DNA of 46,302 bases from Roseofilum capinflatum BLCC-M114 (GTDB lineage Bacteria > Cyanobacteriota > Cyanobacteriia > Cyanobacteriales > Desertifilaceae), in NCBI RefSeq assembly GCF_030068505.1, contig NZ_JAQOSO010000031.1:1-46302 (forward strand). The letters run 5' to 3'. The notes beneath the pieces were generated by a model that did not search any database, was not told the DNA's origin, and saw nothing but the letters and a program-made list of their open reading frames with translations. Of the stretch, positions 1 through 46,302 are shown piece after piece (within the stretch, counting starts at the first letter, position 1; each line of letters begins with the position of its first letter). The translations under genes and the position numbers were made by a program.

Positions 1-314
1 TGTCCTGCTTGCCCTGAGCGAAGTCGAAGGGAGCGAAGTCGAAGGGAGAAGGGGAGCAGAAGTCCCTCTCCCGTGGGAGAGGGATATAGGGAGAGGGCAT
101 TTCCCCTCATCCCCCTACCCCCTTCTCCCGCAGGCGCTGTCCTGCTTGCCCTGAGCGAAGTCGAAGGGAGCGAAGTCGAAGGGAGAAGGGGAAAAGTTCC
201 TCTCCCACGGGAGAGAGATTTTCCGCAAAGCGGACATGAAAGGGAGAGGGCATTTCTAGCTCACAAATCCAATGGACTTGCGATATGCTAACCCAAGAAT
301 TTCTAGAATAGCTT
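1..314. repeat. Composite dispersed repeat upstream of the aminotransferase
   Basis: This stretch holds no convincing gene. It carries two direct copies (about 11-56 and 138-194) of a unit built on the words GCGAAGTCGAAGGGA and GAAGGGGA, followed by the palindromic block CTCTCCCGTGGGAGAGGG. The same unit recurs near 2801-3020, 25015-25100 and 31870-31975, so it is a genome-wide repeat. An open frame at 73-291 is only a read-through of this low-complexity repeat. Confidence 0.8.
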
Positions 315-1598
315 ATGGAACCTGCCCTAACTCAATTTGGTACTCAGATGTCTCGTCTTAGTGGAGTACGAGCCATTATGAAAGATATTATTGAAACATT
401 GCGTGCTGGAGGAGGGCAGCAATTTATTAATTTGAGTGCGGGGAATCCGGTGATTTTACCGCCCGTGGAACAACTATGGCGAGAATGTACGACTGATTTA
501 CTGGCGAGTCCTGAATATGGGGAAGTAGTTTGTCGGTACGGATCTTCCCAAGGGTATCAGCCGTTGATTGATGCGGTGGTAACTGATTTTAATCAACGCT
601 ATGGGTTGAATTTGAGCGATCGCAACATTCTCATTACCCCAGGCTCTCAGTCGGTTTATTTTTATGCAGCCAATGCCTTTGGGGGATACACCACCGAGGG
701 ACAACTTAAGCAAGTGGTTTTACCCTTAAGTCCTGAATATACGGGTTATGGTGGAGTCTGTTTAACGCCGGAAGCATTAAAGGCCTATAAACCCACCTTA
801 GATATTGACGAAGGCAATCATCGGTTTAAATATCGCCCCGACTTTAGTCAGTTGAAAATTACAGAGGATACGGGATGTGTGATTTTTTCCCGTCCCTGTA
901 ACCCCACCGGTAATGTTCTCACGGATGAAGAAGTCAATAAAATTAGTGGGTTAGCCTCCGAATATAATGTACCGGTGCTGATTGATTCTGCCTATGGGCC
1001 GCCTTTCCCCGCCTTGAATTTTACCGAAATGACTCCCCAATTTGGCGGTAATTTATTGCATTGTATGAGCTTATCGAAGGCGGGATTACCGGGTGAACGG
1101 ATTGGCGTGGCCATTGGCGATCCGGGTCTGATCAACATTTTAGAAGCCTTCCAGACCAATTTGTGTATTCACTCCTCACGCTATGGTCAGGCGATCGCCG
1201 CTAGAGCCATTCAATCCGGTCAACTGGCAAATTTCTCAGAAACCGTCATTCGTCCCCATTATCAAAGCAAATTCGCCCAATTGGAAGCCAGTTTAACTGA
1301 GGCTATGCCCAATGATTTACCTTGGTTCTTGCATAAAGGAGAAGGGGCGATCTTTGCCTGGTTATGGCTGCGGGATTTACCGATTACCGATTGGGAACTC
1401 TACCAAAATCTGAAAAAAGTCGGCGTAATTGTGGTTCCCGGAAGCACATTTTTCCCTGGATTGCAAGAAGAGTGGCCCCATAAAAACCAATGTATTCGCA
1501 TTAGTTTAACCGCCACCGAGGAAGAAATTGCTACCGCTATGGGCAGACTCGCCAAAGTCGTAGAAGAAACCTATCTGCAAACTGCGGTATCCCGTTAA
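315..1598 (+). CDS. avtA: Valine-pyruvate aminotransferase (AvtA-type, PLP fold I)
   Basis: 427 residues, the normal length for AvtA. This class I/II PLP aminotransferase moves the amino group between L-alanine or L-valine and the matching 2-oxo acid in the cytoplasm. The motif SLSKAGLPGERIG contains the expected Schiff-base lysine (K255). The N-terminal run QFINLSAGNPVILPP and the FSRPCNPTGN segment are typical of the family and form the substrate and PLP pocket. The ATG at 315 is the first good start after the repeat region. It stands alone, with a palindrome-rich spacer before the next gene. Family is clear; the exact substrate in a cyanobacterium is inferred. Confidence 0.85.
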   Translation: MEPALTQFGTQMSRLSGVRAIMKDIIETLRAGGGQQFINLSAGNPVILPPVEQLWRECTTDLLASPEYGEVVCRYGSSQGYQPLIDAVVTDFNQRYGLNLSDRNILITPGSQSVYFYAANAFGGYTTEGQLKQVVLPLSPEYTGYGGVCLTPEALKAYKPTLDIDEGNHRFKYRPDFSQLKITEDTGCVIFSRPCNPTGNVLTDEEVNKISGLASEYNVPVLIDSAYGPPFPALNFTEMTPQFGGNLLHCMSLSKAGLPGERIGVAIGDPGLINILEAFQTNLCIHSSRYGQAIAARAIQSGQLANFSETVIRPHYQSKFAQLEASLTEAMPNDLPWFLHKGEGAIFAWLWLRDLPITDWELYQNLKKVGVIVVPGSTFFPGLQEEWPHKNQCIRISLTATEEEIATAMGRLAKVVEETYLQTAVSR

Positions 1599-1636
1599 TG
1601 GGTAATGGGGGAGCGTTGAAGGAGTGCAAACATCTT

Positions 1637-1660
1637 GCTCGCTCCCTTTCTCTAGCGAGC
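1637..1660. repeat. Short palindrome after the aminotransferase gene
   Basis: GCTCGCT (1637-1643) and AGCGAGC (1654-1660) form a 7-bp stem with a 10-nt loop, 39 nt past the stop of the aminotransferase. There is no following T-run, so it is better read as one of the small dispersed palindromes than as a proven terminator. Confidence 0.4.
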
Positions 1661-1735
1661 GAGCAGACAGATGATACTTAAAGCGAGTATTGCTAAGATG
1701 AGGAAAGTAAAATTCCGATTACAGAAAATCCTGAG

Positions 1736-2161
1736 ATGACGACTATTGCCATTATTCCAGAATTCGGCGATCGCTCGCACGATCTCCCCACCCGATACCG
1801 AGCAATTTGCGGCGAGCAACAAGCAGTTCGGGAAACACCCGGTCAAGCTTTAGACCAGATTGAGCAACAATTGAGGGATTTAGAGATCGGGCGAGAAAGT
1901 GCAACGGCTATTATTTTACACCGCACTCAAGGCGATCGCTTTTTTTCTAGAGAACAACAAGAAAAGCTACAAGATCTAATGACTGAATTTCAGGGAAGTC
2001 TAGCAACTGGAGAGCCTCTTCCTGGGAACACCCAGCAAGCACTCAATAACTTAGTCGAAATGGAGTGGGAAGCGGCAATCAAACATTCTCAAAACCTTCT
2101 CCAACAAATCCAAAGCGAACCGAATCAAAGCGAGCGCTATAAAGTTTATGAATCAAAATGA
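1736..2161 (+). CDS. Hypothetical protein overlapping rimM
   Basis: 141 residues with no signal peptide or membrane segment. I do not recognise a named family. The protein has an N-terminal part with the run TTIAIIPEFGDRS and a mostly helical, Gln/Glu-rich second half (DQIEQQLRDLEIG, EQQEKLQDLMTEFQ) that could form a coiled coil. Its last 14 bp overlap the rimM start, so the two are very likely translationally coupled. ATG at 1736 follows an AT-rich TAAAAT element and a HIP1-rich 5' end, and codon use matches the neighbours. A real cyanobacterial gene of unknown role, probably cotranscribed with the ribosome maturation factor. Confidence 0.6.
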   Translation: MTTIAIIPEFGDRSHDLPTRYRAICGEQQAVRETPGQALDQIEQQLRDLEIGRESATAIILHRTQGDRFFSREQQEKLQDLMTEFQGSLATGEPLPGNTQQALNNLVEMEWEAAIKHSQNLLQQIQSEPNQSERYKVYESK

Positions 2162-2774
2162 ATGGATTGAAATTGGTCATATTGTCGCTGCTCAAGGACT
2201 AGATGGAGACGTGCGAGTTTATCCGGATTCCGACTTTCCAGAGCGGTTTTTAGAACCCGGAATGCGCTGGATACAACCCTTGGGTGCAAAAGCTCCCCAA
2301 CCCATTGAGCTATTGGAGGGGCGCTTAATTCCGGGAAAAGGGTTATATGTGCTTACCTTAGACGGAATTGACACCCGCGATCAAGCGGAAGCCTTGCAAA
2401 AAGCCAAACTTTTCGTTCCTGTGAGCGATCGCCCCCAACTAGAGGATAATGAATATCATGTCCAAGATTTGCTCGGTTTAGAGGTTTACATCCAGGAAAC
2501 TGGAGAAAATTTAGGTGTGGTGGTTGATCTCATTACTGCTGGAAATGACCTGTTAGAAGTCAAATTACTGAATCCGAAAGAGGAAGCCAATCCAGAAGAG
2601 TCGGATACCTCCCCTAAGCCCGCTCCGAATCGTAAAAGTAAAATCAAAAAGCCGCGCCGCAAAACTAATCGGCCGAAAACTGTTTTAATTCCCTTTGTCC
2701 AAGAGATTGTACCCGTAGTCGATCTGGAAAAAGGTAAAATAGAAATCAACCCTCCTGAAGGCTTGATTGAGTAG
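2148..2774 (+). CDS. rimM: Ribosome maturation factor RimM
   Basis: 208 residues. RimM binds ribosomal protein S19 and helps process and fold the 3' domain of 16S rRNA during 30S assembly. The N-terminal barrel is seen in IEIGHIVAAQGLDGDVRV (residues 5-22), and the PRC-barrel ends in VLIPFVQEIVPVVDLEKG, which is diagnostic. Between the halves of the PRC barrel, residues about 145-178 form a lineage-specific charged insert, acidic (KEEANPEESD) then strongly basic (KSKIKKPRRK), that could contact rRNA. The start at 2148 lies inside the 3' end of the upstream hypothetical gene (14-bp overlap). The stop is only 3 bp before a MITE-like repeat. Confidence 0.92.
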   Translation: MNQNEWIEIGHIVAAQGLDGDVRVYPDSDFPERFLEPGMRWIQPLGAKAPQPIELLEGRLIPGKGLYVLTLDGIDTRDQAEALQKAKLFVPVSDRPQLEDNEYHVQDLLGLEVYIQETGENLGVVVDLITAGNDLLEVKLLNPKEEANPEESDTSPKPAPNRKSKIKKPRRKTNRPKTVLIPFVQEIVPVVDLEKGKIEINPPEGLIE

Positions 2775-2776
2775 AG

Positions 2777-2948
2777 CAAACCTCAATGAGTTGTGTAATG
2801 GCTGCCCCTCATCCCCCAGCCCCTTCTCCCGCAGGCGCTGCCCTGAGCGAAGTCGAAGGGAGAAGGGGAGTATAAGTCCCTCTCCTGTGGGAGAGGGATT
2901 TAGGGAGAGGGCATTTCCCGTTGCACAACTCATTTAGACTAGCTATAG
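2777..2948. mobile_element. MITE-like element with CTAAATGAGTT ends (copy A)
   Basis: A roughly 170-bp element directly after rimM. Its outer ends are imperfect inverted repeats: ACCTCAATGAGTTGTGTAA on the left and the reverse complement of ACAACTCATTTAGACTAGC on the right. The interior is the dispersed ATCCCCCAGCCCCTTCTCCC / GGGAGAGGGA repeat. A copy in opposite orientation lies at 31839-32006 and shares both ends and the interior. It encodes nothing, which fits a non-autonomous miniature element. Confidence 0.6.
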
Positions 2949-2962
2949 AAATCATGTTCTAA

Positions 2963-3022
2963 AGTCCCTCTCCTGTGGGAGAGGGATTTTCCGCAAAGCG
3001 GACATGAAAGGGAGAGGGCAAA
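2963..3022. repeat. Dispersed GGGAGAGGG repeat fragment
   Basis: A second block of CCCTCTCCTGTGGGAGAGGG followed by CGCAAAGCGGACATGAAAGG. It matches 195-250 near the window start and the 31880-31910 interior of the other MITE-like copy. It ends 16 bp before the methylase start. Confidence 0.6.
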
Positions 3023-3038
3023 ACTTCTGATATTCATC

Positions 3039-3884
3039 ATGATTAAAAGTCCCCTACGCTATCCCGGCGGAAAAGCTAGAGCAATCAAAAAAATTATTAA
3101 ACATTTGCCCAAAGAATTTGGCGAACAGTGGGAATATAGAGAACCCTTTGTTGGCGGTGGATCTTTGTTTATTTACCTCAAGCAAACCTATCCAAACTTA
3201 AAGATTTGGATCAATGACTTGAATCCCGAATTATATTACTTTTGGAAAGTTGCCCAATCTGATTTAGAGCAATTAGTCTCAGAAGTCCGTAAAGTTAAAG
3301 CCAGTTGCACTGATGGTAAAGGGTTGTTTCGGGACTACTTAAAAGTTAAGGTAGAGTATTTGTCAGACTTAGAGCGAGCGGTTCGGTTTTTTGTACTCAA
3401 CCGGATTAGTTTTTCAGGAACGGTGGAATCGGGGGGATTTTCTCAGCAGGCATTTTTGCGGCGGTTTACTAATTCTTCGATCGATCGTTTGGCGAAGTTA
3501 GCCCCAGTTTTGCAGGATGTACAAATCACTAATTTGGACTATAGCGAAGTGCTGAAACCGGATGGAGAACGGGTATTTATTTTCTTAGATCCACCCTATT
3601 TGGTGGCTAAAAAATCTAAATTATATGGCAAAGATGGAGATCTGCATACGAGCTTTGAGCATCAACGCTTTGCCCAAGAGATGAAAGCTTGTTCTCATCG
3701 TTGGTTGATTACCTATGATGATTCTCTAGAAATTCGGAAAAATTTTGAATTTGCTCAGATTTTTGAGTGGGAATTGCAATATGGAATGAATAATTATAAA
3801 CAAGCTTCAGCCCAGAAAGGGAAGGAGTTGTTTATTACCAATAGTGCTGAAATACAACGCTTTGCGCTGTTAAGTAATGAGTAA
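3039..3884 (+). CDS. D12-class DNA adenine N6-methyltransferase (Dam family)
   Basis: 281 residues, the usual Dam length. It transfers a methyl group from S-adenosylmethionine to N6 of adenine in DNA. The N-terminal LRYPGGKARAI and EPFVGGGSLF (SAM-binding motif I, about residues 35-45) and the catalytic FLDPPYLVAKK (motif IV, DPPY at about 184-187) are intact and in the D12 order. There is no restriction endonuclease next to it, so it is either a solitary methylase or an orphan. HIP1 sites contain GATC, and Dam-like methylases in cyanobacteria are known to act there; target specificity here is inferred. ATG at 3039 directly follows dispersed repeats. Confidence 0.85.
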   Translation: MIKSPLRYPGGKARAIKKIIKHLPKEFGEQWEYREPFVGGGSLFIYLKQTYPNLKIWINDLNPELYYFWKVAQSDLEQLVSEVRKVKASCTDGKGLFRDYLKVKVEYLSDLERAVRFFVLNRISFSGTVESGGFSQQAFLRRFTNSSIDRLAKLAPVLQDVQITNLDYSEVLKPDGERVFIFLDPPYLVAKKSKLYGKDGDLHTSFEHQRFAQEMKACSHRWLITYDDSLEIRKNFEFAQIFEWELQYGMNNYKQASAQKGKELFITNSAEIQRFALLSNE

Positions 3885-4246
3885 TGAATAATGAGCAATA
3901 AAGTCCCTCTGAGTGTTGTGTAAAGGCAGATTGAGGGCGATTCAAATGTACCCCATAGCAACGAAAACTGCTGTATCATGGTAATAGGCCTCTTGGGGCT
4001 GCGCGTAGGCGATCGCCTCCTCTCTCATATCAAATCTGGGTGATCAATCAAAGTATCGGGAAAGGTGGGCAGGGTCTGTTTGTCGAATGTGAATGAGGTC
4101 GCGCCCTCCTCCTGCCCACCCTACGATAATGGGTAATCATAGCAGTTTAATCGGACTTGATATCCCATCCCTATTCCCCCATTCCCCTATCCCCCACAGA
4201 TCAGCGATAATGGAAGTTAACCTGAAATTAAAAGAAGACTTCACCT
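3885..4246. repeat. Repeat-filled spacer before gatB
   Basis: No gene is supported here. Near 3942-3976 it has the words TGTACCCCATAGCAACG and AACTGCTGTAT, members of a dispersed palindromic family also at 8353-8451, 24975-25010 and 42912-42933. At about 4060-4125 a perfect inverted repeat GGTGGGCAGG / CCTGCCCACC encloses about 40 bp. The gatB promoter must lie in the last 100 bp, but I cannot identify it confidently. Confidence 0.6.
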
Positions 4247-5731
4247 ATGGCCACTGCTGCACCTGCAAAAACCGAGTATGAAGCGATCATTGGTTTGGAA
4301 ACTCATTGTCAGTTGAGTACCGAGACCAAGATTTTCTCCTATTCTTCCACAGCCTTTGGTGCAACACCGAACACGAATATCGATCCCATTTGCTTGGGTT
4401 TACCGGGGGTGTTGCCGGTTTTGAATCAGAAGGTTTTAGAATATGCGGTGAAAGCGGGTTTAGCCCTGAACTGCACGATCGCCAAATACAGCAAATTCGA
4501 TCGCAAACAGTATTTTTACCCCGACTTGCCCAAAAATTATCAGATTTCCCAATATGACCTGCCCATTGCCGAACATGGGTGGCTGGAAATTGAGTTAGCG
4601 GATAAAGACGGCAAACCGCAACGGAAAAAAATCGGCATTACTCGCTTACATATGGAAGAGGATGCGGGAAAATTAGTCCATGGAGGGAGCGATCGCCTAT
4701 CCGGTTCCACCTTCTCCCTCGTAGACTATAATCGCGCAGGAGTTCCTCTGATCGAAATTGTCTCGGAACCTGACCTACGCTCTGGGGAAGAAGCGGCTGA
4801 ATATGCCCAAGAATTGCGCCGCATTGTGCGCTATCTGGGGGTGAGCGATGGCAACATGCAAGAAGGATCATTGCGCTGTGATGTGAATATTTCCGTGCGT
4901 CCCGTCGGTCAAAAAGAGTTTGGCGTAAAGGTGGAAATTAAAAATATGAACTCCTTTAGTGCCATTCAGAAAGCCATTGATTACGAGATTGAACGGCAAA
5001 TTGAAGCCATTGAAGCGAGAGAACCCATTTTCCAAGAAACCCGCTTGTGGGAAGAAGGAGCGCAACGCACCGTCAGTATGCGGAGTAAGGAAGGATCGAG
5101 CGACTATCGCTATTTTCCCGAACCCGACTTACCCCCGATAGAGGTTTCTGCGGATCAACTGTCGGAATGGACGGGAGAATTACCGGAATTACCAGCTCAA
5201 AAACGCGATCGCTATGAAAGCGAATTAGGCTTATCCTCCTATGATGCTCGCGTGATCACCGATGATAGCAGCGTAGCCACCTTTTTCGAGGCTACCCTCG
5301 CGGCTGGAGGAACCGCCAAACTTGCGGCAAACTGGATCATGGGCGATATTGCCGCTTATCTGAATGCCGAGAAAGCCAAAATTACCGACATCGCTCTGAC
5401 TCCAGAAGCTTTAGCCGAGTTAATCAAGCTGATTGAAGCCAAAACCATTAGCTCCAAAATTGCCAAGGATCTGCTCCCGGAACTTCTCACCAAAGGCGGA
5501 TCGCCGGAAAAATTAGTCGAAAGCAAGGGATTAACCCAAATTTCCGATCCCGACACCCTGAACGGGATGATCGCCGAAGTTCTGGAAGCTCATCCCAAGG
5601 AACTCGAACAATACCGCAACGGCAAAACCAAGCTCAAAGGCTTCTTTGTCGGGCAAATGATGAAGAAAACCGGAGGTCGAGCCGATCCAAAGTTAACCAA
5701 CCAACTTTTGGCCAAGCAGTTAGACGGTTAA
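4247..5731 (+). CDS. gatB: Aspartyl/glutamyl-tRNA(Asn/Gln) amidotransferase subunit B
   Basis: 494 residues, full length. GatB is the kinase/transamidation subunit of GatCAB, which converts Glu-tRNA(Gln) to Gln-tRNA(Gln) and Asp-tRNA(Asn) to Asn-tRNA(Asn). The N-terminal YEAIIGLETHCQLST, KYFYPDLPKNYQISQY-type segment (residues 83-100) and LVDYNRAGVPLIEIVSEPD are GatB signatures. The C-terminal helical and YqeY-like tail ends in KGFFVGQMMKKTGGRADP, which contacts the tRNA. gatA and gatC are not adjacent, as is common in cyanobacteria. ATG at 4247 is chosen because homology begins at YEAIIGLE a few residues later. Confidence 0.96.
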   Translation: MATAAPAKTEYEAIIGLETHCQLSTETKIFSYSSTAFGATPNTNIDPICLGLPGVLPVLNQKVLEYAVKAGLALNCTIAKYSKFDRKQYFYPDLPKNYQISQYDLPIAEHGWLEIELADKDGKPQRKKIGITRLHMEEDAGKLVHGGSDRLSGSTFSLVDYNRAGVPLIEIVSEPDLRSGEEAAEYAQELRRIVRYLGVSDGNMQEGSLRCDVNISVRPVGQKEFGVKVEIKNMNSFSAIQKAIDYEIERQIEAIEAREPIFQETRLWEEGAQRTVSMRSKEGSSDYRYFPEPDLPPIEVSADQLSEWTGELPELPAQKRDRYESELGLSSYDARVITDDSSVATFFEATLAAGGTAKLAANWIMGDIAAYLNAEKAKITDIALTPEALAELIKLIEAKTISSKIAKDLLPELLTKGGSPEKLVESKGLTQISDPDTLNGMIAEVLEAHPKELEQYRNGKTKLKGFFVGQMMKKTGGRADPKLTNQLLAKQLDG

Positions 5732-5940
5732 ACTTCATGATTGCTTCACATTACTGCCCAGATCTCCGATCCGTAGTCTTTTCAGTGGTCACACTGAGGG
5801 TTTAACCCAAGTTCAGCTCTTTTGCCAAACAATCGGTTGCATTCTCCAAGATAACTCTGAAGTTAACTTCAAAAATTAATTCATCTCCTAGGGAGTGTAC
5901 TGGAGACAACCAGAAAAAATACGGAATTTTTGCACAAAAA

Positions 5941-5967
5941 TGGGGTCTAAAACACCCCAATTTTTTT
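5941..5967 (+). terminator. Rho-independent terminator-like hairpin 210 nt after gatB
   Basis: TGGGGT (5941-5946) and ACCCCA (5954-5959) form a 6-bp stem with a 7-nt loop, followed by seven Ts. It sits about 210 nt past the gatB stop, so it ends either a long 3' UTR or a small transcript in this spacer. Confidence 0.6.
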
Positions 5968-6047
5968 ATCAAAACATCACAAAAAGGGGTTTCACCCCAC
6001 ACCCCTGTTATGTAATAATATGGTAAGTAGATGCACCCTGATGGTAG

Positions 6048-6078
6048 GGAGAGTCCTATGGCTCTCCTTATTTTTTTT
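6048..6078 (+). terminator. Second terminator-like hairpin in the gatB spacer
   Basis: GGAGAG (6048-6053) and CTCTCC (6062-6067) form a stem with an 8-nt loop, followed by TTATTTTTTTT. It is about 80 nt beyond the preceding terminator on the same strand, with no ORF between them. The opposite strand carries the convergent nuclease gene, whose T-run would not be served by this hairpin. Confidence 0.6.
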
Positions 6079-6090
6079 GCACGTAGATAG

Positions 6091-6117
6091 CCCATTACCC
6101 ATTACCCATTACCCATT
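6091..6117. repeat. Tandem CCCATTA heptamers
   Basis: Three to four direct copies of CCCATTA abut the stop of the nuclease-like gene. The same array is at 34334-34360, next to the ftsH fragment, and a related GGGAATA array is at 42852-42872. It is a low-complexity heptamer repeat family. Confidence 0.7.
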
Positions 6118-6645
6118 CTATTGACGACGACGAAACTCACTAGGGGTCAAGCGCATGGGCTTTTCCGGATTCCAAATCCCCAAACCCAGGGTTCTTGCTC
6201 TTTGCTCGGCATACTGGAGACGCTGGCTATATTGGGTATTGGGAAACCATTCCTGGGCTAAAACATACCCTTCTTTAACCAATTCTTCATTAATCAACTC
6301 GCCATCGAGCCAAACATAGGCCAAGATACGGCCATAGGAATCTTCAGTTTCTCGATCCAATTCCAAGGTAACGGCTTGTTGATCAAGACGATTTTCTAGA
6401 TAGTCTTTAACTTCCCTTCCCCAGGGTTTCTGCTCTTCAGATGGGGCAGCAATACCAATGAGTCTGACGGTTTCCGAGGTAGAGCGATCGCCGCTCACCT
6501 CTAGGGTATTCCCACTCACAATTCTTTCCACCGTCACCGTTGTCCCCACTGGAGGAGAAGATGGACAGCCCGCCAAACCCATCGTCAATGTCACCCAAAC
6601 CAGGGTTTTCCATCCACGATGCCAGCCAGATTTAGATTTAATCAT
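6118..6645 (-). CDS. Staphylococcal-nuclease-like lipoprotein
   Basis: 175 residues. An N-terminal signal with lipobox LAGC (Cys about 27) predicts a lipid-anchored, exported protein. The rest follows the SNase OB fold: VERIVSGNTLEV, VRLIGIAAPSEEQKPWG, YGRILAYVWL and INEELVKEGYVLA. The two arginines expected in the active site (R in VRLIG and in YGR) are present. The calcium-binding Asp of the usual DGDT reads SGNT, and the Asp of GIDAP reads GIAAP. It may therefore be weak, metal-independent or non-catalytic. Its ATG overlaps the ferredoxin stop by 8 bp, so it is translationally coupled to it. Confidence 0.8.
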   Translation of the reverse strand: MIKSKSGWHRGWKTLVWVTLTMGLAGCPSSPPVGTTVTVERIVSGNTLEVSGDRSTSETVRLIGIAAPSEEQKPWGREVKDYLENRLDQQAVTLELDRETEDSYGRILAYVWLDGELINEELVKEGYVLAQEWFPNTQYSQRLQYAEQRARTLGLGIWNPEKPMRLTPSEFRRRQ

Positions 6646-7006
6646 CCTCTAAAGGTAAGCCAATTTCCACTTTGCCTTTACCAAAATAGCGCCCAAATTG
6701 CAGTTCATACACTTCATCTTCATCTTGGGTTTCCACTTCTAAATCGGATCGGGCATAACTGACACACAGCAGGGCATAACCTTGTTTTTGTAAGTCGGGG
6801 GAGAGTCCCATGGCTTCGGGTTGGTAGACTTCTCCAGACAGGATACGCACCGCGCAGGTGGTACAAGCCCCATTACGACAGGAAAAGGGCAGTTCTACGC
6901 CTTGAGTTTCGCAATTTTGCAGAATATAGCGGTCATCGGGAACTTGCAGGGTATGGTGTTGGTTGGTGTGGCGATTATGGATTTTAATCGTGTAGGTCTG
7001 GGTCAT
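6638..7006 (-). CDS. Plant-type [2Fe-2S] ferredoxin with C-terminal extension
   Basis: 122 residues from the ATG at 7006. The frame stays open to an ATG at 7027, but MTQTYTIKIHN is the normal ferredoxin beginning. The cluster ligands follow the plant-type pattern: CRNGACTTC gives three cysteines and LLCVSY the fourth. Beyond the usual end there is an extension of about 25 residues (ELQFGRYFGKGKVEIGL), as in the FdC-type ferredoxins of cyanobacteria and plants, which have altered redox partners. It is a soluble one-electron carrier. It overlaps the downstream nuclease-like gene by 8 bp and is divergent from C-DES with 99 bp between the two ATGs. Confidence 0.87.
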   Translation of the reverse strand: MTQTYTIKIHNRHTNQHHTLQVPDDRYILQNCETQGVELPFSCRNGACTTCAVRILSGEVYQPEAMGLSPDLQKQGYALLCVSYARSDLEVETQDEDEVYELQFGRYFGKGKVEIGLPLEDD

Positions 7007-7105
7007 GGTTACCGTTGAAAGCTTCATCTAACATTGTCACATGAATGGATCGTGCCACGGATCATTTATGATAGAGAACTTGAAATAGGGAACTTGAAAG
7101 GGCTA

Positions 7106-8275
7106 ATGAACGTTACTCAACACCGGCAACAGCTTACTGCTCTGAACCATAAAGGGTATTTTAATTATGGGGGTCAAGGGCCGCTGCCAGAATTAGCACT
7201 GCAAGCTATTTTTGATTCCTATCGCCAGATTCAAGATCTGGGGCCCTTTTCCCATAGGGTGGGGGATTGGGTGGCGCAAGAATTGCAGGAAACACGGGAG
7301 GCGATCGCGGCTGAACTAGAGGTTCCCTCTAGTAGTATTACCCTGACGGAAAATGTGTCAACCGGATGTAATATTGCCCTGTGGGGAATTCCCTGGCAAG
7401 CAGGTGATCATATTCTATTAACGGACTGTGAGCATCCAGGAATTATTGCCGCAGCTCAAGAAATTAGTCGTCGGTTTGGGGTGGAGGTTTCGACTTGTCC
7501 GGTTTTGGCAACGTTGAATGAAGGGAACCCGGTAGAGGCGATCGCCAACTCTGTCCAACCCAATACTAAACTGGTGATCTTCAGTCATCTGCTCTGGAAT
7601 ACGGGCCAAGTGCTGCCACAAAAGGAAATTGTAGCGGCAGTGCGATCGCAAAATCCAGAGACTCAAATCTTAGTCGATGCCGCCCAATCTGTGGGATCTT
7701 TACCCCTGAATTTAACGGACGATGGAGTGGATTTTTATGCCTTTACCGGTCATAAATGGTGGTGTGGCCCGGAAGGTTTAGGTGGCTTATACGTGCGTCC
7801 AGAAGCCTTAGAAATCCTGAATCCTACCTATATCGGTTGGCGCGGCATTCTCACTACCACCGCAGGACAACCCAAGGGATGGAAACCCGATGGGAGACGC
7901 TATGAAGTCGCAACTTCTGCGTATCCCCTGCTTGCAGGACTGCGAGCGGCGATCGCCTTTCATCAATCCTGGGGAACCGCTCAACAGCGTTATGATCGAA
8001 TTTGTCAACTCAGTGCTATACTCTGGGAGAAACTGGGAGACATCCCCCAAGTGCATCGACTGCGAGCCACGCCACCCGAATCCGGTTTAATTTCCTTCCA
8101 ACTCGAAAGCGGTAAACACCAGCAACTTGTGGGTGCTTTAGAGAGCCAAAATTTGATGGTGAGGACGATCTTGCATCCGAACTGTGTCCGCGCTTGTGTT
8201 CACTACTTTACCGAAGTTGGGGAAATTGAACGACTGGTGGAGGCGATCGCCTGCATACAGCGCAAAGCGCTGTAA
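7106..8275 (+). CDS. L-cysteine/cystine C-S lyase C-DES (class V aminotransferase fold)
   Basis: 389 residues from the ATG at 7106. A TTG at 7034 would extend it through non-conserved sequence, so I prefer 7106, which has GAAAGGG just upstream. The enzyme cleaves cystine (or cysteine) to pyruvate, ammonia and persulfide or sulfide. Family marks are FNYGGQGPLP, ENVSTGCNIALWG, the DCEHPGI loop, SHLLWNTGQVLP, the PLP-Asp in DAAQSVG, and FTGHKWWCGPEG with the PLP lysine. These match the Synechocystis C-DES protein closely by memory. C-DES was first isolated for assembling [2Fe-2S] clusters into apoferredoxin, and here a ferredoxin is divergently transcribed next door. Confidence 0.87.
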   Translation: MNVTQHRQQLTALNHKGYFNYGGQGPLPELALQAIFDSYRQIQDLGPFSHRVGDWVAQELQETREAIAAELEVPSSSITLTENVSTGCNIALWGIPWQAGDHILLTDCEHPGIIAAAQEISRRFGVEVSTCPVLATLNEGNPVEAIANSVQPNTKLVIFSHLLWNTGQVLPQKEIVAAVRSQNPETQILVDAAQSVGSLPLNLTDDGVDFYAFTGHKWWCGPEGLGGLYVRPEALEILNPTYIGWRGILTTTAGQPKGWKPDGRRYEVATSAYPLLAGLRAAIAFHQSWGTAQQRYDRICQLSAILWEKLGDIPQVHRLRATPPESGLISFQLESGKHQQLVGALESQNLMVRTILHPNCVRACVHYFTEVGEIERLVEAIACIQRKAL

Positions 8276-8352
8276 TGGGGGAATGGGGGGAGTGAAATAC
8301 ATGCTCAAGCGAGATTTGAGCTATTCTGTCTATCTTTAAAAACTGCCGTTAA

Positions 8353-8451
8353 TGTACCGCATAAAGCGTGACAACTGCTGTATTAGCTTGATTCTTGACC
8401 CCACCGAAATTGAAGCAGTTGTTACAGCAGTTGGCTCTGCTATGCGGTACA
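8353..8451. repeat. Nested palindrome element (99 bp)
   Basis: Outer arms TGTACCGCATA (8353-8363) and TATGCGGTACA (8441-8451) are perfect inverted repeats. Inside them, CAACTGCTGTA (8372-8382) and TACAGCAGTTG (8423-8433) are a second perfect pair. Together they predict a long hairpin with a small internal loop and a 40-nt apical loop. Related half-elements occur near 3942, 24975 and 42912. Nearby, 8457-8490 carries the dispersed CCCCCTAAATCCCCCTT word. Confidence 0.7.
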
Positions 8452-8504
8452 CTTTGATCCCCCTAAATCCCCCTTAAAAAAAGGGGACTTCCTTATAATC
8501 AAAG

Positions 8505-9425
8505 CTAAACGAGCCAATGGGACAAGTCTCGCCCAATCAAATCTTGGAGCTTTAAAATATCTTCTCTGAAGATGGGAATTAATTCCTGTCGCAGTTCTGG
8601 AGACAGGGGCTTGAGTCGGCTTAAATTTTTTCGGTAAGCTTTTGCCGCCATCGGCTTTCTAATTTTAGCAGGAATCAAGGGTCGAATCATACTTTTTAAA
8701 ATATTGTTCTCGCTAATAAATCTATGAAAAACTCGATTTTTGGGAATATTAGATTGGTTATACTTAACAGATAAATTAGGCTGAAATGTATCGTCAACTC
8801 CTAGAAATTGAAAAATATTTTTGATCATATGTTTAGGATCGCTTTTCAAATCTTCGTAAAGATAGATCTGAATTTGCTCCCGATCGAATCGATCTAAATA
8901 CCGTTGAATTTGAATGCTATAAAAACCAAAATCGAGATAACGCCACCCTGGGGCCCAATGATTTTTTCTACGATTGTCTTCTTCCTTTAAGGCTTCACTA
9001 AAATCTAGTGTCTCTCGTCCATTACGACAAAAGTGTGAATAACGGGAATAAGCTCGATCAACAGGATGGCGCAAAATAGCTATCAATTTTGCCTCTGGAA
9101 TATAGCGTTTAATGCGTGTGGGTGCTTCTGGCATATAGAGATAACAAGGAGAAGATTCTCCAATTGCTTTCTCTTTAGTTACTCCATCAAAAAGAGCTTG
9201 ATAATCTTTTAAGTAGGGAACCGTTTTTACATTAGTTGGAGCTTCTGCGTCTCCAGATCCGCAGTAATCCGGTTGCCATCCTTCATAAGCAAAGAAATTG
9301 GGTTCTTTATTTTTGCTCATATAAATTTCCGGGTGTTCACTAAGATAGTTGTGAAGGGAGCTGGTTCCTGATTTAGCAGCACCTATGACTATAAAATTGG
9401 GCATGATCATTTTCTCTATCTCCAT
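8505..9425 (-). CDS. PAPS-dependent sulfotransferase
   Basis: 306 residues. It should transfer a sulfuryl group from 3'-phosphoadenylyl sulfate to a hydroxyl or amine acceptor. The 5'-phosphosulfate loop is FIVIGAAKSGTSSLHNYL near the N terminus. The 3'-phosphate motif is LRHPVDRAYSRYSH (around residues 138-151). The dimerisation-type LYEDLKSDP region follows. The fold is the Sulfotransfer_1/heparan-type family; the acceptor cannot be read from sequence. Starts at 9425, 9410 and 9404 are all possible, and homology begins at MPNFIVIG (9404). It is followed 16 bp upstream by a small lipoprotein gene on the same strand, which may share its transcript. Confidence 0.85.
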   Translation of the reverse strand: MEIEKMIMPNFIVIGAAKSGTSSLHNYLSEHPEIYMSKNKEPNFFAYEGWQPDYCGSGDAEAPTNVKTVPYLKDYQALFDGVTKEKAIGESSPCYLYMPEAPTRIKRYIPEAKLIAILRHPVDRAYSRYSHFCRNGRETLDFSEALKEEDNRRKNHWAPGWRYLDFGFYSIQIQRYLDRFDREQIQIYLYEDLKSDPKHMIKNIFQFLGVDDTFQPNLSVKYNQSNIPKNRVFHRFISENNILKSMIRPLIPAKIRKPMAAKAYRKNLSRLKPLSPELRQELIPIFREDILKLQDLIGRDLSHWLV

Positions 9426-9441
9426 GAATTGACGAGGCGGA

Positions 9442-9663
9442 TCATTTGAATTTTAGCAGAGGATCAATCTTATATTCTGAATCATGGTATTCTTGAGGGG
9501 CGATCGCCCACTCTTGTAAAGCGGGTAAACCAATCCTTTGAGTAAACCTGCCTCGTCCCGGTGCTAGAGGAGCAGTCTGGGTTGCCGGTCGCATTGTACA
9601 ACCAGTTAGGAATAATCGCAAACACAATAGAATTAGAGTCAAGATAACTTGTTGGGACTTCAC
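9442..9663 (-). CDS. Small hypothetical lipoprotein
   Basis: 73 residues. A hydrophobic signal (LTLILLCLRLFL) ends in lipobox LTGC (Cys about 22), so it is probably a lipid-anchored envelope protein of about 50 mature residues. The rest has no motif I recognise. It lies just upstream of the sulfotransferase gene on the same strand and could be cotranscribed. The ATG is preceded by a 230-bp spacer shared with the divergent DUF3285 gene. Confidence 0.5.
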   Translation of the reverse strand: MKSQQVILTLILLCLRLFLTGCTMRPATQTAPLAPGRGRFTQRIGLPALQEWAIAPQEYHDSEYKIDPLLKFK

Positions 9664-9853
9664 GGCGCTCGATTCCTCCAGACGATAGGCTCTGCTATCC
9701 TCTCCAGCTTATCCGATTCAATATGAAGAATTGGTAAAGATTAAGGCAATACACAACAAGATTAGGTAAAGTTTTGCTCAAAATAGAATCAAGACAACCT
9801 GTATATTCACAGAATCCTCAAATTCCTAGGGGCACTCCTTAAAACCCTAACCC

Positions 9854-9866
9854 AACTGTTACAGTT
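9854..9866. promoter_or_regulatory. Perfect palindrome AACTGT-T-ACAGTT in a divergent promoter region
   Basis: AACTGT (9854-9859) and ACAGTT (9861-9866) form an exact 6+6 palindrome with a 1-nt centre, 27 nt upstream of the DUF3285 ATG. Position and symmetry fit an operator for a dimeric regulator, but no regulator can be named. Confidence 0.3.
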
Positions 9867-9893
9867 GAAAGAAGCAATTTTAATCCCCTTGAT

Positions 9894-10094
9894 ATGACAG
9901 AACCTCAAACCTCTTCTATTTCTTCTGAACAACCGGAAACGGCCGAAACGACGGCACAAGAACCTCAAGCCAGTTACGTGAAACTCGCGATGAGGAATAT
10001 GGTGCGTAAAGGGAGAAAATCCTTAATCCACTTTACCCTAACGACTCTGGCTCTCTTGGGTCTGTTGGTGGGACTCTCTTACCTCACCCGATAG
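9894..10094 (+). CDS. DUF3285 family small membrane protein
   Basis: 66 residues. An acidic, Thr/Glu-rich N terminus is followed by the conserved YVKLAMRNMVRKGRKSL stretch and one C-terminal membrane helix (FTLTTLALLGLLVGLSYL). This matches the cyanobacterial DUF3285 family, whose function is unknown. It lies 12 bp upstream of ybeY and starts the ybeY-dgkA-trpG group, so it is probably cotranscribed with ribosome-related genes. Confidence 0.75.
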   Translation: MTEPQTSSISSEQPETAETTAQEPQASYVKLAMRNMVRKGRKSLIHFTLTTLALLGLLVGLSYLTR

Positions 10095-10106
10095 GAGATT
10101 GGCCCT

Positions 10107-10625
10107 ATGGATGTTGAAGTCAACATTGAGATGAGCGAGTCGGTTGTTGAGCCTGCGGTAACCGCAGAACTGTTGCATCAATGGCTGTGTACTTGGCTGG
10201 AGCATCTGGATCTTAATTTAGAGCTTCCTCCTGCTCCTGCCTATGAATTAAGTTTACGGTTAACGGATAATTCAGAGATCCAGAGCTTTAATAGCCAATA
10301 TCGCCAGCAAGACCGACCCACAGATGTTTTAGCCTTTGCTGCTCTAGAGAGCGATACCCCTCTTCTGCCAGAGAGTGAAGACCCCTTATACTTAGGGGAT
10401 CTGATGATTTCGGTGGAGATGGCTAGGGATCAAGCCGAGGAACAGGGCCATTCAGAAACGGTGGAACTGGCTTGGCTGTGTGCCCATGGTTTACTGCATT
10501 TGTTGGGCTGGGATCATCCCGATGAAGCCAGTTTACAGGCGATGTGGGAAAAACAGGACTCTCTGCTGGTGCAAGTGGGTTTAGAGTTAGGCAACCGAGA
10601 GGGGATGTCAACTCCGGTTATATGA
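10107..10625 (+). CDS. ybeY: Endoribonuclease YbeY
   Basis: 172 residues. YbeY is a zinc-dependent single-strand RNase required for maturation of the 16S rRNA 3' end and ribosome quality control. The zinc site HGLLHLLGWDH matches H-x3-H-x5-H. The upstream RPTDVLAFAALE is the other conserved block. The spacing (12 bp after DUF3285, 78 bp before dgkA) and order ybeY-dgkA are the common bacterial arrangement. Confidence 0.93.
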   Translation: MDVEVNIEMSESVVEPAVTAELLHQWLCTWLEHLDLNLELPPAPAYELSLRLTDNSEIQSFNSQYRQQDRPTDVLAFAALESDTPLLPESEDPLYLGDLMISVEMARDQAEEQGHSETVELAWLCAHGLLHLLGWDHPDEASLQAMWEKQDSLLVQVGLELGNREGMSTPVI

Positions 10626-10742
10626 GTTACCCTCATGGTGAATTCAATTTCTGCTTAGGGTCTGGGTTACTCGACAGATGACGGAATCCGACGAACGCTC
10701 ACATTGCTCACATTAACAGATCCCCACCTTTGCCCTCAATAT

Positions 10743-11198
10743 ATGGTGAACCTTATGTCTAGTAAACTCTCGATTTCAACGGTTGAATCTAACCATTCCT
10801 CCAGGGTTACTCATCGTGACTCGTCTTGGCGGGTGGCTGAGAATTTGCTTACCAGTTTTAAGTATGCTTGGGCGGGGGTAACTTACGCTTTTAGAACGCA
10901 ACGGAATTTTCGCATTCATGTGGTGTTGGCAACCCTGGTGATGATTCTGGGATCGCTGTTGCATGTGAATGCGGTGGAAGCGTCGGTTTTGGCGGTGATG
11001 ATTTGTTTGGTTTTGGTGCTAGAGTTACTGAATACGGCTTTAGAAGCCGTGGTAGATTTAACGGTAGAACAGAACTATCATGAATTGGCGAAAATTGCTA
11101 AAGATTGTGCGGCTGGAGCGGTGATGCTCTCGGCGATCGCCTCAATTCTGGTCGGTGTGATTCTACTATTGCCTAAACTGGTTCTCCTGTTTTCTTAA
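10743..11198 (+). CDS. dgkA: Diacylglycerol kinase DgkA family
   Basis: About 151 residues from the ATG at 10743; the frame is open back to a TTG at 10704, and an ATG at 10755 is also possible. It is an integral membrane kinase of the DgkA/undecaprenol kinase family that phosphorylates lipid alcohols. The signature [13 protein letters not shown] and [13 protein letters not shown], with three membrane helices (about 68-86, 92-110 and the C-terminal [11 protein letters not shown]), place it securely. The N-terminal 45 residues are a cytoplasmic extension common in cyanobacterial versions. It is 8 bp upstream of trpG. Confidence 0.87.
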
Positions 11199-11206
11199 CG
11201 GCTCCC

Positions 11207-11800
11207 ATGATCCTTGTTATCGATAACTACGATAGTTTTACATACAATTTAGTTCAGTATTTGGCGGAATTGGGACAAGAGTTTCCCCAAGCCAAAGAGA
11301 TTCAGGTGTATCGAAACGATCGCATCTCTCTGAAGGAAATTCAAGCGCTCAAACCGGATGCGATCGTGATTTCTCCGGGGCCGGGACGACCGGAAGAGTC
11401 GGGAGTGTCCCTAGAGGCGATCGCCCAATTGGGGCCTAAAGTGCCTATTTTGGGGGTGTGTCTGGGCCATCAAGGGATCGGCCAAGTGTTTGGCGGTAAA
11501 ATTGTTTCGGCTCCTGTCCTCATGCATGGTAAAACCTCCCCCATTCACCATAACGGGGTGGGGATTTTTGCCGGTCTAGAAAGTCCCTTAAATGCAACGC
11601 GCTATCATAGTTTGACCATTGACCGCAACAGTTGCCCAAAAGAGCTAGAAATTACGGCTTGGGTTGAAGATGGAACCATTATGGGGGTTCGCCATCGTCA
11701 ATATCCCCACCTTCAAGGGGTTCAGTTCCATCCTGAAAGTATTCTCACCACGAAAGGGAAAGACCTATTGCGGAACTTTCTGCGATCGCTCTCTTCTTGA
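11207..11800 (+). CDS. trpG: Anthranilate/aminodeoxychorismate synthase glutaminase subunit
   Basis: 197 residues, standard for the class I glutamine amidotransferase subunit. It releases ammonia from glutamine for anthranilate (tryptophan) or 4-amino-4-deoxychorismate (folate) synthesis. [19 protein letters not shown], the nucleophile in [10 protein letters not shown] (C85) and the His/Glu of VQFHPES are all present. The large subunit is not nearby. Because cyanobacteria often use one amphibolic glutaminase, TrpG and PabA roles cannot be separated here. Confidence 0.92.
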
Positions 11801-11875
11801 AGAGCGAAACTGCACCATACATAGATCGACCGCACCATAGATAATAAATAGTGGATGAGAGATAATTAATTACCC

Positions 11876-12640
11876 ATGAAACGGCGCAACTTTATCAGCA
11901 TGACAGGGGCAATGGCGATCGCCACCCTTGTCAGTTCTGTGTATTCTTCCCAAGCCCAAACCCCTAGTGGACTTACCATACAGAGTCTAGGCCATACTTG
12001 CTTCCTGTTTACCGGAGGCGGTTATCAGATTTTGGTTAATCCCTTTCGCCCGATTGGTTGTACGGCCCAATATCCCGCCCCCAATGTGGAAGCCGATCTC
12101 GTGTTAATCAGTTCCCAACTGTTGGATGAGGGCTATGTGGAAGACCTCCCCGGCCAACCGAGACTGTTGTTTGAACCCGGAGATTATCAACTTGATGAGG
12201 GGTTGCAGGTGCGGGGAATGGTGGCCGAGCGCCTGGAAAAACGGCCGGGAAGTCGATTTCCCAGTAATGTGGCTTGGGTGTGGAGACAAGCGGGGATGAA
12301 AATCCTGCATTTAGGGGGGATGGCTTCTCCGATTACGGTAGAGCAAAAAATTCTCATTGGTAAACCGGATGTGGTGTTGATTCCGGTGGGAGGTGGCCCC
12401 AAGGCCTATGACCCGGAAGAAGCTAAAGCTGCCCTAGAGATGCTCAATGCCAAAATTGTCATTCCTACCCATTACCAGACGGCTAAGGCCGATCCTCAAG
12501 CCTGTAACTTGGCTGGGGTGGAGGAGTTTCTGGGATTGATGAATGGAACTCCGATTCAAAGAATAGCTGGCGATCGCCTAACGCTTCAAGCCAACGGCCT
12601 TCCCAATGATGGCTCACAAATTAAAGTGCTGTCTTTGTAG
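11876..12640 (+). CDS. Tat-exported metallo-beta-lactamase-fold protein with eroded metal site
   Basis: 254 residues. The N terminus KRRNFISMTGAMAIA is a twin-arginine signal ending near SQAQ, so the folded protein should be exported. The body follows the UlaG-like MBL fold: IQSLGHTCFLF, ILVNPFRP, DVVLIPVGGGP and IVIPTHYQT. The usual THxHxDH zinc motif is replaced by LISSQLLDEGY, and the HxGD motif by HLGGMASP. It keeps only the late GG and the PTH histidine. It may be a non-hydrolytic binder or use a different centre. It follows trpG by 75 bp. Confidence 0.75.
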   Translation: MKRRNFISMTGAMAIATLVSSVYSSQAQTPSGLTIQSLGHTCFLFTGGGYQILVNPFRPIGCTAQYPAPNVEADLVLISSQLLDEGYVEDLPGQPRLLFEPGDYQLDEGLQVRGMVAERLEKRPGSRFPSNVAWVWRQAGMKILHLGGMASPITVEQKILIGKPDVVLIPVGGGPKAYDPEEAKAALEMLNAKIVIPTHYQTAKADPQACNLAGVEEFLGLMNGTPIQRIAGDRLTLQANGLPNDGSQIKVLSL

Positions 12641-12756
12641 TCGCTTCACGTATTGTTCAGGAATGAGTTGCCACCATTGCCCCAGGGGCCCCTTCTTCAG
12701 TGCATTCAAGTGCGAGAGAGCAAAATATACTCTATATTCCATATCATGGGGATCAT

Positions 12757-12773
12757 GGGGGCAAACCGCCCCC
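12757..12773. terminator. GGGGGC hairpin between convergent genes
   Basis: GGGGGC and GCCCCC enclose AAACC in the 140-bp gap between two converging genes. It has a strong GC stem but no clear T-run on either side, so its role as a shared terminator is uncertain. Confidence 0.35.
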
Positions 12774-12779
12774 TCTAGT

Positions 12780-14825
12780 TTATTCAGCCAGGGTTGCTAA
12801 AACGCGATCGGCGACTTTATCGGGCACTTCTTGTAAGTGATCGTACTTCCAGTCAAAGAAGCCGACTCCCATAGTCAAAGAGCGCAACTCAATAATAAAG
12901 TTTTGCATTTCTGCTTGGGGAAGATAGGCAGAGGTTTGATCCCATCCTTTCCAAGAGGTCAGGGGTTCGTAACCGAGGATTTGACCGCGACGACCACTGA
13001 GCAGTTGCAGGACTTTGGAGGTAAATTCGGTGGGTGCGGAAATGGTGATGGCGGCGATCGGTTCGAGTAAGATGGGCTTACCTTGGCTCATGCCGGTGGT
13101 CATGGCTAACCGAGCGGCTTGTTTAAAGGCTTGTTCGGAACTGTCTACACTGTGGTAACTGCCGTTGGTGAGGGTAACCCCTACATCCACCACGGGGAAG
13201 CCGAGGGGCCCTTGGACGAGGTATTCTCGTACTCCGGTTTCTACTCCAGGAATGTATTGTTTGGGGACGACACCACCGACGATGGTTTCATTGAAGGTAA
13301 AGCCTTCTCCCCGCTCTAAGGGACGGATATCTAAGTAGACATCGCCAAATTGCCCGTGACCGCCACTTTGATGCTTATAGCGTCCGTGAATACTCTCAAC
13401 GGGTTTGCGGATGGTTTCTTTGTAGGCAACCTTGGGTAAATGGGTGGCCATGGGAATGTTGTATTTACGTTTGAGCCGCTCTAGGCTGACTTTGAGATGA
13501 ATTTCTCCTTGTCCCCAGAGGATGACTTCGTGGGTGTCTCCATGTTGTTCCCAATAGAGGGAGGGGTCTTCTTCGAGGAGTTTGTTGAGGGCTGGGGTGA
13601 GTTTTACTTCGTCTTTGCGATTTTCGGGGGCGATCGCCATGGCATAGACTGGCTGTACAAGATTGGCCTTGGGTAGGGCTTCTACGTCTTTGGTGGGGGA
13701 TAGGGTATCACCGGTGTATACGCCATCCATCCGCGCTAGGGCGACAATTTCCCCGATGCCAGCTTTAGAGACGGATTCTTGTTGTTGCCCGAAGAGGCGA
13801 TAAATTCCGCCAGGGCGAACGCCATTGAGAACTAGACCTTCGGTAATTTCTCCTTGCCAAACGCGGACAAGAGACATTTTCCCGCCTTGGGGGGTGTAAT
13901 AGGTTTTTAAGACTTGGGCAATGGGACTATGGCTCTCTAGGTCTACTCCCCGCCGCTCTGAGGTGAGGTTGGGGGCGGGAGCTTCCCGTTTGAGGGCATC
14001 GAGGAGGGGACGCACGCCATAGCCGTCTGAAGCTACACCGAGGAATACGGGCACGATTAAGTCGGCTCCTAATTCCATTTTTAGGTCTTTGACGATTTCT
14101 TCTTGGGAGGGCTGAATGTCTTCGAGGAGTTCTTCGAGCAGGTGGTCGTCAAAGTCGGCTAGGGTTTCGAGCATCTGGGTTCTAGCCTGGGTTTCTGCGT
14201 CTTTGAGGGACTCTGGAAGGGGAACGGGATCGGCGGGTGCGTCGGGGTGGTAGTGATAGGCTTGTTCGCTTACGAGGTCAATATAGCCGATTATTTGGTC
14301 TTCAGCAGCGATGGGGAATTGGTGGGGAATAATGGGGCGCGAAGATACGGATTGTAGGGCACTAAGCAGGGCAGAAAAACTGGTGAGACAGCGTTCTTCG
14401 TCGGTGCAGACGCGATCCATTTTGTTGATGAAGACGAGATGGGGAATTTTCCAGTCGTCTAGGAATTTGAAGAGGGGGGCGAGGGTGAGGATGCGATCGG
14501 GTTCGGGTTCGCAGACGATAATGGCTGCACCTACGCCGATGAGGGCGTTGTAGGTTTCTTGGGCAAATTCGATGGAACCGGGACAGTCGAGGAAGGTGAA
14601 GTGAATGTCTTGGTAGTCTGTGGAGGCGACGTTGATTTCGACACTCATTTGTTGCGATCGCGCTTCGGGCGATCCGTCGCCAATGCTGGTTCCGTCTTTG
14701 ATCGAGCCTTTACGCGATAGTGCGCCACTGACATATTCTAAACTTTCGAGCAGCGTGGTTTTACCACCCATGTAAGGGCCGACAATGGCCACATTACGGC
14801 TGCACAATACTCCTGTTTCGTTCAT
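12780..14825 (-). CDS. EF-G-like translational GTPase
   Basis: 681 residues, the length of elongation factor G. The GTPase domain has P-loop GPYMGGKTTL, switch II DCPGSIEF (DTPG in true EF-G) and NKMD. Domain II follows at about 300-385 (SLVRVWQGEITEGLVLNG), and domains IV-V at about 480-680, with SVDSSEQAFKQAARLA and a C-terminal RRGQILGYE. The weakened P-loop and switch I (ARSQQMSVEIN) place it in the EF-G2/FusA2-like group rather than the principal EF-G, which normally sits in the str operon. The role of this group is unsettled. A strong AGGAGAAC ribosome-binding site precedes the ATG. Confidence 0.87.
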   Translation of the reverse strand: MNETGVLCSRNVAIVGPYMGGKTTLLESLEYVSGALSRKGSIKDGTSIGDGSPEARSQQMSVEINVASTDYQDIHFTFLDCPGSIEFAQETYNALIGVGAAIIVCEPEPDRILTLAPLFKFLDDWKIPHLVFINKMDRVCTDEERCLTSFSALLSALQSVSSRPIIPHQFPIAAEDQIIGYIDLVSEQAYHYHPDAPADPVPLPESLKDAETQARTQMLETLADFDDHLLEELLEDIQPSQEEIVKDLKMELGADLIVPVFLGVASDGYGVRPLLDALKREAPAPNLTSERRGVDLESHSPIAQVLKTYYTPQGGKMSLVRVWQGEITEGLVLNGVRPGGIYRLFGQQQESVSKAGIGEIVALARMDGVYTGDTLSPTKDVEALPKANLVQPVYAMAIAPENRKDEVKLTPALNKLLEEDPSLYWEQHGDTHEVILWGQGEIHLKVSLERLKRKYNIPMATHLPKVAYKETIRKPVESIHGRYKHQSGGHGQFGDVYLDIRPLERGEGFTFNETIVGGVVPKQYIPGVETGVREYLVQGPLGFPVVDVGVTLTNGSYHSVDSSEQAFKQAARLAMTTGMSQGKPILLEPIAAITISAPTEFTSKVLQLLSGRRGQILGYEPLTSWKGWDQTSAYLPQAEMQNFIIELRSLTMGVGFFDWKYDHLQEVPDKVADRVLATLAE

Positions 14826-15125
14826 AAGGTTCTCCTCAATTTTTTTAGGTAAAGGAGGGTAGGATGGACGCTCATCTTTATGGGATGATGCACCATCGAT
14901 TCAATACTTTAGAGGTTACCTCTTCTGGAGGGAGATTGAACAAATTGCAATCTCTTTTAAAGCAATTCGGGTATGTTTTTGAACTAACGTGAATAAGTGT
15001 TATTTTTGATGAATTTTTATCAATTTTTTTATCGTTTGCCCTTGAACGGTTTCGATCGCCCTCGCTCGGTGGCTTGAAAGTGTGCTATACCAAGGAAAAT
15101 TGAGTACCCTCCAATGAAGTGAAAA
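14826..15125. other. Divergent spacer with no gene
   Basis: This is the 300-bp gap between the EF-G-like gene and the TPR gene, so both promoters lie here. It has a long AT-rich part (about 14980-15040, with several T-runs). I see no RNA gene, repeat or confident promoter in it. Confidence 0.6.
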
Positions 15126-16043
15126 GTGACAATGATGGGTTTTGGTAATCGGTGGTGGCTTGGTTTCTGCTACGCAACGGCGATCGCTGGGCTATTCTCT
15201 GGGAGTGCAGTCCGGGGACTCGATACCCTGAAGTTGGCTCAGGTGGAAGTGTCTACTGAGGCGGTCGAGTATTTGAATCAAGGCTTGCAATTGATTCAAG
15301 CAGGAGAGATAGAACAGGCGATCGCTGCCTTTAGGGAGTCGGCTCGGTTGGGGCCCAATTTGGCTCCTGCTCCGTATAATTTAGGTCTGGCTCTGCGACA
15401 GACGGGGGATCTGCAAGGGGCGGCTAGTGCCTTTCACCAAGCGATTCAGATCGATCCCAATTTTGCCATGGCCTACGCAAATTTAGGGGCAGCACTGTTG
15501 GAGGGGAGTAATTTAGAACAGGCTCAGGATTATTTACAGATGGCGATCGAACTCGATCCGAAGTTGGGAGTCGGACATTATAATTTGGGATTGCTGCAAA
15601 AGTTACAGGGAAGACAACCAGAGGCGATCGCCTCATTTCAGCAGGCCATGGTGTTTTCGCCGACTGCTCCGGAACCCTATTATTATTTGGGTTTGATGTA
15701 TCAGGAACAGGGGAATTTAGGAGCAGCCCTGGAGGTTTTACGTCAAGCAGTGGAAAAAAATCCAGCCTATGCTGAAGCCTATTATGCGATCGGCTCCATT
15801 TTATTACAACAAGGTCAACTGGATCGGGCCCTCAATGCCTTTCGAGACGCTGCTGAAGCCAATCCCAATTATGGGAATGCCTATTATGGAGCCGGGTTAG
15901 TGTTTCTAGAACGACAAGACTATCAAGAAGCCCAACGGGTATTAGCCTTTGCCCAAAAACTCTATGAAACCGACGGCAATCAACAGTGGGCTATGGCAGC
16001 CGCTCAATTGTTACAACGGGCACGAGACTTAGAGCGCTTCTAA
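15126..16043 (+). CDS. Secreted TPR-repeat protein
   Basis: 305 residues. An N-terminal signal (WWLGFCYATAIAGLFSGSAV) is followed by six to seven tetratricopeptide repeats from about residue 43 to 290. The 34-residue rhythm is plain in APAPYNLGLALRQTGD, AMAYANLGAALLEG, GVGHYNLGLLQKLQGR, PEPYYYLGLMYQEQGN and AEAYYAIGSILLQQGQ. TPR superhelices mediate protein-protein contacts; the partner is unknown. The likely site is periplasm or thylakoid lumen. Confidence 0.85.
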   Translation: MTMMGFGNRWWLGFCYATAIAGLFSGSAVRGLDTLKLAQVEVSTEAVEYLNQGLQLIQAGEIEQAIAAFRESARLGPNLAPAPYNLGLALRQTGDLQGAASAFHQAIQIDPNFAMAYANLGAALLEGSNLEQAQDYLQMAIELDPKLGVGHYNLGLLQKLQGRQPEAIASFQQAMVFSPTAPEPYYYLGLMYQEQGNLGAALEVLRQAVEKNPAYAEAYYAIGSILLQQGQLDRALNAFRDAAEANPNYGNAYYGAGLVFLERQDYQEAQRVLAFAQKLYETDGNQQWAMAAAQLLQRARDLERF

Positions 16044-16154
16044 CAACCCTCTCCCCCTTCCCACCCGGTTCGGAAATTCCTCTGCCACTTCGGGTAAGCG
16101 ATCCGGTACATTAGAAAACAACTGATCCTGTAATCTCTGAGGAATAGAATCCCT

Positions 16155-16439
16155 ATGTACTTGCTTGCCAGCACCCTAGCAACCTTTTGTCAAATTTACT
16201 TTGTACTCCTGATTGTTCGAGTTTTATTGAGTTGGTTTCCCAGTATCAACTGGTTTGATCCCCCATTTTCCCTCCTGAGTCAGCTCACCGATCCCTATCT
16301 GAATATTTTCCGGTCGATCATTCCGCCCCTGGGGGGACTAGACTTTTCTCCCATTTTGGCAATTTTCTTGCTGCAATTTTTGAGCGGTGTGTTTAACAGT
16401 CTTCAGGTCTCCTTTGCCCAGGGGTCATTGGGCTTTTAG
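16155..16439 (+). CDS. YggT family membrane protein (Ycf19-like)
   Basis: 94 residues, with two membrane helices (about 1-22 and 62-84) around the conserved LLSWFPSINWFDPP loop and FRSIIPPLGGLDFSPILA. YggT/Ycf19 proteins help organise membrane or thylakoid-nucleoid structure and are universal in cyanobacteria and plastids. Its last 4 bp overlap the stop of the convergent secreted-protein gene. Confidence 0.88.
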   Translation: MYLLASTLATFCQIYFVLLIVRVLLSWFPSINWFDPPFSLLSQLTDPYLNIFRSIIPPLGGLDFSPILAIFLLQFLSGVFNSLQVSFAQGSLGF

Positions 16440-16882
16440 CGCCGAACTCGACCACTAAAACCCGCAGCCTTGAATTGCTCTAGGATCAAGGGAGTGGGTT
16501 GATTGGCAGCCACTGAGATTCTCAGTTCAAAGTCACTGACTCCCGGTGGCACTTCTTCAATTAACCCCAAACGAGTCCGATTTTGCATGACAGGGTTGCG
16601 GTTGGCATCGTAGACGCGACCAAAAATATCAGCATCATAAACGGTTTTTCCTGTCGGGTTAGTGGCTTGTCCATGGATGAGGAAGCAGTTGGCTGGTTGA
16701 GATAACCCACCACTGGTGACTGCTCCTTCACCTATTTCTGGAGGACACATTTCGTAGGAGAGATCGGAGATTTTAATTTGAGTCAGTGCTAAGGCATCAG
16801 GAGTAATGCTCCAAGAGGTCAGCACAAGCAGAAGAGAAAGGCAAGTTAGTTGTATACAACGAAGTAGAGAAGGCGATCGCAT
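16436..16882 (-). CDS. Secreted protein with FxLYD-like domain
   Basis: 148 residues. A signal peptide (LTCLSLLLVLTSWSITPDALA) precedes a single beta-rich domain. Two cysteines (SYEMCPPE and QPANCFLI) could form a disulfide in the periplasm or lumen. The segments HGQATNPTGKTVYDADIFGRVYD and PPGVSDFELRISV resemble the FxLYD/immunoglobulin-like domains found in cyanobacterial envelope proteins; this assignment is tentative. It overlaps the convergent YggT gene by 4 bp. Confidence 0.6.
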   Translation of the reverse strand: MRSPSLLRCIQLTCLSLLLVLTSWSITPDALALTQIKISDLSYEMCPPEIGEGAVTSGGLSQPANCFLIHGQATNPTGKTVYDADIFGRVYDANRNPVMQNRTRLGLIEEVPPGVSDFELRISVAANQPTPLILEQFKAAGFSGRVRR

Positions 16883-17063
16883 AGGCTTTGACTTCTATAA
16901 ATTGATCGGTTTGATCTTTTAGCTTACCCTGGATTGACGATTAGACCAAACGGCCAAACCTGTATCTATATTGACTTCAGTTAAGCGGTTATTTTGTACA
17001 ATAGATCCATATTCATGACGTGAATAGGGTTTTAAGTTATAGTCAAGATCGATTCAGGTATAT

Positions 17064-20000
17064 ATGAATAGCAAGGATCGTGGGGGAATGAAACCAATCC
17101 ATCTAGAAACCCAAGACGCTCAATTACGTTTGATGATGGAAACGACAACGGATGGGGTTTGGATTTGGGACATAGAACCGGATAAGGTGATATGGAATGA
17201 CCCACTCTATGAGCTTCTGGGTCTTAAGCCCCAGGAAATAGACACGAATTTCGAGACAGTTCTCTCCCTGATTCATCCAGAGGATCGACAAAAGCATCAA
17301 GAAATGATGCATTCAGTCTTAGAAACCGGAAACAGTTATGAATTAGAGTTTCGTATGCGTTGCCATGATGGGCACTATATTTGGGTACTCGATCGGGGAA
17401 CGGTATTTAAGAATGAGGATAATCGTCCGGATCGGATGATGGGAACGCTTACTGAAATTAGCGATCGCAAATACAAGGAACTGTGGCTAGATGGACAAAA
17501 ACAGGTGCTAGAGGCGATCGCCAAAAATGCCCCCCTCTCAGAAACCTTAACCTTACTGATTCAGGCCTTAGAAAGTCAAGCCCCAGAACTGTTAGGCTCA
17601 ATTCTGCTCGCAGACCCACAAAACAACTGCTTAACGTTGGTGGCAGCGCCCCAATTACACCCCAACTATAATCAGGCCATTGATGGTTTACCCATCTGCG
17701 AAGGCTCCGGATCTTGTGGTACAGCGGCCTATCGCAAGGAACCGGTCATTGTCGAAAATATTGCGATCGATCCCCTATGGAGGGAGTATAAAGATCTGGC
17801 CCTATGCTATGGCTTACAAGCGGCTTGGTCAATGCCTATTTTTTCCTTGCAAGATCAAGTTTTAGGCACATTTTGCTTGTATGCTCGATGTCCTAGCCTG
17901 CCGACAGAGCAGTATCAAAAACTGATCGAATCTGCGACGCGGTTAGCGGCAATTGCGATTGAACGGTGTCAAAGTGAAGCGACCTTAAGAGAAAGCGAGC
18001 AACGATTTCGCCACCTATTTGAAGAAGTCCCTTTAATTCCGGTACAGGGATATGACTCAGATCTGAAGGTGTTTTTCTGGAATAAAGCTAGTGAGGATTT
18101 ATACGGATACAAGGCGGAAGAGGCGATCGGCAAGAACCTAGGCGACCTAATTCTGTCCCCCGAACTAACGAACCAACTACGCCAAGGGTGTCAGAACTGG
18201 ATTACCCAAGGAACTCCCATGGCTCCAGGGGAATTAATCGCCAGAAATCAAAACCAGGAGGCGATCGCCGTTTTTTGCAGCCATGTTCTACTTTACAATG
18301 CCCAAGCAGAGCCTGAATTCTATTGTGTTGATTTAGATTTAACCGAACGTTACCAGCAAGCGGAAAAACTTTCTGAATTTAGTACCCGGCTGACCTATCT
18401 CCACCGCTTGAGTACCGGTAATTATCATGATTTTGAGGAACTATTTTCCGCCTACTTACAAGCCGGATGCCAACTGTTTGGACTGACTACGGGATTTATT
18501 GCCAATGTCAATCAGCAGATTATTTGCTTAGAATTTGTAGAAAGTAATTTTCCCCAGTTAAAACCAGGAACTTGTTTTAATTTATCGGATCAATACTGCT
18601 CAGATTGTTCGGAAACCATTTATCACCATAAAACCATTGGTTTTGGGCATATTCAAGAATATCCTCAACTGAAACAATGTCCTCCCTATAAGAACTTAAA
18701 TCTAGAATCTTACTTAGGTACTCCAATTATTGTAGAAGATAAAATCTATGGTGTCCTCAGCTTCCTATCTTCAGAAGTCCGCGAACAACCGTTTACTGAA
18801 GCCGATCGTGAGATGATTGAGTTAATGGCTAAGGACATTTCTCGCTTTATTAGTGCCCATCACCAGGAACTCAAACGCCAAGAGGCAGAATCTGCTCTGC
18901 GAGAGAGGGAATTAAAATATCGAAGCATATTTGAAAACATTAGTCAAGGTATTTTTCAAAGTACCCCAGATGGCCGTTATTTAAGTGCCAATCGATTTTT
19001 AGCCCATTTGTATGGATATGATAGCCCAGAGTCCTTAATTGAGTCTTTGACCGATATCGATCGGCAACTGTATGTTGACCCAAATCGTCGTCAACATCTG
19101 AAGAAATTGACGCAAGAACAAGGAATTGTGTATGATTTCGAGTCTGAAGTGTATCGACAAGATGGTGAAGTTATTTGGATTTCAGAGACTCAAAGAGCGG
19201 TTGTAGATGAGGAAGGTAATGTTGTCTATTATGAGGGAACAGTAGAAGATATTACAGCCCGTCGTCAGGCAGAAGAACAACTGCACTATGATGCTTACCA
19301 TGATAAACTCACAGGTTTGAAAAATCGCACTTGGTTTATCGATCATTTGGCTCAAGTTATCCATAGATATCAAAGGGAAAAAACAGGATTATATGCCATT
19401 TTATTTATTGACTTAGACCGGTTTAAGATTATTAATGATAGTTTGGGACATTTGGTGGGAGATGATTTATTAAAACAGGTGGCTCAGAGATTACAAACTT
19501 CCCTAAGTGGGATTCATGCAGGGCCGTACTGTAACTTAGATCGGGATATTCCTAAAGATACATTAGCCAGATTTGGGGGGGATGAATTTGCGGTATTATT
19601 AACAGCTATGGACGATCCTCAAGAGGCGATCGCCAGTGCAGAACGGTTAGTTTCCCTCATGCGGACTCCCTTCCGGATGGGAGATTATGAGTTTTCCTTG
19701 GGCGCAAGTATTGGGATTACGTTTGGTCATCAGGATTATCATTCCCCAGAAGAACTGTTACGAGATGCAGATTTGGCGATGTATCAGGCGAAAGCCCAAG
19801 GGGGAGGGCGGTTTGTCTGCTTTGAAAAACTCATGCATCCGCGTGCTTTAGCTCGGTTGCAGCTAGAACACGATCTAACTCGTGCCCTAGAATTAGAAGA
19901 ATTGTCCCTATGCTATCAGCCGGTGGTGTGTTTAAGGACGGGGGGATTAAAGGGTTTTGAGGTCTTATTGAGATGGCAGCATTCTAAGAAAGGATGGATT

Positions 20001-20672
20001 TCACCGGGAGAATTTATTCCCGTTGCGGAGGAAATTGGCTTGATTAGCACCTTGGGCTGGTGGGTACTCGAGCAAAGTTGCCGTCAATTGCAGCAATGGC
20101 GAGCTGAGATCCCCCAAGGTTTGAATATTGTGTTGAATGTGAATCTGTCCTTATTGCAGCTCAAACAGGTGAATTTGGTGGAGCAAATTGAGCAATTATT
20201 GCGATCGCACCAAATTCCCGGTGATTGCTTAAATTTAGAGATTACCGAAACCAGCTTTTTGGAAACCTCCCAAGTCGATGCGTCCATCTTGCATCAACTC
20301 AAAGCATTAGGCGTGCAACTGTCCATCGATGATTTTGGCACAGGGTACTCCTCCCTCAGTCGCTTGCACCAACTCCCCCTAGATCAGATTAAAATTGACC
20401 GGGAATTTGTCGATGGGATTGAAACCGATGGCAGTAAAGAGGCGATCGCCCAAACCATCATCACCCTAGCCCATAATCTGGGGGCGCAACTCGTCTGTGA
20501 AGGCATCGAAACCCCAGCTCAATGCTCCAAACTGCAACAGCTTGGCTGTGAATACGGACAAGGTTATCTCTTTTCTCGACCCCTGATCCCCCCATCCGCC
20601 ACCGACTTACTCCAACATCCCCATTTTCAACAAGCCATCAATTGGTCATCTTATGGTTGTTCTGTGGCCTAA
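17064..20672 (+). CDS. PAS/GAF-regulated GGDEF-EAL cyclic-di-GMP enzyme
   Basis: 1202 residues, soluble, with no membrane segment. Order: PAS (about 15-135), GAF (about 150-300), PAS (about 310-430), GAF (about 440-610), PAS/PAC (about 620-740), GGDEF (about 750-920), EAL (about 930-1190). The cyclase site RFGGDEF is intact (GGDEF at 838-842). The usual RxxD product-inhibition motif reads IPKD, so feedback by c-di-GMP is probably lost. The phosphodiesterase has E966 in FEVLLRW (EVL for EAL), then LEITETSF, DDFGTGYSSL, KIDREF and GQGYLFSRP, all catalytic. Both activities look possible, switched by the sensor domains. It is followed by a CBS/coiled-coil signalling gene 126 bp downstream. Confidence 0.9.
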   Translation: MNSKDRGGMKPIHLETQDAQLRLMMETTTDGVWIWDIEPDKVIWNDPLYELLGLKPQEIDTNFETVLSLIHPEDRQKHQEMMHSVLETGNSYELEFRMRCHDGHYIWVLDRGTVFKNEDNRPDRMMGTLTEISDRKYKELWLDGQKQVLEAIAKNAPLSETLTLLIQALESQAPELLGSILLADPQNNCLTLVAAPQLHPNYNQAIDGLPICEGSGSCGTAAYRKEPVIVENIAIDPLWREYKDLALCYGLQAAWSMPIFSLQDQVLGTFCLYARCPSLPTEQYQKLIESATRLAAIAIERCQSEATLRESEQRFRHLFEEVPLIPVQGYDSDLKVFFWNKASEDLYGYKAEEAIGKNLGDLILSPELTNQLRQGCQNWITQGTPMAPGELIARNQNQEAIAVFCSHVLLYNAQAEPEFYCVDLDLTERYQQAEKLSEFSTRLTYLHRLSTGNYHDFEELFSAYLQAGCQLFGLTTGFIANVNQQIICLEFVESNFPQLKPGTCFNLSDQYCSDCSETIYHHKTIGFGHIQEYPQLKQCPPYKNLNLESYLGTPIIVEDKIYGVLSFLSSEVREQPFTEADREMIELMAKDISRFISAHHQELKRQEAESALRERELKYRSIFENISQGIFQSTPDGRYLSANRFLAHLYGYDSPESLIESLTDIDRQLYVDPNRRQHLKKLTQEQGIVYDFESEVYRQDGEVIWISETQRAVVDEEGNVVYYEGTVEDITARRQAEEQLHYDAYHDKLTGLKNRTWFIDHLAQVIHRYQREKTGLYAILFIDLDRFKIINDSLGHLVGDDLLKQVAQRLQTSLSGIHAGPYCNLDRDIPKDTLARFGGDEFAVLLTAMDDPQEAIASAERLVSLMRTPFRMGDYEFSLGASIGITFGHQDYHSPEELLRDADLAMYQAKAQGGGRFVCFEKLMHPRALARLQLEHDLTRALELEELSLCYQPVVCLRTGGLKGFEVLLRWQHSKKGWISPGEFIPVAEEIGLISTLGWWVLEQSCRQLQQWRAEIPQGLNIVLNVNLSLLQLKQVNLVEQIEQLLRSHQIPGDCLNLEITETSFLETSQVDASILHQLKALGVQLSIDDFGTGYSSLSRLHQLPLDQIKIDREFVDGIETDGSKEAIAQTIITLAHNLGAQLVCEGIETPAQCSKLQQLGCEYGQGYLFSRPLIPPSATDLLQHPHFQQAINWSSYGCSVA

Positions 20673-20798
20673 TCCTGCCCATCCACCCCTACCAGAAACC
20701 CAAAATGACGAGTATATTAAACACAACCCCAATGGTATTGTTCTCTTTATCTATACTCCAACTATGGTTAGTGCTGCACTCTCCATCCCCCTTGACCC

Positions 20799-22052
20799 AT
20801 GAGCCATTCTGCTCAACTCACCCTCGATTCCTGCTTACTTGACTTAAATCTCCAAGATTTTCAAGTCAGCCCGACAACCTTAACCCAAGTTGTCTTAACT
20901 CAATTCGATCAACGGCCCGACCTAGCAGGGGTAATTATCGCCACGCCGGGTCGCCTGTTGGGAATGATTTCTCGGCGTTTATTTTATGAACACTTAAGTG
21001 AAAGCTACGGTACACAGAAAGTTCTAAAAACTCCTATTCAATACTTCTTAAACAATATGAAAACCAAAGGAAAGTGTTTGCAACTTTCCTATACTGAAAA
21101 AATTGGCACAGCCGTCAATATCGTCTTATCTCGCGATCCAAACGTGATTTATGAACCGATAGTTGTAGTCTTTCAAGAACCCAGTGTTCCCGGCATATCG
21201 GCTTACTTTTTATTAGAATTTCAAACTCTAATCCTTGCACAATCTCAAATTCTCTCTGATTTAAATCAAGAAATTGAAAATAAACAAAATGAAGCCCAAA
21301 GAAACACCCTTAAACTAGAACGAGAACATCAAAAGGTCGAAGCTTACTCCCGACTGCTTGAAGATCAACTAGCCGTCATCCATGAACGAAATCAACTGTT
21401 AGAAGTACAGCAACAGGAATTAGTTCGCAAGAATGAAGAAGTTGCGGATTTGAATCATCGATTTATTCAAATTGGAAAAATTTTGTCTCAATCTGGTAAA
21501 CGGGCGTTTCGTGCCACATCTTCCGGAGTCAGTGTTATTTGTAATCAAACGGATAAAATTGTCAAAACAGGGGATTTGTTAGAAGAAGAACTGCAAACGA
21601 TTGATGAAACCTCAAAACTGATTGAAAGAGTGAGTCAACAGGTGCGTCATCTAGCGGTGCAACTGGCGATCATTGCCAATCAAATGAGTTCAGAAATGAG
21701 AGGATTTAGTAGTGTCAGCTCAGAAATTAGCCAACTGGTGACTCAAACCTTTGAAGCAGGGCAACAAATGAAACGGGTGGCTAATCGCTTTCGTCAAAGA
21801 ATTCAGGAGTTTACCGAATTTGCCCAAACCGGAAGTCAAGTGGCAACTTCTCTTGTGGACAAAGTGGAAAAAGCAGAAAAAGCCCTGAAGGATTTAGAGC
21901 TATTAGTTCAATTTCAGGCGAATAAAACCAGGACTGTCCCTAGCCCTGTCTCCCTTAAATCTCTTCCTTCAGAAGATAAGGATAAGCCGATAGACGCTGA
22001 AGAGAAAAATCAAAAAAATGGATCGGACTTGCCTAAAAATGATAAACTGTAG
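20799..22052 (+). CDS. CBS-like, coiled-coil signalling protein with MCP-like tail
   Basis: 417 residues. The N terminus (about 30-110) has DLAGVIIATPGRLLGMISRRLFYEHLSESYG, a CBS-like half-site that in cyanobacteria often precedes GGDEF or kinase modules. Residues about 155-235 are a long coiled coil (EIENKQNEAQRNTLKLER, VIHERNQLLEVQQQELV). Residues about 265-380 look like the helical bundle of a methyl-accepting chemotaxis receptor (IERVSQQVRHLAVQLAIIAN, SVSSEISQLVTQTFEAG), but there is no HAMP or membrane helix and no recognised CheA/CheW tip. It is a possible soluble partner of the upstream c-di-GMP enzyme; function unproven. Confidence 0.65.
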   Translation: MSHSAQLTLDSCLLDLNLQDFQVSPTTLTQVVLTQFDQRPDLAGVIIATPGRLLGMISRRLFYEHLSESYGTQKVLKTPIQYFLNNMKTKGKCLQLSYTEKIGTAVNIVLSRDPNVIYEPIVVVFQEPSVPGISAYFLLEFQTLILAQSQILSDLNQEIENKQNEAQRNTLKLEREHQKVEAYSRLLEDQLAVIHERNQLLEVQQQELVRKNEEVADLNHRFIQIGKILSQSGKRAFRATSSGVSVICNQTDKIVKTGDLLEEELQTIDETSKLIERVSQQVRHLAVQLAIIANQMSSEMRGFSSVSSEISQLVTQTFEAGQQMKRVANRFRQRIQEFTEFAQTGSQVATSLVDKVEKAEKALKDLELLVQFQANKTRTVPSPVSLKSLPSEDKDKPIDAEEKNQKNGSDLPKNDKL

Positions 22053-22077
22053 AGCAGTGTCTTACAGTGGTTTAACC

Positions 22078-22545
22078 ATGATCAAAACAGGAATTCAAGT
22101 CGTTTTAGGGTTATCCTTCTTTTTCTCGATGGGGATGGCTGCGGTAAGTCAAACGCCTCCTGCAAGTACCTATCAGGAAGGATTTTGGCAACCGATCGCC
22201 CGTGTTGACAATCCCCAATTTCCGATGACGGTTGAGTTAGTTAACCGCACTGGCTTAGATCTAGACTATGATCTAACAGTTGACTCACCCATGAAAGTGC
22301 CAGATTCCTTGGGTAGAGGCGAAACAACCAGCTTAACTCTTGCTGATCCAGAGGCGAATATTAGGATTGGGTATATGCCTCTAGATGGAGGAAATGAAGA
22401 GATTAATTTTGAATACAATATTACCATAAATTCCAGTTCATCTATCACGTTTGAAATTCTTCGCACGGATAAACCGGATCGGGTGGGCGATGGCATTGGT
22501 CAGGCCATTGATATTCAAAGTACGGGAGCTATTTTTATTTACTAA
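22078..22545 (+). CDS. Secreted hypothetical protein
   Basis: 155 residues from the ATG at 22078, which begins a clear signal peptide (TGIQVVLGLSFFFSMGMAAV, cleavage after VSQ or AAV). An ATG at 22018 would add non-signal residues and overlap the previous gene. The mature part is beta-rich (FPMTVELVNRTGLDLDYDL, ITINSSSSITFEIL), like small periplasmic beta-sandwich proteins. I do not recognise a family. Confidence 0.55.
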   Translation: MIKTGIQVVLGLSFFFSMGMAAVSQTPPASTYQEGFWQPIARVDNPQFPMTVELVNRTGLDLDYDLTVDSPMKVPDSLGRGETTSLTLADPEANIRIGYMPLDGGNEEINFEYNITINSSSSITFEILRTDKPDRVGDGIGQAIDIQSTGAIFIY

Positions 22546-22592
22546 ATTCTCAGTCTCTATAAACGCATCTATCCCCAATATTGACAGATAAT

Positions 22593-24839
22593 ATGGCAGC
22601 CGATCATCATTTTATCCTCGATTTAACTCTCGTTTTGGGTGCTTCTGCCCTGGGAGGATATGCAGCGACTCGCCTGCGCCAACCGGTACTTTTAGGATAT
22701 CTGGTTAGTGGGTTTGTAGTGGGGCCTTTTGGCTTAAAACTGCTGACGGAAGCGGAACAAATTAAACCTTTGGCGGAGATTGGGGTTGCCTTTTTATTGT
22801 TTGCTTTGGGGGTAGAGTTTTCCCTGGCAGAATTAAAACGGGTGAAAGAAATTGCCATTCAAGGCAGTTTATTACAAATTGGCTTAACTTTAAGTTTGGT
22901 GGCGATCGCCTCCACCCTCCTCGGTTGGGTCAGTGGTTGGACGCAAGGAATCTTCTTGGGTTCGATTTTATCGCTCTCATCTACCGCCGTGGTACTGAAG
23001 ACTCTCACCGAGCGCGGAGAGGTCAACACCCTTCATGGACAGGTGATGTTAGCGATTTTAATTGCCCAGGATTTAGCCTTGGGATTAATGTTAGCGATTT
23101 TACCGGCTCTCGATGCGCCCGAAAACCTTTGGCCCACATTAGGAGCCGCCTTACTGAAAGTTAGCATCTTTTTGGGATTGGCGATCGCCCTCGGAAGATG
23201 GGTTGTTCCTTCCCTGATCAAAAACATCGCCCGCACCGAAAGCAGCGAACTCTTCCTCCTCACTACCATTGCCCTTTGCTTAGGCGTTGCCCTGGTGACT
23301 GCCCATTTGGGATTATCCATTGAAATGGGAGCCTTTGTCGCCGGTTTAATGATTGCCGAAATTGAGTACGCCGATCAAGCCCTAGCCAAAGTCCTCCCCC
23401 TGCGCGATACCTTTGCCAGCCTCTTCTTTGCCTCCATCGGCATGTTAATCGATCCGCAAATTTTGCTCGATAACTTCGGCATTATTCTCGGATTAGTGAT
23501 GATGGTGATGTTTGGCAAAGCCCTGATTATTTTCCCCATCGTCCTCAAATTTGGCTACTCTTTTAAGACTGCCGCGATCGCCGCCTTTGGCTTAAACCAA
23601 ATCGGTGAATTTTCCTTTGTCCTCGCCCTAGAAGGCTTTGAGCTGGGTTTGTTAACCAACGAACAATATCTACTCATCCTCGGCACAACTGCCATCACCC
23701 TAATTATCACCCCCATTAGCATTCGCTTTGCTCCCCGGTTCGCCGAATGGATCAATCAAATTCCTGGACTCAATCAGCTCCTGCGTCAACAAGAAATCAA
23801 AGGCCTCTCCATACCCGAAACCCTAAAAAATCATGTCGTCATTGCCGGATACGGGCGCATCGGGCAAGCCATTATTAGAATTTTGCACAATCAAGGCTAT
23901 CCCCTCTTAGTTATTGACAATAGTGAAGCTGCCATTCAACGGCTCAGACATCAAAGTATTCCCTATATTTTTGGCGATGCCGACTCAGAATTAGTCCTAG
24001 AAAAAGCCCATTTAGGAGCTGCCAAAGCCCTAGCAATTACTCTTCCCGATCCAGCAAGTACCCGGCTCCTGCTCAAACTTGCCCTCGAATTTGCCCCAGA
24101 ATTGGATGTAGTCGCCCGATCGCATAATAATAGTGAAATTGATGTTCTCACCCAATTAGGGGCCCAAGAAGTGGTACAACCGGAATTTGAAGCCGCCCTA
24201 GAAATGGGCGCTCATTTACTCTCCACATTAGGCGAATCTCAATGGGCAATTCAATCGGTGATTCAAGCCATCCACCGGGATCATTATCGCAGTGTCCTCC
24301 CAGAAAATTTGATGGGACTACAACAGAAATGGCTCAATGATGCCACAGAATCTCTACATCATGAATGGGTGAAACTTTCGGAAACTTCTTCTTTAGATTG
24401 GATGACCTTAAGCGGAACCGATATCCGTCATCTTACCGGAGTTACGGTGATGGCCATTCAGCAAGGGGATGATCTGGTCTATTATCCTAAAAATCGAATG
24501 ACCTTGCGATCGGGGGATCAATTATTAGTCGTGGGTAAACCGGAAGAAATCTCTGCCTTTCGCGATTTAGTTGAGGGACGCAGTGCCATCGTAGAGGGGA
24601 TCAGTCATTGGTTAACCCTTTCCCCGACTTCCGATCTGATTCAACTAACTCCCCGTGGAATTTGGCAAAAATATCAGGTCGTGATTCAAGCCGTCCGTCG
24701 CCATGGAAAACTGTATAATCCAGTCGATGCAGCCATGCAGTTAGAAGCCGATGATTGCTTATTATTGCGAGGAGAGAGCGATCGCATTCAAGAGGTAATC
24801 CAGGATGATATGATATTAAACCCAAACGATTTAAACTAA
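22593..24839 (+). CDS. CPA2 cation:proton antiporter with RCK domains (KefB/YbaL type)
   Basis: About 748 residues from the ATG at 22593; a TTG at 22581 is alternative. It should exchange K+ or Na+ for H+ across the inner or thylakoid membrane. Twelve or so helices occupy residues 1-390, including RQPVLLGYLVSGFVVGP and the conserved QDLALGLML half-helix. RCK_N starts at NHVVIAGYGRIGQAIIR (about 412) and binds a nucleotide; RCK_C follows (about 600-690, GVTVMAIQQGDDLV). A second RCK_C-like segment lies at about 690-745. It stands alone between the secreted protein and repeats. Confidence 0.9.
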   Translation: MAADHHFILDLTLVLGASALGGYAATRLRQPVLLGYLVSGFVVGPFGLKLLTEAEQIKPLAEIGVAFLLFALGVEFSLAELKRVKEIAIQGSLLQIGLTLSLVAIASTLLGWVSGWTQGIFLGSILSLSSTAVVLKTLTERGEVNTLHGQVMLAILIAQDLALGLMLAILPALDAPENLWPTLGAALLKVSIFLGLAIALGRWVVPSLIKNIARTESSELFLLTTIALCLGVALVTAHLGLSIEMGAFVAGLMIAEIEYADQALAKVLPLRDTFASLFFASIGMLIDPQILLDNFGIILGLVMMVMFGKALIIFPIVLKFGYSFKTAAIAAFGLNQIGEFSFVLALEGFELGLLTNEQYLLILGTTAITLIITPISIRFAPRFAEWINQIPGLNQLLRQQEIKGLSIPETLKNHVVIAGYGRIGQAIIRILHNQGYPLLVIDNSEAAIQRLRHQSIPYIFGDADSELVLEKAHLGAAKALAITLPDPASTRLLLKLALEFAPELDVVARSHNNSEIDVLTQLGAQEVVQPEFEAALEMGAHLLSTLGESQWAIQSVIQAIHRDHYRSVLPENLMGLQQKWLNDATESLHHEWVKLSETSSLDWMTLSGTDIRHLTGVTVMAIQQGDDLVYYPKNRMTLRSGDQLLVVGKPEEISAFRDLVEGRSAIVEGISHWLTLSPTSDLIQLTPRGIWQKYQVVIQAVRRHGKLYNPVDAAMQLEADDCLLLRGESDRIQEVIQDDMILNPNDLN

Positions 24840-24842
24840 TCT

Positions 24843-25104
24843 CTATAGCCAACCTAAATGAGTTACAGCGCTTTGCGCTGTATCGGTGGACAGTAGGAAA
24901 AGATCCCCCCTTGCCCCCCTTAAAAAGGGGGGAATAGGAAAGTCCCCCTTTTTAAGGGGGATTTAGGGGGATCAAGATGTCCCACATAACAGCGAAAACT
25001 GCTGTATATAACGATTGCCCCTCATCCCCCAGCCCCTTCTCCCGCAGGAGAAGGGGAGAGAAGTCCCTCTCCCGTGGGAGAGGGATATAGGGAGAGGGCA
25101 AGAT
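24843..25104. repeat. Compound repeat island with CTAAATGAGTT end (partial copy C)
   Basis: The left end carries ATAGCCAACCTAAATGAGTT, matching the terminal repeat of the elements at 2777 and 31839. It is followed by ACAGCGCTTTGCGCTGT, the inverted block CCCCCCTTAAAAAGGGGGG (24914-24932), the CATAACAGCGAAAACTG word (about 24980), then the CCCCTTCTCCCGCAGGAG / GGGAGAGGG units to 25104. The matching right end is missing or interrupted. Confidence 0.6.
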
Positions 25105-25146
25105 CTTGGCGATGCATCAATTAATGACCAACACTATTCCATAGTT

Positions 25147-25752
25147 ATGTCCCTCAATTCTCTACAATTTCCCTCCTCTAGCCAACCTCCCCAGGGGTTA
25201 GTGATTTTCCTCCATGGTTGGGGCGCAAATGCCCCAGATTTATACCCCCTAGCCGAAGCACTCAATTTACCCGACTATCAGTTTATCTTTCCTAATGCGC
25301 CCTTTCCCCATCCCCAAGTTCCGGGGGGCTTAATGTGGTACGATTTGAACTTTCCTAACCCTCAGCAATTACAAGCCTCCTATCAGCAGCTCAAACAATT
25401 TTTAGAAAGCTTATCAGCAGAAACGGGAGTGCCGTTAGAAAAAACGGTTTTAGCCGGATTTTCCCAAGGGGGAGGCATGACGCTTAATGTGGGGTTTTCT
25501 TTACCGTTGGCGGGGTTAATTTGTATGAGTGGTTATTTACATGCAGAAGTGGAATTTTCCCATCAGCCTCCGGTGTTTATCTTTCATGGTCGTTTCGATC
25601 CGGTGGTTCCCCTCGCTAAAGGACAAAATGCCCGTGAGGAGTTACAAAATAAAGGAATTGCGGTAACCTATGAAGAGTTCGATATGGCCCATCAAATTAT
25701 TCCCGAAGAGTTGGAGCGGGTGCGCCAAGTTTTGGTGGATTTGTTGGCCTAG
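25147..25752 (+). CDS. Carboxylesterase/phospholipase of the alpha/beta hydrolase fold
   Basis: 201 residues from the ATG at 25147. Upstream, the frame runs through the dispersed repeat and is not coding. HGWGANAPDLYPLAEAL forms the oxyanion region, GFSQGGGM holds the catalytic Ser, GRFDPVVP the Asp and FDMAHQI the His. This is the Abhydrolase_2 (carboxylesterase/lysophospholipase) family. The substrate is unknown. It is followed immediately by the DUF4168 lipoprotein gene. Confidence 0.85.
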   Translation: MSLNSLQFPSSSQPPQGLVIFLHGWGANAPDLYPLAEALNLPDYQFIFPNAPFPHPQVPGGLMWYDLNFPNPQQLQASYQQLKQFLESLSAETGVPLEKTVLAGFSQGGGMTLNVGFSLPLAGLICMSGYLHAEVEFSHQPPVFIFHGRFDPVVPLAKGQNAREELQNKGIAVTYEEFDMAHQIIPEELERVRQVLVDLLA

Positions 25753-25779
25753 TTGCTGAAGATTGAGGGCAAGTTACAG

Positions 25780-26295
25780 ATGATGAATGTAAAACAAAGA
25801 ATCTGGCATTGGGGGGCGATCGCCGCTTTAGCGATCTCTTTTAGCGCTTGTGGATCTTCTCCACAGGAGAGCAACTCCTCTGCTGCTCCTGTCGATCCCG
25901 TAACCCTAACTCCGGAAGAAGTGCAAAATTATGCCAGAGTAATCCTAGAAATTGAACCCATTCGCCAAGTCGCTCTCGGACGGGCACAAACCTTAGTTGA
26001 TAGTGGTGTAGCGCCGATTATTATTTGCAACGATCCCCAGAGTATGGCGGGTTTATCTTCAGAAGTAATAGAAGTCGTCGTTAATTTTTGTACTGAAGCC
26101 AAAGCCATTAATGCACAATATGGTTTTACCCCGACGCGCTTTAATGACATTACCCGCAATTTAGCAACAGATACCCAACTGAAAGCCCAAATTGATGAAG
26201 CTCTGTTAGCACAAGTGATGAACCCAGAGATGACAGCACCAGAAGCTTCTCCATCAGAACCACCCGCACCGGAAAACTCAGACTTAGGACTATAA
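25780..26295 (+). CDS. DUF4168 lipoprotein
   Basis: 171 residues from the ATG at 25780; the frame extends to a TTG at 25753, abutting the esterase stop. The signal ends in lipobox FSACGSS, so the protein is probably lipid-anchored. LTPEEVQNYARVILEIEPIRQ and FTPTRFNDITRNLATD match DUF4168, a cyanobacterial and proteobacterial family of unknown function. The C-terminal tail is Pro/Glu-rich. Confidence 0.7.
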   Translation: MMNVKQRIWHWGAIAALAISFSACGSSPQESNSSAAPVDPVTLTPEEVQNYARVILEIEPIRQVALGRAQTLVDSGVAPIIICNDPQSMAGLSSEVIEVVVNFCTEAKAINAQYGFTPTRFNDITRNLATDTQLKAQIDEALLAQVMNPEMTAPEASPSEPPAPENSDLGL

Positions 26296-26532
26296 ATTTA
26301 TGCTTGAATTTAAGCTTGAAACTGTTGCATTTCTGGGGATAATTACGTGAAAATTTGATCGAGCAGACACTCAACATTTTTTCGGCAACAAAAAATCCCA
26401 ACTTTAAATTAACTGATTGGACTCAGAACAACATACCCAAAAATAATCGCCTAAAAAATTGATGAGAGTGTTCTAGCTAACATAAATTTATCAAGATTCA
26501 TGTTTGAATACAGTTGGATAAAAATCAGTAAT

Positions 26533-26550
26533 TCATCCCTCAAGGGATGA
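26533..26550. promoter_or_regulatory. 7-bp inverted repeat ahead of the hybrid kinase
   Basis: TCATCCC (26533-26539) and GGGATGA (26544-26550) flank TCAA, giving a perfect short hairpin or operator-like palindrome 28 nt upstream of the kinase ATG. It overlaps the expected 5' leader and could affect translation or bind a regulator. Confidence 0.35.
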
Positions 26551-26578
26551 CTGGCTAACTCCAACTAGAGAAAAATCT

Positions 26579-29320
26579 ATGAACCGTTCTAACTTTCCCC
26601 GCTCTCTTTCCCTAAGACTTGTCCTTATTGTTCCCTTTGTATTGCAAATCTTTGCCGTAGTGGGATTAACCGGATGGCTTTCCTTACGAAATGGTCAAAA
26701 ATCAGTTAACGATGTTACAGCTCAGTTGCGTCAGGAAATTACAGCTCGAATTGAAGAAAACCTGACAAGTTACATGGAACTGCCCCATACGATTAACCAC
26801 ATCAACGAAGATATGGTCAAACTCGGCAAGTTAAATGTAGATGACCAAGATGACTTGAGAGTATATTTCCGTCAGCAACTCGAATCATTTAAATCGCTTA
26901 ATTACATTTCTTTTGGCAGTGAACGAGGACAATATACTTCTGTTGATAGAACAACAACAGATGGTTCATTTCGCATTAGTTGGTTAACCCAAGCTCCAGG
27001 TGATTTACATATTTATGCAGCCGATAGTACAGGAGAGAGAGGAGAGATTTTAAATGTTTTTCCTGATTACGACCCACGTCGCCGTCCTTGGTATCGCGCT
27101 CCCATCGAAGAAGGGGATGCAGCTTGGAGTGCAATTCATACATTGTATGCCCAATCTGTCTTGGCCATTAATGCGAGTCATGCTTTATATAGTGAAACAG
27201 ATACCCTTCTTGGAGTTTTTACTGTAAACTTTAGTTTAGCACAAATCAATGACTTTCTGAACAGTCTAAACGTCGGTCAATCTGGAAAAACGTTTATTGT
27301 TGAACGCTCTGGAGAATTGGTCGCCAGTTCCGTAGATGTAGAGCCATTTAAGATTACCGAAGACCAGAAAGCGACTCGACTACAAGCCATAGAAGTTGAC
27401 GATCCTCTGATCCAGGCTGCCGCTCGCTATCTAGAAGAAGAATTTGGAGAATTAACTCTAATTAATCAGAGCCAACAACTCACTTTTTCTATCGATAATG
27501 AACGGCAGTTTGTACAAGTCTTGCCTTTTTCTGATGGTCGTAACTTAGATTGGCTGATTGTGGTGGTGGTTCCTGAATCAGATTTTATGGAGCAAATTAA
27601 CGCTAACACTCGTAGCACTATTTTGATTTGTTTAATTGCTTTAGGTTTAGCCATTTGCTTAGGGCTTTATACCTCATCTTGGATTTCCCGTCCCCTTGTT
27701 TCCTTAATTGAGTCCTCAGAAGCCATCGCTCAGGGAGATTTAGAAGGACGAGTTGTTGAGGGTAAGATTGCTGAGTTAAATACTCTGGCCAATGTTTTTA
27801 ATCGCATGGCCACTCAACTGAAATCCGCCTTTACTCACTTAGAACAAAAAGTGGCTGAACGCACGTCTGAACTGGAAAAATCTAAAGAAGCGGCTGATAG
27901 TGCCAACCAAGCGAAAAGTGAATTTCTCGCGAATATGAGCCATGAATTACGCACCCCTTTGAATGGTATTTTAGGCTATGCACAAATTATGCACCGTGCG
28001 ACAGACTTAAATCAATATCGCAAGGGTGTAGAAGTGATTGAACAAGCGGGTTCCCACTTACTGACGTTGATTAATGATATTCTCGATTTGGCTAAAATTG
28101 AAGCTAAAAAAATGGAACTTGCGCCCAAAGATTTTCATTTTCAATCTTTTTTACTGGGGGTGGCAGAAATAGCGCGAGTACGGGCAGAAAATAAAGGTGT
28201 TACCCTGAATTTTCAACCTTCCGATCATTTACCAAAGGGAGTAAAAGCCGATGAAAAACGTCTGCGACAAGTGTTACTAAACTTGTTGGGAAATGCGATT
28301 AAGTTTACTGAGCAGGGTCAAGTGATCTTTACCGTTACTACGGTTCAGGATTCAGGACAGAAATCAGTGAAAAATGAGAGTAAAACTTCACTCCAGTCTA
28401 CTGTAAGAGTTTGCTTCACAATCCAAGATACAGGAGTAGGAATGACTCCTGAACAAGTCGAAAAAATATTTCTGCCCTTTGAACAAGTGGGTTCTCGATC
28501 TAAACAGTCAGAAGGGACGGGTCTAGGGTTAACTATTTCTAGTCAAATTGTGGCGATGATGGGGAGTAAAATTGAAGTGCAAAGCACTTTAGGAAAAGGA
28601 AGCACTTTTTGGTTTGAAGTCGATCTTCCTCTGTCTGAGGAATGGGTGAGCCGGGCAACTGTATCAAAACAAGGAAAGATTGTTGGCTATAGTGGAAAAC
28701 GGCAAAAAATTCTGGTTGTTGACGATCGCCCGATCAACCGTACTGTTGTGATTGAAGTGTTACATCCATTAGGGTTTGTCATGGCAGAAGCAGAGAATGG
28801 AAGTGAAGGACTGAAGAAATTGATGGAATTTGAACCCGATTTTGTGGTTACGGATATTATGATGCCAGAAATGGATGGGTATGAGTTGGCGCGAAACATT
28901 CGGGAATCTTATTCTCAAAAGTTACCTATTTTAGCCGCTAGTGCAAGTGTATCCTTGGCCGATCAAAGTTTGGCGATCGCGGCTGGATGCAATGAGTTTA
29001 TCGATAAACCGTTAGATATCGAGAAATTCTTGGCTTGTCTGCAAAAATACTTAAACTTGCAATGGATTTACGAGGAAGAAGAAAAGAATGTTACATCAGA
29101 ACTCTCTCAGTCTCAGATGCTTTTCCCCCATGAAAGGGAGCTAAAACCTTTGTATGATGCGGTAAAAATTGGCGATATCGAGAGTGTAGAAGTCCAAGCA
29201 CAGCAGTTAAAAGAGCAGGAAACCCAATATCAAGAATTTTGCGATCGCCTCCTAGAATTAGCTGCTGAGTTTGATGAGTCGGGAATGATGCAATTACTGG
29301 AGGCTCACAAGTCTTCGTGA
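26579..29320 (+). CDS. Hybrid sensor histidine kinase (Cache-HAMP-HisKA-HATPase-REC)
   Basis: 913 residues. TM1 is at about 11-32, then an extracytoplasmic double-Cache sensor to about 335 with the typical [12 protein letters not shown]2 ([17 protein letters not shown], about 345-363) leads to HAMP. The phospho-acceptor is H455 in [18 protein letters not shown]-binding boxes follow: [17 protein letters not shown] and GTGLGLTI. A receiver domain has VVDDRPINR and acceptor D759 in [12 protein letters not shown], and its lysine in FIDKPLD. The C-terminal 70 residues form a helical tail with no canonical HPt histidine. A partner response regulator is not adjacent. Confidence 0.92.
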
Positions 29321-29349
29321 TGGTAATCTTTTTCGCTACATACGGGGGT

Positions 29350-30015
29350 TTAAGCTCGGAACTGTTCCATTAACCAAGCGGTAGTCGCTGACTGATTTTC
29401 TTGACGCGATCGCGCTAAGGCTTGCTCTAAAATTTCTAAGCGCAATCCCGGTAATACTTGCGACTCGCGGATGCGTCTGGAACTGTGATCGGGGGCGATC
29501 GCAAAAGCGATAATTTCCTGCTCTTGCACATTCACAATCCAATATTCGGGAATTCCTAACTCCTCATATTGCAATCGTTTCGCGCCCAAATCATCCCCTA
29601 GAGAGGTATCCGAGATTTCGATCGCTAAACTCGGCAAAGGATACACCTCTACATCAATCACCCTCGTTCCCCAAGGAATCGCATCCGCATTTTCCCCAAT
29701 GTAATAGGACGCATCTGGCTGAAATTCAGACACTCCCGATCGGCGATAGGAACAATTATCATGGCCATTAATTGGGATACCTTGAAGAGTCGCAAATAAG
29801 CCAACGCTAAGAATAATTGTGGTATGGTCTTTAGAATGATCGGAGCCAGTAGACATGGGTTCAAATCTCATTCTTCCCTGATAGTAATAGCCTTTGAGCT
29901 GATCTGATTCTGGAGCATCAGCCTGTTTCACGAACTCTTCCCAGGGAGCAGAGAGCCAAGTATTTAACGGGATTTCTGTGGTTAATTGCAATAGAGTCGT
30001 CACGTCAGTAGCCAT
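29350..30015 (-). CDS. Uma2 family (DUF820) restriction-endonuclease-fold protein
   Basis: 221 residues from the ATG at 30015; an upstream start at 30072 lacks support. Uma2 proteins are PD-(D/E)XK-fold putative nucleases abundant in cyanobacteria. Key stretches are GYYYQGRMRFEPM, QPDASYYIG, LAIEISDTSLGDDLGAKRLQYEELGIPEYWIVN and VLPGLRLEIL. The PD of QPDAS and the E-x-S motif are kept. Function is unknown; many are carried in multiple copies. Confidence 0.8.
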   Translation of the reverse strand: MATDVTTLLQLTTEIPLNTWLSAPWEEFVKQADAPESDQLKGYYYQGRMRFEPMSTGSDHSKDHTTIILSVGLFATLQGIPINGHDNCSYRRSGVSEFQPDASYYIGENADAIPWGTRVIDVEVYPLPSLAIEISDTSLGDDLGAKRLQYEELGIPEYWIVNVQEQEIIAFAIAPDHSSRRIRESQVLPGLRLEILEQALARSRQENQSATTAWLMEQFRA

Positions 30016-30117
30016 AGGAAATTGACTGCTGTGTTCAGTATAGCGCGATATCAGGCTACCAAGATATGGCAAAATTGAGAGAGATATCTAGGTAAGTAGA
30101 GTTAGGCTGGAGGTGTC

Positions 30118-30453
30118 ATGAGGTGGCAGTCTAATCTTGAGATCTCGTTAGAGGCGATCGCTGATTTTTGTCAGCGTTGGCAAATTGTTGAATTATCAGT
30201 CTTTGGTTCTATCTTGCGCGATGATTTTAACTCCAACAGCGATATCGATTTCTTATTCACCCTCTCTCCAGATGCTCATTGGGGACTATTTAAACTATTG
30301 GAGATGCAGCAGGAACTAGAGAAATTAGTGTGCAGACCGGTGGATTTTGTGAGTAAAAGGGCGATAGAGCGTAGCGAAAATTGGCTGCGACGTGAAGAAA
30401 TTTTAGGAAATGCAGAGATTATCTATGAAGTCCGATCGTCAAACATTACTTGA
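30118..30453 (+). CDS. MNT-type minimal nucleotidyltransferase (MntA-like antitoxin)
   Basis: 111 residues. The nucleotidyltransferase motif GSILRDDFNSNSDIDFLF (GS..R.D....SD.D) is complete, with RPVDFVSKRAIE following. In HEPN/MNT toxin-antitoxin pairs MntA silences the HEPN RNase by adenylylating it. The HEPN reading frame begins inside the end of this gene (29-bp overlap), but only its first 36 codons survive, so this looks like an antitoxin left without a toxin. Confidence 0.85.
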   Translation: MRWQSNLEISLEAIADFCQRWQIVELSVFGSILRDDFNSNSDIDFLFTLSPDAHWGLFKLLEMQQELEKLVCRPVDFVSKRAIERSENWLRREEILGNAEIIYEVRSSNIT

Positions 30454-30535
30454 TATTCTAAAAGCAGCTCGCTTTTTTCTGAGGTTAATTCAGGGTTTGA
30501 ACAATACAGACATTAATGATAATCAGGATAAGTAA
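30425..30535 (+). pseudogene. Truncated HEPN-domain toxin (HepT-like)
   Basis: Thirty-six codons beginning MKSDRQTLLDILKAARFFL, overlapping the MNT gene. The sequence matches the first helix of HepT-type HEPN proteins, which are about 110 residues long. The catalytic RX4-6H motif and the rest of the bundle are missing. The reading frame stops 2 bp before the end of the convergent thiO-like gene. It is too short for a functional toxin. Confidence 0.7.
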
Positions 30536-30537
30536 TA

Positions 30538-31617
30538 TCAAGTTAATTCCATATTCTCCCTGAGAATCTGGGCCGTTGCTGGAGCGAGTAAGACTCCATT
30601 ACGATAATGGCCGGTGGCTAACCAGACTTGCTCGTAACCGGGAAGTTGACGAAGAATGGGAGCGGGTTGGTTGTGGGGACGGGGGCGTAAACCTGACCAT
30701 TGCTGGGTAATATTTAAATGTTGGAGACTGGGACAAAAGGCGATCGCCGCTTCCATCACCCCCTTAAGCAACTGCTCATCTGCCATCACCTCACCTTCTT
30801 CGTCGGGAAATTCTACGGTAGCGCCCACCCAATAGCGACCTGCTTCTAACGGAACGAGATGCACATCACCAGAGGTAATCACGGGTTGAAACTTCGGATC
30901 GCCTAAAATTGCCCCTTCATAGGCGATCGCCTGGCCCAAAACCGCGCGAATATCTAGAGGACTCTGCAAATATTGGGCGAGAAATGGACTGCCCAAACCC
31001 GCAGCAATAATCACGCGATCGCCTTGCCATTGCTGAGATGCAGTTTGTACCCGATACCTCCCATCCTCCGCCACCAGGTTCACCACTTCTTCCCCAAACT
31101 CAAACTGCACCCCCCGCATTTGAGCCGCCTGAATCAAACATTCGGTTAAAATTTGGGGATGAACCTGGCGATCTTGGGGAGAATACACCGCTCCCAGACA
31201 CCCCTCAACCGCCAAATGGGGACACCGTTCTTGTAGGGTTTCTCGACTCCATAATTGCAGATCCCATCCTTGTTTTTGGCGAGTTTCGGCTAATTTCTGT
31301 TTTTGCTGCCACTGTTTTTCATCGCTACAGAGCATCAAAATCCCTTGGCGGTTATAGGGAATTTCCCGCTCACAGAGGGCTTCTAGTTCGGGGATTAAGG
31401 TATCATAGCGGCGAATACTGGTCTGTCGCATTTGCCAGGCTCTACCCTTAGTTTTCTGGCTAATGCATCCCATCAGCACTCCCAAGGCGGAGCTAGTACA
31501 GCCTTGCACTCCAGGGGTGCGATCGATGACGGTAATTTCAACTTCTGCAACAGAGGAGAGTTCGTAGGCGATCGTTGCCCCAATTACACCCGCTCCAATA
31601 ATCAAAATTTGCGTCAT
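30538..31617 (-). CDS. thiO: FAD-dependent glycine/D-amino-acid oxidase (ThiO-like)
   Basis: 359 residues. The N-terminal Rossmann motif IIGAGVIGATIAYELS binds FAD, and DRVIIAAGLGSPF and the C-terminal GHYRNGVLLAPATA are DAO-family marks. ThiO oxidises glycine to iminoglycine for the thiazole ring of thiamine; some relatives act on other amines. No thi gene is adjacent, so ThiO is the likely but not proven identity. The stop lies 2 bp past the HEPN remnant of the convergent pair. Confidence 0.78.
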   Translation of the reverse strand: MTQILIIGAGVIGATIAYELSSVAEVEITVIDRTPGVQGCTSSALGVLMGCISQKTKGRAWQMRQTSIRRYDTLIPELEALCEREIPYNRQGILMLCSDEKQWQQKQKLAETRQKQGWDLQLWSRETLQERCPHLAVEGCLGAVYSPQDRQVHPQILTECLIQAAQMRGVQFEFGEEVVNLVAEDGRYRVQTASQQWQGDRVIIAAGLGSPFLAQYLQSPLDIRAVLGQAIAYEGAILGDPKFQPVITSGDVHLVPLEAGRYWVGATVEFPDEEGEVMADEQLLKGVMEAAIAFCPSLQHLNITQQWSGLRPRPHNQPAPILRQLPGYEQVWLATGHYRNGVLLAPATAQILRENMELT

Positions 31618-31838
31618 ATCAAGTTCGCTTAAATACCCTAATTAAAAATCCAGGGAGCGAGACGCTCCCACTCCAGTCATATCAAAGAATTCGAGGAGTG
31701 CGGGCATCTTGCCCGCTTCTTAACAAATTAACCGGACTTGATATCATATCAAATCCAGCTAAACAGTTGTCATTGCGATCGCAGAGAAGCAATCCCTGAG
31801 ATTTGGATATTGTAGAGATTGCTTCATTCCGCTTCACT
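31618..31838. repeat. Spacer of short palindromic repeats
   Basis: No gene. It holds the small hairpins GGGAGCGAGACGCTCCC (about 31652-31668) and GCGGGCATCTTGCCCGC (about 31699-31715), types of short palindrome scattered in cyanobacterial genomes. Confidence 0.6.
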
Positions 31839-32006
31839 CTATAGCTAGTCTAAATGAGTTGTACAACGGGAATGCCCTCTCCCTTTCATGTCCGCAGGAA
31901 AATCCCTCTCCCAACGGATTCTTGACTTTTTCCCCCTTCTCCTGCGGGAGAAGGGGGTAGGGGGATGAGGGGCAGCTATTACATAACTCAATTTAGGTTT
32001 ACTATA
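31839..32006. mobile_element. MITE-like element with CTAAATGAGTT ends (copy B)
   Basis: A 168-bp non-coding element. The left end CTATAGCTAGTCTAAATGAG and the right end, read in reverse complement as TATAGTAAACCTAAATTGAG, are imperfect terminal inverted repeats. Inside is the GGGAGAGGG / CTTCTCCTGCGGGAGAAG dispersed repeat. It is the reverse of the element at 2777-2948. Confidence 0.6.
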
Positions 32007-32075
32007 TTCGCAATGACTTAATTAGGGTTGATTAACCAGACATGATATCATAATAATACTTGGGGAGTTATGCCA

Positions 32076-32417
32076 TCATAAATTAAGTGACTTTATTAAA
32101 GCTGCATTAACCTGTTCAATTAATTCTGGTGATAAGCTACCTAACTTTCTTTGAAAAACAGCTTCATTTACTGTGGCGATTTTATCGGATCTAATTAATG
32201 AAGTCTTCTTGAGTCCAGTTGGATCAAAGCTTTTATCTTCGTCAGAAACTAATACCCACGTTTCTGGTAAGTCACCATCAGGCGTTTTTGAGAAGATTCC
32301 TAAAATAATAGCTTCTTGCCGGTGAATAGCAACGACTAATGCCGGTCTGAGCTTATAACTAGCGAGATTACTAAAAGGAAAAGCCACTAACCAGATTTCA
32401 TGAATTTTAGGATTCAT
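32076..32417 (-). CDS. MazF/PemK-like toxin
   Basis: 113 residues from the ATG at 32417. MazF/PemK toxins are mRNA interferases of the CcdB fold. IHEIWLVAFPFSNLASYKLRPALVV is the family N terminus (P...D/N...KLRPALVV), and LIRSDKIATVNEAVFQRKLGSL is the conserved second block. It overlaps the antitoxin gene by 11 bp, the usual coupled arrangement. Sequence specificity of cleavage is unknown. Confidence 0.82.
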   Translation of the reverse strand: MNPKIHEIWLVAFPFSNLASYKLRPALVVAIHRQEAIILGIFSKTPDGDLPETWVLVSDEDKSFDPTGLKKTSLIRSDKIATVNEAVFQRKLGSLSPELIEQVNAALIKSLNL

Positions 32418-32589
32418 AAATCTCTTCCTCTGGATCGTTCCATTCTGGGAAACCGGTTTCAGCCAGTTGCATGAATTCTTTAGCTTCCAGAGCTTCTCTA
32501 ATTTCCTCAATCAGTTGATTAATTTCTTCTACCGGTAATTGTAGAATCATAGATTTGATTTGTTCTTGAGTCATGTTCTGAGTGGCCAT
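32407..32589 (-). CDS. Cognate small antitoxin of the MazF/PemK-like toxin
   Basis: 60 residues from the ATG at 32589. A helical N-terminal part (MTQEQIKSMILQLPVEEINQLIEEI) is followed by an acidic C-terminal tail (DPEEEIYES) typical of toxin-neutralising segments. There is no obvious AbrB or RHH signature, so the DNA-binding class is unclear. Context (upstream and overlapping the toxin) makes the role likely. Confidence 0.72.
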   Translation of the reverse strand: MATQNMTQEQIKSMILQLPVEEINQLIEEIREALEAKEFMQLAETGFPEWNDPEEEIYES

Positions 32590-32617
32590 AATCACTAAAC
32601 GAATATAAAGTAGTAAT

Positions 32618-33466
32618 CTATACACTTTGTCGTCTTAGAAAGGGAATCAGAGCCTCGCAGACTTTTTCCGGCCAGTCTTCTTGGGCATAATGACCCACTT
32701 CTTCTAAGGCAATAAATTCGGCTTGGGAGACCTTAGAAATTGCCTCTTTTGCGCTCGACTGTAATAACCAGGGATCGTTTTCTCCCCAAATGACTTGCAG
32801 GGGTTTTGACCATTGGGGGAGGGTGCTGCTAATTGTGGCTAAACTCGATTTTAGGTTCAGATTTCGCAAGGTTGCCAGTAGAGCGCGTCCAGCGGCCGAA
32901 GTTTCCAGGAAGGGACGACGATAAACATTAAGGTCTTTGTCATCGACTTGATAGGGCGATCCTCCTTCCAGGGTGCGATCGACAATCAGGGGATCTTGGG
33001 TCATCATTTCCCCGGCTAGGGGTAGGGTAAATTGCTGGATTTTCCAGGGGAGTTTGGCGTTGGCGCTCAGGGGGATGTTAATTAGGCTGAGGCGATGGAT
33101 GCGATCGCCATTTTCCAGAGCGTAGAGGAGTCCGGGAACACTGGTGTAGCCTTGCAGCACCAGGGACACTTGCTCTAATTCTAGACTATCGATGAGGTCA
33201 CCTAAAGCTTTAGCAAACGCTTCTGGAGTATAGGCAAAGTCCCGTTTTTCCGGTTGTCCTGATTGTCCCGCACCGATCCAGTCCGGGGCGATCGCCCAAA
33301 ATCCTTGTTCCGCTAAAGACGGCATAACCTCCCGCCAACTATAGCTTTGGGAGAGTAACCCATGAAGCAATAGAACCGGGGGTTTCTCGGTTGCTTGCAT
33401 CGGTTGCGCTTCTCGATAAAACCACTCTAGGGAACCGACTTTAATTTGCTTCTCCTCGATAGACAC
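32618..33466 (-). CDS. Alpha/beta-fold hydrolase lacking its nucleophile
   Basis: 282 residues of the epoxide hydrolase/haloalkane dehalogenase-like group. The oxyanion region LLLHGLLSQSYSW, the acid in WGENDPWL and the base in VGHYAQED are in place. The nucleophile elbow, usually HDWGG or GxSxG, reads LVLQGYTSVPG, so the Asp/Ser position is Gly. The protein is otherwise full length and undamaged. It may be a non-enzymatic binder, or the enzyme may use the following Thr. It sits upstream of the toxin-antitoxin pair with an overlapping or near-zero gap. Confidence 0.77.
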   Translation of the reverse strand: MSIEEKQIKVGSLEWFYREAQPMQATEKPPVLLLHGLLSQSYSWREVMPSLAEQGFWAIAPDWIGAGQSGQPEKRDFAYTPEAFAKALGDLIDSLELEQVSLVLQGYTSVPGLLYALENGDRIHRLSLINIPLSANAKLPWKIQQFTLPLAGEMMTQDPLIVDRTLEGGSPYQVDDKDLNVYRRPFLETSAAGRALLATLRNLNLKSSLATISSTLPQWSKPLQVIWGENDPWLLQSSAKEAISKVSQAEFIALEEVGHYAQEDWPEKVCEALIPFLRRQSV

Positions 33467-33587
33467 GCTTTTCCTTGGCTCCGTTTCGTTTCACTCAGAT
33501 GGGGTTAGCATACCGTGGTTTTTGCCTCCCTGAACAGTCTCTGTTTCCTGAGTGCAATTATTAATTTTTGTTAAAATCCGCCATTCT

Positions 33588-33619
33588 GTAGCGGTCACTA
33601 CAAAAATATTTGCTATAGT
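33588..33619 (+). promoter_or_regulatory. Candidate promoter with GTA-N8-TAC box
   Basis: GTAGCGGTCACTAC (33588-33601) fits the NtcA consensus GTA-N8-TAC exactly. TGCTATAGT (33611-33619) is a good extended -10. The 12-bp spacing between them is shorter than the 22-bp norm for NtcA activation, so if NtcA binds it would more likely overlap and repress. The promoter serves the 66-residue gene. Confidence 0.35.
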
Positions 33620-33668
33620 TAAAACTGTAAGGAAAAAAACACTTAATTAAACAACTGGAGAAACAATT

Positions 33669-33869
33669 ATGTTATCTACTAACGATCAAGCCCGCGCTTT
33701 AATGCACCGCCATCATCACCTCGTAAAAAATCGTCAACAGTCCATGCTTAACCGCTCTGCTGCTGAAGTAGGACTAGACAAAACTGGCGACTACTGGAAC
33801 AACATTCAAGGAAAACCCGTTGGCGGAGTTAGTGAAGCTTATGACCGCAGTGGTTCATCCATGAGCTAG
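33669..33869 (+). CDS. Conserved small cyanobacterial protein
   Basis: 66 residues, soluble. It has a His-rich motif MHRHHHLVKNRQQSML, then a region with DYWNNIQGKPVGG and a Gly/Ser tail. I do not recognise a family. It has a GGAG ribosome-binding site (8 nt), a clear promoter and a strong terminator, so it is an independent, probably well-expressed transcript. The His cluster could bind a metal. Confidence 0.65.
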   Translation: MLSTNDQARALMHRHHHLVKNRQQSMLNRSAAEVGLDKTGDYWNNIQGKPVGGVSEAYDRSGSSMS

Positions 33870-33908
33870 ATTTGAAAGGGATAAACCCTTTGTACTTTAA
33901 TAACCCCG

Positions 33909-33942
33909 GAAGGACGTTTCTGATTCAGAAGCGTCCTTCGTT
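33909..33942 (+). terminator. Strong terminator hairpin after the 66-residue gene
   Basis: GAAGGACG (33909-33916) pairs with CGTCCTTC (33932-33939), a T-G wobble continues the stem, and TTCTGA / TCAGAA (33918-33923 / 33925-33930) completes it, giving about 15 paired positions with a tiny loop. GTTT follows. It is a very stable intrinsic terminator. Confidence 0.75.
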
Positions 33943-33964
33943 TCATAAAAACCCAGTTTCATCA

Positions 33965-34099
33965 TAGTGGACTGTTTCGACTAAAATAGGGCTTTGTTTG
34001 TAGTAAGCACGAAGAGTGCTTAAAAGCCTAGCTGGAGATGGCTTGAGCAATCACTACAAACAAAATCTAATGCATCAAATTAGCTGAAACAGTCCAGTA
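33965..34099. mobile_element. 135-bp cloverleaf-like element flanked by TA
   Basis: Outer inverted ends TGGACTGTTTC and GAAACAGTCCA are flanked by TA at each side (33965-33966 and 34098-34099). Inside is a 12-bp perfect pair TTTGTTTGTAGT (33993-34004) / ACTACAAACAAA (34053-34064), enclosing two small hairpins, AAGCAC/GTGCTT (34005-34021) and AAGCC/GGCTT (34024-34044). TA flanks and inverted ends suggest a MITE of the IS630/Tc1-mariner type; a structured RNA is the other option. Confidence 0.55.
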
Positions 34100-34117
34100 G
34101 TGCCGTGACAACCCTAA

Positions 34118-34190
34118 AATGGTGGGTTACGGCGGATTGATAGATTGCTGTCAGAGTCTAGGTTTTAGCCGCCTAACCCACCCTACGCTA
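34118..34190. repeat. GGTGGGTTA inverted repeat and nearby spacer
   Basis: GGTGGGTTACGGCGG and CCGCCTAACCCACC form an imperfect inverted pair about 40 bp apart, a type of repeat common in cyanobacterial spacers. The remaining spacer to 34333 has no gene; GGGAATAG and CCCATTA heptamers lie at about 34285-34360. Confidence 0.55.
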
Positions 34191-34363
34191 ATGCTGCCTA
34201 TTTCGATCTAACGACGCTCAAACTTCTGTGGTATGTTCACGAAAAGACCGGTCATAGCTTGCTTTTATCGGTCAAGAAACAGGGAATTAGGGAATAGAGA
34301 ATAGGGAATGGGGAAGACAGAAACCGGGTTTCTATTACCCATTACCCATTACCCATTACCGCT

Positions 34364-34599
34364 CTAAGCGCTACCCGCTTTCACCAAATCAACGGGTGAG
34401 CTGGGTTGACTGTTCTGGTAGTCGGTGACCATTTTGCGGAATTGATCGCCCTCGATGGTTTCCTGGTCTAATAAAAGCTCCACGAGTTTATCCATTAAGG
34501 GGCGATTTTCCCGCAACAGCTTGCGAGCTTGTTCATGGCAACGGACGGCAATTTCTCGCACTTGGCGATCGATTTGGGTGGCGACTTCCTCTGAGTATA
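34364..34599 (-). pseudogene. ftsH: Headless fragment of ftsH (last 78 codons)
   Basis: The sequence from [20 protein letters not shown] to the stop repeats the C terminus of the intact ftsH at 39064. The alignment is 34365-34598 with 39065-39298, 234 nt, 26 differences (about 89% identity), no gaps. Only 6 of 77 residues differ, so most changes are synonymous and the copy has been under selection or comes from a relative. The 5' part is replaced by unrelated sequence. There is no start codon in frame with a plausible promoter. Confidence 0.85.
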
Positions 34600-34688
34600 A
34601 TGAGGCGGAGATCGCGCAGAATTTTGAATTGATGAAACAATCCATACCCAGTAAAAAGGAATAGGATCACATTCACAACTCCCCAAAC

Positions 34689-34823
34689 ATGAAATTGCAT
34701 AAATTTCACTCAAATCTGCTAAACTTGTTAAATATTAATCTACCGAGTTTAACCTATTTTCAAGAATCAGCAAAAAATGGTAAAATCATTTCGGACAAAA
34801 TTGGTAACCAAATAGGGAAATAA
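34689..34823 (+). CDS. Candidate 44-residue leader peptide or RiPP-like precursor
   Basis: A 44-codon frame starts at the ATG at 34689 and ends in TAATG, sharing its stop with the start of the MurL-like gene at 34823. This is the classic overlap for translational coupling. The peptide has a hydrophobic N-terminal half (SNLLNLLNINLPSLTYF) and a basic, Gly/Ile-rich end (KIISDKIGNQIGK), with no Cys. No strong ribosome-binding site precedes it. It also covers the best -35/-10 pair of the next gene, so the two interpretations compete. It could be a peptide substrate, a leader peptide or chance. Confidence 0.3.
   Translation: MKLHKFHSNLLNLLNINLPSLTYFQESAKNGKIISDKIGNQIGK
34758..34786 (+). promoter_or_regulatory. 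Sigma-70-like promoter of the MurL-like gene
   Basis: TTTCAA (34758-34763) and TAAAAT (34781-34786) are separated by exactly 17 bp, about 37 nt upstream of the ATG at 34823. The -10 is strong and the -35 moderate. Confidence 0.45.
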
Positions 34824-36334
34824 TGATAGTTCAAGAAAAAAGACGGCTTGAGTGCCATGAATTCGATGATTTTTTAGTCACTGAGGTTTGTTTAGATCAG
34901 GTATCTGTAAACAACAATCAGCTCAAATTCACCTATCTCATTGATGGAGAACCGAATAGCTGTTCTATCAGATACAATACCGTTGATTTTGGCCATTCTC
35001 CTTTCAAATCCGAGCAAGAAGCTAAACGATTTGCTGTCATTTTAGCTGTATTATGTTCTTTAAGATTTGGAGCTGTACTCCCTCAAAAAGTTAATTTGCA
35101 AGCCTATAGTTCTTATATTGACCGAGAGTTATTGGACTTCCTTCAGGTAGCCATGGGTGGACATTGGAGCCAACATCGCTATCAAGTAGGAAAACTAGAT
35201 TACAAAACTCCCAAACTTCTAGTAGACGATTTACAGTTAGGGAAAAAAGCAACTTATCCTCTGTGGTCTATTTCAAAAGAAAATAGTCCAGTACAGGTTA
35301 TTCTAGGTTGTGGTTCTGGCAAAGATAGTTTGTTATGTAGTCGAATCTTAGAATCAGCAGGTGTGGAGTACGATATTGTCACCTACTTTCATGATATCTA
35401 TGGAGACAATAGTGACCAAGAAAATCTTTTTGAGCAAGTCACCAGTCATCTCAAATATTGTAATCGACATGGTGTGTATTTTAATGACGAATATTATGGG
35501 TGGGTTCAGAGGCGTTTGCAGCAAACTAACATCGTTGCTAGAACCAAAGACTATTTTGGTAAAAATCGGTTTCGCACTGAAGCAGGAGAAACCCTGTTAA
35601 CAACTGTTGCCATGATTCCTGTTCAAGTAGCTCATAGTATTCCTTTATTAGCGTTGGGTCATGAAAAAAGTGCAGATGCTCCAAATTTAGTTGAACCGGA
35701 ATCTGGGGAAGACGTTTCCCACCAGTGGACGAAAAGCTTGACATATCACAAGGCTATTACAGAGCAAATGTTGCGGATTTTTGATGGTGTTAACTCAGTT
35801 AGCTTGACCAAACCCATCCACGATGTAAAGATTTTTGATCTCCTTTTTCAACTCGATCCGACTTTACCTTATGCCACTAATTCCTGCAATTTCCAAAAAC
35901 CTTGGTGTTGCCGTTGTGAAAAATGTTGCTATGTTTTTTCTGGATTTGCAGCTTTTGGTAACCTAGATAAAACAGTTGAGGCTTTCGGCAATAATCTTTT
36001 AGACATGCCAGAAAATTTACCACTTTGGTCAGATCTATTAGGACTCAATGGCTATATTGCTTGGGAATGCGTGGGTCTACCAGAAGAAACACAGCTTTAT
36101 TTCTATAAACTTTATAAACAAGGAGTGAAAGGCCAAGCAATAGAGCTATTTGAATCTGAGATCATCCAACCCCTGCAAGACAAAGGTGAGTCATTAGACT
36201 TGTACTTTAGCGCAATTCAGGATCGTTGTTCTCAAGTCTATGAAACTCACCATACCATGCCTGAGTGGTTGTGGGAAAAAATAAAACCCGTTTTGCTCCA
36301 ACATGGATCGACAATCTTTTCAAATGAGGACTAA
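34823..36334 (+). CDS. MurL-family PP-loop epimerase-like protein
   Basis: 503 residues. MurL epimerises the terminal L-Glu of UDP-MurNAc-L-Ala-L-Glu using ATP. From memory, this protein keeps the MurL landmarks in order: ATP PP-loop LGCGSGKDS (161-169), a GHEKSADAP region, DVSHQWTKSL, SCNF (C355), the cysteine triplet WCCRCEKCCYVF (C362-x2-C365-x2-C368), FGNNLLDMP, AWECVG and PEWLWEKIKP. The gene is in a cassette with an unusual dioxygenase-methyltransferase fusion rather than with murD or other peptidoglycan genes. It may act on a different acidic or peptide substrate; assignment to family is strong, to substrate only inferred. Confidence 0.78.
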   Translation: MIVQEKRRLECHEFDDFLVTEVCLDQVSVNNNQLKFTYLIDGEPNSCSIRYNTVDFGHSPFKSEQEAKRFAVILAVLCSLRFGAVLPQKVNLQAYSSYIDRELLDFLQVAMGGHWSQHRYQVGKLDYKTPKLLVDDLQLGKKATYPLWSISKENSPVQVILGCGSGKDSLLCSRILESAGVEYDIVTYFHDIYGDNSDQENLFEQVTSHLKYCNRHGVYFNDEYYGWVQRRLQQTNIVARTKDYFGKNRFRTEAGETLLTTVAMIPVQVAHSIPLLALGHEKSADAPNLVEPESGEDVSHQWTKSLTYHKAITEQMLRIFDGVNSVSLTKPIHDVKIFDLLFQLDPTLPYATNSCNFQKPWCCRCEKCCYVFSGFAAFGNLDKTVEAFGNNLLDMPENLPLWSDLLGLNGYIAWECVGLPEETQLYFYKLYKQGVKGQAIELFESEIIQPLQDKGESLDLYFSAIQDRCSQVYETHHTMPEWLWEKIKPVLLQHGSTIFSNED

Positions 36335-36360
36335 ATCCTGTAAAATTAGGATGTTTTTTT
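36335..36360 (+). terminator. Terminator of the MurL-like gene
   Basis: ATCCT (36335-36339) and AGGAT (36348-36352) form a weak 5-bp stem with an 8-nt loop, followed by GTTTTTTT. It starts right after the stop codon, in the 69-bp gap between converging genes. Confidence 0.5.
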
Positions 36361-36403
36361 GGCAGCTTAGACAAAACTATAAATAGATGAAACGGCTGTA
36401 TGC

Positions 36404-38050
36404 CTAACTTTTCTGAGCAACCACTAAATACCGAGTTGAGGGTGAAGTGTCGTCTTCTGGTTCCAAGGGTTCTAGGGTAATCGCATCAAAGATATCTACC
36501 TGGCGGAAATACTGGTGAAATATATGGCGAACTTTCCACAGTGAAGGTAGATAACGGATATGGGTTCCCTCGTCAGTAATACGGAGTTGACCACTCTGTT
36601 TACTGACGTTAATAATCTTGCTTTGCTGGAAAGTATTATGATTTTTTTCCAGTAGGGTAGGTTGACGTAGAGAAATCACGTTTTCGGTAGTGATGACATT
36701 GGGATACCAACGGATGTGATCGGGAGTGATGAAGTCGCCAATAAAATACCCCCCTGTTTTGGTCAGTTCGGCGGTTTTCGCGATCGCCTTTTGCATATCT
36801 GTTTGAGGCAGATATTGAAACACATTGAGGATTGCCATGCTAATATCCCAACGGTCAGTTTCCACATCCATCGTCAAAATATCCCTTACTTCTGCTCTAA
36901 TCTTCTCAGAAGCAAGTTTTACCATGGCAGGGGATATATCCATACCCAAGAGTCGTTGTGGGTTCACTCCATAAGTTTTCAGGATAAATTCTTCCATAAT
37001 TCCCGTGCCACAGCCAATAGAAATTAGATCGGCATCAGCCAGATTTTGCTGATATTTTTCAACAAAAAACTCAATGTACCGAGCCACAAAGTTATTCAAA
37101 CATTGTTTACCAATCACCTCATCATAGACTCTGGCATAGGTAAAGAAAGAATCTTCCTCAGCTTTATTAATCTGCAAAATTTCATTTTGTAAGTGAGCCG
37201 CACAAGTTAATTCTTTACAGATGATTTTCCAAACATTAGTATCAGTTGTATGCCCTTTATCATCGATGTTTTCCATCAATTCTTTTTTGAAATCATCCCA
37301 GTATTTAAGATCAAAAAGCTCACCAATTAACCGAGGCTCTACTTCTTTCATTGGGGAATCTAGACGATGACATTTTCTTACCCGATAGAGATATTCAACC
37401 GTATTGCGAAGAAAAGTAAAATAGGAAGCATTTGGGGCGGGTTTAGTGCTGCTAATTTTGTCTTTAGGTAAGCCAAAAAACACCCCTCCATTTGTTTGCT
37501 CAATAACGCCTTCAGTGATGTTCCAAATACTGGTATCTGCGGTAATTGCTGCGTGAGAAAATTCTGCATCATTTACTCCATAAACATGCAGACTCAGAAA
37601 CTTTTCTTGAGAACAATTACCCATTTGATGAATGAGTTTATTGCCTACAGCAACGACTTCACCGGATTTAAGGGTTTCACGAGATAAAGTGGTGAGCAAG
37701 TCATCTTGTAGAAAAAAAATAGTGTGTTCTGCTTGACCAAAAACTTGTACTGCTCCCCATTGAGTATAGCCATGATTATGAATAGCCGAAACATCTCCGG
37801 GTAGCCAGGACATCACCATAATTTCAAAAAAGCGATCGCTAAACATCAATTGACGACCGTAGCTATCTTCCGCAGGGTGAACAAAACACTCCCAGGGAAG
37901 CAACTCTTCTGTTCTGACTCCAGCATTTAAAACAACTTCCTTCACCAAAGCGGGTTTAAGATGATAGCGATATTGGTAAATCCTGTCAATAATCTTCTGT
38001 ATCGATGATGGTAAAGAGCTAAGTACCGCCCCTTCTTTAAATTGATTCAT
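36404..38050 (-). CDS. Cysteine-dioxygenase-like cupin fused to a SAM methyltransferase
   Basis: 548 residues from the ATG at 38050 (GGAG ribosome site; a TTG one codon earlier is not preferred). Residues about 55-190 match thiol dioxygenases: YGRQLM (R66 for carboxylate), PGDVSAIHNHG (H91 and H93) and LIHQMGN (H141) give the three-His iron site, and LSLHVYG follows. Residues about 300-545 are a class I methyltransferase with ISIGCGTGIMEEF (near 345) and GMDISPAMV. About 110 residues in between are unassigned. Oxidation of a thiol plus methyl transfer in one chain is unusual. It lies 90 bp downstream of a second methyltransferase and converges on the MurL-like gene. Confidence 0.75.
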   Translation of the reverse strand: MNQFKEGAVLSSLPSSIQKIIDRIYQYRYHLKPALVKEVVLNAGVRTEELLPWECFVHPAEDSYGRQLMFSDRFFEIMVMSWLPGDVSAIHNHGYTQWGAVQVFGQAEHTIFFLQDDLLTTLSRETLKSGEVVAVGNKLIHQMGNCSQEKFLSLHVYGVNDAEFSHAAITADTSIWNITEGVIEQTNGGVFFGLPKDKISSTKPAPNASYFTFLRNTVEYLYRVRKCHRLDSPMKEVEPRLIGELFDLKYWDDFKKELMENIDDKGHTTDTNVWKIICKELTCAAHLQNEILQINKAEEDSFFTYARVYDEVIGKQCLNNFVARYIEFFVEKYQQNLADADLISIGCGTGIMEEFILKTYGVNPQRLLGMDISPAMVKLASEKIRAEVRDILTMDVETDRWDISMAILNVFQYLPQTDMQKAIAKTAELTKTGGYFIGDFITPDHIRWYPNVITTENVISLRQPTLLEKNHNTFQQSKIINVSKQSGQLRITDEGTHIRYLPSLWKVRHIFHQYFRQVDIFDAITLEPLEPEDDTSPSTRYLVVAQKS

Positions 38051-38143
38051 CAATCACTCCTGACTCTACTTTCAAGCCTCAATGTTACGCAGAATCCAAT
38101 CAAGACGAATAGCAAAAATGTATTTTAAACCTCACTTCAGTAA

Positions 38144-38893
38144 TTAGTTTGCAAGGATATCACTCTTTTTTCTACCCATAATTGCTACATAAATTAGAGA
38201 TCGTCCATCTAAGTAAAACCGGTGCTGATATTCATGGGTCTTTTCCATCTTAAAAATAGCTTCTTTAGCGACCCAAGGATGCCATGCTGAAAACGAGTTT
38301 GCACCTGTATCTTCCCATCGTTCTTTTTGCACATTGAAGGCAATCCAGCTATGAGGAGCAACCATATTATAAGCTGTTGCCCAAGCTGAAGCCGGAATAT
38401 GATTGAATCCAAGAGCAGAACCACAAACAATACAGTTAAACCCTCGATTACTTAAGGCTTTGTGTGTCGTTTCGCTTAAGTTGCTGAGGTCTTCGATATA
38501 ATAATTTTCATAAACCCCTGGATAAGTATGGGACACAGCATCTAAAGCTTCTGGTACAATGTCAATTCCAGTAATTGATTTAATCCCTAAATCAGCTAGA
38601 GCTTTACCAAACATCCCACTACCTGCGCCGACTTCTAATACCACCAAATCTTCAACAGAACCTCCTGCTTGAGTTACTTGCTCGGCCAGTAGTGAAGAGA
38701 GAATGGTATGGGATTGAGCCTGTAACTTCTCCATTAAGTGTTCATAAAGGAAGGGAATTCTGTAGATTTGAGGATAATCGTGCAGTTTAATCTTCCGTTC
38801 TTCTCCGTTATTCTTTAACCAAACAAACTCTTCTTGGATAACCGAGTTTTCAGATTCTTGTGGAATCCGAATATCAAATTGAACATTTTCCAT
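38144..38893 (-). CDS. Class I SAM-dependent methyltransferase
   Basis: 249 residues from the ATG at 38893; a GTG at 38905 is alternative. The SAM pocket is VVLEVGAGSGMFGKAL (motif I), TGIDIVPEALDAV (motif II, acidic end of beta-2) and FNCIVCGSALGF (motif IV region). The N-terminal 60 residues (KLHDYPQIYRIPFLYEHLMEK) look like a substrate-binding cap. It is the first gene of the minus-strand transcript, with the dioxygenase-methyltransferase fusion 90 bp on. The substrate is unknown. Confidence 0.8.
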   Translation of the reverse strand: MENVQFDIRIPQESENSVIQEEFVWLKNNGEERKIKLHDYPQIYRIPFLYEHLMEKLQAQSHTILSSLLAEQVTQAGGSVEDLVVLEVGAGSGMFGKALADLGIKSITGIDIVPEALDAVSHTYPGVYENYYIEDLSNLSETTHKALSNRGFNCIVCGSALGFNHIPASAWATAYNMVAPHSWIAFNVQKERWEDTGANSFSAWHPWVAKEAIFKMEKTHEYQHRFYLDGRSLIYVAIMGRKKSDILAN

Positions 38894-38942
38894 AGTGAAA
38901 TGCACGTGGTATTTGAATCAAAGAACTAAAGGGGTTTTAAGG

Positions 38943-38971
38943 ATTCTAAGGTGAATTTAAGGGGTTGTCAA
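38943..38971 (-). promoter_or_regulatory. Near-consensus sigma-70 promoter of the methyltransferase operon
   Basis: Read on the minus strand, TTGACA (38966-38971) and TAGAAT (38943-38948) have the ideal 17-bp spacing. The predicted start of transcription is about 43 nt before the ATG at 38893. This is among the best promoter matches in the window. Confidence 0.6.
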
Positions 38972-39063
38972 CTCTTCCAAGAGGTCGAAAAAGACAGAAG
39001 TGTTTTTGATTAAGCATTGATTAAGAAGGGAAGCCTGTAATTTGCCTCCCGATCTGTGTATTA

Positions 39064-40965
39064 TTAAGCGCTCCCAGCTTTCACCAAATCAACCGGTAAG
39101 CTGGGTTGATTTTTCTGGTAGTCGGTGACCATTTTGCGGAATTGATCGCCCTCAATGGTTTCTTGGTCTAATAAAATATCCACCAATTTATCCATCAGGG
39201 GGCGATATTCTCGCAGCAATTTCCGAGCTTGTTCATGACAACGGACGGCAATTTCTCGCACTTGGCGATCGATTTGGGTAGCAACTTCTTCCGAATATTC
39301 GGAACGAGTCATTAAATCTCGGCCTAAAAAGACCTCACTATTGCCACTTTCGAGGGCTAGAGGCCCTAAATCAGACATGCCATAACGGGTAACCATTTCC
39401 CTAGCGAGTTTAGCCACACTTTCGATATCGCCACTGGCTCCTTTGGTGACTTCGGCATAACCAAATACTTCTTCTTCAGCCGCTCGTCCACCGAGCAAGA
39501 TAGTAATTTGATTGAGTAACCAAGCGCGGCTGTAGAGTCCACTGTCGATGATATCTTCATTGAAGACTTGTTGGGCAAAGCCGCCAATGCCTCCGGAACG
39601 GGGAATGATGGTGACTTTGTTCAGGGGGTCGGCGTTTTTGAGCAGGGTCATTAAGAGAGCATGGCCGGTTTCATGGTAGGCAATGAGGCGCTTTTTCTTG
39701 CTGTCGAGGAGGGGGTTGAGGGTGAGGCCGATGGTAATGCGATCGATCGCATCATTAATTTCTGCGGGAGTTATGGCTTCCTTGCGCCGTCTAGCGGTGA
39801 GAATGGCAGCTTCATTGAGTAGGTTCGCCAAATCTGCACCAGAAAAACCAGGGGTGCGTTGGGCGATCGCCTCTAAAGATACATCTGCCCCCACTTTCTT
39901 ATCGCGAGCATGAACCTCTAGAATTCCCAACCGGCCCTTATAGGTCGGCAAATCCACCATCACCTGGCGGTCAAAACGACCCGGACGCAATAGGGCTTGA
40001 TCCAACACATCCGGGCGGTTGGTTGCCGCAATTACAATCACGCCACTGTTGCCTTCAAAGCCGTCCATTTCCGTCAACAATTGGTTTAGGGTTTGTTCCC
40101 GTTCATCATTCCCCCCACCAATACCTGCGCCCCGTTGACGGCCAACGGCATCAATTTCATCGATAAACACTAAACAGGGAGCATTTTCCTTGGCTTTCTT
40201 AAACAAGTCCCGAACCCGCGAAGCGCCCACACCGACGAACATCTCCACAAACTCGGAACCGGAGATGCTGAAGAAAGGAACGCCTGCTTCACCGGCGATC
40301 GCCTTGGCCATCAGGGTTTTCCCGGTTCCCGGAGGCCCCACTAATAACACCCCCCTCGGAATTTTCGCTCCAATGGCCGTAAACCGCTCCGGTTGTTTCA
40401 AGAAGGTCACCACCTCTTGCAACTCTTCTTTGGCTTCTTCCACTCCAGCCACATCATTAAACAGCACTCCCGTTTTGGCCTCCATCTGGAATTTGGCCTT
40501 CGATTTGCCAAAATTTAGGGCATTGCCCGCCGACTGGGAAGAGCGCTTAATAATCATCATTAATCCAATCACCACCAACAGGATTAACAACAGGTTGGCC
40601 ACACTACTGACCACCATGCGATTATCCGCGCTGGCCTGTTCCCCAAAGCTGACTTTATTGGCTTTTAGGGCTTCAATCAATTCGGGGTTGCGCTCAAAAA
40701 TGACCACTTCTTGCTCGGTCTCCGCTCCCTCTAGCTTCACTTGAGCGCGGTTTTTCGTGGGGTCAATTTCGACGTGGTTGACTTCTCCCGCTTCAATTTT
40801 TTCTAATAATTGGGTATAACTCAAGCTGTTGGACTGAGCCTGTACTGGACGATTTAAGAGACTCCAGGTGAACAGCAAGGAACTACTTAGGGCCACGGTA
40901 GCGCCCAGGGTAATCCCTTTGCGTTTGAGGGTTTGAGCCATAGTTTTGAATTGAGAACTGTTCAT
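39064..40965 (-). CDS. ftsH: ATP-dependent zinc metalloprotease FtsH
   Basis: 633 residues from the ATG at 40965; 40995 would extend it past the usual start. FtsH is a membrane-anchored AAA+ protease, important in cyanobacteria for photosystem II repair. TM1 is at about 14-40 ([20 protein letters not shown]) and TM2 at about 110-132. Walker A GPPGTGKT (about 210), Walker B VFIDEIDA, the RPGRFDRQV second region of homology, and the zinc motif HETGH (about 431) are intact. Its last 234 nt are duplicated at 34365-34598, so the cassette lies directly downstream of it. Confidence 0.96.
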
Positions 40966-41101
40966 AGCGTGAGATCCGGTGGTGCGATCGCCCAATAGAT
41001 TAACGGTTGATTTGAGAATCGACTCCTCTAGGATAGTACGGGTTCTCTTGGGTTACTCTTCTTAGTGTACCGTTGATAGCTGAGAGTGGACAGTCGGCTG
41101 T

Positions 41102-41500
41102 TTAATAGTATTCTTGGACTAAATTGGGATTGAGTTTAGCTAAATTAGATACGAGATGACCGGGAATGAGATTCGGGGGTTGTGGGAGGGTTAAACCACA
41201 CCACTGGGCTACATCCACAGATAGGGTAACGCAGTCCGGGCCTTTACCAATACAGTAGATGAGTCTTCGGTATTTGTTTAAAATCTGGGGAATGGTTTGC
41301 TCTAAATGGGAGTCAGGAATCTCAAATTTGACTAAGTGTTTGATGTAGGGAGTTCTATCGGAGCGATCGATGTATCCAGGGCAGAGGGGGAATTTGGGGA
41401 TTTTTGGTTTGAAGGCATACCATTCTGATTTATGGTGGTATTCAAACCAACAGACAGAATGAGGAAAACCGGTTTCGCTAATGATGGTGAGATATCCCAT
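41102..41500 (-). CDS. Hypothetical protein
   Basis: 132 residues from the ATG at 41500 (AGAAGG ribosome site). It has MGYLTIISETGFPHSVCWFEYHHK, a Lys/Pro-rich middle (FKPKIPKFPLCPGYIDRSD), and KGPDCVTLSVDVAQWCGLTLPQPPNLIPG. I do not recognise a family. Upstream of the ATG the same frame is open through an unrelated antitoxin remnant, so a longer start should not be used. Confidence 0.5.
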   Translation of the reverse strand: MGYLTIISETGFPHSVCWFEYHHKSEWYAFKPKIPKFPLCPGYIDRSDRTPYIKHLVKFEIPDSHLEQTIPQILNKYRRLIYCIGKGPDCVTLSVDVAQWCGLTLPQPPNLIPGHLVSNLAKLNPNLVQEYY

Positions 41501-41527
41501 AACCTTCTCTGGATAGAAAGATGTCCT

Positions 41528-41602
41528 CATTTTAAGCGATCGCGAGGGAACCCTTGTAGCGAGTTGGGCACAACGAGCCATGATTTCTTCCCAAGTGCGA
41601 TC
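41528..41602 (-). pseudogene. Remnant of a VapB-like antitoxin
   Basis: About 25 codons containing TWEEIMARCAQLATRV, which matches TWEEIMAHSAQLAG of the intact antitoxin at 42146-42397 at both protein and DNA level. The C-terminal toxin-binding half is absent. It is fused in frame to the hypothetical gene downstream. Confidence 0.6.
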
Positions 41603-41692
41603 GCCCCTCTCACGTCTGGGAGTTATCACTAACGAAAGAATAAGGGTTCCAGCCCTCTTTTTCGCAAAGTGACAGAAGAGGATTATATTTGA

Positions 41693-42142
41693 TCAGCTTG
41701 CCAACCAGGATTCTAAGGGTAGTGCTTTCACTGCTTGCATCCGTTGAAAATCCCTGTCTCCTGAAACAAGGGTTAATCCGTTGCGTAAGGCGATCGCCGC
41801 AATCCACAAGTCATTTTCACCAATTCCCAAGTTTTCTATCCTGATTTTTCTACGCTTATTTCTCTCTTTGGGGCCAAAATACTCTAAAACTTCTGCCTTA
41901 AACTCAGCATAAATATTGGCAGTCACTTCATCAATGCGATAAATGCGAATATCTTCGAGAAACAGGTTTACCTGCGCCAGATTTCTAGCTTTTTGTTCCG
42001 ACTTATAGGCCATGTATAGCAATTCACCTTGAACGATGACACAGGTAGCAACTTGTGATTCCCCCACCTCAATAATGCGGTTGATTACGGGCCTATCTCC
42101 CTGAATAATGCGGCTACAATGATTGGTGTCGAGTAGATACAT
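41693..42142 (-). CDS. VapC-type PIN-domain toxin
   Basis: 149 residues. VapC toxins are Mg2+-dependent RNases, often cutting tRNA or rRNA. The PIN acidic set is present: D5 in MYLLDTNHCSR, E in IVQGELLY, D in GENDLWIAAIA and D in VSGDRDFQRM. It lies 3 bp downstream of its antitoxin gene. Confidence 0.88.
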   Translation of the reverse strand: MYLLDTNHCSRIIQGDRPVINRIIEVGESQVATCVIVQGELLYMAYKSEQKARNLAQVNLFLEDIRIYRIDEVTANIYAEFKAEVLEYFGPKERNKRRKIRIENLGIGENDLWIAAIALRNGLTLVSGDRDFQRMQAVKALPLESWLAS

Positions 42143-42145
42143 AGA

Positions 42146-42397
42146 TTAAAACTCTAGAGGGCTACGGGTTTCGTACACGCTCTCTAAGCACTCTTCCAAG
42201 TCATTACCGGCCCAGGTTCCTGCATGTCTTAATAAGGAACGGCCGGAAGCTGGGCGAAACGAGGGGGGTTTTTCTGAAGACAGGGTTTGAGGTGGATTGG
42301 AAAGTACCGTCACGCGCACGCTACATCCAGCGAGTTGGGCTGAATGGGCCATAATTTCTTCCCAAGTTCCCTCTATTTCTATAGGTTGTTGTGTCAT
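42146..42397 (-). CDS. VapB-type antitoxin of the PIN toxin
   Basis: 83 residues, directly upstream of vapC (3-bp gap). The N-terminal TWEEIMAHSAQLAGCSVRVTVL resembles small cyanobacterial antitoxins, and the C-terminal WAGNDLEECLESVYETRSP is the toxin-binding tail (WxGxDLExxLxxVYxxRS). A HIP1-rich spacer precedes it. Confidence 0.82.
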   Translation of the reverse strand: MTQQPIEIEGTWEEIMAHSAQLAGCSVRVTVLSNPPQTLSSEKPPSFRPASGRSLLRHAGTWAGNDLEECLESVYETRSPLEF

Positions 42398-42503
42398 CGA
42401 TCGCTAACCTGCAAGCACGATTAGGTTGATTATAACCTTACTGGAGGAAGACTTCTGGGATTTATAATATCTCTAGCCTGTCCATATTGTAGGGGAGAAG
42501 GTT

Positions 42504-42636
42504 ATGACCCAAGTTTTGCCAGCGCAAGATGTCGTCATCAAGCGATGCAAATTACCCAGTTCAAATAATGACTGTTGTTGTCTCCGACACTTCTCTCATT
42601 GGCTATGGTACACTTAGAATTAAGTCTATCAGATAA
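42504..42636 (+). pseudogene. Remnants of a DUF3368-type PIN toxin locus
   Basis: At 42504, after a very strong AGGGGAGAAGG site, a 37-codon ORF begins MTQVLPAQDVVIKR and ends at 42617. In another frame at 42568, 22 codons read MTVVVSDTSLIGYG, the start of a PIN toxin of the DUF3368 group. Both are too short to work, so this looks like a deleted antitoxin-toxin pair. Confidence 0.4.
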
Positions 42637-42644
42637 ATAAGGAA

Positions 42645-42857
42645 ATGGTACAAATTACCACAATAGAATTACCAGAAAACTTACAGACTTTACTAATCGA
42701 AGTTGAAAAAACTAAGATTCCGCTTACGATTCTTCATGACGGAAAACCGTTAGCCATTGTTTATCCTGCTACTAACCCCATTGCCCGTCCCAGCTTTGGA
42801 GTAATGAAAGGGACGGGTGAAATTGTGGGAGATACAGCGCTTCGCGCTAGGGAATAG
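42645..42857 (+). CDS. Orphan Phd/VapB-like antitoxin with repeat-altered C terminus
   Basis: 70 residues. TTIELPENLQTLLIEVEK and PLTILHDGKPLAIVYPATN are the standard fold of antitoxins paired with PIN toxins, and ARPSFGVMKGTGEIVGD is their conserved hinge. After GD, relatives continue with a toxin-binding tail. Here the reading frame instead runs into the repeat GCGCTTCGCGC (ALRARE) and stops. No toxin gene follows, so it is probably non-functional as a neutraliser. Confidence 0.65.
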   Translation: MVQITTIELPENLQTLLIEVEKTKIPLTILHDGKPLAIVYPATNPIARPSFGVMKGTGEIVGDTALRARE

Positions 42858-42911
42858 GGAATAGGGAATAGGGTTGTGGTACATGGCTTTGAGCCTTTAA
42901 GACTTTACACC

Positions 42912-42934
42912 ATAACAGCGAAAACTGCTGTATG
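42912..42934. repeat. CATAACAGCGAAAACTGCTG palindromic repeat
   Basis: A short near-palindrome, ACAGC-GAAAACT-GCTGT, also found at about 24985-25007 and, in degenerate form, near 3958-3975. It separates the orphan antitoxin from the Uma2 gene. Confidence 0.65.
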
Positions 42935-42986
42935 TTAGAATTTCGATACGTTTAGCGTTAATCACCCTCATCACAGAAATAAAAAT

Positions 42987-43562
42987 ATGACAGCATTGAT
43001 TTTGAATAATCCAGAAACCGCTTCGATTACGGATGAACAATTTTATCAACTTTGTGCTGCAAACCGTAACTTAAGATTAGAACGAACTGCTCAAGGGAAC
43101 TTAATGATTATGCCACCGACGGGAGGAGAAACCAGTAAGCGTAATTCTGACATCAACCTAGAATTATCTCTATGGAATAGAGAAACCCAATTAGGAATTG
43201 TCTTTGATTCATCGGGTGGGTTTACGCTTCCGAATGGGGCAGATTATTCCCCCGATGCTTCTTGGATACCCTTAGCGAAATGGGATGCTTTAACCGCAGA
43301 ACAGAAGACGAAATTTTTACCATTATCTCCCGATTTTGCGATCGAACTGCGATCGCCTAGCGATTCCTTAAAGCTACTACAAGGAAAAATGCAGGAATAT
43401 ATAGATAATGGTACTCGCTTAGGTTGGCTGATTAACCCAAAAAACCATCAAGTTGAAATTTATCGTCAGGGACAAGAAAAACAAGTTTTAGACCATCCTC
43501 TCACTCTATCAGGAGAAGATATTTTACCGGGATTTACTTTAAATCTTCAATTGATTTGGTAA
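42987..43562 (+). CDS. Uma2 family (DUF820) restriction-endonuclease-fold protein
   Basis: 191 residues. This is a second, divergent member of the family in the window. EQFYQLCAANRNLRLERTAQG, MPPTGGETSKRNSDINLEL, PDASWIPLAKWDAL, FAIELRSPSDSLKLLQGKM and GWLINPKNHQVEIYR are family marks with the PD-(D/E)XK-like PD and E. Function unknown. Confidence 0.85.
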   Translation: MTALILNNPETASITDEQFYQLCAANRNLRLERTAQGNLMIMPPTGGETSKRNSDINLELSLWNRETQLGIVFDSSGGFTLPNGADYSPDASWIPLAKWDALTAEQKTKFLPLSPDFAIELRSPSDSLKLLQGKMQEYIDNGTRLGWLINPKNHQVEIYRQGQEKQVLDHPLTLSGEDILPGFTLNLQLIW

Positions 43563-43710
43563 AACTCTATATCCCAGAAAAAGATCGCATCCTGATGGGT
43601 TCGGAATGCGATCGCGTGTCTCCAATTTAAATTTAAGGGGCTTGTTGTAGCACTAGCTACATCTGAAGATTGGAAGTGCAGCTCAACAAAAAATCACATA
43701 ATGCAATATT

Positions 43711-44238
43711 TTATTGAGCATAAATAGCAAAATCAAAATCGCCTTGTTGGAATTCTAGAACCCTTCCTCCAAATCCAATTTTACAAATAAGACGCGATCC
43801 AGAGCTAGACTTGATTTGTGTTAATTCCCCTACATGATAGCCATTCAAGTGATAAGCACCACATGCACCTTTATCATTATAGAGACTCAGAACTCTTAGT
43901 TTTCTATTACCAACTTGATTTTGAACTTGCCTTACGCCTGCTGCATCACGCCGCCAAAAAACTTGCCGATCATCATCAATTAAAACGCGATAATTAGACG
44001 CTCGTCTTTCTGAGCCGTTCGATGGATAATTGCAATATCCATCATGTACTTTGCCGACAAAATTTATACCGAAACAGACTTGTCTGCTGTAGTAATTGAC
44101 CACATTACCAGTAGGTCGATTGTTGACAGAAGCATCTCTTACCTGTAAGTCAGCTTGGGCAGGTTTAGGTAGCAAGAATGAACTTAGTAGCAAGGGTAAA
44201 GCGATCAATGATTTGTGCAAAACATTTAGGTTTTTCAT
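43711..44238 (-). CDS. Secreted protein with DM9-like (DUF3421) repeats
   Basis: 175 residues. A signal peptide ends at KPAQA. Two repeats follow: VCFGINFVGKVHDGYC ... ASNYRVLI and ACGAYHLNGYHVGELTQ ... CKIGFGGRVLEF. The pattern GK(V/L)h..(C)...Y/IGGxE..(Y/F)EVL is that of DM9/DUF3421 repeats, known in animal and natterin-like lectins that bind mannose. Secretion and six or so cysteines fit an extracellular lectin. Family membership is likely but based on pattern only. Confidence 0.55.
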   Translation of the reverse strand: MKNLNVLHKSLIALPLLLSSFLLPKPAQADLQVRDASVNNRPTGNVVNYYSRQVCFGINFVGKVHDGYCNYPSNGSERRASNYRVLIDDDRQVFWRRDAAGVRQVQNQVGNRKLRVLSLYNDKGACGAYHLNGYHVGELTQIKSSSGSRLICKIGFGGRVLEFQQGDFDFAIYAQ

Positions 44239-44400
44239 GAGTTGATAATGTGGATGATTGTGTACAAAAAATTATTGGGGTTTTGGCGATCGCCCCCTGG
44301 ACACCCAGAAAGGCGATCTTCGGTTAGTATGCTGGTGTTTAAATTAGACGCTTTCTTCCACTGCCATGTGTCATCAAAAACACACCACAACAGCGAATCA

Positions 44401-45867
44401 TCATCGTGCTAAATTACAGGCTTCTGAACCGCCATTGGTTGCAGAAGCAATGGCAGCACGAACGAGTGGATGGAGATCGGTATAAGTCTTGCAAGCTTGG
44501 CGGATTTGTTGCGTTGTTCTCTGAATAACAGTGGGCCCTCCACGTTCAGAAAAGACAATTTGAAGACTGCTCACATACTTGGCTATCTCCGGAGAGATAT
44601 TTTGATTGCTGCTTCCACTGCGACGGGAAGAACAGCCAGGGTCCCATGTTCCACAAGCAGTGGGTATATCCAAAGATTGTGAGACAAATAAGACCCTCCC
44701 CCGTCGATCTGTGCCAATAACATTGACTGTAGAACGAACACCTTGAGTCCTCTCTGTTGCAATCGCTTCTCCTTCAATAACTAACCTACCACCGCGATAG
44801 AGTGTTGCTTTGGCTGTGCTATTTCCTCCATTCATCCGGGTTGAATTATTGGTATTCACCTGGGAAGAGGTTTCTGGTGGCATGTAATTGGTTTGACTTC
44901 TGCTCGGACTAGAGCTTGACCCTGAAGAGGTTTGAGCGGAAACCCCTTCCCAACGAAAGATATCCATGTTGTCATTGACAACATAAGGATTGCTAGAATT
45001 ACCGCCAATACTAACGGCTCCTCCTCCCGTTGGGTTCCAACCTGAACCATTCCACTGATAAACTTCATGTCCACCCCTGACAGAGTTCATACCAATTAAC
45101 CAGCCATCTCCTATATCCCTAGCTTTCCCAGGTACTTGCTCCCAGCCTGAACCATTCCAACGAAAAATATCATTGTTGTCATTGACAACAGAAGGATTCC
45201 TGGAATTACCACCAATACGAACAGCTCCTCCTCTCATGTACTCCCAACCTGAACCATTCCACTTATAAATTCCATATCCACCACTGACAGGATTTGTACC
45301 AATTATCCAGCCATCTCCTACATCCCTAGCTTTACCCGGTAATACACGCCAAGTTGAACCATCCCAACGAAAAATATTACCTTTGTCATTGACAACATAA
45401 GGATTCCTAGAATTACCGCCAATACGAACAGCTCCTCCTGGCATTACACGCCAATTGGAACCATCCCAACGAAAAATCGTATATCCACCAGGGACAGGAC
45501 TGCCGCCAATTAACCAGCCATCTCCGATATCCCTAGCTTTACCCGGTAATACACGCCATGATTTAGATTGGGAAGAAGAACCTGAAGCTCTTGGGCCGGG
45601 AACAAATTCCCAACGGTGATCGGTGCGAGTTCTATCATTATTATTACCAGATAGCTCACAGTTAGTTAGTTTGATATTTGCACCGTTTTTGACTCCGGGC
45701 GATCCAGAAATATCAAGACATCTCCCTGATAGCTGATTGCGGAGAAATCCCTCACGACGACTTTGTGCTGTGGCTTGATTTGCACCCATTGAAAGTAATA
45801 AGGCGATTCCTGCTACTGATAATGCAGTCAGGAATTTCTTGTTGAATCGATTCAGATTAAATTTCAT
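44401..45867 (-). CDS. Secreted R-type lectin plus six-blade tectonin propeller protein
   Basis: 488 residues. Signal to about 35 (cleavage after ATA). Residues about 38-95 look like one ricin-type lectin subdomain (GRCLDISGSPGVKNGANIKL, then HRWEFVPG). Residues about 103-325 are six tectonin blades, in alternating pairs: RVLPGKARDIGDGWLIGG and GGAVRIGGNSRNPYVVND, each ending IFRWDGS. The 69-residue, 207-bp pair is repeated three times at DNA level. A Ser/Asn linker leads to a C-terminal domain (about 350-488) of unknown fold with several cysteines. It is probably an extracellular carbohydrate-binding protein. Its neighbour on the same strand is the DM9-like protein. Confidence 0.75.
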   Translation of the reverse strand: MKFNLNRFNKKFLTALSVAGIALLLSMGANQATAQSRREGFLRNQLSGRCLDISGSPGVKNGANIKLTNCELSGNNNDRTRTDHRWEFVPGPRASGSSSQSKSWRVLPGKARDIGDGWLIGGSPVPGGYTIFRWDGSNWRVMPGGAVRIGGNSRNPYVVNDKGNIFRWDGSTWRVLPGKARDVGDGWIIGTNPVSGGYGIYKWNGSGWEYMRGGAVRIGGNSRNPSVVNDNNDIFRWNGSGWEQVPGKARDIGDGWLIGMNSVRGGHEVYQWNGSGWNPTGGGAVSIGGNSSNPYVVNDNMDIFRWEGVSAQTSSGSSSSPSRSQTNYMPPETSSQVNTNNSTRMNGGNSTAKATLYRGGRLVIEGEAIATERTQGVRSTVNVIGTDRRGRVLFVSQSLDIPTACGTWDPGCSSRRSGSSNQNISPEIAKYVSSLQIVFSERGGPTVIQRTTQQIRQACKTYTDLHPLVRAAIASATNGGSEACNLAR

Positions 45868-46302
45868 GCTTTGAATTGGGTTAACGTCAGAAATCTTGGT
45901 AGATCAGGAATCTCAAGTCTGTTCCTTTCCCCGATTTATTTAGAGACACAATACCCCTCACACACCCGAATGGACTAGACAAAAATCTAATGCTGGAACT
46001 CAAGCCATATCCTTCCGTCCCAAGGGATTAAGTCGTTCCGAAGCGAGGACTTTAGAATTTCTTAATAATTAGAGAAAAAAACAATATTTTGCTTGTTTTC
46101 TTGGCATTTCTTAGATTAAAGCAGGTTGTTCCCTGGCTGTCTATGGACATCTGAATGTTATTTTGGGGCGATCGATTTTGCCCTCTCCCTATACAGCCAT
46201 TCGCGCTGTCATGAAGTACAAGAGGCAAAGATCCCCCCAACCCCCTGCTTTTTAAGCAGGGGGTTTTCAAAGTCCGGGGCAATCTTTAAAAGAAAAGTGA
46301 AC
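45868..46302. other. Terminal spacer with repeats
   Basis: No gene is supported. The lectin promoter should lie within the first 150 bp but is not clear. From about 46180 the dispersed TTGCCCTCTCCCTATAC repeat starts, and 46241-46263 is a perfect hairpin CCCCCTGCTT-TTT-AAGCAGGGGG followed by TTTT, either a terminator or another dispersed palindrome. Confidence 0.55.

Follow-up and report, generated by a model that had tools for sequence, protein, structure and literature searches.

The closest described systems are T6SS effector and Rhs loci, for which excerpts of one report propose displacement of an old 3' end via one-sided homology (PMC5361080). There, as proposed for the ftsH locus analyzed here, upstream homology anchors incoming DNA whose far end is attached without homology, the former 3' end comes to lie behind the new genes, and no integrase is known; such homology-facilitated illegitimate recombination is described in the same excerpts as much rarer than ordinary homologous recombination. 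In the T6SS and Rhs loci covered by these excerpts, however, the displaced part belongs to the variable effector system and the immunity genes are kept, whereas at the ftsH locus a housekeeping protease gene would serve as anchor, the inserted genes encode enzymes, and the displaced stretch has decayed. In Helicobacter pylori, insertions with a long target duplication often involve restriction-modification genes (Nobusato et al. 2000, as cited in passages of PMC1643837 and PMC3154945). The ftsH locus resembles this type, as those passages present it, in that the insert is missing from a sister strain and the long direct repeat is single in the other allele, but it lacks a restriction-modification gene, its copies are 89% alike, and one of them is fused to fragments of another island. 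In Streptococcus pneumoniae, according to parts of PMC3784515, natural transformation can yield tandem duplications (merodiploids) through partly repeated donor DNA. These share direct duplication with the ftsH locus, but they span ~100 to 900 kb between existing repeats, as opposed to 234 bp and a non-homologous junction here. A literature search for ftsH as an island site in cyanobacteria listed a single paper, which concerns Pseudomonas clones.

The analyzed stretch, referred to as the window, comprises 46,302 nucleotides of the Roseofilum capinflatum BLCC-M114 genome. It was compared with five congeners, G001-G005, and its relevant features are as follows.

32617-33946, no strand assigned: native right flank with an alpha/beta hydrolase and a 66-aa gene, common to G003 and G005.
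33965-34100, no strand assigned: MITE-like repeat with inverted ends (read from the sequence), many copies in the genus among the matches listed.
34097-34194, no strand assigned: dispersed repeat of ~100 bp, many copies in the genus among the matches listed.
34200-34286, plus strand: fragment corresponding to residues 230-259 of the 261-residue product of G003 MT1, frame open, 85% DNA identity to G003 9606-9520.
34365-34598, minus strand: copy B, a displaced ftsH 3' end (codons 567-643, no internal stop), from the repeat search and alignment.
34599-34778, minus strand: promoter region, followed at 34709-34599 by codons 1-37 of a membrane-protein gene of 215 codons, ended by copy B, 95% identical to G003 11091-11270.
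34766-34778, plus strand: remnant of the G003 MT2 start (ATG now ATC, then AGC AAA AAA), between the promoter and the MurL-like gene, from the G003 alignment.
34823-36334, plus strand: cargo, MurL-like protein of 503 aa with the motif GSGKDS (NCBIfam MurL, 69.8 bits).
36404-38053, minus strand: cargo, 549-aa fusion of a cysteine-dioxygenase-like cupin with a methyltransferase (Pfam CDO_I, 24 bits with a cut-off of 23; Methyltransf_25, 45.5 bits).
38144-38905, minus strand: cargo, SAM-dependent methyltransferase of 253 aa (Pfam Methyltransf_23, 33.7 bits).
38906-39063, no strand assigned: spacer from the ftsH stop to the cargo; among the matches listed for the five congeners, none extends beyond ~12 bp at the ftsH end.
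39064-40995, minus strand: intact ftsH, an ORF of 643 aa (NCBIfam FtsH_fam, 755 bits with a cut-off of 600), containing copy A at 39065-39298.
39299-39627, minus strand: ftsH nt 1369-1697, a 329-bp tract with only 2 differences from G005.

The initial annotation had described a gapless duplicate of the last 234 bp of ftsH, 89% identical and offset by 4700 bp, with three genes between the copies. The repeat search recovered the same ungapped pair, with E-values near 1e-82 that exclude chance, and the three genes are present as described. The edges of the repeat likewise lie where they had been placed, one at the ftsH stop codon (TAG in copy B, TAA in copy A) and the other inside the gene, at nt 1698 of 1932. 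The two copies differ at 26 of 234 sites (6, 2, and 18 at codon positions 1, 2, and 3), and, in line with the mainly synonymous changes noted earlier, 20 of the differences fall in synonymous and six in non-synonymous codons.

The island at the 3' end of ftsH varies between strains. G005 and G002 have empty alleles, in which the ftsH stop lies ~170 bp from the flank at 33946 and ~22 bp from the flank at 33937, respectively, and both have a single 3' end of this ftsH paralog. G003 contains a different island of ~7.9 kb (9313 to ~17200). In G004 ftsH has another neighbor, and in G001 the contig stops 711 bp past ftsH. The two empty alleles together with the different island of G003 support an insertion, and the suggested strain-variable insertion with empty alleles in relatives is thus borne out. 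An empty allele in relatives and a direct repeat that is single-copy there are features of insertion with long target duplication. Elsewhere among 39 genomes, an ftsH-end fragment beside ftsH was found in G007 and G008, upstream of a different ftsH paralog, which is a different situation.

The proposal of one cassette flanked by duplicates of its own target is not supported in that form. Copy B is fused to the membrane-gene fragment and is followed by the part of MT1, and both belong to the G003 island. In the alignment, codon 37 of the membrane gene (G003 11270) abuts ftsH nt 1698 (G003 9079), and the two sides of this fusion have no base in common where they meet; this far junction without long homology is what a product of homology-facilitated illegitimate recombination requires. 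A tblastn-type match of the membrane-gene stub continues to residue 45, past the junction with copy B. The membrane protein is complete in two of the 39 genomes searched (G003 and G004), and in none of the five congeners is the cargo found beside the membrane gene, so that an intermediate allele was not found. On the other side of the stub, the MurL-like gene begins just behind the G003-type promoter and the MT2 start relic. The MT1 piece retains the order and direction after ftsH seen in G003, where MT1 is the first gene of the island. These alignments indicate that the newer cargo of the window is surrounded by three remnants of an earlier island of the G003 type, and that the cargo would have replaced or overlaid this island and not entered a clean site. 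The non-native stretch runs past copy B to ~33947. The initial annotation was silent on the matches of 34599-34778 and 34200-34286 to the island of a relative.

The overall reading of the initial annotation is thus supported in part: the variable insertion, the empty alleles, the lack of an integrase, and the mostly synonymous differences remain from it. No ORF longer than 103 aa was found in 33947-39063 besides the three cargo genes, all of which encode enzymes; among the ORFs of this size there is no integrase or other site-specific recombinase, and the observation that no integrase is visible holds, with no room left for its gene. A search of phage families gave a single match, to a methyltransferase. 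Integrases that enter tRNA genes and some protein genes restore the gene end. Such integration into the ftsH 3' end, with the end restored by the element, would account for the intact gene beside the insert and the displaced 3' end behind it, and runs of ~41 identical bp between the copies in the 234-bp, 89% repeat could hold a short core. The shortage of room for a recombinase, with no integrase-sized ORF beyond the cargo, and the start of copy B where it is joined to a truncated gene from another island nevertheless lead us to disfavor this explanation, to which we assign almost no credence.

The initial annotation also suggested that one copy came from a related strain. In favor of this, the fewest differences separate copy B from G003 (20) and copy A from G005 (18). 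Of the 26 sites distinguishing the copies, G003 carries the B state at 15 and the A state at nine, and G005 the A state at 16 and the B state at eight. The tree of the 234-bp region groups B with G003 with support of 50/88, but its topology lacks clear resolution. A grouping of A with G005 is absent from the best tree and is not rejected (p-AU 0.385), and constraining A and B together gives p-AU 0.0635; in this tree the row of the outgroup, G004, is 229 bp long and slightly out of register. The tree therefore does not fix the polarity, that is, which lineage was donor and which recipient, nor, together with these distances, whether both copies stem from a single target in the recipient. The site pattern also bears on the entry of a Campbell-type circle containing the ftsH 3' end, the cargo, and the membrane-gene fragment, closed at 34598|34599, through one crossover in the ftsH 3' end. 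Its topology would be identical to that observed and both copies would be hybrids, but by eye the 26 sites do not show an obvious single point at which G003-like states give way to G005-like ones, and the insert encodes three enzymes and no other ORF above the same length limit. We consider this route very improbable.

The main rival to our preferred reading is a tandem duplication in place, which we regard as possible though clearly not probable. A G003-type ancestor would have duplicated the segment between ftsH nt 1698 and codon 37 of the membrane gene head to tail; later the cargo would have replaced MT1-MT2 in the first unit, the second unit would have been deleted down to the MT1 piece, and ftsH would have been overwritten from another lineage. 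Such a duplication gives precisely the observed junction (11270|9079 in G003 coordinates), the order of the three G003-type fragments fits, and an exchange in ftsH is likely on other grounds (see below). Further, A and B share two alleles (ftsH nt 1740 and 1866) absent from G001, G002, G003, and G005, which suggests shared ancestry or conversion between the copies. The duplication, however, needs two cargo-level events in addition, and the 26 differences between A and B equal those between A and G003, hence it would be old or one copy would have been overwritten. For a recent local copy of the ftsH end, A and B are too divergent, differing as much as species of the genus do, unless one of them was overwritten.

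Exchange within ftsH is suggested by the 329-bp tract just upstream of the repeat. Compared with G005, ftsH has 117 differences in the 1368 bp before the tract, two in the tract, and 18 in the 234 bp after it. The tract has the lowest count of all 329-bp windows, and none of 5000 site permutations was as low, in a test where the window size was picked post hoc and site linkage ignored. The near-identity to G005 makes a recent homologous exchange inside ftsH likely, and the segment is a probable recombination tract. Its end falls within ftsH nt 1630-1712, a range that includes the repeat edge. Since the tract stops near this edge and copy A differs from G005 at 18 of 234 sites, it does not simply mark the source of A.

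In our best reading, which we put at about even, the ftsH 3' end is a strain-variable island site changed by general recombination and not by an integrase: homology in ftsH would have anchored the incoming DNA, the far end would have been joined illegitimately inside ftsH, and the old end, with the island behind it, would have moved downstream and decayed. The ancestor would have had a G003-type island consisting of ftsH, MT1, MT2, the promoter, the membrane gene, and more. In a sister lineage, MT1-MT2 would have been swapped for the methyltransferase, cupin-methyltransferase, and MurL-like genes, with the MurL-like gene using the MT2 promoter. DNA of this lineage, extending from ftsH to membrane codon 37, would then pair with the recipient ftsH, while its other end would join without homology at ftsH nt 1698, that is, by homology-facilitated illegitimate recombination. 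This would leave an intact ftsH with copy A, then the three cargo genes and the truncated membrane gene, followed by the 3' end of ftsH that the recipient originally had (copy B) and the older island; finally, this island would be deleted down to the MT1 piece, and the repeats would settle there. The empty alleles, the different occupant in G003, the remnants and their junction, the MT2 start relic, the pattern at the 26 sites, and the G005-like tract speak for this reading. Against it stand the missing intermediate allele, the poorly resolved tree, the two alleles that only A and B share, the mismatch between the tract and copy A, and the rarity of this kind of recombination. Genes of the comEC and dprA families are present in the genome; they say little on transformability, since they also match in 10 and 11 of 14 control genomes, respectively, including E. 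coli.

Both flanks are 91-94% identical to G003 and G005, and the similarity to these genomes fluctuates along them. The flanks are thus conserved enough to recombine, and the entire region spanning ftsH through the right flank, together with its scar, could have been imported ready-made from another strain by ordinary homologous recombination via ftsH and the alpha/beta-hydrolase region, the scar having been made elsewhere by displacement or by tandem duplication. This import seems unlikely to us, as none of the five congeners provides a donor. A false join in the assembly, at the repeats in 33965-34194 or at copies A and B, deserves very little weight. The repeats are multi-copy in this genome among the matches listed, but the junctions at 34598/34599 and before the MurL-like gene lie outside these multi-copy repeats. 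Moreover, the remnants are 95% and 85% like G003 and not identical, hence not G003 contamination, and the genome is listed as 99% complete with 0 contamination.

The locus looks like a site where strains swap gene blocks by ordinary recombination, not by a dedicated mobile element. The event is of a known kind that is unusually legible here: a pair of empty alleles, an alternative island, and a scar that retains parts of an older island around a newer one form a readable fossil of accessory enzyme genes changing hands in cyanobacteria without visible mobile-element machinery. Tentatively, the ftsH 3' end could be a recurrent, integrase-free docking point in the genus, a slow cassette stack for small enzyme sets. 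It is an equally speculative part of this suggestion that selection for an intact ftsH lets DNA containing the ftsH end add repeatedly, so that every addition repairs the gene and shifts the earlier end and island downstream. If true, the ends of essential genes would be repeatable anchors for cargo exchange.

The cargo had been described as having two independent promoters and a convergent terminator, but a consensus scan of 33850-39100 is at chance level, with 10 promoter-like sites (12.9 expected from shuffles) and five terminator-like sites (4.0 expected). Two of the 10 promoter-like sites are upstream of cargo genes, at 34757 on the plus strand before the MurL-like gene and at 38971 on the minus strand before the methyltransferase, and the scan gave no terminator-like site between the convergent cargo genes. 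Pfam and NCBIfam families revealed no restriction-modification gene among the cargo.

Judged by family resemblance alone, the probable role of the cargo is the synthesis or modification of a small peptide-like compound by an ATP-dependent epimerase of the MurL type, a cupin resembling thiol dioxygenases, and two methyltransferases. The MurL-like protein shares with MurL systems a match to the family model (NF041275) over residues 269-487, but misses the family threshold, its score comparing with a cut-off of 700 bits, and neither of its cargo neighbors is MurD-like by Pfam. A QueC-like domain is weakly predicted in it (model mean pLDDT 69.8; Foldseek top hit QueC, E 7e-3), and its PP-loop-like motif would suit the proposed ATP activation of a carboxylate. 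The cupin-methyltransferase matches cysteine and 3-mercaptopropionate dioxygenase chains in PDB, and the cargo methyltransferase has a 42% relative elsewhere in the same genome (G000:C57).

A conserved three-gene cluster was not found among the MurL-like loci compared, namely L038/L076, L039/L077, L102, L141, L103, L143, L104, L105, L106, L142, and the partial L144 and L145. L102 and L141 show the same identities and are probably one genome, as L103 and L143 also share theirs; L141-L145 were covered with flanks of at most 1.5 kb, and L104 starts close to the gene. The cupin-methyltransferase occurs in none of these loci. L107 and L108, compared separately, showed neither a methyltransferase relative nor the cupin-methyltransferase, and L109 gave no match in that comparison. 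Among 388 genomes of the order, the full-length cupin fusion is found in two besides that of the window (G187 and G173), and the stretches examined around it contain no relative of the MurL-like protein or the cargo methyltransferase. A methyltransferase relative stands beside the MurL-like gene only in L102/L141 (Moorena bouillonii) and L105 (Parabeggiatoa), and L103 has a 20% methyltransferase match ~7 kb from its MurL-like gene.

The locus behind ftsH in the window is very probably a variable island altered by general recombination, and the two leading mechanisms agree on this. Its main genes, the last three of which form the cargo, are:

39064-40995, minus strand: ftsH, intact
38144-38905: methyltransferase
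36404-38053: cysteine-dioxygenase-like cupin fused to a methyltransferase
34823-36334: MurL-like protein, facing the other two cargo genes

The last 234 bp of ftsH (copy A, 39065-39298) are repeated at 34365-34598 (copy B) on the same strand, 4700 bp off, with 26 differences and no gap; 20 of the 26 fall in synonymous codons. Along the direction of ftsH, the complete gene is followed by a spacer, the cargo, a relic of the start of a methyltransferase gene (MT2), a promoter and a broken membrane gene, and then by copy B, a spacer, a piece of another methyltransferase gene (MT1), repeats and the native flank.

The genus comparison covered six species-level genomes, that is, the window's genome G000, whose entire contig C31 forms the window, and five congeners (G001-G005). 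This ftsH was found in all five congeners, the G001 entry being flagged with one in-frame TGA, and the cargo was absent from all five. The site is empty in G005, with ~170 bp from the ftsH stop to the sequence matching 33946, and in G002, with ~22 bp to the sequence matching 33937; the right flank of G002 has only 33548-33937 in common with the window. In G004, homology stops at the ftsH end and a different gene comes next, and the G001 contig runs 711 bp beyond ftsH and then ends. The cupin fusion has short weak matches only in the five congeners. Relatives of the MurL-like protein are located elsewhere in G001 and G004 (50-53%), that of G002 is truncated, and more distant ones (27-29%) occur in G001, G002, G004 and G005. 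Different minisatellites directly follow the ftsH stop in G003 (25-bp units, L031:9335-9509) and G005 (21-bp units, L032:9357-9489).

G003 carries another island inside the same flanks, from 9313 to ~17200 of the stretch L031, including:

9515-10300: MT1, methyltransferase
10303-11103: MT2, methyltransferase
11160-11807: membrane protein, 215 aa
within the island: two radical-SAM-like proteins, Pfam scores slightly below the cut-off
within the island: 444-aa protein, no Pfam match, presumably a lysine 2,3-aminomutase-like enzyme

The radical-SAM-like pair of this island (L031:9515-16738) is 54% alike, and contig C4 of genome G008 holds an 80% relative of the first member.

Pieces of the G003-type island surround copy B. 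Window positions 34599-34778, containing the divergent promoter and codons 1-37 of the membrane gene, are 95% identical to G003 11270-11091, and copy B starts right after this stub; a search of 39 genomes found the complete membrane protein in two, G003 and G004, in the latter away from ftsH. Positions 34200-34286 are 85% identical to G003 9606-9520, close to the MT1 end, and keep an open frame across residues 230-259 of the 261. The MT2 start codon of G003 is kept as ATC AGC AAA AAA immediately ahead of the MurL-like gene, and because this relic precedes that gene, the G003-type order is probably the older one at the window site. In G003 coordinates, the junction 34599/34598 joins 11270 to 9079, with zero bases common to both sides as read from the alignment, and matches what a head-to-tail duplication or a one-ended insertion would leave. 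The likeliest course, to which we give about an even chance, would be a one-sided homologous insertion with the far end joined illegitimately; its chief rival, tandem duplication in place with cargo replacement afterwards, appears rather improbable. Passages of the cited papers offer precedents: PMC5361080 for the displacement of 3' ends at T6SS and Rhs loci, PMC1643837 and PMC3154945 for Helicobacter insertions with long duplicated targets, and PMC3784515 for duplications produced by transformation; a definition of homology-facilitated illegitimate recombination opens the abstract of PMC3240628.

Copy B is nearest G003 (20 differences, against 26 each for copy A and G005), and copy A is nearest G005 (18). 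Of the 26 sites that separate the copies, G003 has the B allele in 15 and the A allele in 9, and G005 the A allele in 16 and the B allele in 8. The 234-bp tree does not decide which copy is native: B with G003 has support 50/88, and A with G005 is outside the best tree but not rejected (p-AU 0.385); holding A and B together gives p-AU 0.0635, and two alleles common to A and B are absent from G001, G002, G003 and G005. Within ftsH, 2 of the 329 sites in nucleotides 1369-1697 are different from G005, compared with 117 of 1368 in nucleotides 1-1368 and 18 of 234 in copy A. Permutation of sites (n=5000), which ignores site linkage and used a window size picked after the data were seen, gave no window of this size as low. 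Since this tract is nearly identical to G005 and the rest is not, ftsH is likely a mosaic with a recent homologous exchange. The tract ends somewhere in nucleotides 1630-1712, a range containing the repeat edge at 1698; the overlap may be coincidental.

The MurL-like protein has neither a Pfam match nor a PDB sequence match at E 0.01. Its GSGKDS motif is invariant in an alignment of eight sequences, and a structure model, which drew on six sequences and is of moderate quality (mean pLDDT 69.8), has its best Foldseek matches, at E of at least 7e-3 and none at 1e-3, in QueC, Cap9, YcfA and TrmU, which we take to be PP-loop enzymes. Together, the motif and these matches fit a predicted ATP-using enzyme. 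For the published MurL, a passage of PMC8788868 reports that ATP is consumed and AMP formed.

The nearest named MurL-like relative found (66%) is that of Moorena bouillonii, which immediately upstream also encodes a methyltransferase related to that of the cargo (57%; L102:9166-11491). Genome G161, one of the order-level relatives that mark the window's genome as probably cyanobacterial, shows match figures identical to those of Moorena bouillonii. The same pair occurs on a Candidatus Parabeggiatoa contig (L105:666-3100; MurL-like 46%, methyltransferase 35%), and its adjacency in both hints at a transferable two-gene unit, possibly across phyla. Truncated or stop-bearing MurL-like genes were seen in G002, genomes G296 and G154, and Okeania MAGs (L078:998-1573, L143, L144, L107, L108); contig ends may cut some of them.

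The repeats next to the native flank, at which the contig join rests on assembly (33965-34194), consist of a MITE-like element with inverted ends (33965-34100) and an adjoining ~100-bp dispersed repeat (34097-34194), sometimes forming one composite (G005:C96, G000:C113). The stretch has at least 45-54 matches per genome in five of the six genus genomes and at least two in G004. Elsewhere in the window, a 207-bp unit stands three times in tandem (44945-45565; 100, 81 and 74%) within a 488-aa minus-strand ORF (44401-45867), and a 39-bp direct repeat, 87% identical, lies at two short ORFs (41558-41596 and 42329-42367). In two further genomes, G007 and G008, an ftsH fragment lies immediately upstream of an intact ftsH paralogue (L135:3204-3756; L136:3253-3985); at 70-73% DNA identity to that paralogue, these fragments are probably an older tandem duplication.
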